Assembly: GCA_017634555.1 (NCBI GenBank)
Contig: JAGBNF010000042.1
Location: 1-61,379 of the forward strand
Direction of reading: 5' to 3'
DNA length: 61,379 nt
Source of the DNA: Eubacterium sp.
Lineage (GTDB): Bacteria; Bacillota; Clostridia; Lachnospirales; Lachnospiraceae
Shown: positions 1 through 61,379 of the stretch, in pieces
Position numbering within the stretch: position 1 is the stretch's first letter
How the letters are laid out: every line of letters begins with the position of its first letter
The notes under the pieces: model-generated
Seen by the model: only the letters and a program-made list of their open reading frames with translations
Databases searched by the model: none
Told to the model about the DNA's origin: nothing
Translations under genes and position numbers: made by a program

Positions 1-1089
1 GACGGATTTGTATTTCCGGAAAACTGTAGTAAGCTTTTTTCTCACTGTATAGTTTTGGAAAGTATATATTTAAGCGGGGTTGATACAAGCAAGGTAACAA
101 ATATGGAAGGAATGTTCAGCGGCTGCTGGAGCTTGAAGGATATTGATCTCAGTAATTTTAATACAAAAAAAGTTACTAATATGAATGGTATGTTCTATGA
201 CTGTCATAGTTTAACAAAACTGGATCTGAGTAGTTTTGATACAAGTAATGTCGAATATGTAGGTAGTATGTTTCATTCGTGCCGTAGTCTTAAAAGTCTC
301 GATCTTTCGAAATTTGATCTGAGAAATATTAAAGCGAACAGTGATCGGTATGGCGATTATCAGCTTTATAAAATGTTTTATGATTGTTCTGCACTAAATA
401 CTTTATATACGCCGCTTAATCTGTATGAGCAGATAGACCTGAAAGAGCGTATGTATGATGCAAAAGGAAATGAACATGATACTCTTCCTATAGGATCAGC
501 TACTACAAAGAAGCTTGTGCTTCATATAACAGGATGGGGAAAAGGTTCTGAAGAATGGTACTATCTGAGGGATAATGAAACATATTATAATGATACACCT
601 CTTTTCGGATATGGATACATAAACGGTGTTAAAGATTGGTATATAGCGTATAAAGGAAATTGGGATAAAACATTTACCGGTCTTGCACAGTATGATGGTA
701 AAGAAGGATGGGGATTTGCCAGAAAAGGAAAGCGTGATACGTCCTTCAGCGGAATTGCGCTTGCAACGAACGGTAAGTGGTACTATGTAAATAAGGGAAA
801 GCTTGATCTGAAATTTACAGGTAAGATCGCTCAGACAACAGACGGTAAATGGTATTACTGTACTAACGGAAGACCTGATCTCAAGTTCAGCGGTAAGATT
901 GCTCACTGCACAAACGGAAGCTGGTACTATGTAACAAAGGGCAGGATAGACAGATCATTTACTGGAATTGCAGAGGCAACCAACGGAAAGTATTACTATG
1001 TTGTTAAGGGCGTGCTGGATAAATCCTATACCGGAAAAGTTAAGTATAAGGGTAAGACCTATAACATAGTTAAGGGCGCAGTTCACTGA
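1..1089 (+). CDS. BspA-like repeat surface protein, C-terminal part (5' truncated)
   Basis: The frame is open from base 1, so the N-terminus and any signal peptide lie left of the window; the in-frame TTG at 55 is not a credible start. Up to about base 480 the protein shows BspA-type (DUF285) leucine-rich repeats with the pattern MFxxCxSLxxLDLSxF, with cores NMEGMFSGC, NMNGMFYDC and SMFHSC. From about base 540 there are roughly seven aromatic repeats of about 25 residues with cores such as GKWYYVNKGKLDLKFTG, resembling choline/glucan-binding wall-attachment repeats. By family knowledge this is a secreted surface protein using the C-terminal repeats for cell-wall association; its ligand cannot be read from sequence. 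It ends before a strong terminator and is not obviously co-transcribed with the ABC exporter that follows. Confidence 0.8.
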   Translation, partial: DGFVFPENCSKLFSHCIVLESIYLSGVDTSKVTNMEGMFSGCWSLKDIDLSNFNTKKVTNMNGMFYDCHSLTKLDLSSFDTSNVEYVGSMFHSCRSLKSLDLSKFDLRNIKANSDRYGDYQLYKMFYDCSALNTLYTPLNLYEQIDLKERMYDAKGNEHDTLPIGSATTKKLVLHITGWGKGSEEWYYLRDNETYYNDTPLFGYGYINGVKDWYIAYKGNWDKTFTGLAQYDGKEGWGFARKGKRDTSFSGIALATNGKWYYVNKGKLDLKFTGKIAQTTDGKWYYCTNGRPDLKFSGKIAHCTNGSWYYVTKGRIDRSFTGIAEATNGKYYYVVKGVLDKSYTGKVKYKGKTYNIVKGAVH

Positions 1090-1119
1090 TAAGAAATTCT
1101 AAATAAATAATGTCAGAAG

Positions 1120-1151
1120 AAAGGTTATCGTTCGGGCGATAGCCTTTTTTT
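1120..1151 (+). terminator. Rho-independent terminator after the BspA-like gene
   Basis: Stem AGGTTATCG / CGATAGCCT (9 pairs, one G-U) closed by a TTCGGG-type loop and followed by seven T residues. Confidence 0.85.
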
Positions 1152-1224
1152 ATGGATAATATACGGCAAAACGAGGGAGTATAATAGCAATTATATGCTT
1201 GTTTGGTATGGTAAGGTGTAGTAG

Positions 1225-1247
1225 AATTAAACAGATAATGTTTAATT
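1225..1247. promoter_or_regulatory. Inverted repeat upstream of the ABC exporter, possible operator
   Basis: Perfect 8-bp arms AATTAAAC and GTTTAATT separated by 7 bases, ending 16 bases before the GTG start. Spacing and symmetry resemble an operator for a dimeric MarR- or TetR-type repressor, which often controls exporters of this type, but no regulator gene is adjacent. A TATAAT at 1180-1185 lies upstream without a convincing -35. The role is inference. Confidence 0.4.
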
Positions 1248-1263
1248 TAAGGGAAGAAGTAAA

Positions 1264-3030
1264 GTGTTTAAGATTTTTAAGTTTCTAAAAAATCATAAGC
1301 TTCAGGCGGTTTTGGCACCGCTTTTTAAAATGCTTGAAGCTTTGTTTGAGCTTTTTGTGCCTCTTGTTGTGGCCAGTATGATTGATAAGGGAATAAGACT
1401 GGGAGACCTCGGCCATACCTTCAGAATGGGTGGGCTTCTGGTGCTTCTTGCGGTGGTAGGACTCACATTTTCCGTAACTGCACAATACTTTTCAGCGGTG
1501 GCAGCAATAGGCGTAGGAAGAAGCCTCCGACTGGAGCTCTTTAAGCATATAGAGAGCCTTTCATATAAGGAAATAGATAAGACCGGAGCTTCAACACTGA
1601 TCACGAGAATGACAAGTGATGTTAATCAGGTTCAGACCGGAGTTAACATGATGCTGAGACTATTCCTCAGATCACCATTCGTTGTATTCGGTGCAGTAAT
1701 AATGGCATTTACCGTTGATGTAAAGACGGCAATGATATTCTGCGTTGTTCTTCCGCTCCTTGTAGTGGTTGTCTGCGGCGTAACCTACGGTTCACTGCCT
1801 CTTTATAAGAAGGTACAGACCAAGATGGACAGGGTTACTCTCCTTACCAGAGAGAGTCTTGTTGGTGTGAGAGTAGTTCGTGCATTTAACAGACAGAAGC
1901 AGGAAATAGCTGATTTCGGTGATGCTGCGGAAGGTCTTCGTATGGAGCAGATGCGCGTGGGAAGACTATCTTCATTCATGAATCCTGTTACCCTTGTTAT
2001 AGTTAATCTCGGAATTGCGGCAATCATTTATAAGGGTGGCTTCAGAGTTGATGAGGGAAGCCTTACACAGGGCCAGGTTATAGCTCTCGTAAACTATATG
2101 TCTCAGATACTTGTGGAGCTTGTAAAGCTTGCAAATCTTATAATCACAATGACTAAGTCTGTTGCATGTGCCAACAGAGTAAATGATATTCTGAATCTTA
2201 AGTCCTCTATCGAGTTCCGTGAGATGATAGAAGGTAAAGCGGGCGATAAGAGTAACTCATCAGCTGATCCTAAGGTTCCTCGTGTTGAGTTCAGAAATGT
2301 AGCCCTTAATTATAATGATACCGGAGATAGTTCACTTGATGAGATATCTTTTACGGCAATGCCGGGAGATACCATAGGTGTTATCGGTGGTACAGGTTCG
2401 GGAAAATCTTCCCTCGTAAATCTTATTCCGAGATTCTATGATGTTACTTCAGGTAATGTAATGATCGACGGCAGGGATGTCAAAGAATACGGTAAGGAAG
2501 AGCTTAGAGAAAAGATAGGTATGGTTCCTCAGAAGGCTGTTCTCTTCAAGGGAACAGTTGCTGAAAATGTAAGATGGGGCAAGACAGATGCTTCTGATGA
2601 TGAAGTACGCACGGCCCTTGATGCGGCTCAGGCTCTGGGCTTTATAGAAGAGAAGGAAGGCGGGATCAATTTCGCCCTTAATCAGGGAGCGAGAAATCTC
2701 TCAGGCGGACAGAAGCAGAGAGTTACCGTTGCCAGGGCTCTGGTCAGACGACCTGAGATTCTTATCCTGGATGACAGTTCTTCGGCGCTTGACTATGCTA
2801 CAGATGCGGCCATGAGATCGGCTATCAAGAAGTACGCTGAAGGAATGACGATATTTATGGTATCACAGCGAGCATCATCCATAATGCATGCCGATAAGAT
2901 AATAGTTCTTGATGACGGACGTATAGCCGGAATCGGAACTCATGATGAACTCCTTAAAGATTGCGAGATATATCGTGAGATATGCCATTCCCAGATGGGT
3001 GATAATACATCTAAGGAGGTGGCATCATGA
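1264..3030 (+). CDS. ABC exporter half-transporter, degenerate-site subunit
   Basis: This is a type IV ABC exporter half-transporter of 588 residues: an N-terminal six-helix transmembrane domain (about 1-310), then a nucleotide-binding domain. Walker A is GGTGSGKSS (about residue 375), the signature is LSGGQ (about 478), and Walker B LILDD (about 500) carries Asp where the catalytic Glu normally sits. The H-loop reads VSQR, with Gln for His. These changes mark the non-hydrolytic site of heterodimeric exporters such as BmrCD and TM287/288. The GTG start is preceded by GGGAAGAAG. The stop overlaps the next ATG (ATGA), so the two subunits are translationally coupled. The substrate is unknown; multidrug or peptide export is plausible. 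Confidence 0.9.
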   Translation: MFKIFKFLKNHKLQAVLAPLFKMLEALFELFVPLVVASMIDKGIRLGDLGHTFRMGGLLVLLAVVGLTFSVTAQYFSAVAAIGVGRSLRLELFKHIESLSYKEIDKTGASTLITRMTSDVNQVQTGVNMMLRLFLRSPFVVFGAVIMAFTVDVKTAMIFCVVLPLLVVVVCGVTYGSLPLYKKVQTKMDRVTLLTRESLVGVRVVRAFNRQKQEIADFGDAAEGLRMEQMRVGRLSSFMNPVTLVIVNLGIAAIIYKGGFRVDEGSLTQGQVIALVNYMSQILVELVKLANLIITMTKSVACANRVNDILNLKSSIEFREMIEGKAGDKSNSSADPKVPRVEFRNVALNYNDTGDSSLDEISFTAMPGDTIGVIGGTGSGKSSLVNLIPRFYDVTSGNVMIDGRDVKEYGKEELREKIGMVPQKAVLFKGTVAENVRWGKTDASDDEVRTALDAAQALGFIEEKEGGINFALNQGARNLSGGQKQRVTVARALVRRPEILILDDSSSALDYATDAAMRSAIKKYAEGMTIFMVSQRASSIMHADKIIVLDDGRIAGIGTHDELLKDCEIYREICHSQMGDNTSKEVAS

Positions 3031-4754
3031 AAGCAACTTATAAAAGAATCCTGAAATGTATTAAAAAATATAGATTACTGGTTATTCTTTCACTTATTTC
3101 AGCTGCTGCAACAGTAGTTCTTCAGCTATATATTCCGATTCTTGCCGGAAGAGCGGTGGATCATGTGATAGGTGTTGGAAATGTGGATTATTCTGCGGTG
3201 AAGGATATTCTCACCACAATGATCATAGTTATTGCCGGAGCGGCTATAAGCCAGTGGATAATGAGTATCCTAAACAATAAGATTACCTATAACATCGTTA
3301 AGGATATCAGAACAGAGGCATATAACCATATGGAGACTCTGCCGCTCTCGTATATCGACTCTAAGAGCTACGGAGATACGGTATCCAGAATAGTATCCGA
3401 TATTGATCAGTTTGCCGACGGACTTCTTATGGGTTTTTCCCAGCTTTTTACAGGAGTCATTACTATAGTCGGAACACTTATCTTTATGTTTTCCGTAAAT
3501 GTGAGAATCAGCCTTGTGGTTGTTCTTCTTACACCAATGTCACTTATCTTTGCTTCAAGACTTGCAAAGGCAACCTTCAATATGTTTAAGAAGCAGTCCG
3601 AAGCAAGAGGTGAAATGACAGGCCTCGTAGAAGAGATGATCGGAAATCAGAAGATAGTTCAGGCATTTTCATATGAGGATGACGCAGAGAAGAGATTTGA
3701 AGTGATAAATGATGAGCTTTCAAAGGCAACCCTTAAGGCTACATTTTTCTCATCCCTGACAAATCCGGGTACAAGATTTGTAAACAATATAGTTTATGCC
3801 GGAGTAGGAATAGTAGGTGCATTCTCTGTAATCGGTGGCGTACTTACAGTAGGTCAGCTTACAGTATTCCTCAGCTATGCGACTCAGTATGCTAAGCCGT
3901 TCAATGAAATATCGGGCGTTATGACCGAGCTTCAGAATGCAGTAGCCTGTGCGGCAAGAGTATTCGAAATGATAGATGAAAAACCTGAAATCTCTGATGC
4001 AGATTCAGAAGAACTGAAGGATGTAAAGGGACAGGTGGATATAGATGGAGTTGTATTCTCCTATGTGCCTGACAAGAAGCTTATTACAAACTTTAATCTT
4101 AAGGTTGAGCAGGGAAAGAGAGTAGCGATTGTAGGTCCTACGGGATGCGGCAAGAGTACAGTGATCAATCTTCTGATGAGATTTTATGATGTAAATAAGG
4201 GCTGTATCAGTGTTGACGGTAAGGATATAAGAAAGGTTACTAGAAACAGCCTTAGAGATAATTACGGAATGGTGCTTCAGGAGACCTGGCTTAAGACGGG
4301 TACTGTAAGAGAGAATATTGCATACGGAAAGCCTGATGCAACGGATGAGGAGATAATAGCAGCAGCTAAGCTTACTCATGCTCACAGCTTTATCAGACGT
4401 CTTCCTAAGGGCTACGATACAGAGCTTATAGAGGATGGCGGAATTCTTTCACAGGGACAGAAGCAGCTTCTCTGTATCACAAGAGTAGTTCTGAATCTTC
4501 CGCCTATGCTGATCCTTGATGAAGCTACATCTTCGATAGATACAAGAACTGAGATCAGAATTCAGAATGCCTTTGCAAAGATGATGCAGGGCAGAACAAG
4601 CTTTATAGTAGCACACAGACTTTCAACCATTCAGAGCGCAGATCTGATTCTCGTAATGAAGGATGGAAATATCATCGAGCAGGGTACACATACCGAACTC
4701 CTTGAAAAGAAGGGATTTTATTCAGAACTATATAATGCACAATATGCGAACTAA
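3027..4754 (+). CDS. ABC exporter half-transporter, catalytically canonical subunit
   Basis: This 575-residue partner of the preceding gene has an N-terminal transmembrane domain and a nucleotide-binding domain with Walker A GPTGCGKST (about 369), Walker B LILDEAT (about 495) with the catalytic Glu, and a canonical VAHR H-loop. Its signature is LSQGQ rather than LSGGQ. In a heterodimer that signature would complete the degenerate site formed by the partner's Walker motifs, while the partner's LSGGQ completes this subunit's competent site. The two genes are thus complementary in the way known for asymmetric exporters. A strong AAGGAGGT lies 6 bases before the ATG inside the upstream gene. No terminator follows directly; a multi-hairpin element starts 7 bases after the stop. 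Confidence 0.9.
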   Translation: MKATYKRILKCIKKYRLLVILSLISAAATVVLQLYIPILAGRAVDHVIGVGNVDYSAVKDILTTMIIVIAGAAISQWIMSILNNKITYNIVKDIRTEAYNHMETLPLSYIDSKSYGDTVSRIVSDIDQFADGLLMGFSQLFTGVITIVGTLIFMFSVNVRISLVVVLLTPMSLIFASRLAKATFNMFKKQSEARGEMTGLVEEMIGNQKIVQAFSYEDDAEKRFEVINDELSKATLKATFFSSLTNPGTRFVNNIVYAGVGIVGAFSVIGGVLTVGQLTVFLSYATQYAKPFNEISGVMTELQNAVACAARVFEMIDEKPEISDADSEELKDVKGQVDIDGVVFSYVPDKKLITNFNLKVEQGKRVAIVGPTGCGKSTVINLLMRFYDVNKGCISVDGKDIRKVTRNSLRDNYGMVLQETWLKTGTVRENIAYGKPDATDEEIIAAAKLTHAHSFIRRLPKGYDTELIEDGGILSQGQKQLLCITRVVLNLPPMLILDEATSSIDTRTEIRIQNAFAKMMQGRTSFIVAHRLSTIQSADLILVMKDGNIIEQGTHTELLEKKGFYSELYNAQYAN

Positions 4755-4760
4755 TGTAAC

Positions 4761-4942
4761 TGTTAAGCAGATTGTGAGAATTAATGAAACATCGTGAAAA
4801 CTTGTTTTCTAAGATGTTTCAGTGATTCGAGCAGAACCTGCGCAGCAGGGTTGCATAAATGCATGAAATAATGAGTCTCCGAAGGAGACGGCTAGGTGCG
4901 AAGCACCGACATTATGAATGCATTGATGCAATCTGCTTAACA
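4761..4942. repeat. Multi-hairpin intergenic element A
   Basis: Outer arms TGTTAAGCAGATTGT (4761-4775) and GCAATCTGCTTAACA (4928-4942) are complementary over 15 bp with one G-U. Inside are a hairpin at 4786-4820 (GAAACATC/GATGTTTC around an inner GAAAAC/GTTTTC), a CCTGC-GCA-GCAGG hairpin, and a long imperfect stem (TGCATAAATGCAT.../...ATGCATTGATGCA) enclosing two triloop hairpins, GTCTCC-GAA-GGAGAC and GGTGC-GAA-GCACC. No U-tract follows. The region has no ORF. It may be a structured RNA, a transcript-end stabiliser or a cruciform DNA repeat; the sequence does not decide. Confidence 0.65.
4786..4820. repeat. Hairpin with recurring 22-nt core, copy 1
   Basis: Outer arms GAAACATC and GATGTTTC flank a core containing GTGAAAACTTGTTTTC. 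Bases 4791-4812 are identical to 19968-19989, while the outer stem there is a different but complementary pair. Confidence 0.7.
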
Positions 4943-4976
4943 ATCTGCATAACAAAAGTATTTGGGGGGACGCTAT

Positions 4977-5840
4977 ATGAAACGTATTAATAAAACTATA
5001 TTATTACTACTTCTTACAATGATGGTCATTTCCATCTTCCCAACTCAAGTTCATGCTGACATGGGTCCAAAGCCGTCTATCAAGCTTACCGTTGTAAATG
5101 CACCGGAGGATTATTATATTGCGCTTCTTGCAGATGAGTTTGAACGTGATATGCCGGAGTCAGAGCTGCAGATCGACAGTGTGACAGAAGATTCGGTGAG
5201 AGAGTATCTGAAAAACTTTTATTATAATGGATGGTATTTCTTCGAGTCACCTGTGGGAAGAAATGTTTATAAGAAGAATGTTGAAGGTGTCTATCTTTTT
5301 GATTATATGGTTCCGAATCCGTTCAGAGTAATAATTATTTCGACTGACGGAACAATCACGATAAGTAAAGAGATTCATATAGAAGAATATAATTCTGAAG
5401 TGACTTATGATTTCTCTGCAGATACATTAACAGAAAAGAATAAGGGTAAGGGATATGGAAAAAGAATATTCTGGATAATAGTATGTTATATCCTTACACT
5501 TATTTTTGAATATATTATTCTGAAGATATTCAGATATCCGAAGAATAAAAGAAACCTTATATGTTTCTTTGTTACAAATACAATAACACAGATAGCCCTG
5601 AATACTTTTGTGGCAGTATTCTGGAATGCAGGGCTGGCGATGTTCATCGTAAGTATATGGATTGAAATTTTTATTATTGCGATCGAAGCAATTGTCTATG
5701 CCTTTAATCTGGTGGATATGTACGATGATCGTCATCCTGCAAGGGGTATTGCATATTCCATAGCAGCAAATCTGTTCAGTATATTTATGGGCGTTGTACT
5801 TTTATATCTGGGTATATGGATAGGAAGTTTTTTTAGATGA
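4977..5840 (+). CDS. Exported-domain/multi-pass membrane protein, function unknown
   Basis: The start is ATG at 4977, with GGGGGGA 6 bases upstream; the in-frame TTG at 4962 lies in front of that site. The 287-residue product begins with a basic-hydrophobic signal sequence ending near VHADMGPKPS. The mature N-terminus, with its MGPKPS motif, recurs in many uncharacterised Firmicutes membrane proteins. An extracytoplasmic domain of about 130 residues follows, then four or five hydrophobic helices from about residue 160 to the end. I recognise the family pattern but know no function. Its last bases overlap the start of the next gene (ATGA), suggesting a two-gene operon with the EamA transporter. 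Confidence 0.75.
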   Translation: MKRINKTILLLLLTMMVISIFPTQVHADMGPKPSIKLTVVNAPEDYYIALLADEFERDMPESELQIDSVTEDSVREYLKNFYYNGWYFFESPVGRNVYKKNVEGVYLFDYMVPNPFRVIIISTDGTITISKEIHIEEYNSEVTYDFSADTLTEKNKGKGYGKRIFWIIVCYILTLIFEYIILKIFRYPKNKRNLICFFVTNTITQIALNTFVAVFWNAGLAMFIVSIWIEIFIIAIEAIVYAFNLVDMYDDRHPARGIAYSIAANLFSIFMGVVLLYLGIWIGSFFR

Positions 5841-6724
5841 AAGAATATATAGGAAGCAAGCTGCTTATAATGCTTGCGGGCATCTTATGGGGATGCATGG
5901 GTCTTTTTGTAAGACCCTTCAATGATAAAGGTCTTAATTCCTGGGATATAGTATTTTTAAGAGCTATGCTTACTACCGTATTCATGGCTCTTATTCTTGT
6001 TATTAAGGATAAAAGCCTTTTTAAAATAAAAATGAAGGATATATGGTGCTTTCTCGGGACAGGACTTCTCAGCATAGTTTTCTTTAATCTATGTTACTTT
6101 AAGGAGATTACTATAACGTCCCTTTCGGTGGCAGCAATACTTTTATATACAGCGCCGGCGTTTGTAATGGTGATCTCGGCATTTTGTTTTAAAGAACGTC
6201 TCACGAAACTGAAGGTGCTTGCACTGATATTATCATTTACAGGACTCATCTTTGTTACGGGAGTTCTGGGAGGGGGAGAGCGCCTTACGGTCAAGACGCT
6301 TTTTATCGGGCTTGGAGCAGGACTCGGATATGCACTGTATTCGATATTTGGAAGATATGCCTTGGAGCGAGGATATAACTCATATACAATCAGTTTTTAT
6401 ACATTTCTTTTTGCCACAGCTGCAACAATGTTTTTTGCAAGTCCGTTAGAAGTTGCATCGGTTGTTACATCATCGTCGGGAAGCGTGGTATTGGCTATAA
6501 TCTTTGTACTCATATCTACAGTAGTACCGTACCTTGTATATACAATCGGACTAAAATCTGTCGAGAATGGACAGGCATCAATAATAGCATCAATTGAGCC
6601 GGTGATAGCAACGCTTAATGGAATCATATGGTTTAGTGAGAAGATGACTATCGGAGTTGTTATTGGAATCATACTTGTTCTTTCGGGAATAGTAATTAGC
6701 AATATAAAGATGAAGATGACTTAA
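5837..6724 (+). CDS. EamA/DMT-family transporter
   Basis: The 295-residue protein is almost entirely hydrophobic, with about ten predicted helices arranged as two EamA repeats (about 9-140 and 155-290). The first begins with the typical AGILWGCMGLFVRPF and the second ends at a GxxLxxxGI-like helix. DMT-family members usually move small metabolites, often amino acids or nucleotide-related compounds, across the plasma membrane; the substrate cannot be assigned. Translation is probably coupled to the preceding gene by the ATGA overlap. Confidence 0.85.
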   Translation: MKEYIGSKLLIMLAGILWGCMGLFVRPFNDKGLNSWDIVFLRAMLTTVFMALILVIKDKSLFKIKMKDIWCFLGTGLLSIVFFNLCYFKEITITSLSVAAILLYTAPAFVMVISAFCFKERLTKLKVLALILSFTGLIFVTGVLGGGERLTVKTLFIGLGAGLGYALYSIFGRYALERGYNSYTISFYTFLFATAATMFFASPLEVASVVTSSSGSVVLAIIFVLISTVVPYLVYTIGLKSVENGQASIIASIEPVIATLNGIIWFSEKMTIGVVIGIILVLSGIVISNIKMKMT

Positions 6725-6798
6725 GTCATACCCACGTCGTTACCAATTTCACTATGAAGGAACCTGAGCAGGAATTATAATATGCCATAAGAGATTAA

Positions 6799-6807
6799 TG
6801 TTATAAT
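6799..6807 (+). promoter_or_regulatory. Extended -10 promoter candidate
   Basis: TG-T-TATAAT, with no good -35 at normal spacing. A start near 6814 would give a leader of only about 14 bases containing AGGAGG before the ATG at 6828. Confidence 0.4.
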
Positions 6808-6827
6808 CATTACATAGGAGGCATATT

Positions 6828-7439
6828 ATGAATAGAAAGATTGGTATGGCGGGATCCGTGATAAATGCAATTACAGTATTATTGTTTGCTGTATTTTTAC
6901 TGGTACATTTTACTTTCGGTTATTTTTTCGTATGTATTATTCTTGCAATGAGTTTTGTGTGTATGGTATCGGCATTGGAAGTTGAGTGCGCTGATGATGC
7001 ACGTGCAGCGGGCAGGACAGCACTTGCTTTTTCTGCAATCTATGCAACACTTATAATTATCGTATATTATACGCAGTGTACAACTGTTTTAAATGAGAAG
7101 CTGGGAGAGGATGCAGCAAGAATCCTTGATTACAGCCATATGGGTCTCATGTTTAATCTGGATATTTTGGGTTATGGAATAATGGCAGTATCCACATTCT
7201 TTATCGGATTAACAGTAAAGGTAAAGAATAAGATAGATAAAGCACTCAAAATATTATTGATAGGTCATGGTTTGTTTTTCCCGGGATGCTTAATTATGCC
7301 GATGACAGGTATGTTCCTAGGCAGCAATGGTAGTAGTGGATCAGGCTCAATGGGTGGAGTTATTGCACTGGAGATATGGTGCTTATACTTTTTGCCGATA
7401 GGAATTCTTGCATTTCTACATTTTAAAAAGGATGACTGA
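6828..7439 (+). CDS. Multi-pass membrane protein, function unknown
   Basis: This 203-residue protein has about six hydrophobic segments (roughly 8-30, 32-50, 65-85, 110-130, 142-165, 178-198) and a Gly/Ser-rich loop before the last. The short basic C-terminus ends FKKDD. No catalytic motif is recognisable. AGGAGG lies 6 bases before the ATG. The GNAT gene starts 5 bases after the stop, so the two are probably co-transcribed. Confidence 0.7.
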   Translation: MNRKIGMAGSVINAITVLLFAVFLLVHFTFGYFFVCIILAMSFVCMVSALEVECADDARAAGRTALAFSAIYATLIIIVYYTQCTTVLNEKLGEDAARILDYSHMGLMFNLDILGYGIMAVSTFFIGLTVKVKNKIDKALKILLIGHGLFFPGCLIMPMTGMFLGSNGSSGSGSMGGVIALEIWCLYFLPIGILAFLHFKKDD

Positions 7440-7443
7440 TTAT

Positions 7444-8235
7444 ATGGATAATTTTGTAAATGAAAAAGACTATAATCTTCTGAGTAAAGATAAGTATACG
7501 TTCTCTGTTTTATCAAGAATTATTGGCGTAGAAAATGAAGTATTATTATCTGATCACGAAAGCATTATAATTTGTTTTACAGGACAGCCATTCCCTGCGT
7601 GGATATGGACACCTGATGAAGCTTCGGAAGATGACATGGGACGTGCTTATGAGTGTGCTAGGAAACAGGGATTCCTGGACGGCCATCACCGCTTTAACAT
7701 GAAGTATGAACTTGCAGAGTACTTTATAAACAGAGCTAAGACAGAAGGATTAACTCTTTCAATTACTACAAATCTATTTGCGTATGATTGCTTATCACCG
7801 GTGGCGCCTGCAACTGAAGTAGAAGGAAAGCTTCATATGTGTACACAGGAGGATCTTGATGAGCTGGTAGATTTCTACGATATGTTTCATAATGCAGTAG
7901 GAATCGATAAGGAAAGCCGCGAACAATACCGATTAATGGCTGAAGAAAAAATAAGGACAGGTTCCATGTATTTCTGGGAGATAAACGGTGGAAAACATGT
8001 AGCAAGCTGTGACTGGCATCCGGTAAATGATATGGCGTGTATCGGGCTGGTATATACACGAGAAGAGGAGCGCAGAAAACACTACGCTGAACATATTGTA
8101 TATCAGGTTACCGAGATGGTAAAAAACGAGGGATTTATCCCAATGCTTTATACGGATGCGGATTATGCTGCATCGAATGCATGTTATGAGAAAATCGGAT
8201 ATGTATTAAAAGGAAAACTATGTACGATAGGGTAG
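7444..8235 (+). CDS. GNAT-family N-acetyltransferase
   Basis: A start at ATG 7444 is preferred because it follows the upstream stop and has AAAAAGGA about 11 bases upstream; the frame stays open to an ATG at 7408 inside the previous gene. The product is about 263 residues. The C-terminal half shows a GNAT fold: a beta strand ending MACIGLVYT, an acetyl-CoA loop region around REEERRKHYAEHIVYQV, then YTDADYAASNACYEKIGYV, the usual final N-acetyltransferase motif. The N-terminal half is probably a second, diverged GNAT-like or substrate-binding domain. The acceptor is unknown. Confidence 0.8.
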   Translation: MDNFVNEKDYNLLSKDKYTFSVLSRIIGVENEVLLSDHESIIICFTGQPFPAWIWTPDEASEDDMGRAYECARKQGFLDGHHRFNMKYELAEYFINRAKTEGLTLSITTNLFAYDCLSPVAPATEVEGKLHMCTQEDLDELVDFYDMFHNAVGIDKESREQYRLMAEEKIRTGSMYFWEINGGKHVASCDWHPVNDMACIGLVYTREEERRKHYAEHIVYQVTEMVKNEGFIPMLYTDADYAASNACYEKIGYVLKGKLCTIG

Positions 8236-8362
8236 CATAATGGGGAAATATTTGGGGAATATTGAATATAATTGGCCGAATGAGGAATATGGTTACATTC
8301 AATTCGTGACGGATTTGAATTGATGACAAACAAATTATGCATAAGAGCAGTACGACAGTAAA

Positions 8363-10009
8363 ATGAAAAATTATGATGATTCAAATTATATACCGGGATA
8401 TGTAATCTGGTATGTTATGGGAGCATTCTTTATATTGCTTTCAGTTTTTTGGTTTATACGGGATTTTGAATATATTACAACCGGCAAGACCACAAATCTT
8501 AATCAGTATATTGATAATATTTCTATATATGGATATGAGGACGAACTGCCTATAGGAGATATAGTTAATCTGAGGGTGGATAGATGCTATGGACTTTTTG
8601 ACAGCAGAACAGTGCATCGACGTCGTAGTCCGGATACAACATATTATTACTATGTCGTGGGTCTGAATGACGGTTCGGTCATGATGGTTTATGCTGCTGA
8701 TGGTGCACACGATGATTTTGACAGGATGGCAGGTTTTACTTTATCGGGAGAAGATCCTAATGCCGTAAGAGTAGTAGGAAAACTTAAAAAGTTTAAAGAC
8801 GGCTGGCTTAAGGATGATTATAAAAAATATATAAACAACCTGATTTCTGAAGGAATACTGCCGTCGGATGTTAACGTAAGATATGTATCGTTAACCGATG
8901 ATGGAGGACAGGGGGCGGCAATATTTGCATATTCTCTAATGGTGCTTATTGGAATACTCCTAATAAAGCTGGGAATTGATGATAAAAATGGCAAAATCCA
9001 ACATAAGAGCGGTTTAAATAATTATCGTCCACTAAAGAATAAATATAGCAGTAAGCAGGAAAAGGTATATAAATATGAGTATAGACCAAGTCAGAAGCTG
9101 AAATATACCATTACCTACATTATATTTGTTATAGTGGCCGTAATAGTGTTTCTGTCACAGGATCCGGAAAATCGGGACACAACTCATATCGTAGCCTGCA
9201 TTATTATATCCGCTGTAGTTGGACTTATAGTATCATGGGCTTTTGCAGAACTTGATAAAAAGTATTCCGGTACAAAGAAGGAAATCGAGCCGGAGGATGT
9301 GGCAAAGGAAGATAACAGATCTGAGGCGGTGAAATATCATGAAATGTACTTCAGTACATTCATGAAATACGGTTTTACAGAAGCGATGCTACAAAGAGCA
9401 GATAAGGTAATAGCTGCGTACAAAAATGGAAAGAGGATAGGGCTTAATCTTTATAAGGATTACATCATCTATCCGGCGGTTTATTGCTGTCTTCTCAAGG
9501 ACTATGAAAGAGCGCTTCTGTATCTGCTCAACATTTCTGCCAAAACTCTGTCGGAGTATAGATATACCTGTCAGTACGGCACCAATGCTGTGTATAGATA
9601 TCTGGCGCTTGAGATGGAGGCGGTGAGAGGGCTTAATGATAAATCTCTTGCCAAGGCGGTTATGGAGGAAGCGACTCCGTATATTGAGGAGAAATACTTA
9701 ACAGGTACCAGAAGCTATTATAAAGATGTTTACATGTACCATTATCATATGCTGAATGAAGAATATGATAAGGCGAAGGAGGCGGCTGAAAGGCTTCTTA
9801 CCTGTAAATGTGCTGAAGCAGAGGAGGTTGAGCTTTATCTCATAAATACTGAAATAAGGCTTCATTTCGAGGATAGAGATGGGGCAGATGAGATGATGAA
9901 GCGTGCCAAGGATAATGCGGTAAGGAAGGCTAAACCATTTAAGCAGATCTACAGTGCATTTTATAATAAATATAATTTTGGTGAGGAGCTTAGAATCAGT
10001 AAAGAATAG
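8363..10009 (+). CDS. Membrane protein with C-terminal helical (TPR-like) domain
   Basis: The 548-residue protein has one helix at about 12-32, a loop of about 150 residues rich in Tyr and Asp that is probably extracytoplasmic, a second helix at about 190-208, a helix pair at about 250-305, and a cytoplasmic C-terminal region (about 320-548) of repeating amphipathic helices resembling tetratricopeptide repeats. No enzymatic motif is visible, and the start has only a weak ribosome-binding site. The topology suggests a membrane sensor or scaffold; that is inference. Confidence 0.65.
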   Translation: MKNYDDSNYIPGYVIWYVMGAFFILLSVFWFIRDFEYITTGKTTNLNQYIDNISIYGYEDELPIGDIVNLRVDRCYGLFDSRTVHRRRSPDTTYYYYVVGLNDGSVMMVYAADGAHDDFDRMAGFTLSGEDPNAVRVVGKLKKFKDGWLKDDYKKYINNLISEGILPSDVNVRYVSLTDDGGQGAAIFAYSLMVLIGILLIKLGIDDKNGKIQHKSGLNNYRPLKNKYSSKQEKVYKYEYRPSQKLKYTITYIIFVIVAVIVFLSQDPENRDTTHIVACIIISAVVGLIVSWAFAELDKKYSGTKKEIEPEDVAKEDNRSEAVKYHEMYFSTFMKYGFTEAMLQRADKVIAAYKNGKRIGLNLYKDYIIYPAVYCCLLKDYERALLYLLNISAKTLSEYRYTCQYGTNAVYRYLALEMEAVRGLNDKSLAKAVMEEATPYIEEKYLTGTRSYYKDVYMYHYHMLNEEYDKAKEAAERLLTCKCAEAEEVELYLINTEIRLHFEDRDGADEMMKRAKDNAVRKAKPFKQIYSAFYNKYNFGEELRISKE

Positions 10010-10024
10010 CGCTAATCTGAAGCA

Positions 10025-10053
10025 TTGTGATGATTGAATAGAAGTGCTATAAT
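10025..10053 (+). promoter_or_regulatory. Promoter of argD
   Basis: TTGTGA, 17-base spacer, TATAAT. The predicted start is near 10060, about 50 bases before the argD ATG. Confidence 0.65.
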
Positions 10054-10066
10054 ATTATGATACGAC

Positions 10067-10080
10067 GGCTTTGCCGAATA
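10067..10080. repeat. Short hairpin repeat GGCTTTGCCGAATA
   Basis: This small GGC-TTT-GCC hairpin plus GAATA recurs as GGCTTCGCCGAATA at 20419-20432. It lies in the argD leader. Confidence 0.4.
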
Positions 10081-10108
10081 GAAGTAATTTCGAAAAGAGG
10101 GAAAGATT

Positions 10109-11323
10109 ATGGTTTTACAGGACACGGGAATGACACGTGAAGAGCTGGTTGAAACAGCACATAAATATCTTAATGAGAATCTTATGAAGAGATACGATAT
10201 CGTAGCTGAAAAGGGTGACGGTATGTATCTTATAGATGCGGATGGTAAGGAGTATCTTGACTTTATCGGTGGAATAGCGGTTAATGCAACAGGCCACTGC
10301 AACAAGGCAGTAGTAGAAGCTATCAAGGCTCAGGCTGAGACTCTTATCCATTCATCTAATTATTTCTATACAATTCCTCAGACTATGCTTGCAAAGCTTG
10401 TATGTGAGAGTATCGGTATGGACAAGTTCCAGTATCAGAACTCAGGTGCTGAAGCTAACGAAGCTATGATCAAGCTTGCAAGAAAGTACGGAACAGATAA
10501 TTACGGACCGAACAGATATAAGATTGTTACAGCAACTATGTCTTTCCACGGAAGGACACTTGCTACACTTGCAGCAACAGGTCAGCCGGGAACTGCACTA
10601 ACAAACGGTTTCACACCTTTTATCCCGGGATTTACATTTGCTGAGTTTAATAATCTCAAGTCATTCGAAGATGCTTGTGATGAAGATACAATAGCTATCA
10701 TGGTTGAGCCTGTTCAGGGCGAAGGCGGAGTATATCCTGCAACACCTGAATTCCTTCAAAGACTCAGAAAGCTCTGCGATGAGAAGGGAATGCTTCTCCT
10801 CTTTGATGAGGTTCAGACCGGATGGGGACGTACAGGTGATCTTATGGCATTTATGCGTTATGGAGTTAAGCCTGATATTGTTTCTATGGCAAAGGCTCTC
10901 GGTGGCGGAATGCCTATAGCAGGTATCTGTGCAAGTGAGAAGGTTATGAATACCTTCGGTGCCGGTGCACACGGAACAACCTTTGGTGGAAATCCTGTCT
11001 GCGCTGCAGCTGCATGTGCAGAAATCAAGGAAATCATTAAGGAAAAGCTTCCGGAAAATGCAGCCGAGATGGGTGATTACTTCATGGATAAGCTGAAGGC
11101 TCTTCCGGGAATCAAGGAAGTTCGTGGAATGGGACTTCTTGTGGGCGTGGAATTCGAGAAGGATATTGCGGCAGACATTAAGCACAACGCAGGAGACAAG
11201 GGTCTGCTTCTTACAGTCATCAAGCCGAATACGATCCGTATGATCCCGCCACTTATCGTATCAAAGGAAAATATTGATAAAGCATTCACGATCCTTCAGG
11301 AAACAGTGAGTGAGCTCGCATAG
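10109..11323 (+). CDS. argD: Acetylornithine/ornithine-type class III aminotransferase
   Basis: This 404-residue enzyme is a fold-type I, class III PLP aminotransferase. It shows the substrate/cofactor segment QNSGAEANEAMIKLAR, the FHGRTLATLAATGQ segment, DEVQTGWGRTG, and the PLP lysine in SMAKALGGGMP (Lys262). Length and motifs match ArgD, which makes N-acetylornithine from N-acetylglutamate semialdehyde in the cytoplasm. A close relative acting on ornithine or 4-aminobutyrate cannot be fully excluded. Other arginine genes are not adjacent, although argH lies 19 kb downstream. AAAAGAGGGA precedes the ATG. Confidence 0.85.
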   Translation: MVLQDTGMTREELVETAHKYLNENLMKRYDIVAEKGDGMYLIDADGKEYLDFIGGIAVNATGHCNKAVVEAIKAQAETLIHSSNYFYTIPQTMLAKLVCESIGMDKFQYQNSGAEANEAMIKLARKYGTDNYGPNRYKIVTATMSFHGRTLATLAATGQPGTALTNGFTPFIPGFTFAEFNNLKSFEDACDEDTIAIMVEPVQGEGGVYPATPEFLQRLRKLCDEKGMLLLFDEVQTGWGRTGDLMAFMRYGVKPDIVSMAKALGGGMPIAGICASEKVMNTFGAGAHGTTFGGNPVCAAAACAEIKEIIKEKLPENAAEMGDYFMDKLKALPGIKEVRGMGLLVGVEFEKDIAADIKHNAGDKGLLLTVIKPNTIRMIPPLIVSKENIDKAFTILQETVSELA

Positions 11324-11360
11324 TACACAGATTCGTGTGTTGATGAATAAACAGCCTGAG

Positions 11361-11419
11361 GTATGAATGAGATGACCGAGTGACCATTTCATTGTGTCAT
11401 CTCGGTCGCTCATTCATAC
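11361..11419. repeat. Long inverted repeat between argD and the M18 peptidase
   Basis: Arms at 11361-11384 and 11396-11419 pair almost completely: GTATGAATGAG with CTCATTCATAC, then GACCGAG with CTCGGTC, with small internal mismatches and an 11-base loop. No T-run follows, so it is not a classical terminator. It may be a processing or stability hairpin in an argD-peptidase transcript. Confidence 0.65.
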
Positions 11420-11454
11420 TAAGGCGTATGTATAAAAACAGGAGAATGAGTAAA

Positions 11455-12879
11455 ATGGAGCGAAAGAACGCGTGGCTCTCGTATAAGCCACAGGATGAGA
11501 AAAAGCTTGAGAAGCTTTGTGACGAGTATAAGGATTATCTCTTTAAGGGTAAGACTGAAAGAGAAGGAACAAAATATATAATTGAGAAGGCTGAGGCTGC
11601 GGGATACATTTCCCTTGATGAGGCTGTTAAGTCAGGTAAGAAGCTGAAGGCCGGTTCAAAGGTTTATGCTGTATGCATGGGTAAGACAGTTGCCCTTTTC
11701 AATATCGGTAAGAAGAATCTCGAGGAAGGCATCAACATTCTCGGTGCACATATTGATTCTCCGAGACTTGATGTTAAGCAGAATCCTCTGTATGAGGACA
11801 GTGATCTGGCTTATCTTGATACGCATTATTACGGCGGTATCAAGAAGTATCAGTGGGTTACACTTCCGCTGGCAATTCATGGTGTTGTTGTAAAGACTGA
11901 TGGAACTGTCATCGATGTTGTTGTCGGTGAGGATGAGTCTGATCCTGTATTCTGTGTTACGGATATTCTGATCCATCTTGCTGCAAATCAGATGGAGAAG
12001 AAGGCAGCTAAGGCTGTTGAGGGTGAGGATCTTGATCTTCTGATCGGTTCCAAGCCGATTATCGTGGATAAGAAGAGTACCAAGAAGGGTGCTGAGGATG
12101 AGAAGAAGCCCGGTAAGGGAAGTCTCGTTACAGCTAAGGTGCTTGAGATACTCAAGGCAAAGTACGGTTTTGAGGAGGAGGATTTCATCTCTGCAGAGCT
12201 TGAGATTGTTCCTGCAGGAAAGCCTAGAGACCTTGGATTTGACAGATCTATGATCCTTGCTTACGGACAGGATGATAAGGTTTGTGCATTTACATCTCTT
12301 TATGCACAGCTTGCCGTAGATAAGGTTGAGAAGACTTCATGCACACTTCTTGTTGATAAGGAAGAGATAGGATCAGTAGGTGCTACAGGAATGCAGTCAA
12401 AGTTCTTCGAGAACTCACTTGCTGAGATCCTTGAGCTTGCAGGCTATAACAGCGGACTTTCACTTAGACGATGCCTTGCAAATTCAAACATGCTGTCATC
12501 TGATGTAAGTGCGGGCTTTGATCCGCTTTACAGCTCAAATTTTGAAAAGAAAAATGCAGCATTTCTCGGAAGAGGAATGGTATTCAATAAGTTCACCGGT
12601 GCACGCGGAAAGTCCGGTTCAAATGATGCCAATGCCGAGTATATAGGTAAGTTGAGAGGCATCCTTGAGAAGAACAATATATTCTATCAGACAGCCGAGC
12701 TCGGAAAGGTTGATGTCGGAGGCGGCGGAACAATAGCATATATCCTTTCTCTTTACGGAATGGAGGTTATCGACTGCGGAGTTGCAGTCCTTAACATGCA
12801 CGCACCTTGGGAGGTTACATCAAAAGCCGATATTTTCGAAACGGAAAAAGGCTACGAGGCATTTTTGAAGGAAGCATAA
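11455..12879 (+). CDS. M18-family aminopeptidase
   Basis: The start is ATG 11455 (MERKNAWLSYK), with GGAGA 9 bases upstream; upstream in-frame ATGs fall inside the inverted repeat or on the ribosome-binding site. The 474-residue product has the M18 metallopeptidase signatures: NILGAHIDSPRLD with the zinc histidine (His99), DKEEIGSVGATGM with the catalytic and metal glutamates, and a C-terminal MHAPWEVTSKAD histidine motif. M18 enzymes are cytosolic dinuclear zinc aminopeptidases that trim N-terminal, often acidic, residues. Length matches the family. Confidence 0.9.
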   Translation: MERKNAWLSYKPQDEKKLEKLCDEYKDYLFKGKTEREGTKYIIEKAEAAGYISLDEAVKSGKKLKAGSKVYAVCMGKTVALFNIGKKNLEEGINILGAHIDSPRLDVKQNPLYEDSDLAYLDTHYYGGIKKYQWVTLPLAIHGVVVKTDGTVIDVVVGEDESDPVFCVTDILIHLAANQMEKKAAKAVEGEDLDLLIGSKPIIVDKKSTKKGAEDEKKPGKGSLVTAKVLEILKAKYGFEEEDFISAELEIVPAGKPRDLGFDRSMILAYGQDDKVCAFTSLYAQLAVDKVEKTSCTLLVDKEEIGSVGATGMQSKFFENSLAEILELAGYNSGLSLRRCLANSNMLSSDVSAGFDPLYSSNFEKKNAAFLGRGMVFNKFTGARGKSGSNDANAEYIGKLRGILEKNNIFYQTAELGKVDVGGGGTIAYILSLYGMEVIDCGVAVLNMHAPWEVTSKADIFETEKGYEAFLKEA

Positions 12880-12909
12880 GTTCCTGCTGAAATGCTTATG
12901 GGACATTTT

Positions 12910-15900
12910 ATGAACAAAAGAGTATTTTTTAACTTCATAATTCCACTTGTATTGGCATGTGTCATCACATGCCTTTTTCAAGTTGTCCATGTACGAGCCG
13001 ACTATACGATTCCATCGGAATACGTTCAGATAGTATATAATCAGGATAACGGTCTCGGAAGTACAGAGGTAAACTGCGTATATCAGACAAAGTCCGGTTA
13101 TATCTGGGTAGGAACGGACGGCGGTCTGTATCGTTACGGCGGTAAAGAGTTTAAGATTTATAATCTCTGGGATACAGAGAAGGCAGATGTATATTTCATC
13201 AATAATCTTTTCCAGGATTCAAGGGGAAGACTCTGGGTTGCAACGGGCAACTACGGACTTTTCTATATCAAGGGAAATGATATAGTACATTTCTCAAGCG
13301 AATACTATAACGGTGTAAAGACTATAAATGATGTATGTGAGGGAGAGAACGGTACTATCTATGTTGCCACTGCATACGGAGTTTATACGGTAGACGAAGA
13401 CAATATGCGTCTTGTCAGAGATGAAAATCTCGCAAAGCATAGTGTTAAAGGCCTTACTCTTGCAAATGGTAAGGTATACGGCATATACAGCGGAAACAAG
13501 ATTTTCAGCTTGGATGAAGAGGGCTCATTTATGTCAGTCGGCACATCGAAGGTAACTGACTTCGAGCTTACGACCATAGCATCGGATGTAAATGGAAATA
13601 TATATGTAGGAACCATCGGAAGTGACGTTCTGACATTTACAAGCTTTGATAAGATTTCAACTCTTCATACCGGAAGAGAGGGTATCAACCGTATCTATCC
13701 GAACAGAGGAAGAATCTATATCTGTACTGATAACGGTGCGGGATATCTGAATAAGGATCATGATTATATTTCCATCTACGGAATGAAGGTGGATGATTAT
13801 ATTACATCCATGATCGTTGATTACGAGGGTAATCTCTGGTTTTCGTCGTCCAGAAACGGACTTCTTTTCATGGGAAGAGGAAAGTTTGCTGATTTCAATA
13901 ACAGATTTTCGCTTCCGGAAAGCTCGGCAAACTGCATCACAATACGTGACGACATGAAGTACATCGGTACTGATGACGGACTTGTGGTGCTGGATGCGAA
14001 GAATAAGCCTGTAGAGGATGAGAAAATCAAAAATCTTATAGATTATCTCGGAACAAACAGTATCAGAGATATCATGTGCGACTCCAAGGGAAATCTCTGG
14101 ATAACTGTCTACAGACGTCTGGGTATTGTAAAGTTTTCTCCTAAGGGAAAGATAAAGAACTATGATCGATTTGACGGACTCAGGACAAATGTGGTTAACA
14201 TAACATACGAGCTTTCTGACGGAAGAATAGCGGTAGCTACTGAGGAAGGTATATCTATCATAGAAACAGATGATACCATCAGCGAAGGCTACGGCTATGA
14301 GCAGGGAATGGAATCACCGAGCATCATCTCCATGTATCAGGATGAGAACGGTGTTCTTTATGCGGGCTCTGACGGCGGTGGTCTCTATCTTATAGACGGA
14401 GATAATATAGAAAATATAACTGCCGATGACGGCCTTTCTTCAAATGTTATATCAGCCATAGTGCCGGGTACAAACGGTATCTGGTTCGGTACTGATAACG
14501 GTCTGTCATATTATGACGAGACATATAGAGGCATCAGCAATATCGATTTTTCGAATAACATTTATGATATCATTAACAGCGGAGATAAGCTCTGGATCAT
14601 AGGCTCCAAGGGTCTTATCGGTACGACCGAGGATGAGCTGCTGGGTACAAGCGGTCTTTCCGAAAGATATTTCTCATCGGGAGACGGACTCAGTAAGAGA
14701 ATCAACATATATTCCGATAATGCAATTGATGATGATGGAATTCTTTATCTTTGCTGTAATTCCGGAATTATGACATTTAATACGAATAATGTATTCTCAA
14801 ACGAAACGGCACCTAAGCTCAATCTCTCTGAGGTAGATGTGGATGGAAAGCTGTACTATTATGATCAGATCGGCGGTGAGCTTACTGTTCCTGCGGATAC
14901 ACAGAGAATATCCTTATCTTTCTCGGTTCTCAGTTATACAAACAGAGAGAATATTTCCGTTACATATAAGCTTAACGGATTTGACAATACAGATGTAGTT
15001 ATGTCCGGAAATGATAATCTTCAGGCTGTATATACCAATCTTGACGCAGGAGTATATACATTTACGGCGACTGCCGTTAATGGAGACGGAGTATCTGCTG
15101 AGAGGGATATCACATTTACTATCACCAAGGAACCTGGTTTCTTCGAGAAGCTAAGTGTCAGAGTGGCTATAGTTCTTCTTATAACACTCATTATTTCTCT
15201 TGTATTGTTTAATCTGCATAAGGTAAGAAGTCAGGTTGTAGGTAAGAATAAGGAGCTTGAAAGTCTTGCTCAGGAGCATGAGACAGCACTTAAGAGTAAT
15301 ACGGCAAAGACTGACTACCTTGCAAATATGAGTAATGATATAAAGATCCCTGTAAATGCGATGATCACTATTGCAAACAAGCTTATTATGGATTCCGATG
15401 AGGATGATGAATCAAAGGAAGGCCTGAGAGCTATCATATATACAGGTAATGAGGTTCTTGAGAAGGTCGATGAGACTATCCAGCTTGCACAGCTTGAGTC
15501 GGGAAGCGTAGTGAGAGAGGATGAAGCATATTCGCTTACAACTCTTATCTGCGACCTTTCTGATAAGATGATGAATGAGCTGTCAGAGAAGCCGATCAAG
15601 TTTCTGGTTGATCTTGGTGAAAATATACCGGATATCCTTATAGGTGATTTCGATAAGATCAAGGCGGTACTTGAGATAATCCTTGATAATGCATGCAAGT
15701 TTACCAAGGAAGGCTCAATCACACTTACAGTGGACAGCTATAAGAATCCGGGCGAGAAGGTTGCGGAAAATGTGGAGAAGCTCGTATTCAGTGTATCCGA
15801 TACAGGTATCGGAATGTCTGAGGAAATGATGGAGCACATTTTCGAAATATACTACGTGAACGAGAGCAAGAAGAAGACTGCGTCCGAGAGGACAGGTATC

Positions 15901-17202
15901 AATCTTGTTATTGCAAAGAAGCTGGCTGATATAATCAGTGCGGAGATTGATGTTGAAAGTACGCCGGGAGCCGGTACTACATTTACAATCTCACTTGATC
16001 AGACTACTCCGGATAATGAGTCGAATCCTGTACTTGCTACAGACAGGAATCCTGACAGGATATCACGTGAGGAAGCTGAGAAAATGTGGACGCCTGATGT
16101 TAAGGCGCTTCTTGTTGACGATTCCGATCTCGGAAGAGAAGTATCACTCGGTGTTATTTCCAAGTTTGAGATGAAATGTGATGTTGCATCCAGCGGTATC
16201 TCTGCGGTGGATATGGTCATGAACAGTGATTATGATATCGTATTCATGGATATAGCTATGCCTGTAATGAACGGTATAGATGCTATGCATGAGATCAGAG
16301 AGCTTTCTGATGAGAAGTTTAAGGATATGCCAATCATCGGTATTTCCGAGGATGCTCTTATGAAGAACCGTGAGGAGCTGACAGGAGAAGGCTTCAATGA
16401 GGTTATCGTTAAGCCGTTTGACGTTCAGACACTGGCATCTGTTCTTTTCAGATTTATCGAGAAGGATAAGGTTAAGTTCAGAACAAATGATGTTAAGCAG
16501 TATATGACGGAATCCAGATACAGCGAAGGTCTGAAGAAGCTGGAGAATAATTTCGATGTCGTAAGAACGCTTGACAGGATCGGTGGAAATATCGAGGTTT
16601 ATAACAGAATCCTTGCTACATTCTATGAGCAGAATAAGGATGCTGTAAAGGATCTTAAGAAGAGAATTAATTCCGATTACAGAGGTTTCAGATCGAGAAT
16701 CCATAATATCAGGACAGGCTGTCAGAACATGGGGGCTGCTGACTGCGCTGAGATCACGCTCAGAATTGAAAATGCGATCAACCTCGGAAACAAGACATAT
16801 GCAAGAGATAATCTTGATATGATGCTCGACAGCCTTAAGATAGTTATCGATTGTATAAAGGAATACTTTGACTTTATTGAAGAAGAGAAGGGTATGTCCG
16901 ATAAGGAATACAGCGAGATGCATAAGGTCAATACATCCAAGAAGCAGACTGAGACTGTGGAAGAGACAAGTACGGTTGCCAAGCTCATCATTGATATTGA
17001 GGAGCTGAAGGAACTTGAAAAGGCAGTCAATGATATGAATGATGCGGATATCGATAAGATATTTGACAAAATATCCGAGAAAGAATATGTTACAGATGAT
17101 ATGGAATTCCTTGAGGTACTCGGAAAGGGAGTTGCCGATAAGGATTATGATCAGATTGAAGAGCTGATAGATACTTATTATAGCCTGAAGGGTATTTCAT
17201 AA
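12910..17202 (+). CDS. Reg_prop/Y_Y_Y hybrid sensor protein with degenerate kinase core, receiver and Hpt-like domain
   Basis: The preferred start is ATG 12910 (MNKRVFF), giving about 1,430 residues. After an N-terminal signal/anchor helix comes a long extracytoplasmic beta-propeller of two-component regulator repeats (for example GYIWVGTDGGLYRYG and GIWFGTDNGLSYYD), then a Y_Y_Y-like domain (about 640-740). A transmembrane helix lies at about 750-772. The HisKA-like segment reads LANMSNDIKIPVNAM, with Asn809 where the phospho-accepting His is expected. The ATPase domain keeps an N-box (NACKF) and DTGIGM but has a poor second glycine box (TGINLVIAKKL). A receiver follows with FMDIAMPVMNG (Asp1114), then an Hpt-like helical region with His1265 (IHNIRTGCQNMGA). 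No DNA-binding domain is present. It probably works in a phosphorelay or as a pseudokinase scaffold; the ligand is unknown, and carbohydrate is typical for this architecture. Confidence 0.85.
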   Translation: MNKRVFFNFIIPLVLACVITCLFQVVHVRADYTIPSEYVQIVYNQDNGLGSTEVNCVYQTKSGYIWVGTDGGLYRYGGKEFKIYNLWDTEKADVYFINNLFQDSRGRLWVATGNYGLFYIKGNDIVHFSSEYYNGVKTINDVCEGENGTIYVATAYGVYTVDEDNMRLVRDENLAKHSVKGLTLANGKVYGIYSGNKIFSLDEEGSFMSVGTSKVTDFELTTIASDVNGNIYVGTIGSDVLTFTSFDKISTLHTGREGINRIYPNRGRIYICTDNGAGYLNKDHDYISIYGMKVDDYITSMIVDYEGNLWFSSSRNGLLFMGRGKFADFNNRFSLPESSANCITIRDDMKYIGTDDGLVVLDAKNKPVEDEKIKNLIDYLGTNSIRDIMCDSKGNLWITVYRRLGIVKFSPKGKIKNYDRFDGLRTNVVNITYELSDGRIAVATEEGISIIETDDTISEGYGYEQGMESPSIISMYQDENGVLYAGSDGGGLYLIDGDNIENITADDGLSSNVISAIVPGTNGIWFGTDNGLSYYDETYRGISNIDFSNNIYDIINSGDKLWIIGSKGLIGTTEDELLGTSGLSERYFSSGDGLSKRINIYSDNAIDDDGILYLCCNSGIMTFNTNNVFSNETAPKLNLSEVDVDGKLYYYDQIGGELTVPADTQRISLSFSVLSYTNRENISVTYKLNGFDNTDVVMSGNDNLQAVYTNLDAGVYTFTATAVNGDGVSAERDITFTITKEPGFFEKLSVRVAIVLLITLIISLVLFNLHKVRSQVVGKNKELESLAQEHETALKSNTAKTDYLANMSNDIKIPVNAMITIANKLIMDSDEDDESKEGLRAIIYTGNEVLEKVDETIQLAQLESGSVVREDEAYSLTTLICDLSDKMMNELSEKPIKFLVDLGENIPDILIGDFDKIKAVLEIILDNACKFTKEGSITLTVDSYKNPGEKVAENVEKLVFSVSDTGIGMSEEMMEHIFEIYYVNESKKKTASERTGINLVIAKKLADIISAEIDVESTPGAGTTFTISLDQTTPDNESNPVLATDRNPDRISREEAEKMWTPDVKALLVDDSDLGREVSLGVISKFEMKCDVASSGISAVDMVMNSDYDIVFMDIAMPVMNGIDAMHEIRELSDEKFKDMPIIGISEDALMKNREELTGEGFNEVIVKPFDVQTLASVLFRFIEKDKVKFRTNDVKQYMTESRYSEGLKKLENNFDVVRTLDRIGGNIEVYNRILATFYEQNKDAVKDLKKRINSDYRGFRSRIHNIRTGCQNMGAADCAEITLRIENAINLGNKTYARDNLDMMLDSLKIVIDCIKEYFDFIEEEKGMSDKEYSEMHKVNTSKKQTETVEETSTVAKLIIDIEELKELEKAVNDMNDADIDKIFDKISEKEYVTDDMEFLEVLGKGVADKDYDQIEELIDTYYSLKGIS

Positions 17203-17370
17203 TCACACTTTTTTCTCTTTACAAAATTACACACTATTATGTATACTACACGTGGATGGTATTCGAATAGAAACTATACCATACATTTATAATGTCCATA
17301 CGGATAGTACCGTTCATCAGTCATCCTCGTGTATCAAAAACTTTTGAGAATATACGGGAGGTTGACGGAA

Positions 17371-18207
17371 TTGAGGATTGGATTTATAGGTGCAGGAAGA
17401 GTAGGATGCACGCTGGGACGTTTTATGAAGGAACATGGCGTCAGGGTTGCAGGTTACTACAGCCGTACAGCAGAGCATGCCGAGGAGGCCGCACATTTTA
17501 CCGATACCAGATATTATGATGATCCGGCATATTTAGTCCGTGACAGCGACTGCATATATCTTACAGTCAGTGATAATGCCATAAGTGAAGTTTTTCATGA
17601 ACTTGACAGGAATTTTGATCTGACAGATAAGATCTTGTGCCACACAAGTGGTGCTATGTCCTCGAAGGTGTTCGCCGATTCTATAAATGAGGTATGCGGC
17701 TATTCAATTCATCCAAACTTTGCAGTAAGTGACAAGCTTACTTCATATTTGAACTTCCAAAATGCTTTTATAACAATTGAAGGAAATCACAGACATCTGG
17801 GAGAAATTGTCGAATTCTATAAGGCACTGGGACTTCGTGTCGGTGTTATAGGTGCCGAGAGTAAGCCGAAATATCATGCGGCTTCGGTTTTCGCAAGCAA
17901 CTTTGTATGCGGAATTTATGGTTCTGCCATAAGAATGCTTCAGGAATGCGGCTTTTCCTATGATGATGCATTTGCAGCACTCAAAGGACTTTTCGAGGCA
18001 AATGCAGCGGGCATAGTTAAGAACGGACCTGTAGATCAGCTCACGGGACCTGCGGAACGCTGTGATACTTCTACTATAAGAAAGCATCTTGAAGTCTTAT
18101 CTGAAGAAGATAAGGAGCTTTATAAGCTTCTTACTAAGGAAACACTGAATCTGGCAAAGAAGAAAAATGTGGATAGAGACTACTCAGCATTGGAGAGTCT
18201 ACTTTAA
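17371..18207 (+). CDS. panG: DUF2520 Rossmann dehydrogenase, probable ketopantoate reductase (PanG-like)
   Basis: The start is TTG 17371 (MRIGFIGAGRVG), with CGGGAGG about 9 bases upstream; the frame stays open to a GTG at 17329 that lacks such a site. The 278-residue protein opens with the dinucleotide-binding motif GFIGAGRVGCTLG, continues with the CHTSGAMSS and GYSIHPNFAVSD segments of the Rossmann-like/DUF2520 family, and ends in a helical C-terminal domain. It lies 21 bases before panB in a panB-panC-panD-coaBC run, and no canonical panE is present here. A non-PanE ketopantoate reductase named PanG has been described in Francisella with homologues in Firmicutes. Assigning this gene to that activity (NAD(P)H-dependent reduction of ketopantoate to pantoate) rests on context and fold. 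Confidence 0.65.
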   Translation: MRIGFIGAGRVGCTLGRFMKEHGVRVAGYYSRTAEHAEEAAHFTDTRYYDDPAYLVRDSDCIYLTVSDNAISEVFHELDRNFDLTDKILCHTSGAMSSKVFADSINEVCGYSIHPNFAVSDKLTSYLNFQNAFITIEGNHRHLGEIVEFYKALGLRVGVIGAESKPKYHAASVFASNFVCGIYGSAIRMLQECGFSYDDAFAALKGLFEANAAGIVKNGPVDQLTGPAERCDTSTIRKHLEVLSEEDKELYKLLTKETLNLAKKKNVDRDYSALESLL

Positions 18208-18228
18208 AACATTAAGGAGGTACTCACT

Positions 18229-19068
18229 ATGAAGAACACAACTGTTACATTCAGACAGATGAAGCAGAAGGGCGAGAAGATTTCAATGCTTACCGCCTAT
18301 GACTATTCAACAGCAAAGCTTGTTGATGCAGCAGGAATCAACGGAATCCTTGTTGGAGATTCCCTCGGAAACGTAATGCTCGGATATCCTGATACTGTAT
18401 CTGTAACTATGGAGGATATGATCCATCACAGCGCAGCTGTTGCAAGAGGTGCAGAGAATTCACTTGTTGTTACCGATATGCCTTTCATGTCTTATCAGGC
18501 AAGCGTATATGATGCAGTTATGAATGCCGGAAGACTTATGAAGGAAGGACGTGCTCAGGCTGTAAAGCTTGAAGGCGGACGTAAGGTTGCAGAGCAGATT
18601 AAGGCAATCGTAAATGCGGATATTCCTGTTATGGCACATATCGGACTTACACCGCAGTCAATCAATGCTTTCGGTGGATATAAGGCACAGGGAAGAGATT
18701 TAGAGTCAGCAAAGAAGCTCGTAGACGATGCTTATGCTGTTCAGGAAGCAGGCGCTTTCTCGGTAGTACTTGAATGTGTACCGGCAGAGCTTGCTACATA
18801 TGTAACAGAGAAGCTTGATATACCGACAATCGGTATCGGAGGAGGAGCCGGAACAGACGGCCAGATACTTGTTTATGCCGATATGATAGCAATGTTCAGT
18901 GATTATAAGCCAAAGTTTGTTAAGCACTTCGCAAATGTAGGTCAGGTCATCAGAGAAGGCTTTGCCGCTTATGACGCAGAGGTTAAGGCAGGCAGCTATC
19001 CTGCAGATGAGCATAATTATGCCATCGCACCTGAAGTAATGGACGAAGTAAAGCGCACATTTGGTTAA
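18229..19068 (+). CDS. panB: 3-methyl-2-oxobutanoate hydroxymethyltransferase
   Basis: This 279-residue PanB transfers a hydroxymethyl group from methylene-tetrahydrofolate to 2-ketoisovalerate to make ketopantoate. The family signatures are present: [17 protein letters not shown], the metal-binding [28 protein letters not shown] and the C-terminal [14 protein letters not shown]. Length is normal. AAGGAGG lies 9 bases before the ATG. It sits 21 bases after the PanG-like gene and 18 bases before panC. Confidence 0.96.
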
Positions 19069-19086
19069 TATATACGGAGGAAGATT

Positions 19087-19944
19087 ATGAAGATCGTTAA
19101 GACAGTTGATGAGGTTAAGGAAATTGTTAAGGGCTGGAGACGAGAGGGGCTTACTGTAGGTCTTGTTCCTACAATGGGATTTCTTCATGCAGGTCATCAG
19201 AGCCTTATAGCAAAATCCGTGGAGCAGAATGACAGAACGGTTGTTTCGGTATTTGTAAATCCGATCCAGTTCGGACCGAATGAGGATCTTGAGGCATATC
19301 CTAGAGATCTTGAGAGAGATGCCGAGCTTTGTGAGAAGACAGGTGCCGATATTATCTTCAATCCGGAACCTGCAGAAATGTATAAGGACGGATTTGTATC
19401 ATTTGTTGATATGAACGGACTTACAAATCATCTCTGCGGACTTTCGAGACCGGTACATTTCAGAGGAGTATGTACAGTATGTAACAAGCTCTTCAATATT
19501 GCTTCACCTGACAGGGCTTACTTCGGACAGAAGGATGCTCAGCAGCTGGCAGTTATCAAGAGAATGGTTAAGGATCTCAATATGAATCTTGAGATTGTTG
19601 GGTGTCCAATCGTTCGTGAAGAGGACGGACTTGCTATGAGCTCAAGAAATACATATATGAATGCTGAGGAGCGCAAGGCTGCTCTTATTCTCAGCAAGTC
19701 TATCTTCCTTGGAAAGCAGCTCATCGCTGACGGAGAAAGAGATGCAGCTGTTGTAAAGCAGAAGATGACTGAGCTTATCGAGACAGAGCCGATGGCAGAT
19801 ATCGATTATGTTGAGGTTGTAAACAATCTTACAATGGAAAGTATCGATAAGATCGAGGGAGACATCCTTGTTGCAATCGCAGTGAAGATCAACAATAAGG
19901 TTAGACTTATTGATAACTTCATGATGGATGGAGTAACTGTTTAG
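19087..19944 (+). CDS. panC: Pantothenate synthetase
   Basis: This 285-residue PanC joins pantoate and beta-alanine using ATP. VPTMGFLHAGHQSL carries the HIGH-like nucleotide-binding motif, NPIQFGPNEDLEAYPRD is the pantoate-binding segment, and YFGQKDAQQL and AMSSRNTYMN form the ATP-site lid and KMSKS-like region. It is preceded by CGGAGGAAG. Between its stop and panD are 80 bases holding the recurrent 22-nt-core hairpin. Confidence 0.96.
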   Translation: MKIVKTVDEVKEIVKGWRREGLTVGLVPTMGFLHAGHQSLIAKSVEQNDRTVVSVFVNPIQFGPNEDLEAYPRDLERDAELCEKTGADIIFNPEPAEMYKDGFVSFVDMNGLTNHLCGLSRPVHFRGVCTVCNKLFNIASPDRAYFGQKDAQQLAVIKRMVKDLNMNLEIVGCPIVREEDGLAMSSRNTYMNAEERKAALILSKSIFLGKQLIADGERDAAVVKQKMTELIETEPMADIDYVEVVNNLTMESIDKIEGDILVAIAVKINNKVRLIDNFMMDGVTV

Positions 19945-19962
19945 TAGGTAATAACAATAGGA

Positions 19963-19997
19963 TAATCATCGTGAAAACTTGTTTTCTAATATGATTA
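19963..19997. repeat. Hairpin with recurring 22-nt core, copy 2
   Basis: Outer arms TAATCAT and ATGATTA enclose the same core (19968-19989) as the hairpin at 4786-4820, with the inner GAAAAC/GTTTTC pairing. The different yet complementary outer arms indicate selection on structure. It lies between panC and panD. Confidence 0.7.
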
Positions 19998-20024
19998 ATA
20001 GAAATTTAGAAATGAGGAAAAATT

Positions 20025-20414
20025 ATGCAGGCTTTTTACTTAAAGAGTAAGATTCACAGAGCCAGAGTCAGTGAGTCACAGCTTAACTACGTTGGAAGTG
20101 TAACAATTGATGAAGATTTAATGGATGCGTGCGGACTTGTAGAGTATGAGAAGGTCCAGATCGCAAATGTAGATAACGGAACAAGAATCGAAACATATGT
20201 TATCGCAGGAGAGAGAGGATCGGGAATGATCTGCCTTAACGGTGCTGCTGCAAGATATGCATGTGTAGGTGACAAGGTTATCATCATGAGCTATTGTTTA
20301 ATGGAGCCGGGCGAAATCAAGGATAATCCGCCTAAGGTTGTTTTCGTTGATAAGCAGAATCATATAACAAGAATCTCTCATTATGAGAAGCATGGGGAGC
20401 TCATGGATATCTAA
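20025..20414 (+). CDS. panD: Aspartate 1-decarboxylase (pyruvoyl enzyme)
   Basis: This 129-residue proenzyme makes beta-alanine from aspartate for PanC. The self-cleavage site is Gly24-Ser25 in NYVGSVTID; Ser25 becomes the pyruvoyl group after autocatalytic processing. The catalytic-core segments [14 protein letters not shown] and [19 protein letters not shown] match the family. Its position between panC and coaBC completes the supply of both pantothenate halves. Confidence 0.95.
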
Positions 20415-20418
20415 GACA

Positions 20419-20432
20419 GGCTTCGCCGAATA
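20419..20432. repeat. Short hairpin repeat GGCTTCGCCGAATA
   Basis: Second copy of the short hairpin seen at 10067-10080, with a one-base loop change. It lies between panD and coaBC. Confidence 0.4.
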
Positions 20433-20471
20433 TGATTCATTGACTTGCAGAGTGTTTAACGAGGTATTGCT

Positions 20472-21671
20472 ATGTTAAAAGGAAAGAATATACTTCTGGG
20501 TATTTCCGGTGGGATTGCTGCCTATAAAATGGCTGATGTTGCAAGTGCACTGACAAAGCTTGGTGCAGATGTTCATGTTGTAATGACAGAAAATGCAACA
20601 AAGCTTATAACACCTGAGGTGTTCCGTGTTCTTACAAAGAATAAGGTTTATACCGATGTTTTTGATGAGGATCCGGATGATGAGGTGATGGTGCCGCACA
20701 TTTCACTTGGAACGGGAGCGGATCTTATTCTTATAGCTCCGGCTACCGCAAATGTGATCGGAAAGCTTGCAAACGGTATTGCTGACGATATGCTTACCAC
20801 TACGGTCCTTCCGGCACGCTGCCCGATATATATAGCTCCGTCGATGAATGTATATATGCTCGAGAATCCTGTGGTACAGGAGAATATCGAGAAGCTGAGA
20901 AAGCGCGGATATCATATAATCGAGCCTGCTACGGGATATCTGGCATGCGGTTATGAGGGCAAGGGAAAGCTTCCTTCGCCTGACCTTATGGTTGAGACTG
21001 TGATGCTGGCAGTAAGTCATGAGAAGGATATGGAAGGCCTTAAGGTTCTTGTAAATGCGGGTCCTACTCAGGAATCATTGGATCCTGTAAGGATAATCAC
21101 AAACCATTCTTCTGGAAAGATGGGTTATGCCTTAGCGCGTCAGGCAGCCAGAAGAGGAGCGGATGTTACGCTCGTTTCGGGACCGGTAAATCTAAATGTA
21201 CCGCTGGGTGTTAAGGTTGTGAATATCACCAGTGCAACGGATATGTATGATGCGATGACAGCGAATGCATCGGATGCGGATATAATGATCATGTCAGCTG
21301 CCGTTGCGGATTATACGCCTGCTGTTACTGCAGAGAATAAGATAAAGAAGTCTGACGGAAATCTCGCTATCGAGATGGTAAGGACGAAGGATATACTGAA
21401 GACTCTCGGTGAGGCAAAGAAGGAAGGACAGTTTATCTGCGGATTCTCTATGGAGACCGAGAATATGGTAGAGAATTCACGTAAGAAACTTGTTTCTAAG
21501 AATGCTGATATGATATGTGCAAATAACGTAAAGGTACCGGGAACGGGCTTCAAGGTTGACACAAATATCATCACTCTTATTACTGCCGATGAAGTGACCG
21601 AGCTTCCGCTGATGTCTAAAGAAGAAGTGTCAGACGAAATACTTACCAAAATTATTTCGATGCGACAGTAA
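20472..21671 (+). CDS. coaBC: Bifunctional phosphopantothenoylcysteine decarboxylase/phosphopantothenate-cysteine ligase
   Basis: This 399-residue fusion has an N-terminal FMN-dependent CoaC domain (about 1-180) with GGIAAYKMADVASAL, the active-site histidine in VPHISLGTGADLILIAPATA, PSMNVYM and the ACGYEGKGKLP flap. The C-terminal CoaB ligase domain has NAGPTQESLDPVRIITN and HSSGKMGYALA. It converts phosphopantothenate to phosphopantetheine. Only pantothenate kinase is missing from this locus for CoA precursor synthesis. GAGGTATTGCT precedes the ATG. Confidence 0.95.
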   Translation: MLKGKNILLGISGGIAAYKMADVASALTKLGADVHVVMTENATKLITPEVFRVLTKNKVYTDVFDEDPDDEVMVPHISLGTGADLILIAPATANVIGKLANGIADDMLTTTVLPARCPIYIAPSMNVYMLENPVVQENIEKLRKRGYHIIEPATGYLACGYEGKGKLPSPDLMVETVMLAVSHEKDMEGLKVLVNAGPTQESLDPVRIITNHSSGKMGYALARQAARRGADVTLVSGPVNLNVPLGVKVVNITSATDMYDAMTANASDADIMIMSAAVADYTPAVTAENKIKKSDGNLAIEMVRTKDILKTLGEAKKEGQFICGFSMETENMVENSRKKLVSKNADMICANNVKVPGTGFKVDTNIITLITADEVTELPLMSKEEVSDEILTKIISMRQ

Positions 21672-21688
21672 ATTTTTCGCTTATTTCA

Positions 21689-21717
21689 TTGAAAATACAA
21701 ATTATTTATGCTATAGT
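21689..21717 (+). promoter_or_regulatory. Promoter of pyrE
   Basis: TTGAAA, 17-base spacer, TATAGT. The predicted start (about 21724) falls inside the inverted repeat at 21718-21748. Confidence 0.65.
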
Positions 21718-21748
21718 AATGCCGTTCGTGGGTTTCGCGGACGGCATT
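21718..21748. repeat. GC-rich inverted repeat between coaBC and pyrE
   Basis: AATGCCGTTCG pairs with CGGACGGCATT over 11 positions (one G-U) around a 9-base loop. It begins right after the -10 box of the pyrE promoter. A loose T-rich stretch follows, so it may end coaBC transcription; its place at the start site also suits an operator. The sequence does not decide between these. Confidence 0.6.
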
Positions 21749-21788
21749 TAATATTTTGCTATGTAGTTTGGCATAATAAGGAGGCATT

Positions 21789-22451
21789 ATGGAACAATAT
21801 CAAAAGGAATTTGTTGATTTTATGTTGGATTGTAATGTTCTGAGATTCGGGGATTTTACGCTTAAAAGTGGCAGAAAATCGCCTTTTTTTATGAACGCAG
21901 GACTTTATGTTACGGGATCACAGCTTGAAAAGCTTGGCGAGTATTACGCAAAGGCTATTCATGACAGATACGGAGATGACTTCGATGTAATCTTTGGCCC
22001 GGCATATAAGGGTATTCCGATAGGTGTTGCTACTGTAATGGCTTACAGCAGACTTTTCGGTAAGGAAGTAAGATACTGTTCAAACAGAAAAGAAGCTAAG
22101 GATCATGGAGATGCGGGAATTCTTCTCGGCAGCCCTATCAAGGACGGAGACAGAATAGTAGTAGTTGAAGATGTTACTACATCAGGTAAATCCATGGAAG
22201 AGACGATCCCTATTGTAAAGGCTCAGGGAGATGTAAAGATCATCGGACTTATGGTTTCTCTCAACAGATGTGAGAGAGGTAAGGGCGATAAGGGAGCACT
22301 TGAGGAGATCAAGGATCTTTACGGTTTTGAAACAGCAGCTATCGTTTCTATGAACGAGATCGTAGATTATCTTGTTGAGAGAAATGTCATCGATGATGAA
22401 TTAAAGAGCAGAATTGATGCATATTATGCTGAGTATGGAATAAAGGGTTAA
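21789..22451 (+). CDS. pyrE: Orotate phosphoribosyltransferase
   Basis: This 220-residue enzyme converts orotate and PRPP to orotidine 5'-phosphate in pyrimidine synthesis. LKSGRKSPFFMNAGLY is the orotate/Mg segment, FGPAYKGIPIGVA a substrate loop, and VVVEDVTTSGKSM the PRPP-binding signature. Length fits the longer PyrE class. AAGGAGG precedes the ATG. It stands apart from other pyr genes and is followed within 19 bases by a small membrane-protein gene. Confidence 0.95.
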   Translation: MEQYQKEFVDFMLDCNVLRFGDFTLKSGRKSPFFMNAGLYVTGSQLEKLGEYYAKAIHDRYGDDFDVIFGPAYKGIPIGVATVMAYSRLFGKEVRYCSNRKEAKDHGDAGILLGSPIKDGDRIVVVEDVTTSGKSMEETIPIVKAQGDVKIIGLMVSLNRCERGKGDKGALEEIKDLYGFETAAIVSMNEIVDYLVERNVIDDELKSRIDAYYAEYGIKG

Positions 22452-22469
22452 TTAGGAGGTTACATATAG

Positions 22470-22619
22470 ATGGAAAAGGTATATAAGGTTCTTAAACAGG
22501 TTGGTGCCGGTAATATAGCTATAGGAGTACTGCTCATAGTAGCAGGAGTAACCTTCGGAGTACTGAATATCGTCAGCGGTGCGGTACTTCTTAAGAACAG
22601 AAGAAATATATTATTCTAA
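22470..22619 (+). CDS. 49-residue single-pass membrane protein
   Basis: This short ORF has an excellent AGGAGGT 9 bases before its ATG. The product begins MEKVYKVLKQVGAGNIAIGV, continues with a hydrophobic, Gly-rich helix (about 14-41) and ends in a basic tail KNRRNILF. The strong ribosome-binding site and its place between pyrE and a membrane phosphotransferase argue for a real gene. I recall similar small proteins downstream of pyrE in Lachnospiraceae, but no function. It may be a small subunit or regulator of a membrane protein. Confidence 0.75.
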   Translation: MEKVYKVLKQVGAGNIAIGVLLIVAGVTFGVLNIVSGAVLLKNRRNILF

Positions 22620-22655
22620 GTCGGTATATACCGTAAACAAAGGTGATAATTAATA

Positions 22656-24800
22656 ATGCCGGATAGAGTCATGAAAGCAGTGAAGAGTCCGGAAGGATTC
22701 TTTACTGTTTTTTTCCTTATAAATGAATTGATCTTTCATATAACCAGATACGGAATAACCGGTGGATATCTGATGAATAAGCTTATTTTTGCTTTGATTC
22801 TCGGACTTTCCATCGGATTGATCGTCAGTGCTTTACCTAAAAAGCCGGGTAAGGTGGTGTCGATTGTTTTAGTGTGTCTTTTTGTAATCTATTTCCTGAC
22901 ACAGCTTATCTACAGCAGTGTATTTGCGAATTACTTTTCACTATCAGCTACGGGTGGCGTGGCAGGTCAGGCACTGGATTATGTGACTACTATATGGGGC
23001 GGAATACTGGCAGAAGCGGTTCCTTTTATACTTTATCTGCTTATAATCGGCGCATCCATATTTTATATAGTAAAGATTTCCGATTTTGAAAGACGCAGTG
23101 CTACATATTATCTTGTCTTTGCGGGATTTCTTGCAACGGGAATGTTTTATTACGTGATAATCCTCAGTTATCAGGGTGATGAAAACAATTCTCCTTACTC
23201 GGTATTTAAGAAGTATACATCTGTAGAAATGTCTATACAGAAGCTTGGTGTCCTTGAATCTATGTTTCGTGACGGAGTATATGTATTCCAGGATAAGAGC
23301 GGCGGAGCAGTGAATTATACAGATACCGGCTTTGAACATGAAGTGTATTATGAGAGTGCTCCGGGGGCGGAAGAAAAGGTATATGTAAATAATACGACTG
23401 AGGACAGCCTTGAAGAGCATCAGTATGAAGTGCTCAGTACGGAGGAAACTACAGTAGTTGAACAGAATACGGAAGAAGTATCTACCGAGGATACAGAAGA
23501 GTCCACAGAGTATATCAAAACCTCATACGCACAGGTTCTGGATATAAATCTCAGTCAGATGAGTAATATAACAGATAATGAGTCTATACTTGAACTTAAC
23601 AGCTATATAAATTCCTCAACACCTACGTATACAAATGATTATACCGGAATGTTTGAAGGTTATAACATGATCTTTATTACGGCTGAGGGATTTGACGGCT
23701 CTGTCATCGATAAATCCAGAACTCCTGAGCTTTATAAGATGAGTACAGAAGGATTTGTATTTAAAAACTTCTATACTCCGCTCTGGTACGGTTCAACTCT
23801 CGGAGGAGAGTATGCGAACATGACCGGACTCATGCCGAAGAATGGTGCATATCTGAGCATGGAGAAGATAGGCTATCAGAAGAATGCGATGCCATTTACT
23901 CTGGGAAATGCACTGGGCCGTGAAGGCTATAATGTTTTTGCTTATCATAATAATGAATATACATATTATGACAGAGATGTATCCAGACCGGTTCTGGGAT
24001 ACGAGAATTATAAAGGCGTAGGAAACGGACTTCCTTATGAAAATTATCAGGGCGGCGGATTAATGTGGCCGCAGTCTGATGCTTTCATGGAAGAGAACAC
24101 ATTTAAGGAATATGCAGGTAAGGAGCCTTTCCATGTTTACTACATGACTGTAAGCGGTCATCTGGAATATAACTTCGGCGGAAACGCCATGAGTGCGAAG
24201 AACCAAGATAAGGTTGAGAATCTTCACTATTCCGATAAGACAAAGGCTTATATCGCATGTCAGATGGAGTTTGAGCTGATGCTCGAGGAACTCAATGCGG
24301 ATCTTGAAAAGGCCGGAATAGCAGATAAGACATTTATTGTTATATGCGGCGACCATGTTCCTTATAATGATATGAGCATACTGGATGAACTTGAGGGAAG
24401 ACCTCTTGAGACTACCTTTGAATGCTACAGGAATACGTTGATCATATATTCTGCTTCAATGGAAGAGCCTGTTAGAGTCACAAAGCCTTGCAGCTCCATT
24501 GATATACTTCCGACGGTTCTGAATCTTATGAACGTAAAATATGATTCTAGAATGATCGCGGGAAGGGATATAATGTCGGATACTCCGGGACTTGTTATGA
24601 TGCCGGATGAAAGCTTTATCACAGAAGGCTATAAGTATGATGCTGCGGCAGATGAGGTGATAGCAAATGCGGGCGTGACTGTAAGTGATGCAGAACTTGA
24701 AAATATGAAGAGCGCGGTATCCAACCGCTTCAGAATGGCGGCGGCGATATGTGAACTTGATTATTATAAATATGTAGAAGAATTAATGGAGGATAAATAA
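22656..24800 (+). CDS. LtaS-type sulfatase-fold membrane phosphotransferase
   Basis: The 714-residue protein has five N-terminal hydrophobic helices (about 15-195), a Thr/Glu-rich low-complexity linker (about 245-285) and an extracellular alkaline phosphatase/sulfatase-fold domain. FITAEGFDG carries the metal-binding Glu; GSTLGGEYANMTGLMP contains the nucleophilic Thr found as S/T-x-GGE-F/Y in LtaS; CGDHVPYND supplies further metal ligands. By family it transfers phosphoglycerol or a similar group from a lipid donor to a surface polymer. Teichoic acid synthase is the default reading, but glycan modification is possible. The Lrp-type regulator starts at the base after its stop. Confidence 0.85.
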   Translation: MPDRVMKAVKSPEGFFTVFFLINELIFHITRYGITGGYLMNKLIFALILGLSIGLIVSALPKKPGKVVSIVLVCLFVIYFLTQLIYSSVFANYFSLSATGGVAGQALDYVTTIWGGILAEAVPFILYLLIIGASIFYIVKISDFERRSATYYLVFAGFLATGMFYYVIILSYQGDENNSPYSVFKKYTSVEMSIQKLGVLESMFRDGVYVFQDKSGGAVNYTDTGFEHEVYYESAPGAEEKVYVNNTTEDSLEEHQYEVLSTEETTVVEQNTEEVSTEDTEESTEYIKTSYAQVLDINLSQMSNITDNESILELNSYINSSTPTYTNDYTGMFEGYNMIFITAEGFDGSVIDKSRTPELYKMSTEGFVFKNFYTPLWYGSTLGGEYANMTGLMPKNGAYLSMEKIGYQKNAMPFTLGNALGREGYNVFAYHNNEYTYYDRDVSRPVLGYENYKGVGNGLPYENYQGGGLMWPQSDAFMEENTFKEYAGKEPFHVYYMTVSGHLEYNFGGNAMSAKNQDKVENLHYSDKTKAYIACQMEFELMLEELNADLEKAGIADKTFIVICGDHVPYNDMSILDELEGRPLETTFECYRNTLIIYSASMEEPVRVTKPCSSIDILPTVLNLMNVKYDSRMIAGRDIMSDTPGLVMMPDESFITEGYKYDAAADEVIANAGVTVSDAELENMKSAVSNRFRMAAAICELDYYKYVEELMEDK

Positions 24801-25250
24801 ATGGACAAGCTGGATATGAAAATTCTTAATGCCTTGAAGAAAAATGCAAGGCTGACTTCATCGGCTATCAGTGAAGAAGTGGGACTTTCTGTTTCTGCGG
24901 TTATCGAACGTATCAAGAAGATGGAGAATACAGGTCTCATCAAGGGATATACGATTGATATCGACCAGAATAAGGTCGGTAACAGCACAGTAGCACTTAT
25001 GGATGTAAGTCTTAAGCATCCTGACTACTACGGAGGCTTTGTAGAGCTCGTCAAGAAAAATAACAACATAGCAGCATGCTATTATCAGACAGGAGAGTTT
25101 GATTTTGTACTTAAGATAGTTACAGACTCTACAGAGGGTCTGGATGACGTGTATAGAGATGTTAAGGGCTTCGAGGGCGTAGAGAAGACCGAGACTCATA
25201 TCGTACTCAGAACGCTGAAGGAAGAGGTGGCGCTGCTTCCTGAGGAATAG
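24801..25250 (+). CDS. Lrp/AsnC-family transcriptional regulator
   Basis: This 149-residue protein has an N-terminal winged helix-turn-helix (LDMKILNALKKNARLTSSAI, then VGLSVSAVIERIKKMENTG) and a C-terminal RAM/AsnC ligand-binding domain (about 65-145) with the GEFDFVLKIV strand. It starts directly after the stop of the membrane phosphotransferase, with AATGGAGGA upstream, so the two are co-transcribed. Such proteins sense amino acids; the targets are not readable here. Confidence 0.9.
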   Translation: MDKLDMKILNALKKNARLTSSAISEEVGLSVSAVIERIKKMENTGLIKGYTIDIDQNKVGNSTVALMDVSLKHPDYYGGFVELVKKNNNIAACYYQTGEFDFVLKIVTDSTEGLDDVYRDVKGFEGVEKTETHIVLRTLKEEVALLPEE

Positions 25251-25284
25251 GAAAGTTCATACAGTATAATTATCTGATGAATGA

Positions 25285-25343
25285 AAAATAAGAGGCAATC
25301 CAAAGAACAATGATATGTTCAAGGACGGCCTCTTATTTTTTTT
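25285..25343 (+). terminator. Terminator after the Lrp-type gene
   Basis: TAAGAGGC and GCCTCTTA form the stem with an inner GAACA/TGTTC hairpin, followed by eight T residues. Confidence 0.85.
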
Positions 25344-25436
25344 AAAAATATTTTTGAAATCAATCTTTTTACATAAAAATGAATGTTAATGATATTGTTG
25401 GTCTGAATAATGTCGATTGAAAATCGTGATCAGGGC

Positions 25437-25468
25437 ATAAAAAAATCATCGATCACTCGATGATTTTT
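25437..25468 (-). terminator. Terminator of tRNA-Gly
   Basis: AAAAATCATCGA and TCGATGATTTTT form a 12-bp stem with a 4-base loop just beyond the 3' end of the minus-strand tRNA, followed by a T-run on that strand. Confidence 0.8.
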
Positions 25469-25473
25469 AGAAG

Positions 25474-25545
<72 letters not shown>

Positions 25546-25585
25546 ATGTCTTGTTTTTTCGTTGTTGTTCCTCACAACGATGTAC

Positions 25586-25614
25586 ATATTATCACAACTA
25601 TTTTGATATGTCAA
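25586..25614 (-). promoter_or_regulatory. Promoter of tRNA-Gly
   Basis: On the minus strand: TTGACA, 17-base spacer, TAATAT. Start predicted near 25579. It is back-to-back with the + strand promoter at 25639-25667. Confidence 0.8.
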
Positions 25615-25638
25615 ACAGAAATTTATAAAAAGTGTAAA

Positions 25639-25667
25639 TTGAAACATATATCCTGCGGTGCTATAAT
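25639..25667 (+). promoter_or_regulatory. Near-consensus promoter abutting the second LtaS-type gene
   Basis: TTGAAA, 17-base spacer, TATAAT. The expected start (about 25674) is only a couple of bases before the ATG at 25676, so the mRNA would be leaderless or nearly so. Confidence 0.7.
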
Positions 25668-25675
25668 GCCATATT

Positions 25676-27712
25676 ATGAAAACGCTACTTAAAAAAGCCT
25701 TTAAAAAGATAAGAAAAACATATGAACAGCCGATGTGGAAATGGGTTCTTGCAATATTACTCATTTCTTTTTTACTGGAATTTCTTCTCGAAATATTCGG
25801 AAGAAGATCTATTCTCAAGGCTGCTCTTTTTGTGTACCATGATCCTTTGGTATTTTTATATAATACATCGATCTGTTTTATGACGCTTTCGATATCGCTT
25901 CTTTTCAGAAGAAGAGCGTTCTTCCTGGCACTGGTTCTTGTCACGTGGCTGACTATGGGAGTATGTAACTGTGTAGTACTGGGTTACAGGATCACGCCAT
26001 TCTCATTTATCGATATTACGATGATATCTGATGTCTTCAGTATGATGGATATATATTTCAATACTGCACAGCAGATAGCTATATTCGGCGGACTGATATT
26101 ACTTGTGATACTTATCGTGATAGCTTTTATATCGGTTCCGAAAATGAAGGGCAAGATACATATCGTAAAAGCGTCGATAGTTGTACTGATATCCTTTACT
26201 ATAGTTTATGTTATGACTATCGTTGCGGTTAAGACCACTCTCATTGCAGACGAGTTTACAAATCTCGGAACTGCATATAAGGATTACGGATTTGCATACT
26301 GCTTTGCTAACAGTGTTGTTGATGTAGGTATAGGAAAGCCTGATGATTATTCGAGAAAGAATATAAATAATTATTTCCTGGATACATATCATCTGGATGA
26401 TAAGGCATATCCGAAAGAAAAACCGGACATTATAATCCTTCAGCTGGAATCATTTATAGATATCGGAAGAGTGGCAGGGGTTAATACCGATAAGGAACCG
26501 ATACCAAACTTTAAAGCATTTCAGGAGGAATATCCTTCCGGATGGCTTACAGTCCCGGCAATCGGTGCGGGAACAGCCAATACGGAGTTCGAGATAATCA
26601 CAGGAATGAAGTCAAAGGTATTCGGCGCAGGAGAATATCCATATAAGACTATACTGACCGATACAGCGTGCGAGAGTATGCCTCAGGTTCTTAAAAGAAT
26701 TTACGGCTACGGAACACATGCTATACATAACAATAAGGCTAAGTTCTATTCGAGAGATCAGAGCTATGCAAGTCTCGGTTTTGACACATTTACTTCACTT
26801 GAATATATGAAGGATGTGAATTATACTCAGACAGGCTGGGCCAAGGACGATTGCCTTCCGAATGAGATAATGAAGGCACTTGACTCCGATGAGGAGCCGG
26901 ATGTGGTCCTCTGTATATCGGTACAGGGTCACGGAAGATATCCGAAGCAGGAACTTAAATGCGAAGAGCATATAAAGGTTACGCTTGATTCCGAGGATCC
27001 TGAACTCACAAATCAGTTCGGATATTATGTTAACCAGTGCTATGAAATGGATCAGATGATCCTTGAGCTTAAGGATATGCTGGACGGAAGAGGAGAGCCG
27101 TACGTCCTTGTTTTATACGGTGATCACATACCTGCACTGCCTTTTGAAGAGGATCAGTTCACTTCCGGAGAACAGAATCAGACAGAATATGTAATAGTCA
27201 ATAATATAGGTCTTGAAATGGAGGACCGAGATATATATACTTATGAGCTGTCGGACTATCTGATGAGAGGGCTTAAAATGAAGCGCGGCATTATGCAGAG
27301 GCTTCATGAAAAGTACTTTGATGCAGAGACCGGAGACGAAGAAGCATTCAAGGCTGCAGCTACAGAAATGCAGTATGACATGCTTTACGGTGAGCGGTAC
27401 ATTTATAACAGAATCGAGGAATATCCGCGAATGGATATGAAGCTCGGTATTGACGATATCGTTGTGGAGTCGGTTGAGTTCAATGATGCGACGGGATATA
27501 TAGTCGTTAAGGGACAGAATTTTACGACCTTCTCCATGATACTTATAGATGACACAAGAACAGATACGACGTATATCGATGATGAAACGCTGATAGTTGT
27601 TCCCGAAGGAACAGCGACTAAGCCGGAACCGGGAACTGTATTTGAGGTTGCCCAGATTGATAAGGATAAACATGAACTGACACGCTCTAATGCCGTGACA
27701 TTTCAGGATTAA
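25676..27712 (+). CDS. LtaS-type sulfatase-fold phosphotransferase with C-terminal Ig-like domain
   Basis: This 678-residue second LtaS-type protein has five N-terminal helices (about 20-190) and an extracellular catalytic domain with IILQLESFIDI (metal Glu), PAIGAGTANTEFEIITGM (nucleophilic Thr), ISVQGHGRYPKQ and VLYGDHIPALP. A C-terminal IPT/TIG-like module (about 580-675) is unusual for the family. The ATG at 25676 lies 8 bases after the promoter's -10 box and has no ribosome-binding site. A stop codon at 25664 blocks any upstream start, and the next ATG (residue 20) would lose the basic N-terminal segment. It probably shares a wall-polymer role with the gene at 22656 but on a different acceptor. 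Confidence 0.85.
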   Translation: MKTLLKKAFKKIRKTYEQPMWKWVLAILLISFLLEFLLEIFGRRSILKAALFVYHDPLVFLYNTSICFMTLSISLLFRRRAFFLALVLVTWLTMGVCNCVVLGYRITPFSFIDITMISDVFSMMDIYFNTAQQIAIFGGLILLVILIVIAFISVPKMKGKIHIVKASIVVLISFTIVYVMTIVAVKTTLIADEFTNLGTAYKDYGFAYCFANSVVDVGIGKPDDYSRKNINNYFLDTYHLDDKAYPKEKPDIIILQLESFIDIGRVAGVNTDKEPIPNFKAFQEEYPSGWLTVPAIGAGTANTEFEIITGMKSKVFGAGEYPYKTILTDTACESMPQVLKRIYGYGTHAIHNNKAKFYSRDQSYASLGFDTFTSLEYMKDVNYTQTGWAKDDCLPNEIMKALDSDEEPDVVLCISVQGHGRYPKQELKCEEHIKVTLDSEDPELTNQFGYYVNQCYEMDQMILELKDMLDGRGEPYVLVLYGDHIPALPFEEDQFTSGEQNQTEYVIVNNIGLEMEDRDIYTYELSDYLMRGLKMKRGIMQRLHEKYFDAETGDEEAFKAAATEMQYDMLYGERYIYNRIEEYPRMDMKLGIDDIVVESVEFNDATGYIVVKGQNFTTFSMILIDDTRTDTTYIDDETLIVVPEGTATKPEPGTVFEVAQIDKDKHELTRSNAVTFQD

Positions 27713-27731
27713 TAAGGAAAGAGGAAAAATA

Positions 27732-29558
27732 ATGGTAAGAGAAGACATCAGAAACGTAGCGATTATTGCACATGTAGATCATGGCAAGACGACTCTTGTA
27801 GACGGACTTCTGAAGCAGAGCGGTGTATTCCGTGAAAATCAGGAAGTTGCCGAAAGAGTTATGGATTCGAACGATATTGAGAGGGAAAGAGGTATCACAA
27901 TCCTTTCCAAGAATACAGCCGTTATGTATAACGGTGTAAAGATCAACATCATCGATACTCCGGGACATGCTGATTTCGGTGGAGAGGTTGAGCGTGTACT
28001 TAAGATGGTTAACGGAGTTATACTCGTTGTTGATGCCTTTGAAGGACCTATGCCACAGACAAGATTCGTTCTTCAGAAGGCTCTGGATCTGAACCTTTCT
28101 GTAATTGTCTGTGTAAATAAGATAGACAGACCTGATGCAAGACCTGATGCTGTTGAGGAGGAGGTTCTCGAGCTTCTTATGGATCTTGATGCGTCAGATG
28201 AGCAGCTTGACTGTCCATTCGTTTATGCATCTGCAAGAGAGGGTGTTGCTTCTTATACACCTGATGAAAAGGGAACAGATATGAAGCCTCTTTTCGAAAC
28301 AATTCTTAAGGCTATCCCTGCACCGGAAGGTGATGAGGAGAAGGGCCTTCAGATTCTTATATCAACAATCGATTACAATGAATATACAGGAAGAATCGGT
28401 GTAGGTAAGGTTGACAACGGTTCGGTTAAGGTTAATCAGGAAGCTGTAATCGTTAACCATCATGATCCTGCAAGACGTGAGAAGGTTAAGATTACAAAGC
28501 TTTACGAATATGACGGACTTGCTAAGGTTGACGTTGATTCAGCTACAGTTGGTTCTATAGTTGCGGTTTCAGGTATTGCAGATCTTAAGATCGGAGATAC
28601 TATCTGTTCACCGGATGCGCCTGAGGCTATTCCTTTCCAGAAGATTACGGAGCCGACCATTTCCATGAACTTCATGGTAAATGATTCGCCGCTTGCTGGT
28701 AAGGAAGGAAAGTTCGTTACATCACGTCAGCTCAGAGACAGACTTTACAGAGAGCTTAATACAGATGTATCACTCAGAGTCGAGGATACTGATGCTACAG
28801 ACTGCTTCAAGGTAAGCGGTAGAGGTGAGCTCCATCTGTCAGTTCTTATCGAGAACATGAGACGTGAGGGCTATGAGTTTGCAGTAAGTAAGGCTGAGGT
28901 TATCTACAAGGAAGATGAGCGCGGCAAGAAGCTTGAGCCGTTTGAAATTGCTATAATTGATGTTCCTGATGATTTCTCAGGTACAGTGATCAATATGCTC
29001 AGCATTCGTAAGGGCGAGCTTTCGGGAATGGCACCTGGCAACGGTGGAATGACAAGACTTGAGTTCAGAATCCCTTCAAGAGGTCTTATCGGTTTCAGTG
29101 GAGACTTCCTTACAGCTACAAAGGGTAACGGAATAATCAATACAATATTCGACGGATATGATTACTATAAGGGTGATATGTCATACAGGCAGAATGGTTC
29201 ACTTATTGCCTTTGAGGCAGGAACATCTATCACATACGGACTTTTCAATGCTCAGGAAAGAGGAACACTCTTCATCGGTGCGGGTGTTGATGTTTATGCC
29301 GGTATGGTAGTCGGTGAAACAGGTAGAGCAGAGGATATCGAAGTAAATGTATGTAAGACAAAGCATTTATCAAATACCCGTGCATCAGGCTCTGATGAAG
29401 CTCTTAAGCTTGTTCCGCCAAAGCAGCTTTCGCTGGAGCAGTCACTGGACTTCCTCGATACAGATGAGCTTCTTGAGATCACTCCGAAATCGCTCAGAAT
29501 CAGAAAAAAGATTCTCGATTCAAGACTCAGACTCAGAGCTAACAGAAATAACAACTAA
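27732..29558 (+). CDS. typA: Ribosome-associated GTPase TypA/BipA
   Basis: This 608-residue translational GTPase has G1 AHVDHGKTT (residues 12-20), [12 protein letters not shown] (switch I), [15 protein letters not shown] (G3) and [13 protein letters not shown] (G4), then the EF-G-like domains and the TypA-specific C-terminal region with [18 protein letters not shown] and [17 protein letters not shown]. TypA binds the 70S ribosome and supports 50S assembly and stress adaptation. AGAGGAAAAA precedes the ATG, 19 bases after the previous stop. Confidence 0.96.
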
Positions 29559-29584
29559 TTTGATAAAAATTGGTAAAAAACACT

Positions 29585-29628
29585 AAAAAGATTTGAATAG
29601 CATCTTGCATCTTATGTTAATCTTTTTG
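29585..29628 (+). terminator. Probable AT-rich terminator after typA
   Basis: AAAAAGATT pairs with AATCTTTTT around a 25-base loop; the right arm itself ends in the T-run. It overlaps the promoter of the FHA gene. Confidence 0.45.
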
Positions 29629-29634
29629 TATAAT
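29605..29634 (+). promoter_or_regulatory. Promoter of the FHA-domain gene
   Basis: TTGCAT, 18-base spacer, TATAAT; leader of about 57 bases to the ATG at 29698. Confidence 0.55.
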
Positions 29635-29697
29635 ATATAAAGTAAGATAAAGCATTGGGGCGTAGTCTTAACTTGTATTTTTTACGGGAGAAGGGCA

Positions 29698-30624
29698 ATG
29701 GGAGATAATTCAAAAAACTACGAGGAGTTTACTATCAATTTTAAGCTTGAAGAGGATGTGCCTATAGATCAATATGAACTGACTATGTACAACTATGAAT
29801 TCGTTGGAAACAATACAAAATGTCAGGTTGTAGAGATCGACAATGTGAGAGCACTGCAGTTTAAGATTCCGGCAACACTGCCGCTTGAATTGTTCCTTAA
29901 GAAGCAGTTATATAAAGGTGAGTTCTTATCGATTCTTTCAAACATTATGAATCAGCTCATGTATTTCGATGAGAACAAGATGCCACTTAACAAGCTTCTT
30001 TTAAATATTCAGTATATGTACATTGAACTGTCAACTCTTGATGTTCAGCTTATTTATATGCCGGTCAACAAGAAGTTTGCAGATTGTAATATAACAGAGT
30101 TTATTCAGAAGTTTATCGGCGCAATCAGATTTGCTAATATGGATTGCGTAGAGCTGGTTGATAAGATACTCAAGTATCTCGACAGCAAGCTTATGTTCGA
30201 TCTTCAGGATTTTTATAATTATGTTCTTTCACTTGAGCAGGATATGCTTCTTGAGGATGCGGGACAGGATTCAGATCCGAAGGGTAAGGGATCAACAACA
30301 GTACTTACAACTTCATCAAATTACAGTAATCCGGTTCCTTATCTGCTCAGACTTAAGACCAATGAGCTTATTCCGATTCTTACCAAGGAGTTCATGGTAG
30401 GAAAGTCAGCTGATTCAAATTATCAGATCATTGACAACAAGAAGGTCAGCAGAAGACATGCTATTTTCAGAATAAGCAACGGCGAATGTTATGTAAGAGA
30501 TAACGAATCTACAAATCATACCTTTGTCAACGGAAAGCTTCTACAGCCGGGAGTTGAGATCATTCTCAGCAATGATGATTACATCAGACTCGGTGATGAA
30601 GAATTCAGATTCTGGGTAAGATAA
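29698..30624 (+). CDS. FHA-domain protein with DUF6382-like N-terminal domain
   Basis: The 308-residue protein has an N-terminal alpha/beta region (about 1-180) like the uncharacterised domain often found before FHA domains in Clostridia, a Gly/Ser/Thr linker (about 190-215), and a C-terminal FHA domain (about 225-305). Phosphothreonine-recognition residues are visible: MVGKSADSNYQI, KVSRRHAIF and NESTNHTFVNG. It probably binds a Ser/Thr-phosphorylated partner at or near the membrane; no kinase gene is in the window. GGGAGAAGGGCA precedes the ATG and a terminator follows, so it is monocistronic. Confidence 0.85.
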   Translation: MGDNSKNYEEFTINFKLEEDVPIDQYELTMYNYEFVGNNTKCQVVEIDNVRALQFKIPATLPLELFLKKQLYKGEFLSILSNIMNQLMYFDENKMPLNKLLLNIQYMYIELSTLDVQLIYMPVNKKFADCNITEFIQKFIGAIRFANMDCVELVDKILKYLDSKLMFDLQDFYNYVLSLEQDMLLEDAGQDSDPKGKGSTTVLTTSSNYSNPVPYLLRLKTNELIPILTKEFMVGKSADSNYQIIDNKKVSRRHAIFRISNGECYVRDNESTNHTFVNGKLLQPGVEIILSNDDYIRLGDEEFRFWVR

Positions 30625-30638
30625 ATATAAAATTTTAT

Positions 30639-30670
30639 AGAGCTGCTGAAAGGCAGCTCTAATCTTTTTT
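30639..30670 (+). terminator. Terminator after the FHA gene
   Basis: AGAGCTGC and GCAGCTCT form an 8-bp stem with a 6-base loop, followed by AATCTTTTTT. argH starts 17 bases later. Confidence 0.85.
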
Positions 30671-30686
30671 ATGGAGGTAACTAAAA

Positions 30687-32066
30687 ATGGCACAGCTCTG
30701 GGGAGGCAGATTTACCAAAGAGACAGATCAGCTGGTTTATAATTTCAACGCTTCAATCTCATTCGATCAGAAGTTCTTTAAGCAGGATGTAGAGGGCAGC
30801 AAGGCACATGTAAAAATGCTTGGCAAGTCCGGAATCCTTACAGCAGAAGAGGTTGAGACAATACTTGGCGGTCTGGAAAGCATTTATAATGATGTGACTG
30901 AAGGTAAACTGGAGATCACCTCTGAGTATGAGGATATTCATTCCTTTGTTGAGGCAAATCTTATAGACAGAATAGGAGATACAGGTAAGAAGCTTCATAC
31001 AGGACGAAGCAGAAATGATCAGGTAGCTCTTGATATGAGATTATATGTCAGAGACGAGATCGATGAGACAAAGGATATCGTTATAGAACTTGTAAAGGTT
31101 CTTCATAAGCTTATGAAGGAGCATATAAATACTTATATGCCGGGATTCACACATTTGCAGAAGGCTCAGCCTGTAACGCTTGCTCATCATCTGGGCGCTT
31201 ACATGGAAATGTTCAAGAGAGACTATAAGAGACTTCTCAGTATCAGAGAGAGAATGAATGAGTGTCCTCTCGGAGCGGGAGCTCTTGCGGGAACTACTTA
31301 TCCTCTCGACAGAAGATATACAGCAGAGCTTCTTGAGTTTGACGGACCTACACTTAACAGCATGGATTCCGTATCGGACAGAGATTATGTTATAGAATTT
31401 CTTTCAGCAAGTGCGCTTATCATGATGCACTTATCAAGATTCTCTGAAGAGATCATCATGTGGAATTCAAACGAATACAAGTTTATCGAACTTGATGATG
31501 CTTACAGCACAGGAAGCTCGATTATGCCACAGAAAAAGAATCCTGATATTGCCGAGCTTGTAAGAGGAAAGACAGGAAGAGTGTACGGAGCACTTACATC
31601 ACTTCTTACAACAATGAAGGGTATTCCGCTTGCATACAATAAGGATATGCAGGAGGATAAGGAGCTTACCTTCGATGCTATCGATACAGTTAAGGGATGC
31701 CTTAAACTGTTCACAGGAATGATCAATACAATGACTGTCAATCCTGATAGAATGAAGGAAAGTGCGGCAGGCGGCTTTACAAATGCTACAGATGCGGCTG
31801 ACTATCTTGTAAAGAAGGGTGTTCCTTTCAGAGATGCACACGGAATTATCGGAAGACTTGTTCTTTACTGCATTGATAATTCCAAGATGCTTGAAGAGCT
31901 TACGCTTGATGAATATAAGAGTATATCTGAAGTATTTGAAGATGATATTTATGAAGCAATCTCTATGAAGACTTGTGTGGAGAAACGAAATACTATCGGA
32001 GCTCCGGGACCTGATGCTATGAGTGAGGTAATAGCCATAAATGAAAAGTTCCTCGAGGATAAATAG
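30687..32066 (+). CDS. argH: Argininosuccinate lyase
   Basis: This 459-residue member of the fumarase/aspartase superfamily splits argininosuccinate into arginine and fumarate. The N-terminal MAQLWGGRFTKETDQLVYNF, SRNDQVALDMRLY, TGFTHLQ-type PGFTHLQKAQPVTLAHHLGAY and superfamily signature GSSIMPQKKNPDIAELVRG with the catalytic Ser are all present. TGGAGGTAAC precedes the ATG. Its last 26 bases overlap the next gene, in another frame. Confidence 0.96.
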   Translation: MAQLWGGRFTKETDQLVYNFNASISFDQKFFKQDVEGSKAHVKMLGKSGILTAEEVETILGGLESIYNDVTEGKLEITSEYEDIHSFVEANLIDRIGDTGKKLHTGRSRNDQVALDMRLYVRDEIDETKDIVIELVKVLHKLMKEHINTYMPGFTHLQKAQPVTLAHHLGAYMEMFKRDYKRLLSIRERMNECPLGAGALAGTTYPLDRRYTAELLEFDGPTLNSMDSVSDRDYVIEFLSASALIMMHLSRFSEEIIMWNSNEYKFIELDDAYSTGSSIMPQKKNPDIAELVRGKTGRVYGALTSLLTTMKGIPLAYNKDMQEDKELTFDAIDTVKGCLKLFTGMINTMTVNPDRMKESAAGGFTNATDAADYLVKKGVPFRDAHGIIGRLVLYCIDNSKMLEELTLDEYKSISEVFEDDIYEAISMKTCVEKRNTIGAPGPDAMSEVIAINEKFLEDK

Positions 32067-33180
32067 AATAATACTTATCGCGCTGTTTATCATCATTGCG
32101 TTCTGTTTATGCATATATTGGGGAATAGGTCCTTTCGGTACAAAAACCAAGAATACCTGTAAGAGCATGGAGGAGGTTGCCGATAAGGTTACCGAGATGC
32201 TCAATCGTGGTGATGAAGGGCTTCTTACCGTATATGCAAAGGGAATCAACGAGGATGAGCTTACACTGATAAACTTTTATCTGGATTCGCTTAAGGGAAA
32301 TGTTACCAACATCAGAACCATAAGCCAGGGTAAAGATGTGATCAAGGTCGAGCTTCAGGTGAACAGATCCGATGACAGCTATGTGCTTGACGCCATAAAG
32401 TATGGGAATGCTATACCGGCCAACAAGGAAAAGGCCAAGGAGCTTGAGGAAAAGGTTAAGTACATCCTCGCGAATTATATAAAGTCGAATATGACTGATT
32501 TTGATAAGGAGCTTGCGATACATGACTATATAGTCAATAACTGTACCTACGGCTTCTTCAATGACGGCTCAGAGATGGAATATTCGGCATATGGAGCGCT
32601 GGTCAAGGGTCAGGCTGTATGCAGCGGCTATGCGGCAGCTATGGATCTGCTCCTGAAATGTGCGGGCGTCGAATCAAGGTTTGTAGTCGGATATGCCGAG
32701 TCCAGTCAGAGACAGTATGATAACAGCAATATAAATGCCGAAGGTGTAAGTAAGAAGGATATGGAAGATAACCATGCCTGGAATCAGGTCTGCATCGATG
32801 GCATCTGGTATAACGTTGATGTTACATGGGATGATCCCGTGGGTGATGGAGCAATGCTTTCGCATGTATATATGAACATCAGTGATGAAATGATGTCATA
32901 TACACATGACTGGAATAGGAAAAAGTATGAGAAATGTGAGAGCATGAGTGCGAACTATTTCAGAAAGACGGGAACAGAGTTTTACAGCGTTGCCGAGCTG
33001 GAAAGCTATTGCAATTATTATTTCACTAAGGGTGAAAAAACACTTGAGTGCAGGATTAACGGTTTCGATGTAGATAATGATAATCTTCAGTTTATGTTCG
33101 GAATAACCGGAGTCGAGAGTGTCGGTTATGCGATTGCAAACATAGGAGATTACAGGATACTGAATCTGTCGGCTAAATAG
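32041..33180 (+). CDS. Membrane-anchored transglutaminase-like protein
   Basis: This 379-residue protein has an N-terminal membrane anchor (about 9-27) and an extracytoplasmic domain. Residues about 185-280 form a transglutaminase-like/cysteine-protease fold with the triad Cys in GQAVCSGYAAAMDLLLK, His in DNHAWNQV and Asp in YNVDVTWDDP. Such bacterial domains act as peptidases or crosslinkers at the wall; the partner is unknown. The ATG lies inside argH with GAGGT upstream, so expression is probably coupled to argH. Confidence 0.85.
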   Translation: MKSSSRINRIILIALFIIIAFCLCIYWGIGPFGTKTKNTCKSMEEVADKVTEMLNRGDEGLLTVYAKGINEDELTLINFYLDSLKGNVTNIRTISQGKDVIKVELQVNRSDDSYVLDAIKYGNAIPANKEKAKELEEKVKYILANYIKSNMTDFDKELAIHDYIVNNCTYGFFNDGSEMEYSAYGALVKGQAVCSGYAAAMDLLLKCAGVESRFVVGYAESSQRQYDNSNINAEGVSKKDMEDNHAWNQVCIDGIWYNVDVTWDDPVGDGAMLSHVYMNISDEMMSYTHDWNRKKYEKCESMSANYFRKTGTEFYSVAELESYCNYYFTKGEKTLECRINGFDVDNDNLQFMFGITGVESVGYAIANIGDYRILNLSAK

Positions 33181-33207
33181 TTATATGTATGGGGCGGAGG
33201 CATAGAA

Positions 33208-33705
33208 ATGCAGATTTTTGAAATAACGGATATAGCTAAGTTTGTAAAGAGTCTGCTGACAGAAGATTTCTTTGGTAAAACACTCCTGTATCATGCCGAG
33301 GTAAAGGGGGCATGCAGGCTGGAGATTGACGGAAGACTCAATAAGGAGTTTTTCTCATCAGATGATGCGGAGATAATTACGTCTGAAGGAAATGAACTTG
33401 ATTATGTCAGATGGGGTGATGTAAGAAATCTTTTTTTCGAGGCGATAAGAGGTACGAAGCTTCCGCTTAGGTTTTCGGTATCACTTATCATGGATCAGGA
33501 TTTTATAGAGCATTTTGTAAAAAATTCCGGTACGAGCATCAGACCGGGAGAGGTTGAGTCACTGAATATAAATATTATGTATGACAGAGAAAGCCTCAAT
33601 GTTACTTCCGGAAATTCTTACAAAATCTTTACGTTTGATAAGAGTTTGGACGGCTTTTGGGATGCATTTGTGCATAATACCTTCAAAGAACTCGATATAT
33701 TATGA
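33208..33705 (+). CDS. Small protein of unknown function (DUF5721-like)
   Basis: This 165-residue soluble alpha/beta protein starts MQIFEITDIAKFVKSLL, has a conserved-looking YHAEVKGACRLEIDGRLN and WGDVRNLFFEAIRGTKLPL, and ends in an acidic tail. The pattern matches a small uncharacterised family common in Lachnospiraceae, which I recall as DUF5721. No catalytic motif is evident. It lies 27 bases after the transglutaminase-like gene and ends before a terminator. Confidence 0.7.
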   Translation: MQIFEITDIAKFVKSLLTEDFFGKTLLYHAEVKGACRLEIDGRLNKEFFSSDDAEIITSEGNELDYVRWGDVRNLFFEAIRGTKLPLRFSVSLIMDQDFIEHFVKNSGTSIRPGEVESLNINIMYDRESLNVTSGNSYKIFTFDKSLDGFWDAFVHNTFKELDIL

Positions 33706-33766
33706 TTTTTTTAGTTATTTTTGTGCAGTTTTATAGATTTAATTTGTTGATTTTTCACAGCGTAAA

Positions 33767-33785
33767 TGTTACAATGAATGTAACA
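33767..33785. repeat. Short inverted repeat TGTTACA/TGTAACA
   Basis: Seven-bp arms with a 5-base loop in the 268-base gap before htpG; possible operator or minor hairpin. Confidence 0.3.
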
Positions 33786-33817
33786 ATTAATTAACAAATA
33801 AAAACCGTCCTTTTCGA

Positions 33818-33853
33818 GAAAAACCTCAGAGTTATACCTGAGGTTTTTCTTGT
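33818..33853 (+). terminator. Terminator before htpG
   Basis: GAAAAACCTCAG and CTGAGGTTTTTC form a 12-bp stem with an 8-base loop. The right arm includes TTTTT. Confidence 0.75.
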
Positions 33854-33873
33854 TGTAGGGGTATCGATTTTAA

Positions 33874-33900
33874 TTAGCACTCTTTATCGGTGAGTGCTAA
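33874..33900. promoter_or_regulatory. CIRCE operator of htpG (HrcA site)
   Basis: Perfect consensus TTAGCACTC-N9-GAGTGCTAA immediately upstream of the htpG -35 element. It implies HrcA repression released on heat or unfolded-protein stress. Confidence 0.95.
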
Positions 33901-33907
33901 TTTTTGA

Positions 33908-33936
33908 TTGACTTTTAGTATGTTCGGAGTTAAAAT
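33908..33936 (+). promoter_or_regulatory. Promoter of htpG
   Basis: TTGACT, 17-base spacer, TAAAAT, starting 8 bases after the CIRCE operator. Confidence 0.7.
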
Positions 33937-33973
33937 TTCTTATTATTTATGAAAAGAAAAGAGGTAATTATTG

Positions 33974-35956
33974 ATGTCAACAGAAAAGGGTAATTTAACA
34001 ATTAACAGCGAGAACATATTTCCTATAATCAAAAAGTGGCTTTACTCGGATCATGACATTTTTATCAGAGAGCTTATTTCTAACGGTGTTGATGCCGTAA
34101 CAAAGCTCAAGAGACTTTCTTCAATGGGTGAGGCTGATCTTCCGGACGGTAATAAATTCAGCGTTAAGGTACTTACCAGTCCTACAGAAAAGACCATTAC
34201 TTTTATAGATAACGGTATAGGAATGACAAGGGATGAGGTTGAGAAGTATATCAATCAGATCGCATTTTCAGGCGCAGCTGATTTCCTTGAGAAATATAAG
34301 GATAAAGACGCAAATGATCAGATAATCGGTCATTTCGGACTTGGTTTTTATTCTGCATTTATGGTAGCAGATAAGGTTACTATCGAGACGCTTTCATATC
34401 AGGAAGGTGCAGAGCCGGTTTACTGGGAGAGCGACGGCGGCACAACCTATGAGATGGGCGAGGGTAACTACAATGAGAGAGGTACAAGGATCACACTTTA
34501 CCTTTCTGATGACAGCCTTGAGTTTGCCAATGAATTCAGAGTAAAGGAAGTTATCAATAAGTACTGCTCATTCATGCCGGTAGAGATTTATTTTGTAAAT
34601 GAGGATGAGGCTAAGAAGCAGGAAGCTGAAATCGAAGTAGAGACTAAGAAGAAGTCAAGAAAAGCTGAGGAGGATGATCTGATCGGTGATGCTCCGGCTG
34701 AAGAGGAAGCTGAAGAAGAGAACGTTGAGGCAGATGCAGCTACAGCTGAGGATAAGAGTCCTAAGCCGCTCAACGATATTAATCCGCTCTGGATGAAGAC
34801 TCCTGGAGATTGTACAGATGAGGAATATAAGGACTTCTATCAGAAGGTATTCTATGATTTCAAGGAACCGATGTTCTGGATACATTTAAATATGGATTAT
34901 CCTTTCAATCTTAAGGGTATCCTTTACTTCCCAAGAATCAATCCGAATATGGATCAGCTTGAGGGAAAGGTAAAGCTTTACAACAATCAGGTATTCGTTG
35001 CAGATAACATCAAGGAGGTAATTCCTGAGTTTCTGCTTGTACTTAAGGGAATCATTGATTGTCCGGATCTTCCGCTTAATGTATCAAGAAGTGCTCTTCA
35101 GAATGACGGCTTTGTAAAGAAGATTTCTGATTATATTACAAAGAAGGTTGCTGACAAGCTTTCAGGAATGTTAAAGACAGACAGAGAAAGATATGAGAGC
35201 CTTTGGGAGGATATCTCACCATTCATCAAGTTCGGATGCCTTAAGGACGACAAGTTCAACGAGAAGATGGAAAAGGCTATGATCTTCCGTAATCTCGAAG
35301 GCAAGTATATATCTCTTCAGGAGTACCTCGATCAGGCTAAGGAAAAGCATGAGAACAAGGTATTCTATGTAAGTGATGAGCAGACACAGGCTCAGTATAT
35401 TGAAATGTTCAAGAAGGAAGGCATGGATGCTATCTTCCTTACACATAATATCGACAGCCCATACATTACAAGTATGGAAGCTAAGAACGAGGGTGTTAAG
35501 TTCCTTAGAATCGATTCTGATATCAGCGACAGCATGAAGGGTGAAGAGCTTTCTGAAGAGGACGCAAAGAACTATACAGAAAAGCTTACAGAAATCTTTA
35601 AGAAGGCTCTGGGTAAGGAAAAGCTTACCCTTGAGGCTCGTTCACTTAAGGATGAGAATGTTTCATCAATGATCCTTCAGTCTGAGGATCAGAGACGTAT
35701 GGCTGACATGATGAAGATCTACAGCATGGGCGGAATGAACTTCGGCGATTTCGGAGCAGATGCAGAAACACTTGTTTTGAATGTAAACAACAGCCTGGTT
35801 AAGTTTGTTATGGATAAGCCGGAGGATGAGCTTACACCTGAAGTATGTTGTCAGCTCTATGATCTTGCTGTTCTTGCAAACAGGCCACTTACAGCAGAAG
35901 AGCTTACACGTTTTGTGAAGAGAAGCAACGAACTGCTTGTTAAGCTTACAAAATAA
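33974..35956 (+). CDS. htpG: Hsp90-family chaperone HtpG with an acidic charged linker
   Basis: The start is ATG 33974, with AAGAGGT 8 bases upstream. The 660-residue protein has the GHKL ATPase N-domain (ELISNGVDAVTKLKRL, DNGIGMTRDEVEKY, GHFGLGFYSAFMVAD), middle domain (NVSRSALQND) and C-terminal dimer domain. Between N and M domains, about residues 211-262, lies an unusual stretch of Glu/Lys/Ala (KKKSRKAEEDDLIGD, AEEEAEEENVEAD). It resembles the charged linker of eukaryotic Hsp90, which most bacterial HtpG proteins lack. CIRCE upstream places it in the HrcA regulon. Confidence 0.95.
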   Translation: MSTEKGNLTINSENIFPIIKKWLYSDHDIFIRELISNGVDAVTKLKRLSSMGEADLPDGNKFSVKVLTSPTEKTITFIDNGIGMTRDEVEKYINQIAFSGAADFLEKYKDKDANDQIIGHFGLGFYSAFMVADKVTIETLSYQEGAEPVYWESDGGTTYEMGEGNYNERGTRITLYLSDDSLEFANEFRVKEVINKYCSFMPVEIYFVNEDEAKKQEAEIEVETKKKSRKAEEDDLIGDAPAEEEAEEENVEADAATAEDKSPKPLNDINPLWMKTPGDCTDEEYKDFYQKVFYDFKEPMFWIHLNMDYPFNLKGILYFPRINPNMDQLEGKVKLYNNQVFVADNIKEVIPEFLLVLKGIIDCPDLPLNVSRSALQNDGFVKKISDYITKKVADKLSGMLKTDRERYESLWEDISPFIKFGCLKDDKFNEKMEKAMIFRNLEGKYISLQEYLDQAKEKHENKVFYVSDEQTQAQYIEMFKKEGMDAIFLTHNIDSPYITSMEAKNEGVKFLRIDSDISDSMKGEELSEEDAKNYTEKLTEIFKKALGKEKLTLEARSLKDENVSSMILQSEDQRRMADMMKIYSMGGMNFGDFGADAETLVLNVNNSLVKFVMDKPEDELTPEVCCQLYDLAVLANRPLTAEELTRFVKRSNELLVKLTK

Positions 35957-35958
35957 GT

Positions 35959-35988
35959 TTGATGTGGAATTAAATACTTTATTATGAT
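35959..35988 (+). promoter_or_regulatory. Promoter candidate of the cysS operon
   Basis: TTGATG, 18-base spacer, TATGAT. It begins right after the htpG stop codon. Confidence 0.5.
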
Positions 35989-36029
35989 AAACTGAAGTCT
36001 CAAAGATTTTATTGAAAGGGCTTAAAACT

Positions 36030-37466
36030 ATGAAGATCTACAATACATTAACAAGAAGAAAGGAAGAGTTCGTTCCGATAAATCCGGGTAAGGTTGGCAT
36101 TTATGTCTGCGGACCTACTGTATATGATTTTATCCATATCGGAAATGCTCGTCCTCAGATCATTTTTGATACACTCAGAAGATACCTTGAATATAAGGGC
36201 TATGAGGTAAACTATGTATCGAACTTCACTGATGTTGACGATAAGATCATTAAAAGATCTATCGAGGAGAATATCGATGCATCCGCTATTTCAGAGAGAT
36301 TCATAGTTGAATGTAAGAAGGACATGGAAGATCTTAATGTTCGTCCGGCTAATGTTCATCCTCAGGCTACAAAAGAAATCCCTGACATGATCGAACTGGT
36401 TAAGGTTCTTATCGAAAAGGGACATGCATATGAGAAGAACGGTACGGTATATTTCAGAACAAGAAGCTTCCCTGAATACGGTAAGCTCTCACATAAGAAT
36501 ATAGATGATCTTGAGTCGGGACACAGAGCAGAAGCTCATCAGCTCAAGGTAAGCGGTGAGGACGAGAAGGAAGATCCGCTGGATTTCGTTCTCTGGAAGC
36601 CTAAGAAGGAAGGTGAGCCTTTCTGGAAATCACCATGGAGTGAAGGACGTCCGGGATGGCATCTTGAGTGCTCATGCATGGCTAAGAAGTATATCGGCGG
36701 AACTATCGACATTCATGCCGGTGGAGAGGACCTGATATTCCCTCATCATGAAAATGAGATTGCTCAGAGTGAAGCTGCAAACGGTACAACATTTGCGAAC
36801 TACTGGATGCATAACGGATTCCTGAAGATAAACGGAGACAAGATGTCAAAGTCTCTCGGTAATTTCTTTACAGTAAGAGATATCTGCTCAAAGTATGATC
36901 CTCAGGTTTTCAGATTCTTTATGCTTACAGCACAGTACAGAACTCCGCTTAATTTCTCGGAGGAGCTTGTTTTAGATGCTGCAAAGGGACTTGAGAGAAT
37001 CGTTAACGGTGCCGAGAAGCTTAAGGGTATCGTTGAGAAGGATAATAAGAAGCCTATGACTGATGAGGAAAACAGAATCATCAGCGAGGAGCTTCCTAAG
37101 TATGTTGAGAAGTTTGAGGCTGCTATGGATGATGACCTTAACACAGCCGATGCAATTTCAACTATTTTCGAGCTTATAAGATTTACAAATGCAAGTACGG
37201 ATACGGAGTCATCTTCGGATTTCGCAAAGGCATTGTATGATACATTATTTACACTTGCAGATACTGTACTCGGTGTACATATTGAGAGAAAGGCTGGGGA
37301 GATGGCATCAGATGATGTTGCTGAAATCGAGGCACTTATCGCTGAAAGAACAGCAGCTAAGAAGGCAAAGGATTTTGCTGCAGCAGATGCTATAAGAGCG
37401 AAGCTTCTTGATATGGGTATTATTATCGAGGATACCAGAGAGGGCGTAAAGTGGAAGAAGGCTTAG
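36030..37466 (+). CDS. cysS: Cysteinyl-tRNA synthetase
   Basis: The start is ATG 36030 with GAAAGGG 9 bases upstream, not the in-frame TTG at 36012. The 478-residue class I synthetase shows GPTVYDFIHIGNARP (HIGH motif), the zinc-binding ECSCMAKKYIGG and IFPHHENEIAQSE, and DKMSKSLGNF (KMSKS). It charges tRNA-Cys. Its 3' end overlaps mrnC by 16 bases, opening a cysS-mrnC-rlmB-sigma operon as in Bacillus and Clostridia. No T-box is seen upstream. Confidence 0.96.
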   Translation: MKIYNTLTRRKEEFVPINPGKVGIYVCGPTVYDFIHIGNARPQIIFDTLRRYLEYKGYEVNYVSNFTDVDDKIIKRSIEENIDASAISERFIVECKKDMEDLNVRPANVHPQATKEIPDMIELVKVLIEKGHAYEKNGTVYFRTRSFPEYGKLSHKNIDDLESGHRAEAHQLKVSGEDEKEDPLDFVLWKPKKEGEPFWKSPWSEGRPGWHLECSCMAKKYIGGTIDIHAGGEDLIFPHHENEIAQSEAANGTTFANYWMHNGFLKINGDKMSKSLGNFFTVRDICSKYDPQVFRFFMLTAQYRTPLNFSEELVLDAAKGLERIVNGAEKLKGIVEKDNKKPMTDEENRIISEELPKYVEKFEAAMDDDLNTADAISTIFELIRFTNASTDTESSSDFAKALYDTLFTLADTVLGVHIERKAGEMASDDVAEIEALIAERTAAKKAKDFAAADAIRAKLLDMGIIIEDTREGVKWKKA

Positions 37467-37858
37467 ATGTGCGAAAGAAATATTCCATGTATTCTCCGCT
37501 GACACTGGCGTATATGGGAGACAGTGTATTTGATCTTTTGATCAAGGAATATATTGTCGGCCACCACAATATGCAGGTGGAGAAGTTCCATAAGAGAGTA
37601 TCGAATATAGTGTGCGCGAGAAATCAGGCGGCATTTATGGATGCACATTTGGAGCTTTTTACTGAGGAGGAACAGGAAGTATATAACAGGGGTAGAAATG
37701 CTTCTGTTCATACTAAGGCTAAAAATGCGTCTATGGCTGAGTATAAGAAGGCTACCGGATTTGAAGCAGTGATAGGATATCTCCATCTCTGCGGAATGAA
37801 GGACAGGCTTGATGTTATTATCAATCAGATGCTTGATGATGCGGGAGAATTGATGTGA
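37451..37858 (+). CDS. mrnC: Mini-ribonuclease III
   Basis: This 135-residue protein is a dsRNA-binding-domain-less RNase III that matures 23S rRNA. The single RNase III fold carries LAYMGDSVFDLLIKEY with the catalytic Asp, and FHKRVSNIVCARNQA. The start is GTG 37451 inside cysS; the stop shares bases with the rlmB start. Placement between cysS and rlmB is the classic Firmicutes order. Confidence 0.93.
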   Translation: MEEGLDVRKKYSMYSPLTLAYMGDSVFDLLIKEYIVGHHNMQVEKFHKRVSNIVCARNQAAFMDAHLELFTEEEQEVYNRGRNASVHTKAKNASMAEYKKATGFEAVIGYLHLCGMKDRLDVIINQMLDDAGELM

Positions 37859-38721
37859 CCTACGATCATAAGAATAATAAGAAAAATTATAAGAATCATA
37901 ATGGCCGTGACGGACGTAACAGGAATGACAGGTTCCCTAAAAATGTACCGGAGGACGAGCTTGCTTCTGAAGTGACTGAAGCTGACGATGAATCCGATAT
38001 CGTTGAGGGACGTAATGCCGTTCTTGAGGCTGTCCGTTCGGGCAGATCCATAGATAAGCTCTACCTTCAGGAAGGTGTAAGGGATAACAGCATTGCGATA
38101 ATCCTTTCGATGCTGAAGGGCACGGGAGCTATAATCAATTATTGTGACAAGCAGATACTCGATCAGATGTCCGTTACGGGAAAGCATCAGGGCGTCATTG
38201 CGAGATGTGCTGCTTATCAGTATTCTGAGATTGAGGATATCTTTGCCAAGGCTGAGGAGAAGGGAGAGGATCCTTTCGTATTCATACTTGATGAGATAGA
38301 AGATCCTCACAATCTCGGAGCTATCATAAGAACAGCAAACCTTGCAGGTGCACACGGAGTGATAATCCCGAAGCACAGAGCAGCCGGACTTACAGCGGTT
38401 GTTGCGAAGGCTTCAGCAGGAGCTCTTAATTATACACCTGTAGTAAAGGTTACAAATATAACAAAGACTATAGAAGAACTGAAGGAACGCGGTCTTTGGT
38501 TTGCATGTGCCGATATGGATGGAGAAGTTATGTACAAGGCAAATCTCAAGGGGCCGATAGGACTTGTTATCGGAAATGAAGGCAAGGGCGTTTCAAGACT
38601 TGTTAGAGATAATTGTGATTATGTTGTAAGTATCCCGATGAAGGGCGATATAGATTCACTTAACGCATCCGTTGCGGCAGGTGTTATCGCGTTTGAGATT
38701 GTCAGACAAAGGATGAGTTAA
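37855..38721 (+). CDS. rlmB: 23S rRNA (guanosine-2'-O-)-methyltransferase RlmB (TrmH/SpoU family)
   Basis: The start is GTG 37855, overlapping the mrnC stop, with GGGAGAA upstream. The 288-residue protein has a basic, Asn/Lys-rich N-terminal extension (about 1-45), a SpoU substrate-binding domain (VEGRNAVLEAVRSGRSIDKLY) and a SpoU methyltransferase knot domain with DEIEDPHNLGAIIRTAN, VIGNEGKGVSRLV and IPMKGDIDSLNASVAAG. It methylates a conserved 23S peptidyl-transferase guanosine using S-adenosylmethionine. Confidence 0.93.
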   Translation: MTYDHKNNKKNYKNHNGRDGRNRNDRFPKNVPEDELASEVTEADDESDIVEGRNAVLEAVRSGRSIDKLYLQEGVRDNSIAIILSMLKGTGAIINYCDKQILDQMSVTGKHQGVIARCAAYQYSEIEDIFAKAEEKGEDPFVFILDEIEDPHNLGAIIRTANLAGAHGVIIPKHRAAGLTAVVAKASAGALNYTPVVKVTNITKTIEELKERGLWFACADMDGEVMYKANLKGPIGLVIGNEGKGVSRLVRDNCDYVVSIPMKGDIDSLNASVAAGVIAFEIVRQRMS

Positions 38722-39324
38722 ATGTCAGATAAGGATTATAGTGCTTATTCGGATACGGAACTGGTTGAAATGTCCAAGGGCGGAGATTTCGATGCAGAAG
38801 AGTATCTGATCAATAAGTACAGCTATATAGTCAGATACGAGATACGATTTCTCTATATCGTCGGTGCTGAGGTTGAAGACCTTATGCAGGAGGGGATGAT
38901 AGGGCTGTTTTCTGCTATAAGAAGCTATGATTTAGGTTCCAAGGCGAAGTTCAGCACATTTGCTACTACCTGTATCAGAAACAGAGTCAATACCTTTATC
39001 AAGACCAATAACCGAGAGAAGCATATTCCGCTTAATACTTATATTTCCATATATTCCGGTGAGGATGAAGAGGATGAGGTGCCGATATATGAGCAGCTTA
39101 TCGATGAATCTCCGGGACCTGAGGAAGAGGTTATTGAGAGCGAGCGCTTCAGAGAAATGTACGCCGAACTGGATAAGCGTCTCAGTCATGTGGAAGGAAC
39201 TGTGGCAAAGCTCTATATATCAGGCAGATCCCGTGCAGAGATTGCTGAGGCTATCGGAAAAGACGAGAAGTCCGTAAATAACGCCCTTACCAGGATCCGC
39301 AATAAACTCAAAGGTAATAATTGA
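38722..39324 (+). CDS. Sigma-70 family factor, SigH-like
   Basis: This 200-residue factor has region 2 (EYLINKYSYIVRYEIRFLY, EVEDLMQEGMIGLFSAIRSYD, KFSTFATTCIRNRVNTFIK) and region 4 (about 145-195, KLYISGRSRAEIAEAIGKDEKSVNNALTRI). Organisation and its place after cysS-mrnC-rlmB match the stationary-phase/sporulation factor SigH of Bacillus, although the intervening yacP gene is absent. Whether it acts in sporulation here is unknown. It starts at the base after the rlmB stop. The tRNA-Thr promoter overlaps its stop codon. Confidence 0.88.
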   Translation: MSDKDYSAYSDTELVEMSKGGDFDAEEYLINKYSYIVRYEIRFLYIVGAEVEDLMQEGMIGLFSAIRSYDLGSKAKFSTFATTCIRNRVNTFIKTNNREKHIPLNTYISIYSGEDEEDEVPIYEQLIDESPGPEEEVIESERFREMYAELDKRLSHVEGTVAKLYISGRSRAEIAEAIGKDEKSVNNALTRIRNKLKGNN

Positions 39325-39349
39325 CAAAAGACGATTTATATTTTATTAT
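39321..39349 (+). promoter_or_regulatory. Promoter of tRNA-Thr
   Basis: TTGACA, 17-base spacer, TATTAT; the -35 overlaps the stop of the sigma gene. Start near 39356, about 10 bases before the tRNA. Confidence 0.8.
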
Positions 39350-39365
39350 AAGGAAGCTGTTTAAT

Positions 39366-39438
39366 GCTGTTATAGCTCAGACGGTAGAGCGCAACATCGG
39401 TAATGTTGAGGTCACGGGTTCGATTCCCGTTAGCAGCT
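39366..39438 (+). tRNA. tRNA-Thr (anticodon GGT) with C33
   Basis: The cloverleaf is complete: acceptor GCTGTTA/TAGCAGC (one G-U), D-arm GCTCAGACGGTAGAGC, anticodon arm CAACA-TCGGTAA-TGTTG, T-arm ACGGG-TTCGATT-CCCGT, no encoded CCA. The anticodon GGT reads ACC/ACU. Position 33 is C where elongator tRNAs almost always have U. Confidence 0.92.
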
Positions 39439-39450
39439 TGTGAAAATCGA

Positions 39451-39572
39451 GCAAAAGTCACAAATCCGCGAAGCGGATGTGCCGAAAGAAAATAGAGTCC
39501 GTTAAGCTTGCTTAATACGGACTCTATTTTTTTGAGGTATATATCTGCCTCCGGCAGATATGTGACTTTTGC
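39451..39572. repeat. Multi-hairpin intergenic element B
   Basis: The 12-bp perfect outer arms GCAAAAGTCACA (39451-39462) and TGTGACTTTTGC (39561-39572) enclose three hairpins: ATCCGC-GAA-GCGGAT (39464-39478), a terminator (39491-39533) with nested AAGC/GCTT, and ATATCTGCC-TCC-GGCAGATAT (39541-39561). The architecture is the same as the element at 50834-50956. It lies directly after tRNA-Thr in a 312-base gene-free stretch. Confidence 0.7.
39491..39533 (+). terminator. Terminator of tRNA-Thr, central arm of element B
   Basis: AATAGAGTCCG and CGGACTCTATT form an 11-bp stem with nested AAGC/GCTT, then a T-run. Confidence 0.85.
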
Positions 39573-39575
39573 GAG

Positions 39576-39666
39576 ATCACATCATCGCCGTGATGTGGGT
39601 TTTAACCCACATTACGGCGATGTGCTTTGTTGCGGCGATGTGCATTAACCCACATTACGGCGATGT
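39576..39666. repeat. Tandem hairpin-forming repeats TTAACCCACATTACGGCGATGT
   Basis: The unit beginning TTAACCCACATTACGGCG (22 bases in all) occurs at 39602-39623 and 39645-39666, 43 bases apart. The first copy pairs with an inverted partner just upstream (about 39579-39601) to form a hairpin of about 20 bp around ATGTGGGTT/AACCCACAT. A partial GCGGCGATGTG lies between the copies. No protein is encoded. Confidence 0.65.
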
Positions 39667-39681
39667 ATTCTAAAAAACATA

Positions 39682-39710
39682 TTGACAACATAATATCAAT
39701 ATGATAATAT
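39682..39710 (+). promoter_or_regulatory. Promoter of the TerB-like gene
   Basis: TTGACA, 17-base spacer, TAATAT; leader of about 35 bases containing AAGGGAGG. Confidence 0.75.
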
Positions 39711-39750
39711 CTATACCATAGTAATCAATTCAAAAGGGAGGTTTTGTGTT

Positions 39751-40215
39751 ATGGGTATTTTCAGTGATATGATGAACAAGCTTACAAGCGATGAGGCTGC
39801 TGCATCAAGCGTTCAGCCGATTCAGGAAGAGGTAAAGCAGGAAGCTCCTCAGACTACAGTTCCAATAAATCTTGATAAGCTTGCTATAGCAACAGCAGCG
39901 CTTTCTATCTATACAGCGGCGTGTGACGGAAAGATTACACTTGATGAGTTCTTTGAGGTTGAGCTTGGAATAGGGGCTATCAACTCAAAGGCAAAGATTT
40001 CTGATGAGGCCAATGCGGTTATCAAGCAGATTACAACAAATCACAATATTACATGGGATGAAGTTCAGAATTACCTTGATAATATTCGCACAGAAGACCT
40101 TATTACGATGAAGAGAGTACTTAATGACATAGTTCTTTCTTCTAACGGAGTAGAGGAAGCTGAGAAGAAGGTTATGGATGACTTTGATGCTTATATTGAG
40201 GAGCGCAGTAAGTAA
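39751..40215 (+). CDS. TerB-like small acidic protein
   Basis: This 154-residue cytoplasmic protein has a disordered Gln/Glu/Ala-rich segment (about 15-40) followed by an all-helical domain with AACDGKITLDEFFEVELGIG. That resembles the TerB (tellurite-resistance-like) helical fold with its acidic DGK..E motif. The role of such stand-alone domains is not settled; metal or membrane-stress sensing is suggested for the family. It has its own promoter and terminator. Confidence 0.6.
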   Translation: MGIFSDMMNKLTSDEAAASSVQPIQEEVKQEAPQTTVPINLDKLAIATAALSIYTAACDGKITLDEFFEVELGIGAINSKAKISDEANAVIKQITTNHNITWDEVQNYLDNIRTEDLITMKRVLNDIVLSSNGVEEAEKKVMDDFDAYIEERSK

Positions 40216-40244
40216 ATCATAGAATAATATATAATGATCATTAG

Positions 40245-40271
40245 GAGATCTGCATATGCAGGTCTCTTTTT
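40245..40271 (+). terminator. Terminator after the TerB-like gene
   Basis: GAGATCTGC and GCAGGTCTC pair (one G-U) around ATAT, followed by TTTTT. Confidence 0.85.
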
Positions 40272-40292
40272 ATGGTATATCCAAGCTTTTCC

Positions 40293-40321
40293 TTTGTTTA
40301 TCGCATATTTTGTGTTATAAT
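40293..40321 (+). promoter_or_regulatory. Promoter of the dockerin/cohesin pair
   Basis: TTTGTT, 17-base spacer, TATAAT; leader of about 50 bases to the ATG at 40380. Confidence 0.5.
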
Positions 40322-40379
40322 ACATATATCTATGCGTTTTGGCACAAGATTTTCCGTTTTGATTTTATAGGGGTGAGAC

Positions 40380-42056
40380 ATGCTTGGGATTTTTAAAAAC
40401 AAAAAGTTCAGAGCTTTACCGATATTAATGTCGATGTGTATCATAGCGGTTACATTTTTCATGAACTGTCCTACAGTATGGGCAGATGATGAGGATGAAT
40501 CAGATAGTTCATGGGAAGAATCTGATGATTCTGCTATGCTGGCTACGGATTCCGATCCTGAGGCATATGATCTTTCACTGGATTATGATTTTGAAAGTTT
40601 CCTCGACGGTCAGGGATTCCCTGAGAGCTACAGAGGATTTTTGAGAGATCTACATGCGAGCCATCCTTCATGGACATTTTATTCGGTTCAGACAGGTATA
40701 GACTGGTATGATCTTGTGGAGAATGAGAGAAATAAGGCCGGACAGGTCAAGAATCTTGTTTACTGCTCATCCTATGAACCGAATTATAACTGGCGTTCTA
40801 CGGAAGTCGGCTATGATTATGATACAAATACCTGGTATCCGTATGACGGTACAACATGGTATGCGGCTTCGAATGATATTGTAAGATATTATCTCGATCC
40901 GAGAACATATCTTTATGAGGGCTATATATTCTGTTTTGAATCACTGTCATATCAGGAAGGCATGCAGAATAGAAGCGGAGTTGAGGCAATCCTGAGCGGA
41001 TCCTTCATGTATGATGCTTATCCGCCGGGAGAATGGCAGCTTTATTCTGAGATCATCATGGATGCTGCGGCTGAGAGTGGTGCAAGCCCTTATCATCTGG
41101 CTTCAAGAATGAAGCAGGAAATGGGAAATGAGATGGGAGTTGCGGCTTCGGGCGATAGCAGCTCTTATCCGGGAATATATAATTACTTCAATATCGGTGC
41201 CGTAGATACACCGAGCGGTTCGGCTGTTTATAACGGACTCAGCTGGGCGGCAAGTGACGGAAGCTATGGAAGACCATGGGACAGCCCATGGAAGTCCATA
41301 GTCGGAGGAGCTGAATTCCTTGCGCAGTCATATATCTCATGCGGACAGGATACGCTTTATACACAGAAGTTTAATGTTACAAATACTTCGTGTTTATTCT
41401 ATCATCAGTATATGTCAAATATTCAGGCGCCGGCAAACGAGGGCTATTCACAGTACAGAGCCTATGCAGCAAACGGACTGCTTGATTCTTCTATAGTGTT
41501 TAAGATACCGGTTTACGAGAATATGCCGGATTATCCGGTTTCAAAGCCGTCAGAGAGCGGTACACCGAATGATTATCTTGCATATCTTTCAATCGACGGA
41601 TATTCACTTACACCTTCGTTCAGAAGTGATGTGGTTGATTATTCGCTCATAGTTGATGAGTCTGTATCAAGTATCAATATTTCAGCAGCGGCAGCAGCCG
41701 GTTCGTCAAATGTTAACGGTACCGGAAATATCAGTCTGTACGAAGGAACAAATAAGCTGGTAGTTTCTGTAACCTCAGATACGGGAAGCGTAAGAAATTA
41801 CAACATCACCGTTGTAAGAGGTTCAGGCGGATCGCCGGGCGGTTCAAACGCTCCTTCGGGAGGAAGAGGCGATATCAACGGAGACGGAAAGATAAGCGCA
41901 CTTGATATAGTTAAGATTCAGAGACTTATCGTCGGTATTGATGAAAAAACAGATGCCATATTCTCTGTAGCGGATGTTAACGGAGACGGAAAGATAAGTG
42001 CACTTGATATAGTTAAGATACAGAGACATATAGTAGGTCTTGAAACTATAGATTAA
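40380..42056 (+). CDS. Secreted glucosaminidase-like protein with cadherin-like and dockerin domains
   Basis: The 558-residue protein has a signal peptide (about 1-35, ending VWADDED), an acidic segment, and a catalytic region (about 75-385) typical of GH73-like endo-beta-N-acetylglucosaminidases, with SPYHLASRMKQEMGNEMG carrying the likely catalytic Glu. A cadherin-like beta-sandwich follows (about 400-480; YLAYLSIDGYSLTPSF to NYNITVVRG), then a Gly/Ser linker and two dockerin type I repeats (about 496-558): DINGDGKISALDIVKIQR and DVNGDGKISALDIVKIQR, each with the calcium-loop pattern DxNGDGxxxxxD. The enzyme would be secreted and docked through cohesin contact. AGGGGTGAG precedes the ATG. 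The cohesin-like gene starts 36 bases downstream. Confidence 0.85.
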   Translation: MLGIFKNKKFRALPILMSMCIIAVTFFMNCPTVWADDEDESDSSWEESDDSAMLATDSDPEAYDLSLDYDFESFLDGQGFPESYRGFLRDLHASHPSWTFYSVQTGIDWYDLVENERNKAGQVKNLVYCSSYEPNYNWRSTEVGYDYDTNTWYPYDGTTWYAASNDIVRYYLDPRTYLYEGYIFCFESLSYQEGMQNRSGVEAILSGSFMYDAYPPGEWQLYSEIIMDAAAESGASPYHLASRMKQEMGNEMGVAASGDSSSYPGIYNYFNIGAVDTPSGSAVYNGLSWAASDGSYGRPWDSPWKSIVGGAEFLAQSYISCGQDTLYTQKFNVTNTSCLFYHQYMSNIQAPANEGYSQYRAYAANGLLDSSIVFKIPVYENMPDYPVSKPSESGTPNDYLAYLSIDGYSLTPSFRSDVVDYSLIVDESVSSINISAAAAAGSSNVNGTGNISLYEGTNKLVVSVTSDTGSVRNYNITVVRGSGGSPGGSNAPSGGRGDINGDGKISALDIVKIQRLIVGIDEKTDAIFSVADVNGDGKISALDIVKIQRHIVGLETID

Positions 42057-42092
42057 TGTATTGATAGAATGTATATTTGAGGAGATGTTAAC

Positions 42093-44030
42093 ATGAAAAG
42101 GTTTATCAGATCATTCAGCGGTATAATCCTTTCGTTGCTGATCATTTTGGGAGCTGTTACAGCAGACAGAGCACTCACTGCTCATGCCGATTCCGTAGAT
42201 GTATACGCATCGGTATCATCATCGAGCGTGAGGATCGGACAATCGGTTGATGTGACAATATCCGTAAACGGTTCGTCGCTTTCGGCTTATACGATGTATA
42301 TATCATATTCGTCTGATATTCTTGAATATGCCGGAAGCTCAGGTACTGTCGGAGGCGGTGGCGGAACGCTTACAGCATCCGGTTCAGGTCCGGGATCTGT
42401 AACTATATCATTTACAGCTATCGCAAACGGTACAGCATACGTTTCAACAAGCGGAGATGAGTTCTACGATATAAACTATGAAGTACTTGGTGTTTCGCAC
42501 GCAGGTGTTTCCGTAACTGTTGAGACAACAGAAAATCAGACAACAGAGGATAAGGAAGACAATTCGGAGGATAAGACAGAGACTACCACCGAAAAGGATG
42601 AAAGGTCGGATGATTGTGACCTTGCATCACTTTCAATATCACCGGGCGAGCTTTCACCAAGCTTCAGTCCTGACAATACAAGCTATACTGTTCAGCTTAC
42701 TGAAAATGATGAAAGTATAGCCATTAGTGCGATAACAAATGACGAGAAGGCAACAACCAGTGTAAGCGGTGCCAACTCGCTTGAGAAGGGAGCAAACTTT
42801 GTCACAGTAACGGTTACTGCTGAGAACGGTGCGATTAAGGTTTATAACCTTACGGTAATGTGCGGCGAAGAGACTGAGGATATAATGCTCCAGGTCCAGG
42901 GCCGAAACTTTATCGTTTTAACCGAGGATCTTCCGGATGCGCCTGAAGGCTTTACAGAGACAACTGTAAAGATAAATGATAAGGATATTCCGGGATTTAC
43001 AGCACCTAACAAGAGACTTAATATAATCTGTCTGAAGAACGAGGGCGGTGACAAATTCTGGTACATTTATGACAAGGATAATTCTTCCTTTATGCCATAT
43101 AATGAGGTTCCTTGTGAAAAGGGAAGATATGTTATCATGAATAAGCCTGACAGCTTTGCTGTTCCAAACGGATTTAAGGATGCGGATCTCAAGATCGGCA
43201 ATACTATGTATAAGGCATTTTCTGACGGAACAGGAAGCGGAATCTATCTTATTTATGCTATGAATCTGAACGGTGAGGCTGGCTACTATCTTTATGATAC
43301 AAGAGAAGGAAGCTTTATGCGTTTCGCGGCTGTAGAAAGCCTTATCGCTTCAAGAAGTGATGCTGAGAAGGTTGCACCTGCAACTGTGGCTCCTGCAACG
43401 GAAGCTCCTGCTCCAAGTCCGGTTGTGACAGATGGAGAGGATACGGTAAAGGAAGAAAATGTCATCTCAAGAGGTGCACTTAAAAAACTTCTTATTGCAA
43501 TGACTGTATTATTCGTTATAATGTGTATTGCTGTAATTGTTCTCGTTATAAGAAACAGCAATCTTATGAATAAGCTTGATCCGGATGAAAGTGCAGATGA
43601 TGCCGATGAGAAGATCGGCGGTGAGACGGAAGCAAAGACAGCCGATACAGACAAGGGCGCTCAGCAGGATGCAGGTAAAGCTGAAGACGAGAAGGAAGAC
43701 CTCAGTAAGAATAAGTCTTACGGAGTTAATGATGATACAGGCGAAATCCAGCTTGAGGTTGCAAGTGATTTTAACAGCAGTGTAAATGTACCGCTTGCAA
43801 AGGAAGAGCGTGAAGACAGGATTGAAAGTGCCAAGAAGGATAGACCTTTTGGAATAGATTCCGCATTTGATGTAATACCGGGTGAAGAGCAGGCAGCTCA
43901 GGTAGTACAGGCAGCACTTGCAGAGGAAAAACGTGTCGAGGAAAAGCGTACCGAAGTTAAGTATACAGAGGTCGTTGAGAAACCGGCAAAGAAGGTAGTC
44001 CTTCCGGGACAGGATGATGAGGAGGAATAA
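42093..44030 (+). CDS. Membrane-anchored protein with cohesin-like and cadherin-like domains
   Basis: The 645-residue protein has a signal peptide (about 1-32), a cohesin-like beta-sandwich (about 34-145; VRIGQSVDVTISVNG, MYISYSSDILEYAG, GSVTISFTAIANGTA), a Thr/Glu linker, a cadherin-like domain (about 175-255), and an unassigned domain (about 260-420) with repeated FWYIYDKDNSSFMPY and YYLYDTREGSFMRF motifs. A Pro/Ala linker leads to a transmembrane helix (about 463-487), then a cytoplasmic acidic tail of about 150 residues. The cohesin assignment is from pattern and from the dockerin protein encoded next door. The long cytosolic tail is unusual for a scaffold and could bind cell-division or signalling partners. 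Confidence 0.7.
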   Translation: MKRFIRSFSGIILSLLIILGAVTADRALTAHADSVDVYASVSSSSVRIGQSVDVTISVNGSSLSAYTMYISYSSDILEYAGSSGTVGGGGGTLTASGSGPGSVTISFTAIANGTAYVSTSGDEFYDINYEVLGVSHAGVSVTVETTENQTTEDKEDNSEDKTETTTEKDERSDDCDLASLSISPGELSPSFSPDNTSYTVQLTENDESIAISAITNDEKATTSVSGANSLEKGANFVTVTVTAENGAIKVYNLTVMCGEETEDIMLQVQGRNFIVLTEDLPDAPEGFTETTVKINDKDIPGFTAPNKRLNIICLKNEGGDKFWYIYDKDNSSFMPYNEVPCEKGRYVIMNKPDSFAVPNGFKDADLKIGNTMYKAFSDGTGSGIYLIYAMNLNGEAGYYLYDTREGSFMRFAAVESLIASRSDAEKVAPATVAPATEAPAPSPVVTDGEDTVKEENVISRGALKKLLIAMTVLFVIMCIAVIVLVIRNSNLMNKLDPDESADDADEKIGGETEAKTADTDKGAQQDAGKAEDEKEDLSKNKSYGVNDDTGEIQLEVASDFNSSVNVPLAKEEREDRIESAKKDRPFGIDSAFDVIPGEEQAAQVVQAALAEEKRVEEKRTEVKYTEVVEKPAKKVVLPGQDDEEE

Positions 44031-44036
44031 TCAGTA

Positions 44037-45737
44037 ATGGCTGATGAGATTATCAAGGAATCAGAAGGCGTAGGCGAGTCTGAAGAAGTTAAATCAAAAC
44101 ATTTTATAGAGCAGATCATTGATAAGGATCTGGCAGAGGGTAAGTATACAAAGATAGTTACCAGATTCCCACCGGAGCCGAACGGATATCTGCATATCGG
44201 ACATGCTAAGTCTATACTTCTTAACTATGGACTGGCAGTTGAATATAACGGACAGTTTAACCTCAGATTTGATGATACTAATCCTACAAAAGAGAAGGAA
44301 GAATTCGTTGATTCAATCGTAGAGGATGTAAAATGGCTCGGTGCAGACTTCAGAGGTGAAGTGCTTTTCGCATCAAACTATTTTGATCAGATGTACGAAG
44401 CTGCTATAAAGCTTATCAATAAAGGAAAGGCTTATGTTGATGAACTTTCTGCTGAAGAGATAAGAGAGTACAGAGGTACGCTTACAGAGCCCGGCAAGGA
44501 TTCTCCTTATCGTGACAGAAGTATTGAAGAGAATCTTCAGCTTTTTGAGGCTATGAAGAACGGAGAGTTCCCGGATGGATCAAAGGTTCTCCGTGCTAAG
44601 ATCGATATGTCATCTCCTAACATTAATATGAGAGATCCTGTTATATATCGTATTGCCCGCATGACTCATCACAACACTGGTGATAAGTGGTGCATTTATC
44701 CGATGTATGATTTTGCTCATCCTATCGAGGATGCTATTGAAGGAGTTACACATTCTATCTGTACACTTGAGTTTGAGGATCACAGACCTCTCTATGACTG
44801 GGTTGTACAGGAGCTTGAATATCCAAACCCACCAAAGCAGATTGAGTTTTCAAAGCTTTACCTTACAAATGTTGTAACAGGTAAGAGATACATCAAGAAG
44901 CTTGTAGAGGATGGAATTGTTGACGGATGGGATGATCCGAGACTTGTATCACTTGCAGCTCTCAGACGTCGTGGATTTACACCGTCATCACTTAAGAAAT
45001 TTATGGAGCTGGCAGGAATTTCAAAGTCTCAGGGCTCATGTGATTATGCAATGCTTGAGTACTGTATAAGAGAAGACCTTAAGCCGGTTGTTCCGCGTCT
45101 TATGGGTGTTCTTAATCCTATCAAGCTTGTTATCGATAACTATCCGGAAGGTCAGACAGAGGAGTTTGATATCGAGAACAATCCGGATAAGGAAGATGCA
45201 GGTACCAGAAAGGTTACCTTCTCCAGAGAACTTTATGTTGAAGCTGATGACTTCATGGAGGAACCTCCAAAGAAGTACTTCAGACTCTTCCCTGGAAACG
45301 AGGTAAGACTTAAGGGTGCTTACTTTGTTAAATGTACATCCTGCGAGAAGGATGCTGATGGAAATGTAACGCTTATCCATGCTACATACGATCCGGAAAC
45401 AAGAAGCGGAAGCGGATTTGAGGGACGTAAGGTTAAGGGTACTATCCATTGGGTAAATGCAGCCGATTGTCTCACAGCTGAGGTAAGACTGTACGAAAAT
45501 ATAATTGATGAGGAAAAGGGTAAGCTGAACGAGGACGGAACTCTGAACCTTAATCCTAATTCACTCGTAGTTCTTAAGAATGCCAAGCTTGAAGCTTGTC
45601 TTAAGGATGCAAAGGTGGGTGACTCATTCCAGTTTATCAGAAACGGATATTTCTGCGTAGACAATAAGGATTCAAAGGAAGGTGCGCCTGTATTTAACAG
45701 GATCGTCGGACTCAAGAGTTCATATAAGCCTCAGTAA
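44037..45737 (+). CDS. glnS: Glutaminyl-tRNA synthetase
   Basis: This 566-residue class I synthetase shows [17 protein letters not shown] (HIGH), [38 protein letters not shown] and [19 protein letters not shown], followed by the GlnRS anticodon-binding beta-barrels. The KMSKS position reads VVTGKRY, a diverged form. A GlnRS gene implies direct Gln-tRNA charging. The ATG is 6 bases after the previous stop, with GAGGAGGAA inside the end of the cohesin gene. Confidence 0.95.
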
Positions 45738-45760
45738 GCTGATGACTTATAGAGATATAC

Positions 45761-46666
45761 ATGAATAACGATTATATATTAGAAGATATAAAGGATTTCA
45801 GCCTGAAGGAGACTTTGGAATGTGGACAGTGCTTCCATTTTTCCAGAGTTGACAACGGCGAGAATCCAAACAAATATGAATATGATATAGCTGCATGCGG
45901 AAGGTTTCTTCATATCTCGGAAGAACCTTCCGCAAACGGTATAAAACTTACATTCTTCGATACAGATAACTGGGAGTATGAACATATATGGAAGAAATAC
46001 TTCGATCTTGAGAGAGATTACGGAGATGTAAAAAGAAGGATAGTTAAGGCTGATCCGAGACTTGCCAGTATCATTTCGGAGAATCCAGGAATAAGAATAC
46101 TTAATCAGGAATTCTTTGAATGCCTTATATCTTTCATTATTTCACAGAATAAGCAGATACCTCAGATAAAGCAGGTTGTAAGAAATATATCAACTCTGTG
46201 CGGCGATAAGAGAGGCGCTGATTCAATAAGGTTTTTCAATTCTGATTTTGATGCTCTTTTCCCTCGTCCTGAGCAGCTGGCATCTGTTACAGAGGATGAT
46301 ATCAGAGGCTGCAAGGCAGGTTTCAGGGCGCCGTACATTTTAGATGCTGCTACCAAGGTTGCATCGGGAGAGCTGTCCGAGAAGGAACTGAGACGACTTT
46401 CTACAGATGAAGCCAGAGAAAAGCTGATGTCGGTTAAGGGTGTGGGAGAGAAGGTTGCTAACTGCGTGCTTCTTTATTCATTGGGGAGAACGGATGCATT
46501 TCCTGTAGATGTATGGATGAAGAGAATATGCGAAGAACTCTATTTCCATACTGATACGCCGAAGGCTGTTATCGAGGAGAAAATGTGCGAGAAGTTCGGA
46601 GATATCGCGGGAATCGCACAGCAGTATCTGTTTATATTTGGTAAGGACAAGAAGATAGGGGTATAA
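45761..46666 (+). CDS. OGG1-type 8-oxoguanine DNA glycosylase
   Basis: The 301-residue protein has an N-terminal OGG-like beta domain (about 1-95, DFSLKETLECGQCFHF) and an HhH-GPD domain. SVKGVGEKVANCVLLYSLG holds the catalytic Lys (about residue 231), and FPVDVWMKRI the catalytic Asp (about 250). No C-terminal iron-sulfur cysteines are present, as in OGG1. It removes 8-oxoguanine and nicks DNA by beta-elimination. It follows glnS by 23 bases; the next gene begins directly after its stop. Confidence 0.9.
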   Translation: MNNDYILEDIKDFSLKETLECGQCFHFSRVDNGENPNKYEYDIAACGRFLHISEEPSANGIKLTFFDTDNWEYEHIWKKYFDLERDYGDVKRRIVKADPRLASIISENPGIRILNQEFFECLISFIISQNKQIPQIKQVVRNISTLCGDKRGADSIRFFNSDFDALFPRPEQLASVTEDDIRGCKAGFRAPYILDAATKVASGELSEKELRRLSTDEAREKLMSVKGVGEKVANCVLLYSLGRTDAFPVDVWMKRICEELYFHTDTPKAVIEEKMCEKFGDIAGIAQQYLFIFGKDKKIGV

Positions 46667-47341
46667 ATGGACAGGGAGTTATGCATTATAGTGGTGGTAT
46701 GCTCGATGATAGTATTACTGCCGGTAATTGGATACATCATATATCTGCTGATAAAAAGCAAAAATGATTATAAGCTGGTTGAAAATATGCCGCTGAGTGT
46801 GAAAAGCAGACTGGCTTCTGCTGAGGCGATGACACCGCTTGATGCAAAATCATATTTTGAGTATAAAGACGGGCTGATCCGTGAGCAGAAGGGGTTGCTC
46901 CTTTATCTGACACTTATTATCGTTGTTGAAACCATACTCATGCTGATAAAATATCGTGATATGATGATCGATGTTATAAAGGGCAATGTGATCATTTATT
47001 TGATTTTGATAGTTTTGTTTGCGGCTTCGTTAGGATATAAATTATTTAAGCTCGGTGATAACGTCGGCATAGTTAAGATGCAGTGTGAACCGCTTAAGTA
47101 TAGGATAGGCGGCAGAGAAAGATGGCTTCTTGTGGCATTTTATGACAGGGATAAAAAGGAGTTCAGAAAATGCCGTATCTATAATGGCTTTAACAGGCTG
47201 TATATCAGAGAAGGGAATTATCTGCTTGCGAGACACGGCGTAAATAAAATGAGGATAATCGGATTATATCAGGAGAAGATAACTCCGGATAATGTTACGA
47301 AGACTGCTGATTTTGTAACCGGATGGAAGATGAATAAATAG
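46667..47341 (+). CDS. Three-helix membrane protein, function unknown
   Basis: The 224-residue protein has hydrophobic helices at about 5-26, 80-98 and 105-125 and a basic cytoplasmic C-terminal domain (about 130-224). No motif is recognisable. The ATG abuts the stop of the glycosylase gene with GGGGTATAA upstream, so it is co-transcribed. A terminator follows. Confidence 0.65.
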   Translation: MDRELCIIVVVCSMIVLLPVIGYIIYLLIKSKNDYKLVENMPLSVKSRLASAEAMTPLDAKSYFEYKDGLIREQKGLLLYLTLIIVVETILMLIKYRDMMIDVIKGNVIIYLILIVLFAASLGYKLFKLGDNVGIVKMQCEPLKYRIGGRERWLLVAFYDRDKKEFRKCRIYNGFNRLYIREGNYLLARHGVNKMRIIGLYQEKITPDNVTKTADFVTGWKMNK

Positions 47342-47366
47342 CAAATGTGAAATAAATAAGTATAAG

Positions 47367-47395
47367 TTGACACCTGCTTCGGCAGGTGTTATCCT
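47367..47395 (+). promoter_or_regulatory. Promoter of the MFS leader, overlapping a terminator
   Basis: TTGACA, 17-base spacer, TATCCT. The spacer is the terminator hairpin of the preceding gene. The start would be near 47402, 29 bases before the upstream ORF. Confidence 0.5.
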
Positions 47396-47399
47396 TTTT
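47369..47399 (+). terminator. Terminator after the three-helix membrane protein
   Basis: ACACCTGC and GCAGGTGT form an 8-bp stem closed by a TTCG tetraloop, followed by TATCCTTTTT. Confidence 0.85.
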
Positions 47400-47430
47400 A
47401 GGAAATTAATTCAAATGAAAGAAGATTAAA

Positions 47431-47487
47431 ATGTACTGGACAAACAACAACGTACAACTGACTAAAGGTTATACAATTCTCCCGTAA
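47431..47487 (+). CDS. 18-codon leader peptide upstream of the MFS gene
   Basis: The ORF encodes MYWTNNNVQLTKGYTILP and stops at a TAA. GAAAGAAG lies about 7 bases upstream as a modest ribosome-binding site. Its last codons form the CTCCC arm, and the stop codon forms the loop of one alternative hairpin in the MFS leader, the arrangement expected for ribosome-controlled attenuation. It is too short to support by composition, so the case rests on position. Confidence 0.5.
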   Translation: MYWTNNNVQLTKGYTILP

Positions 47488-47589
47488 GGGGGATAGTGCT
47501 CCCATTTTTAGGTTAGTTTACAAGCTATATCCGGTATTAGTGCATTATCTCCAATAGGTTTTTACTGTTAAGTATGACTGAAGGGAGAT
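47479..47589 (+). promoter_or_regulatory. Attenuator-like leader with mutually exclusive stems
   Basis: Segment 1 CTCCC (47479-47483) pairs with segment 2 GGGGG (47488-47492), with the leader stop codon in the loop. Segment 2 alternatively pairs with segment 3 CTCCC (47499-47503) to form a hairpin followed by ATTTTTA, a weak terminator. Further down, ATCTCC (47547-47552) pairs with GGAGAT (47584-47589), which contains the MFS ribosome-binding site and is followed by six T residues; ATCTCC could instead pair with GGGGAT at 47489-47494. The layout fits attenuation by a translating or drug-stalled ribosome. Confidence 0.5.
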
Positions 47590-47595
47590 TTTTTT

Positions 47596-48732
47596 ATGTT
47601 CAATTTAAGAAGACAATTAAGATTATTATATACAACTGGAGTTCTGGGCAACCTTTCTATAACGGGAGCCTGGGTAGTGATAATGGCATCAAGAGGATTT
47701 TCTCTGGTGCAGATAGGATTTGCGGAAACGATATTTCATATTACAAGCTTATTGATGGAGATTCCGTCGGGAATGCTGGCGGATGTTTACGGACGAAAGA
47801 GAATGTTGGCGCTGGGAAATATAATGGCGGTGACAGGTGATATCATTACGGCCATATCCGGTAATTTTGCTGTAGCGTGTCTCGCTATGCCGTTCCATGC
47901 CATGGCGTATAATTTTGCTTCGGGTTCGGGAGAGGCTCTCGCTTATGATTCTATGAAGAGTGAGGGCAAAGAGGAGCATTATGAGAAGTATTCATCAAAT
48001 CAGTCTGTAATATATCGTGTGGCAAACGGTATTTCCACTTTGTGTGCAGGTGTTGCTTTATGGCTCGGCTACAGAAAGGCCTATCTTATCAGTGCGTTAA
48101 TGGGACTTGTGACGCTCTTTTTTACACTGAAACTTGTTGAGATAAGAATAGAAGATTCACAGGAGGGGGAAGACGGAGACAGAAACGGCGGTAACGGAGA
48201 AAATAAGGCTTCAATGAGGGTTATGCTGAGGCGCCTTGTGGATTATTTTATAGATAGTATCAGATTCCTGAAGAAGAATCCGAAAGCTACAAAGCTTATG
48301 TTCCTTAATTCGTTTGTAGGTGCTATTGATATACTTCTCGTGTTTTTTCTGCAGACAAAGCTTAAGACGGCGGGGATTTCAAACCTGTTCCTTGGAGTGG
48401 CGTTGCTTTTCATGTCCCTGGGTGGAGTAGTGGGAGCGAAGCTTATCGTATGCTTCAAGAAGGTGAAGTATATAATGCTTTTTATAGTGTGTACGATAGG
48501 AGTTTTTACGGGAGTCCTTCTTGAACATACAGGTATGATAATACCTATGGTGCTTGGCGGCTTTATATCTTCATTATCTGATGATGCCATACAAATCAGA
48601 ACAGATGCCAAGCTGAACGATATGTTCCCGTCAGAACAGAGGGCTACACTGGTGTCTATATCCAGCTTTACATTTTCTGTGATAATGATCGTGTTATCTC
48701 CATTGGCGGGATTTTTCTTCTCATTTTGGTAA
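47596..48732 (+). CDS. MFS transporter (probable drug or metabolite exporter)
   Basis: This 378-residue major facilitator protein has about eleven or twelve helices, motif A-like GMLADVYGRKRML between helices 2 and 3, and a charged central loop (about 195-215, EGEDGDRNGGNGENK). ATG 47596 is chosen because GGGAG lies 9 bases upstream; a different-frame ORF from 47574 has no support. The attenuator-like leader suggests inducible expression, perhaps by ribosome-targeting compounds, but the substrate is unknown. The CIRCE-groESL promoter begins 8 bases after the stop. Confidence 0.88.
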   Translation: MFNLRRQLRLLYTTGVLGNLSITGAWVVIMASRGFSLVQIGFAETIFHITSLLMEIPSGMLADVYGRKRMLALGNIMAVTGDIITAISGNFAVACLAMPFHAMAYNFASGSGEALAYDSMKSEGKEEHYEKYSSNQSVIYRVANGISTLCAGVALWLGYRKAYLISALMGLVTLFFTLKLVEIRIEDSQEGEDGDRNGGNGENKASMRVMLRRLVDYFIDSIRFLKKNPKATKLMFLNSFVGAIDILLVFFLQTKLKTAGISNLFLGVALLFMSLGGVVGAKLIVCFKKVKYIMLFIVCTIGVFTGVLLEHTGMIIPMVLGGFISSLSDDAIQIRTDAKLNDMFPSEQRATLVSISSFTFSVIMIVLSPLAGFFFSFW

Positions 48733-48739
48733 AAAGGTA

Positions 48740-48767
48740 TTGATTTATTTAAAAAAATGAGTACAAT
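48740..48767 (+). promoter_or_regulatory. Promoter of groESL
   Basis: TTGATT, 16-base spacer, TACAAT. The predicted start (about 48774) lies just before the CIRCE. Confidence 0.6.
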
Positions 48768-48777
48768 ATAATTTGTA

Positions 48778-48804
48778 TTAGCACTCAGGTGTAATGAGTG
48801 CTAA
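48778..48804. promoter_or_regulatory. CIRCE operator of groESL (HrcA site)
   Basis: Perfect TTAGCACTC-N9-GAGTGCTAA at the 5' end of the groESL transcript. Confidence 0.97.
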
Positions 48805-48832
48805 AGAAGGATTTTTAATAGGAGGCATTAAA

Positions 48833-49126
48833 ATGAAGAAATTAAAGATTTCACCACTTGGTGACAGAGTAGTGCTTAAGGCTGCAGAAGTTGAAGAGAC
48901 AACTGCTTCAGGAATCATTCTTACAGGTAATTCACAGGAAAAACCTCAGTATTCAGAGGTTGTTGCAGTAGGGCCGGGTAAGGTTGAGGACGGCAAGAAG
49001 GTTCCGATGACTGTTAAAGTAGGACAGAAGGTTATTTATTCACAGTATTCAGGTACAGATGTTACACTTGGCGAAGAGAAGTATACAATCGTAAGTCAGG
49101 AGAACATTTTAGCTGTAGTTGAGTAA
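48833..49126 (+). CDS. groES: Co-chaperonin GroES
   Basis: The start is ATG 48833 with AGGAGG 7 bases upstream; the in-frame ATG at 48794 lies inside the CIRCE. The 97-residue product has the GroES fold with LKISPLGDRVVLK, a mobile loop (EETTASGIILTGNSQEKPQ) and KYTIVSQENILAVVE. It caps GroEL in the cytoplasm. Confidence 0.97.
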   Translation: MKKLKISPLGDRVVLKAAEVEETTASGIILTGNSQEKPQYSEVVAVGPGKVEDGKKVPMTVKVGQKVIYSQYSGTDVTLGEEKYTIVSQENILAVVE

Positions 49127-49194
49127 TTGATCATAAAGACGGTTTTATATTTGTTAATTACAGAATTGATATAGATTTTAGGAGGCGAATTTAA

Positions 49195-50817
<1,623 letters not shown>

Positions 50818-50833
50818 CGTGTTAACAGCGAGA

Positions 50834-50956
50834 CAAAGTATATAGCGCACATGCGTAGCATGTGACAAAAAGAGACCACGTCCGCAAGTTTACTTGCTTG
50901 GACGTGGTTTTCTTTTTGTCAAAAGCTGCCTGTGGCAGCGTGCGCTATATACTTTG
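50834..50956. repeat. Multi-hairpin intergenic element C
   Basis: The 17-bp perfect outer arms CAAAGTATATAGCGCAC (50834-50850) and GTGCGCTATATACTTTG (50940-50956) enclose three arms: CACATGC-GTA-GCATGTG, a long terminator arm (50863-50921), and GCTGCC-TGT-GGCAGC (50925-50939). A further hairpin TATCGCC/GGCGATA follows at 50969-50995. The plan matches element B: small hairpin, terminator with nested hairpin, small hairpin, all inside a long stem. The 296-base gap after groEL holds no gene. Confidence 0.75.
50863..50921 (+). terminator. Terminator of groESL, central arm of element C
   Basis: The outer pair is GACAAAAAGA/TCTTTTTGTC, the inner pair ACCACGTCC/GGACGTGGT, with nested GCAAG/CTTGC. 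The T-run lies in the right arm. Confidence 0.75.
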
Positions 50957-51113
50957 GCGAGCGTCGCGTATCGCCGTAGCGAAGCGAAGGCGATAATGTC
51001 CCCCTCATCCCCATTTCCGTCCCTCTTATTCACATTTTCTTGCCAATGCATCTCCATTCGTATATAAATTATACATACACTACATTTACCACTTACATCA
51101 TCGGAGGTACACA

Positions 51114-52169
51114 ATGCAGAAATTATCTAACCAGGAGAAGCTCCGCCCATGGATGGGTGTTGCCTTATTCATATTCATTATGGCCGTATTTCTTACACTG
51201 GGTCAGTATATGCAAGTCAAATGGGGAATGACAGGACTTGTTTTTACAGAACTCATGTTCCTCGCTATTGCAGTCATATTTTCACTTATCAGAGGAGTCA
51301 GTCTGAAGGAGGTCTTCCCGGTGAAGAAGATAACGCTCAGAGATCTGTTCGGCTGTGCGGCGCTTCATGCGGGAGGGTTTCTCCTATCATATATAAGCAT
51401 TGCATTAGTCGGAATTATCTATCCAAAGTCTCTTAAAATAGCAGACAGCCTTAATGATTTTATGTTTGGAAATCTGACTTTTATTCCTGCGCTTCTTATC
51501 ATCGGACTGCTTCCGGCAATATGTGAAGAGGCTATACACAGAGGCGCAATATTATCCTGCTTCAGATCCATAAAGAAGGATTGGATTATCGTTCTGATAA
51601 TGGCAATATTCTTCGGTGTGAACCATATATACATAATCAAATTCTTTTCGACTGCCATACTGGGTGGCGTACTCGCTTATGTACTTGTAAAGAAAAACAA
51701 TATACTTCTTACGATGCTCATGCATTTTACAAATAATGCATTAAGTGTAATCGTTACTTACAGGCAGGGGGCGGAAAGCAGTGATGCGGCATCTATTGCC
51801 GATATGAACCTTGTACCGGTTCTCGGAGTATATATGATCATCGGATGTGTGGTTCCTTTCCTTTTTGTTGTCGGAAGCCTTTTGTTAAAGCCTGAAGAAC
51901 ATAAAAAGAAAAGATTTGCCATTGCTGCAATAGTATCGGTGATCATGGTGATATCCGGTGCGATGATCCTTATCAAGGGAGGTTTGTCAGCTCAGCACCT
52001 GAACAGTACTGTATCGTATGAGGTTACAGCAGAAGAAAAGGAGATTGTAGATATTTTTACAGGCGGAAGAGGTCGGTGGAATTGCCGATTTCTTCCGTTT
52101 TTCTTAAGATTTAATATATTGATTATGATGTATGGTTTCGGTATACTAAATGTTGTGTATTGCCCATAA
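51114..52169 (+). CDS. CPBP-family intramembrane metalloprotease (CAAX protease-like)
   Basis: The 351-residue membrane protein has about eight helices. The CPBP (ABI) signatures are present: the glutamate pair in CEEAIHRGAILSCF (about residues 138-151), the histidine in FFGVNHIY (about 170), and a final MLMHFTNNALS motif (about 203). These residues form the Rce1-like active site within the membrane. Bacterial members serve in peptide maturation or bacteriocin self-protection, among other roles; nothing nearby points to one. The last 30 residues look atypical for the family. GGAGGTACACA precedes the ATG. Confidence 0.87.
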   Translation: MQKLSNQEKLRPWMGVALFIFIMAVFLTLGQYMQVKWGMTGLVFTELMFLAIAVIFSLIRGVSLKEVFPVKKITLRDLFGCAALHAGGFLLSYISIALVGIIYPKSLKIADSLNDFMFGNLTFIPALLIIGLLPAICEEAIHRGAILSCFRSIKKDWIIVLIMAIFFGVNHIYIIKFFSTAILGGVLAYVLVKKNNILLTMLMHFTNNALSVIVTYRQGAESSDAASIADMNLVPVLGVYMIIGCVVPFLFVVGSLLLKPEEHKKKRFAIAAIVSVIMVISGAMILIKGGLSAQHLNSTVSYEVTAEEKEIVDIFTGGRGRWNCRFLPFFLRFNILIMMYGFGILNVVYCP

Positions 52170-52218
52170 AATAAGGCAAATGTGCATTATATATTGATGA
52201 AAAAAGAAAGGCCGGAAT

Positions 52219-53316
52219 ATGATATTTACAACCAATGGACGTTATAAAGATGACCTGAAAGAATACAATGAACAGATACTCGAAAAGTACGGCGTTTCGT
52301 CGGAAAGTGCCGTAAGAGAGATAATGTGTCTTGCAGATACAGGTAATACCGTTGCATGCAAGCTTTATGCAGATCTTATATATTATAAGAAGGTGCTCAG
52401 AAAGCATTTTTACAGAGATGCATTCGAACTTTATCTTAAGTCTGCGGGAATAAGTGTAAATGAATTCGGCTGGATGTGCAGCGGCGTGTCTTATCCCCTT
52501 TCTTTCTGGATGATCGGTTACTATTTGATCAACTACAAGAGAGAGTCGGCACTGCTGAACTGCGAGACCATAGATATTATTGAAGAGATGTCTCTGGAGG
52601 AAAGATTTACCATAGCGCTTAAGCTTGCGGTTACGACCGTGGATCATATCACGGCAGCAGGTGCCATAAATCTTATAGGAAGAATACTCTTTGAAATCTC
52701 AGAGGATGAAGAACTGTTCGATAAGCTGAGGGCGATGGTAAACTCCACTGTATGTGACCATGATTTTTCTATGATCGGTATAGAGACAGAACCGATAGAG
52801 AACAGAGAACAGTGCGGAGCGATGTCTGATAAATTCTTCATCAAGGCTGCAGAAGACGGATATGTATATTCGTGTAATAATCTGGCAGTGCGTGAAGCTG
52901 AGCGTATAATAAAGCTTCTTACCGATAATGGTGAAGGTAAGAGCAAGGAAGAACTGTATGCTGAGAATAAAGAGGAAATTGACACAGCGGTCCTTGATTA
53001 TATCTGTTTCCTGAAGATAGCGGCAGACAGATATGAACCTTATGCGGCAAATCGCCTAGGACTTTTCTACAGGACCGGAGAGATAAAAACATCAGATGGA
53101 AGCTTTATTTTCAGAGATTATATAGATCATGCTGTGGCAAAGGAATATTTCGTTAAGGCAACGATCTGTCCGGATGAGAATTCCGGCTGGGCCTTCCTTA
53201 ATCTTATAAGATACTATTACAATGATTACAGCAACAATATAGAGCTTATGAATGAGCATATGGATTATATAAAGACCCTCAATCCTAAAGCATACGATAT
53301 TGCCATAGAATTGTAG
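52219..53316 (+). CDS. Sel1/TPR-like helical repeat protein
   Basis: This 365-residue cytoplasmic protein consists of repeating helices with Sel1-like cores such as ADTGNTVACKLYADLIYY, FFIKAAEDGYVYSCNNLAV and LKIAADRYEPYAANRLGLFY, ending in an acidic helix. Such repeats mediate protein-protein contact. No signal peptide, membrane helix or enzyme motif is visible. It stands alone, 49 bases after the CPBP gene. Confidence 0.65.
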   Translation: MIFTTNGRYKDDLKEYNEQILEKYGVSSESAVREIMCLADTGNTVACKLYADLIYYKKVLRKHFYRDAFELYLKSAGISVNEFGWMCSGVSYPLSFWMIGYYLINYKRESALLNCETIDIIEEMSLEERFTIALKLAVTTVDHITAAGAINLIGRILFEISEDEELFDKLRAMVNSTVCDHDFSMIGIETEPIENREQCGAMSDKFFIKAAEDGYVYSCNNLAVREAERIIKLLTDNGEGKSKEELYAENKEEIDTAVLDYICFLKIAADRYEPYAANRLGLFYRTGEIKTSDGSFIFRDYIDHAVAKEYFVKATICPDENSGWAFLNLIRYYYNDYSNNIELMNEHMDYIKTLNPKAYDIAIEL

Positions 53317-53350
53317 GATTAGTATGAAAAATCTTGTGAAATTGTAATCC

Positions 53351-53379
53351 TTGAAATAATACCTATATTTCAATATAAT
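53351..53379 (+). promoter_or_regulatory. Promoter of the lipoprotein gene
   Basis: TTGAAA, 17-base spacer, TATAAT; leader of about 27 bases containing GGAGGAAG. Confidence 0.75.
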
Positions 53380-53412
53380 GTTTATCGTGTTTTACTTGGA
53401 GGAAGAAAAATT

Positions 53413-54009
53413 ATGAAAAAGAAAATTATGATACTTGTTACAGGACTTGCTATGACAGGTCTTTTTGCTGCGTGTACATCAAATGTGGATCTGCCGGGCA
53501 CAACACCGGAGACAACAGAAGCTACAACTGAGGCAGCCAGTGAGGAAGTAACAGAAGAAGAAACTACAGCAGAACCTGAAACAGAAGCAACAACAGAGTT
53601 TGCTCCTGATGAAGCATCCGGAGATGATGAGGCTGATAATCCTTTTGAGGCTTATGAGGGAGTATACTACTGTGACCTTGCCAATATTGATGTCCGTGCA
53701 GACGGAAAGGATGGAGCAAAGGTGACAGTTGTCTGGGGCAACGGTATAAATGCAAGCTCTGAATGGAAAATGGATATTACATGGAATGAAGATCTGTGGT
53801 TCAGTTATGAGAACTGTGTAAAGAAGACAAGTACTTACTCGGATGAAGCAGAGCTTGAAGAAGAAAAGATAGATTACGAGGATGGTACCGGCTCCTTTAC
53901 ATTCGGTGAAAATGTGATTACATGGAGCGATAATAAGGAATATATCGCTGAAGGTATGAAGTTTGAAAAGCAGGGAGTTATCGCTGCACCGGATGAAGCG
54001 GGGGAATAA
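53413..54009 (+). CDS. Lipoprotein, function unknown
   Basis: The 198-residue protein has a type II signal peptide with lipobox LFAAC (Cys near residue 21), then a disordered Thr/Glu-rich stalk (about 25-75) and a beta-rich globular domain (about 78-185) with GVYYCDLANIDVRADGKDG and SSEWKMDITWNEDLW. It should be lipid-anchored on the outer face of the membrane. The role is unknown. Confidence 0.8.
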   Translation: MKKKIMILVTGLAMTGLFAACTSNVDLPGTTPETTEATTEAASEEVTEEETTAEPETEATTEFAPDEASGDDEADNPFEAYEGVYYCDLANIDVRADGKDGAKVTVVWGNGINASSEWKMDITWNEDLWFSYENCVKKTSTYSDEAELEEEKIDYEDGTGSFTFGENVITWSDNKEYIAEGMKFEKQGVIAAPDEAGE

Positions 54010-54049
54010 TATAATTCCGGTAAACAACTTGTTAAGAGGGAGAGTATAG

Positions 54050-54460
54050 ATGGATAGCAGAGATTACGATTTTTTGGTAGATGAAGCAATCCGTGTCAGA
54101 AGAAATGCTTATGTACCATATTCAGGTTATTCGGTCGGTGCTGCAGTAATGACCGATAACGGAATATTTAAAGGCTGTAATGTAGAGAATCAGTCTTATG
54201 GACTTACTATTTGCGCAGAAAGAAATGCAGTATTCAGTGCTGTGGCTGCAGGAGAGAGACATATCAGGGCAATCGCGATAGTCGGAAGCTTCAGAGGTGA
54301 AGAGATAACAGATTATGCTTATCCTTGCGGAGCGTGCAGACAGGTTATAGCTGAGTTCAGTGACAGCGATACAGTTGTTATTGTGGCAAAATCAGTAGAT
54401 GATTATAAGATCCATACCATGGCTGAGCTTCTGCCTGAATGCTTTACATTTCTATCATAA
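54050..54460 (+). CDS. cdd: Cytidine deaminase
   Basis: This 136-residue homotetrameric-type Cdd deaminates cytidine and deoxycytidine in pyrimidine salvage. VPYSGYSVGAAV is the substrate segment. The zinc site comes from CAERNAVFSA (Cys, with the catalytic Glu) and PCGACRQVIAEF (two Cys). Length is exactly typical. AAGAGGGAG precedes the ATG. Confidence 0.96.
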   Translation: MDSRDYDFLVDEAIRVRRNAYVPYSGYSVGAAVMTDNGIFKGCNVENQSYGLTICAERNAVFSAVAAGERHIRAIAIVGSFRGEEITDYAYPCGACRQVIAEFSDSDTVVIVAKSVDDYKIHTMAELLPECFTFLS

Positions 54461-54499
54461 TACAGGTAGGTACCTATTGACTTTAGAAAGGAATATATA

Positions 54500-57418
54500 A
54501 TGTTTAATCCTGATACACTTGATGCGTATAAACTGGTTGAGAAGAAGGAGCTTCCGGAGTATAACGGAACCGGATATCTTCTCAGCCATACCAAGACAAA
54601 GGCAAGAGTTTTAATTATCGATAATGATGATACCAACAAGGTATTCAATATCATCTTCAGAACACCAAACATGACAAGCAAGGGTGTTCAGCATATCATC
54701 GAGCATACCGTACTCTGCGGCTCGGATAAATATCCTGCAAAGGATCCTTTTATTGAACTCGCAAAGGGTTCTCTTAATACATTTCTTAATGCAATGACAT
54801 ATTCGGATAAAACATGTTATCCGATAGCCAGTGTAAATGCCAAGGATTATCATAATCTGATGGATGTTTATCTGGATGCGGTTTTTAATCCCAATATTTA
54901 TAAAAAAGAAGAGATTTTCAAGCAGGAGGGCTGGCATTATGAGCTTACATCTCCTGAGGATGAAATTACTATAAACGGTGTTGTATACAACGAGATGAAG
55001 GGTGTATATTCATCGGCCGATAATGTGGCAGAGATGTTTATAAATGAATCTCTGTATCCGGATTCTGTGTACGGAAAGGATTCCGGCGGTAATCCTGATG
55101 TTATTCCTACGCTTACAAGAGAGGAATATCTTGATTTCCACAGAAACTATTATCATCCATCAAACAGCTTTGTATATCTTTACGGAGATGTGGATTTTGA
55201 GAAGGAACTTAAGTATATAGATGAGGAATATCTGTCTCATTATGATTATCTTTATGTTCCGTCAGAAATAGCTCTTCAGAAAGCATTCGATAGGCCTATA
55301 TATGTAGAAGGTGAATATAACATAGCAGAGGATGAAGAAGAGGGAGATGCAGCATATCTTTCATATAATACCGTGATCGGAACAACTGCGGATATTTATA
55401 AGACTACTGCGGTCGATGTACTTATAAAGGTTCTTTTCAATGAGCCGGGAGCACCTGTACGTCAGGCCGTACTCGATGCCGAGATATGCGATGATCTTGA
55501 CGCAAGCCTTGATACAACAATGTGCCAGCCTGCATTTTCTGTTATTGCAAAAAATGCGGATCCTGCGGACGAAGAGAAGTTTATATCCATCATAGAGGAT
55601 ACCCTTAAGGGAATAGTCGAGAAGGGCATCAACAAAAGAGCGGTAGAGGCTGCGGTAAACAGATTTGAGTTTACAAACAGAGAGGCCGGATCGGGCAGAT
55701 ATCCGAGAGGACTTTCGGCAGGACTTTCAGGGATGGAAACCTGGCTTTATGATGATAATGCAGCTTTCGACCTTTTCAACATGCAGCCTGTATATGATTT
55801 CCTCAGAGATTCCATAGATAAGGGCTATTTTGAAAAAATCATAAAGGAAGATATCCTTGAGAATAATCATAAGTCATTCGTAAAGGTTCTTCCGAAGAAG
55901 GGTATTAATAAGCGGAATGAAGAAAAGCTTGCCCGTGAAATGTGTGAGCTAAAAGCATCCATGTCGGAGACTGAAATTCAGAAGCTTATAGAGGATACCG
56001 TAAATCTCAAGAAATACCAGTCAGAGCCTTCACCTGCAGAGGATATCGAGAAGATACCAATGCTTAAGCTTGATGATATTGATAAGCAGGCTCGTAAATT
56101 TACATACAAAGAATATAAGCAGGACGGACTTACACTTGTAAGTACAGACAGATTCTCCAACGGAATCAGCTATATGTCATTTAACTTTGATGTATCCGAT
56201 CTTGATATAGATGATATAAGAACACTCGGTTTTGCAAGCTCACTGCTTAAGGAAGTGGATACAGATAACTTCAGTTATAACGAGCTTTCAAGTGAGATAA
56301 ATATGCATACCGGCGGAATGAGCTTTTCCGTAAATATCAGAGATATATTCAAGCTGAATGATTACAGAGTTGTCTTCAGTGCATCCTTCAAGGTACTTGA
56401 TACCAAGATAAAGGAAGCTGTATCGCTCCTCAGTGAGGTGCTTTTCAGATCACACCTTGATGACAAGAAGAGAGTTAAGGAAAACCTTGCGGAGAGCACA
56501 TCCTACGGAAAGACATACTTCGTAGAGACGGGACATCTGACAGGAAGCAACAGAGCGCTTTCATACATTTTTCCTCATCTTGCACAGAATCAGTATGCGT
56601 GTGATCTCGGCGCTTACAGATGGGAATGTGAACTCCTTGATGCACTTGATGAGAAATATCCTTCACTTGTTCAGGATATAAACAGAATATTCTCAAAGAT
56701 ATTCAGAAGATCCTGCGTAAAGATGAACTATACAGGTAAGCTCAGTGCTGATGAAGTATTTGAAGCAGTTAAGCCATTTACGGATCAGTTGAGTGATGAG
56801 CCGATGGGAGATATTTCAAAGGCGGCAAGAGTTGAGACAGAAATGAAGAATGAAGGTATTAAGGCTTCTTCTAAGGTTCAGTATGTTGCTTCTGCAGCAG
56901 ACTTTAGGAGCGCAGGCCTTGAATTTACCGGAGCACTTAATGTTCTCCAGCTGATACTTTCATATGATTATCTGTGGAATAATGTAAGAGTACTCGGAGG
57001 AGCCTACGGTGCAATGTGCGGCTTCAAGCGTAACGGAGAAATGTACTTCGCATCCTACAGAGATCCTAATCTTCAGAATACATATGAGATATATCATAAT
57101 GCATGTAAATATGTGGAAGAATTCGACTGCAGTGACAGAGATATGCTGAAGTATATCATCGGAACTATTGCAAAGATCGATTCGCCTATGACACCTTCCA
57201 TGGAAGGCTCACATAATTACATGGGCTATGAGAACGGATATACAGATGAAATGGTACAGAAGACCAGAGATGAAATCCTTTCATGTGATAAGGAGGCAAT
57301 CAGAAACCTGGCGAAGTATATAAAGCTTCTTTCGGAAACAGAGGCTGTATGTACCATCGGAAATGAGTATAAACTCGAAGAATGTAAGGACCTTTTCAAG
57401 ACTATTGATTCTTTATAA
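54500..57418 (+). CDS. M16C-family zinc peptidase (presequence-protease-like)
   Basis: This 972-residue protein has the four-domain insulinase/PreP architecture. The inverted zinc motif HIIEH (near residue 55) and distal Glu in VYNEMKGVYSSADN form the active site; PFIELAKGSLNTFLNAMTYSDKTCYP is the characteristic M16C segment. No signal peptide is seen, so it is cytosolic and probably degrades short peptides in a closed chamber. AAAGGAATATATA precedes the ATG. era begins 13 bases after the stop. Confidence 0.93.
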   Translation: MFNPDTLDAYKLVEKKELPEYNGTGYLLSHTKTKARVLIIDNDDTNKVFNIIFRTPNMTSKGVQHIIEHTVLCGSDKYPAKDPFIELAKGSLNTFLNAMTYSDKTCYPIASVNAKDYHNLMDVYLDAVFNPNIYKKEEIFKQEGWHYELTSPEDEITINGVVYNEMKGVYSSADNVAEMFINESLYPDSVYGKDSGGNPDVIPTLTREEYLDFHRNYYHPSNSFVYLYGDVDFEKELKYIDEEYLSHYDYLYVPSEIALQKAFDRPIYVEGEYNIAEDEEEGDAAYLSYNTVIGTTADIYKTTAVDVLIKVLFNEPGAPVRQAVLDAEICDDLDASLDTTMCQPAFSVIAKNADPADEEKFISIIEDTLKGIVEKGINKRAVEAAVNRFEFTNREAGSGRYPRGLSAGLSGMETWLYDDNAAFDLFNMQPVYDFLRDSIDKGYFEKIIKEDILENNHKSFVKVLPKKGINKRNEEKLAREMCELKASMSETEIQKLIEDTVNLKKYQSEPSPAEDIEKIPMLKLDDIDKQARKFTYKEYKQDGLTLVSTDRFSNGISYMSFNFDVSDLDIDDIRTLGFASSLLKEVDTDNFSYNELSSEINMHTGGMSFSVNIRDIFKLNDYRVVFSASFKVLDTKIKEAVSLLSEVLFRSHLDDKKRVKENLAESTSYGKTYFVETGHLTGSNRALSYIFPHLAQNQYACDLGAYRWECELLDALDEKYPSLVQDINRIFSKIFRRSCVKMNYTGKLSADEVFEAVKPFTDQLSDEPMGDISKAARVETEMKNEGIKASSKVQYVASAADFRSAGLEFTGALNVLQLILSYDYLWNNVRVLGGAYGAMCGFKRNGEMYFASYRDPNLQNTYEIYHNACKYVEEFDCSDRDMLKYIIGTIAKIDSPMTPSMEGSHNYMGYENGYTDEMVQKTRDEILSCDKEAIRNLAKYIKLLSETEAVCTIGNEYKLEECKDLFKTIDSL

Positions 57419-57431
57419 AAAGGATGTACAA

Positions 57432-58364
57432 ATGATGAAATCCGGATTTGCAGCAATACTCGGCAGACCTAATGTCGGTAAATCAACTCTGATGAACAGA
57501 ATGATCGATATGAAGATAGCGATTACTAGTTCAAGAGCACAGACAACAAGAAAAGAAATAAAGACTGTTTACACCGATGATCGTGGACAGATAGTATTTC
57601 TTGATACTCCGGGAATAACCAGAGCTGATTCAAAGCTCGGCGAATATATGTATAACGTTGCAGTGGATACACTTAAAACTGCGGACGTTGTTATGTGGCT
57701 GGTTGAACCGACGACATATATCGGAGCGGGAGAGAGAAAGATTCTTGAGATACTTGCAAGAGCTGCGGCTCCGGTACTGCTTGTAATAAACAAATCCGAT
57801 ACTGCCGATGCTGAGCAGATGCAGAAGGCAGTAGATACATATAAGGCGGCACTTGAAGAAGCGGGAATAAAGTCTGCAGGTACTGAAAACTTTAACAGCG
57901 AGTGCGGAAAGAATCCGGTGGCTGTTTCGGCTGTTACCGGTGACGGAACGGATGAGCTGATGGGCATCCTGTTCGATATACTTCCGGAGGGCCCTATGTA
58001 TTATGACAGCGAGGCTGTTACGGATGAGACCGAAAGAGATATAGCGGCAGAGTTCATCAGAGAAAAGTGCCTTAAATTCCTTGATAAGGAGGTTCCTCAC
58101 GGAGTTGCGGTAATAGTAGACAGCATGAAGGAAAGACCTGACGGAAGTCTGGTTGATGTTGAAGCAACTATTATCTGTGAGAGAGACAGCCATAAGGGAA
58201 TAATAATAGGAAAGGGCGGTGCAACCCTTAAGAAGATAGGAAGTGCCGCACGTAAGGAAATAGAGGAAATGCTTGGCTCAAGAGTTAATCTTAAGATATG
58301 GGTCAAGGTTAGACGTGACTGGAAGAATAATCTTCAGAAGCTGAATGAATATGGTTACAGATGA
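57432..58364 (+). CDS. era: GTPase Era
   Basis: The start is ATG 57432 (MMKSGFAAILG), with AAAAAGGATG just upstream; the longer frame from 57363 lies within the M16C gene. The 310-residue protein has G1 GRPNVGKST, the switch-I ITSSRAQTTRKE, G3 DTPGI, G4 NKSD, and a C-terminal KH domain (ATIICERDSHKGIIIGKGG) that binds 16S rRNA. Era acts in 30S ribosome maturation. Its 3' end overlaps recO by 20 bases. Confidence 0.95.
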   Translation: MMKSGFAAILGRPNVGKSTLMNRMIDMKIAITSSRAQTTRKEIKTVYTDDRGQIVFLDTPGITRADSKLGEYMYNVAVDTLKTADVVMWLVEPTTYIGAGERKILEILARAAAPVLLVINKSDTADAEQMQKAVDTYKAALEEAGIKSAGTENFNSECGKNPVAVSAVTGDGTDELMGILFDILPEGPMYYDSEAVTDETERDIAAEFIREKCLKFLDKEVPHGVAVIVDSMKERPDGSLVDVEATIICERDSHKGIIIGKGGATLKKIGSAARKEIEEMLGSRVNLKIWVKVRRDWKNNLQKLNEYGYR

Positions 58365-59016
58365 GATAAACGTTAAGGGTATCGTTCTGGATGTATTTCC
58401 TCAGAATGATTACAATAAAAGACTTATCGTTCTTACCGACGAATTGGGAAAACTGACCGTCTTTGCAAATAATGCGAGAAAGCCGGGCACAAAGTTTTCT
58501 GCGGTCGGTCAGAAATTTGTGATGGCAGACTTTACGCTGAGGCAGGGAAGGAATTCCTATACGCTTGTTAAAGCCTCCATAATAAGGCCTTTTATTGAGC
58601 TTACGTCAGATATTGAAATGATGTGCTACGCATCACATATGTGTGAAGTGACATCATATTTTACGCGAGAAGGTATGGGAGCAACGGATGAACTGAACCT
58701 CCTGTATCTTTCATTTTGTGAACTCCTCAAGGGAAGACTTCAGTTCAGCCTGATACGAAGTATCTTTGAATGCAAGCTGCTGGATATTGAGGGCATCGGA
58801 TTTCAGGTAGATATATACTTAAAGCATGGAGGACATATGAGTCCCACCGTTCAGTATGCGGTTCAATATATATTGTCCAAGGAGATATCCGAAGTGTTCA
58901 GCTTTGACCTGCTGCCGGATGCTGAAAAGGAACTGGCTGTACTGGTTACGGATTATACAAAAAAACATTGTGACACACATTTTAAATCCCTTGATATTCT
59001 CGGTTCTTTAATGTAG
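58345..59016 (+). CDS. recO: DNA repair protein RecO, short form without the zinc finger
   Basis: The 223-residue protein has the N-terminal OB-fold (VKGIVLDVFPQNDYNKRLIVLT, KLTVFANNARKPGTKFSA) and a helical C-terminal domain. Bacillus-type RecO carries a four-Cys zinc finger between helices; here the segment reads HGGHMSPTVQYAVQ with no CxxC pairs, and the protein is about 30 residues shorter. RecO helps load RecA on SSB-coated single-stranded DNA. Its place between era and glyS supports the assignment. Confidence 0.88.
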   Translation: MNMVTDEINVKGIVLDVFPQNDYNKRLIVLTDELGKLTVFANNARKPGTKFSAVGQKFVMADFTLRQGRNSYTLVKASIIRPFIELTSDIEMMCYASHMCEVTSYFTREGMGATDELNLLYLSFCELLKGRLQFSLIRSIFECKLLDIEGIGFQVDIYLKHGGHMSPTVQYAVQYILSKEISEVFSFDLLPDAEKELAVLVTDYTKKHCDTHFKSLDILGSLM

Positions 59017-59065
59017 AATAGGCAAGTACAAAAATGGTTTAAAGATTTATAAGACTGGGGCTTAT

Positions 59066-59773
59066 ATGAAGAAGTATTTTTATTTGATCATTTCATTAAC
59101 ACTTTTATTTGTATTTTCGTCATACGGAAAGCAGAAAGACGAAACACCTGAATACGTTAGGCCTGACATCTTTGAAGGCTATAACGAATCAACACTTATC
59201 TTTAATGCAGACGGAAGTATCACAGAGATCGCAATGCAGGATTATAACGAGTCTGATGTTGATTATACCGGACTTAAAAGCTACGTTGAATCCGAAATAC
59301 GTGATGCAAATTCAAAACTCGGCTCTGAGTGCATAGCAATGACTGATTACTTCGATGATTCGGGAGTTATCAAAGCCGCAATTCATTATACAGATATTAA
59401 TTCCTATAATTATTTTAACAGTGTAAATTATGATATGTCGGGATTTGATCCGGACAAATGTGATATACGTGTTCAGCTTGATGAAACAGTTGATGCTTCA
59501 TTAACTGATGCAACATATACAGATGCCGAGGTTGAGACTGATCTGGTCGAGGCTACATTTACGGATGCATCCGATAATTCGTTGAAAAGATCATCCGAGA
59601 TCAGCAAGAGCTACATGATGCTTATCCTTGATGATAAGGTGGATGTAAAGTTCGAGGATGGAAAGGTACTGTATTATAACTCTTATGTCGAGAAGGGCAA
59701 GAGCGATAATACCGTTAAGAGTAAAGGCGATGGAAAAGCTGTTATCGTCTTTGAGTTTAATTATGCATATTAA
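59066..59773 (+). CDS. Exported protein with defective lipobox, function unknown
   Basis: The 235-residue protein opens with a lipoprotein-like signal, LTLLFVFSSYGKQKDE, in which Tyr occupies the position where a lipobox Cys would be expected (SSC-GK). The codon is TAC, one transition from TGC. The mature part is acidic and beta-rich, with Asp/Thr repeats (about 130-170). Without the Cys it would stay a signal-anchored membrane protein or be cleaved by signal peptidase I. Function is unknown. It is inserted between recO and glyS. Confidence 0.7.
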   Translation: MKKYFYLIISLTLLFVFSSYGKQKDETPEYVRPDIFEGYNESTLIFNADGSITEIAMQDYNESDVDYTGLKSYVESEIRDANSKLGSECIAMTDYFDDSGVIKAAIHYTDINSYNYFNSVNYDMSGFDPDKCDIRVQLDETVDASLTDATYTDAEVETDLVEATFTDASDNSLKRSSEISKSYMMLILDDKVDVKFEDGKVLYYNSYVEKGKSDNTVKSKGDGKAVIVFEFNYAY

Positions 59774-59810
59774 GGCGTAAGCCAATATATATAGAAGGAA
59801 GGGCACTTTT

Positions 59811-61208
59811 ATGGAAAAGTCAATGGAAAAAATCATATCCCTTGCCAAGTCAAGAGGTTTTGTATATCCGGGTTCCGAGATATACGGTGGTCTTGCTAAT
59901 ACTTGGGATTACGGTAATCTCGGTGTTGAACTTAAGAACAACATCAAGAAAGCATGGTGGAAGAAGTTCATTCAGGAGAATCCTTACAACGTTGGAGTTG
60001 ACTGTGCGATTCTTATGAATCCTCAGGTATGGGTAGCTTCAGGACATCTTGGCAGCTTTTCTGATCCTCTTATGGATTGCAAGGAATGTCATGAGAGATT
60101 CAGAGCGGATAAGGTTATTGAAGACTTTGCCATGGAAAATGGTATAAAGCTTGAGTCATCTGTTGACGGATGGTCAAACGAAGAGATGGAGAAGTTCATC
60201 GAGGATAACAATATCCCATGTCCTTCATGCGGAAAGCATAACTTTACATCTATCAGACAGTTCAATCTTATGTTTAAGACCTTCCAGGGTGTTACAGAAG
60301 ATGCTAAGAATACAGTTTATCTCAGACCTGAGACAGCTCAGGGTATCTTCGTAAACTTCAAGAATGTTCAGAGAACATCTCGTAAGAAGGTACCTTTCGG
60401 TATCGGACAGATCGGTAAGTCTTTCAGAAATGAGATCACACCTGGTAACTTTACTTTCAGAACAAGAGAGTTTGAGCAGATGGAGCTTGAGTTCTTCTGC
60501 AAGCCTGGTACACAGACAGAGTGGTTCAACTACTGGAGAAGCTTCTGTTATGAGTGGCTTCTTAACCTTGGTATCAAGGAAGAGAATCTCAGACTCAGAG
60601 ATCATGATCCGGAAGAGCTTTCATTCTACTCAGATCATACAACAGATATCGAGTACGCATTTCCGTTTACAGACTGGGGCGAGCTCTGGGGAATCGCATC
60701 AAGAACAGATTACGACCTTACACAGCATCAGAATACATCAGGTGAGCCTATGGAATACTTTGATGATGAGACTCATGAGAAGTATATTCCATATGTTGTT
60801 GAGCCGTCACTCGGTGCAGACCGTGTAACTCTTGCATTCCTTTGCGAAGCATATGATGAGGAAGTGCTTGATGAAGAGAAGAACGATGTAAGAACAGTTC
60901 TTCATTTCCATCCGGCAATCGCACCTGTAAAGGTTGGTGTATTCCCTCTTTCAAAGAAGCTTGCTGAAGGAGCAGAGAAGGTATTCCAGCAGCTGTCAAA
61001 GAACTACAACTGTGAGTACGATGACAGAGGAGCTATCGGAAAGAGATACAGACGTCAGGATGAGATAGGTACTCCATATTGTATCACATACGACTTCGAT
61101 TCAGAGGAAGACGGAGCTGTTACAGTACGTGACAGAGATACAATGGAGCAGGAAAGAGTCAATATAGAAGACCTCGATAGATATTTCGCAGAAAAGTTTA
61201 ACTTTTAG
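59811..61208 (+). CDS. glyS: Glycyl-tRNA synthetase (alpha2 type)
   Basis: This 465-residue class II synthetase is of the single-chain homodimeric type. It has [30 protein letters not shown], a zinc-binding Cys set (CKECHERF and CPSCGKHNF), motif 2 [22 protein letters not shown], and motif 3 [14 protein letters not shown], followed by the anticodon-binding domain. It charges tRNA-Gly. AGAAGGAAGGG precedes the ATG. No T-box leader is seen. Confidence 0.96.
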
Positions 61209-61228
61209 TTTTATCACTTGACTTATTA

Positions 61229-61237
61229 TGTTATAAT
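61229..61237 (+). promoter_or_regulatory. Extended -10 promoter of ppdK
   Basis: TG-T-TATAAT. The nearby TTGACT at 61218 is too close (8-base spacing) to act with it as a -35. Confidence 0.5.
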
Positions 61238-61253
61238 ACTCGTTAGTCGCGGC

Positions 61254-61273
61254 TTGTCGGCACCATCCGACAA
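61254..61273 (+). promoter_or_regulatory. Small hairpin in the ppdK leader
   Basis: TTGTCGG and CCGACAA form a 7-bp stem with a 6-base loop; no T-run follows, so it is probably a 5' stabilising hairpin. Confidence 0.4.
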
Positions 61274-61312
61274 ATCGTAAAATACAAATAATTTTAGGAG
61301 GTAACTAACAAA

Positions 61313-61379
61313 ATGGCAAACAAGTGGGTATACACCTTCAAAGAAGGTAATATGTCTATGCGTAACTTGCTTGGTGGTA
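61313..61379 (+). CDS. ppdK: Pyruvate, phosphate dikinase, N-terminal fragment
   Basis: Only the first 22 residues are in the window. WVYTFKEGN and SMRNLLGG match the highly conserved start of PPDK (compare the Clostridium symbiosum enzyme). PPDK interconverts pyruvate and phosphoenolpyruvate with ATP and phosphate, and is a glycolytic enzyme in many Clostridia. AGGAGGTAAC precedes the ATG. The gene continues beyond the right edge. Confidence 0.88.
   Translation, partial: MANKWVYTFKEGNMSMRNLLGG

Follow-up and report, generated by a model that had tools for sequence, protein, structure and literature searches.

Directly downstream of groEL in a Eubacterium sp. contig (JAGBNF010000042.1), all 61,379 nucleotides of which were analyzed and are called the window here, lies a branched element that we term C. 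Our reading, to which we assign a probability of about 75%, is that C belongs to a family of structured interspersed repeats, short (~180 nt) and found at the level of the genus, that spreads by insertion at terminators, and that the variable central arm of this copy now acts as a terminator itself.

Structure of element C

Element C, including its tail hairpin, spans positions 50818 to 50999 (this and all features below are on the + strand). It begins directly at the groEL stop codon, and its outer limits were set by eye. The element separates groEL (Cpn60; 49195 to 50817; Pfam PF00118, 279.8 bits) from a gene encoding an Rce1-like (CPBP) membrane protease (51114 to 52169; PF02517). Relatives of the neighboring gene's protein (≤52% identity) were labeled Saccharofermentans sp., Ruminococcaceae, and Clostridiales or Clostridia bacterium, among others, and many of them are of rumen and gut origin.

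An earlier interpretation made from the DNA alone (the sequence-only reading) had described a perfect outer stem around three inner arms, and its coordinates proved exact. The left outer arm, CAAAGTATATAGCGCAC (50834 to 50850), is the perfect 17-bp complement of the right arm (50940 to 50956), with 89 nt between them. Inside this stem we found the predicted hairpin H1 with its GTA triloop (ACATGC-GTA-GCATGT; 50848 to 50864), the variable central arm V (50865 to 50924), and the predicted hairpin H3 with its TGT triloop (GCTGCC-TGT-GGCAGC; 50925 to 50939), all as described; V is split into two segments by a 2-nt bulge on its 3′ side, and H1 is in competition with the outer arm over 3 bp. The outer stem extends outward through a tandem G-A motif in which 50830 to 50831 face 50959 to 50960 (the latter within CGAG), both halves being invariant columns of alignment A2. 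Because a further hairpin (TATCGCC..GGCGATA; 50969 to 50995), similar to tails in other copies, comes after the outer stem, C measures ~180 nt rather than 123.

The outer stem had been judged unlikely to arise by chance, and our analysis bears this out. Among 40 dinucleotide shuffles of the window, the longest perfect arm with a partner 60 to 200 nt away was 14 bp. As RNA, C folds at −79.1 kcal/mol (z = −10.0), whereas 200 shuffles averaged −40.15 and none of them reached so low a value. When the window was searched mechanically for outer stems that have a hairpin abutting each arm, two places emerged, C and a second element, B (39451 to 39572); on 20 shuffles the same search gave 2 matches in total. 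On the fold energy, the arm-length shuffles, and the window search together, we rejected a chance palindrome. At threshold, Rfam contained only two tRNAs in the window and no family in C. Sub-threshold hairpin matches of C to microRNA families at E ≤ 1 (MIR535, 32.2 bits, cut-off 64) were taken as chance.

A dispersed repeat family and its sites

With the surroundings of B as the query, the right end of B was found repeated elsewhere in its own genome and in relatives. A covariance model, R2, built from eleven copies that included neither B, C, nor the ortholog of C in the related genome G006, recovered C (50826 to 50965, 64.2 bits) and B (109.6 bits) and found nothing else above 16 bits in the window. 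Model R1, whose own sequences include C, matched C at 50819 to 50973 with 82.7 bits. The R2 alignment slides within the longer outer stem of C, so the exact register in C rests on the sequence itself. Matches to R1 occur in at least 33 of the 41 genus genomes, our own included, and at no fewer than 13 distinct places (16 rows) in our own genome; these counts are lower bounds because just 77 of 421 to 1820 first-look candidates were scored per genome. Elsewhere in the order, one of 145 genomes gave a match, a weak one (E = 1.2e-4), in a survey that scored 21 candidates per genome and may miss weaker matches. The suggestion that C is a repeat is thus upheld: it is a copy in a dispersed, genus-level family.

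Copies share a common plan: an outer stem with the tandem G-A motif, H1 and H3 with triloops on either side of V, the return of the outer stem, and a tail hairpin. They are ~66 to 190 nt long, many start with GTGCG or GCGCG, and for many of them both strands match the model. Miniature copies lack H1, V, or H3 (L166 and L249), and at L161, L219, and L163 the right half is partly duplicated in tandem. When 14 copies were aligned, 93.8% of cells were paired, and none of 500 shuffles scored as high on any of five measures. Of the alignment's 54 consensus pairs, 35 show two-sided changes in one copy or more, and these include all 23 pairs of V. The family resembles BOX-like elements and MITEs in that its copies are short (<200 nt) and dispersed, have ends that pair with each other, and are present or absent at orthologous sites. 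Among titles and the beginnings of abstracts, a scope that leaves most subscription papers outside, we found no description of this repeat family.

The sequence-only reading had described the three-arm architecture of C as a shared one. This holds for B (39438 to 39586), a second family copy that lies directly after a tRNA-Thr gene and whose V arm ends in a T-run. A third block, element A (4754 to 4962), is a related-looking intergenic branched palindrome (fold z = −10.6) with a different arm order. Element A scored just 16.8 bits with R1 and had no R2 match at E ≤ 1. Its left part recurs at 19933 to 19996 (77% over 64 nt), both places being at the ends of reading frames. Directly behind B, at 39583 to 39665, lies the palindromic unit CATCGCCGTGATGTGGGTT, accompanied by two complementary copies. 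Farther on (41871 to 42043), two 71-nt direct repeats 102 nt apart within a reading frame resemble dockerin-type calcium repeats.

At 23 other genus loci with the same tRNA (L116 to L138), no credible family match was found (best, 13.4 bits, E = 0.09); six further loci (L139 to L144) without a readable tRNA match were left out. Genome G026 (L116) has a plain terminator at the site of B, and the start of the window's downstream gene is, by eye, common to both. At L131 a similar right end, visible by eye and not called by the model, lies farther downstream.

Among close relatives only G006 has an orthologous copy of C, and it keeps the paired arms. Over the 395 bases compared, element C included, it is 91% identical to the window, and where the 17-bp stem differs, at two pairs, the change on one side is matched on the other. 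Its V arm differs more than the outer stem and still pairs, and the lowest-energy fold of this copy has rearranged small hairpins. Two G006 contigs have a common 55-base end, an assembly break at which a tandem second half is probable. The other members of the genus speak against a conserved function at groEL, since their groEL 3′ flanks often carry other large branched structures, some truncated, or none at all; in this survey, L024 ends at a contig end and L030 lacks a proper gene end. Thirteen of these flank loci gave no R2 match at E ≤ 1. By eye, second halves of groEL-flank structures seem tandemly repeated at L007, L013, L014, and L020, and at L026 (G015) the left half of the relatives' element seems replaced by another structured element. 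Other palindrome arrays occur in related genomes (TGTACAAGC; TTCACGGC; long mixed arrays) at L039, L042, L052, and L058 to L060.

Family copies tend to start directly after a hairpin and T-run. By an energy-based count this is so for 48 of 64 copies, whereas of 1920 positions drawn at random from the same loci, coding sequence included, 252 (13%) qualify; a strict version that accepts perfect hairpins gave 33/64 against 501/6400. The 64 copies are what remained of 91 rows after removal of 25 that repeat a place on the opposite strand and of the two for a short copy, L167. The remaining 16 copies, with B and C among those lacking such a start, make this a habit of the family and not part of its definition. 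Since neither B nor C follows a separate terminator, we infer their insertion behind one from the other copies. At two places in our own genome, G006 has the terminator and the gene without the repeat, which puts the insertion point at the end of the T-run; no target duplication was obvious at these two empty sites, where the flanks have diverged. In 54 loci scanned, eight copies have a riboswitch or T-box upstream on the same strand: SAM (L157 and L254), ZTP (L158), lysine (L234), and TPP (L250) riboswitches and T-boxes at L160 and L161 (both below the gathering score) and L167 (outside the 64-copy set). Attenuators of these kinds are thus among the hairpin and T-run signals that copies follow. 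Judging from identity upstream (42/51 to 53/58), four sites seem to hold a copy in each of two species. Three of these pairs were measured in full, and in them V is the part that differs most but remains paired.

Probable RNA-level folding and the central arm as a likely terminator

A stem maintained as RNA transcribed from one strand tolerates G-U mismatches and does not tolerate A-C mismatches. With equal penalties, the ratio of G-U to A-C in the 47 usable V arms of the 64 was 44:17 (p = 7e-4), a ratio that is exactly swapped on the reverse strand. Random hairpins gave 4245:4284, and upstream terminators, the positive control, gave 60:9. In 16 groEL arms of relatives the ratio was 20:6. For the V arms it weakened to 25:10 once pruning at 70% identity had left 31 of them (p = 0.017; sign test per element, p = 0.06). 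An earlier ungapped version, which is unable to cross the bulge in V and was replaced for that reason, had shown no asymmetry (18:23 in 26 V arms; 8:11 in 12 groEL arms from relatives). Outer stems gave 53:15, a count we set aside given the common ancestry of the ends. Part of the asymmetry could come from strand-biased deamination. With moderate confidence, we favor folding of the family as sense-strand RNA on the basis of the G-U excess.

The sequence-only reading had reasoned that the full structure of C forms only in read-through RNA or as DNA; the argument for read-through RNA is sound and fits the sense-strand G-U excess. The V arm of C comprises a GC-rich segment followed by TTTTCTTTTT. 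A simple terminator pattern scan did not call it; we predict that it is likely the terminator of groEL, and by its sequence it is symmetric enough to work in both directions. Both B and C have no separate terminator ahead of the repeat and carry the T-run in V itself, so that in these two copies the central arm looks like the terminator, and C probably provides groEL with its own stop signal. The further proposal of an anti-terminator, with the outer stem as a competitor of the groEL terminator, draws on the position of the right outer arm beyond the T-run. In the predicted fold, however, the terminator arm is intact inside the outer stem, so formation of that stem leaves the terminator unbroken, and competition is limited to the 3 bp of H1. 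We regard an anti-terminator role as highly improbable.

Two broader alternatives were weighed against a mobile family folding as RNA. One is a DNA-level structure, a cruciform or recombination site, whose palindrome is kept perfect by template switching during replication without selection. Many compensated changes, the match of both strands of many copies to the model, and the partial right-half duplications, which palindrome-prone replication would be expected to produce, all agree with it; correction alone would not be expected to yield a strand-specific excess of G-U over A-C, conserved ends, or a conserved unpaired G-A motif, and we consider this explanation unlikely. We think it similarly improbable that the family is a host-made RNA regulator, spread by duplication rather than transposition, whose read-through four-way junction acts on the downstream gene or binds a protein. 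Such a regulator would account for the RNA-level G-U excess, for the several copies between an attenuator and a gene, and for the sites seemingly occupied in two species with V changed but paired. The upstream attenuators differ in kind, however, so no single pathway is served by the family; the miniature copies and the empty sites also speak against it, as does the distribution of downstream genes, a start codon with a ribosome-binding site within 100 nt following 22 of 64 copies, little above random positions (524/1920).

Proposed mobilization and relation to known elements

For the preferred reading, a family that spreads by insertion, we propose the following course. The repeat would move as a nonautonomous element into sites at terminators, where read-through transcripts would include the inserted copies, some of them within a leader that joins an attenuator to its gene. 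Foldability would be retained such that the element closes on itself, sparing the upstream stop signal and the downstream ribosome-binding site. In C and B, the V arm would have gained a U-tract and come to serve as the terminator of groEL and tRNA-Thr, respectively, so that the element may now belong to the end of the host's transcript.

We could not link the family to any transposase, recombinase, or reverse transcriptase. The match to a known insertion element that would have weighed against the first reading of C did not turn up among the mobile elements compared, which were loci of Y1 transposases and of group II introns. Y1 genes are present in 25 of the 41 genus genomes, and our own has one that is RAYT-like (a name given from its length). 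REP elements, which are paired with RAYT (Y1) transposases, are likewise short extragenic hairpins; unlike them, the family has no R1 match at E ≤ 0.1 in any of 16 Y1 loci, which argues against mobilization of the RAYT/IS200 type. Several Y1 loci carry, by eye, other hairpins of their own. An autonomous partner with the same ends was not found among the 16 Y1 and 9 group II intron loci. The closest pairs among 32 full-length copies within five genomes were 92 to 93% identical (G026 and G027) and none were identical, which suggests that movement in these genomes is old or slow.

Group IIC introns begin with GUGYG. Many family copies start with GTGCG or GCGCG; C starts with GTGTT and departs from the intron motif. 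At three of nine genus group II intron loci (L308, L314, and L315; class inferred), GTGCG lies near a T-run. Group IIC introns often lie directly behind intrinsic terminators (PMC3240598, which cites Robart 2007), as copies of the family do. In contrast to such introns, family copies are only ~66 to 190 nt long and have no ribozyme-core match: the Rfam group II core matched neither the window nor L155 to L168, and R1 matched none of the nine intron loci at E ≤ 0.1. Of 41 genomes, 9 have a group II maturase domain that scores over its cut-off and 13 have a reverse transcriptase, among them the copy-rich G006 and G027; none was found in the copy-rich G017, G026, G062, or our own genome (72% complete). 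Action of a group II reverse transcriptase in trans is thus not supported, the enzyme being present in some copy-rich genomes and not found in others. Because the entry point is common to group IIC introns, we can picture a SINE-like bacterial noncoding RNA, without a ribozyme core, that copies itself through an RNA stage behind intrinsic terminators with an enzyme supplied in trans; this is a speculative idea with little likelihood. If it were true, the constant fold with its freely changing V would be what the copying machinery reads, and riboswitch and T-box attenuators would be among the landing sites.

By description rather than by sequence, the family is close to the BOX, RUP, and SPRITE repeats of Streptococcus pneumoniae (PMC3049150). 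All three are short and interspersed; BOX and RUP fold strongly as RNA and have ends that pair, BOX is modular, its inner part missing or repeated, and SPRITE is terminator-like and enriched near gene 3′ ends. Our family is likewise short, interspersed, and folded, with paired ends. Unlike these elements as described there, three quarters of the family copies examined begin exactly behind the T-run of an intrinsic terminator, and its inner arm changes sequence while staying paired.

The Clostridiales-1 RNA (RF01699; listed in a table of PMC2864571) also has an outer stem, a long variable hairpin with an asymmetric bulge, and a purine-rich internal-loop arm. The tail of the family copy at L159 matches that internal-loop arm (33.9 bits), and L161 scores 28.4 bits with the Clostridiales-1 RNA. 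No family copy in the loci scanned reached the 48-bit threshold, C had no match at E ≤ 1, R2 had none at E ≤ 1 in six Clostridiales-1 loci, and sub-threshold matches occurred at two of nine groEL-flank loci scanned. In genome G007, five equal-score copies and one near copy of the Clostridiales-1 RNA are present (L203 to L207 and L209). Their flanks are an identical A/T-rich 6-bp sequence in four of six, with 5 and 4 of the 6 bp in the others, and the unit has similar inverted ends by eye; this RNA looks recently mobile in G007.

What could have passed for an isolated odd terminator thus becomes a family of folded repeats that settle where transcription stops, riboswitch and T-box leaders included, in one genus of gut-type bacteria. 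The family touches Clostridiales-1, an Rfam family of unknown function that looks mobile in this genus too. Its members are apparently able to become the terminator themselves, and the family may serve as a natural test of how a mobile sequence turns into regulatory RNA.
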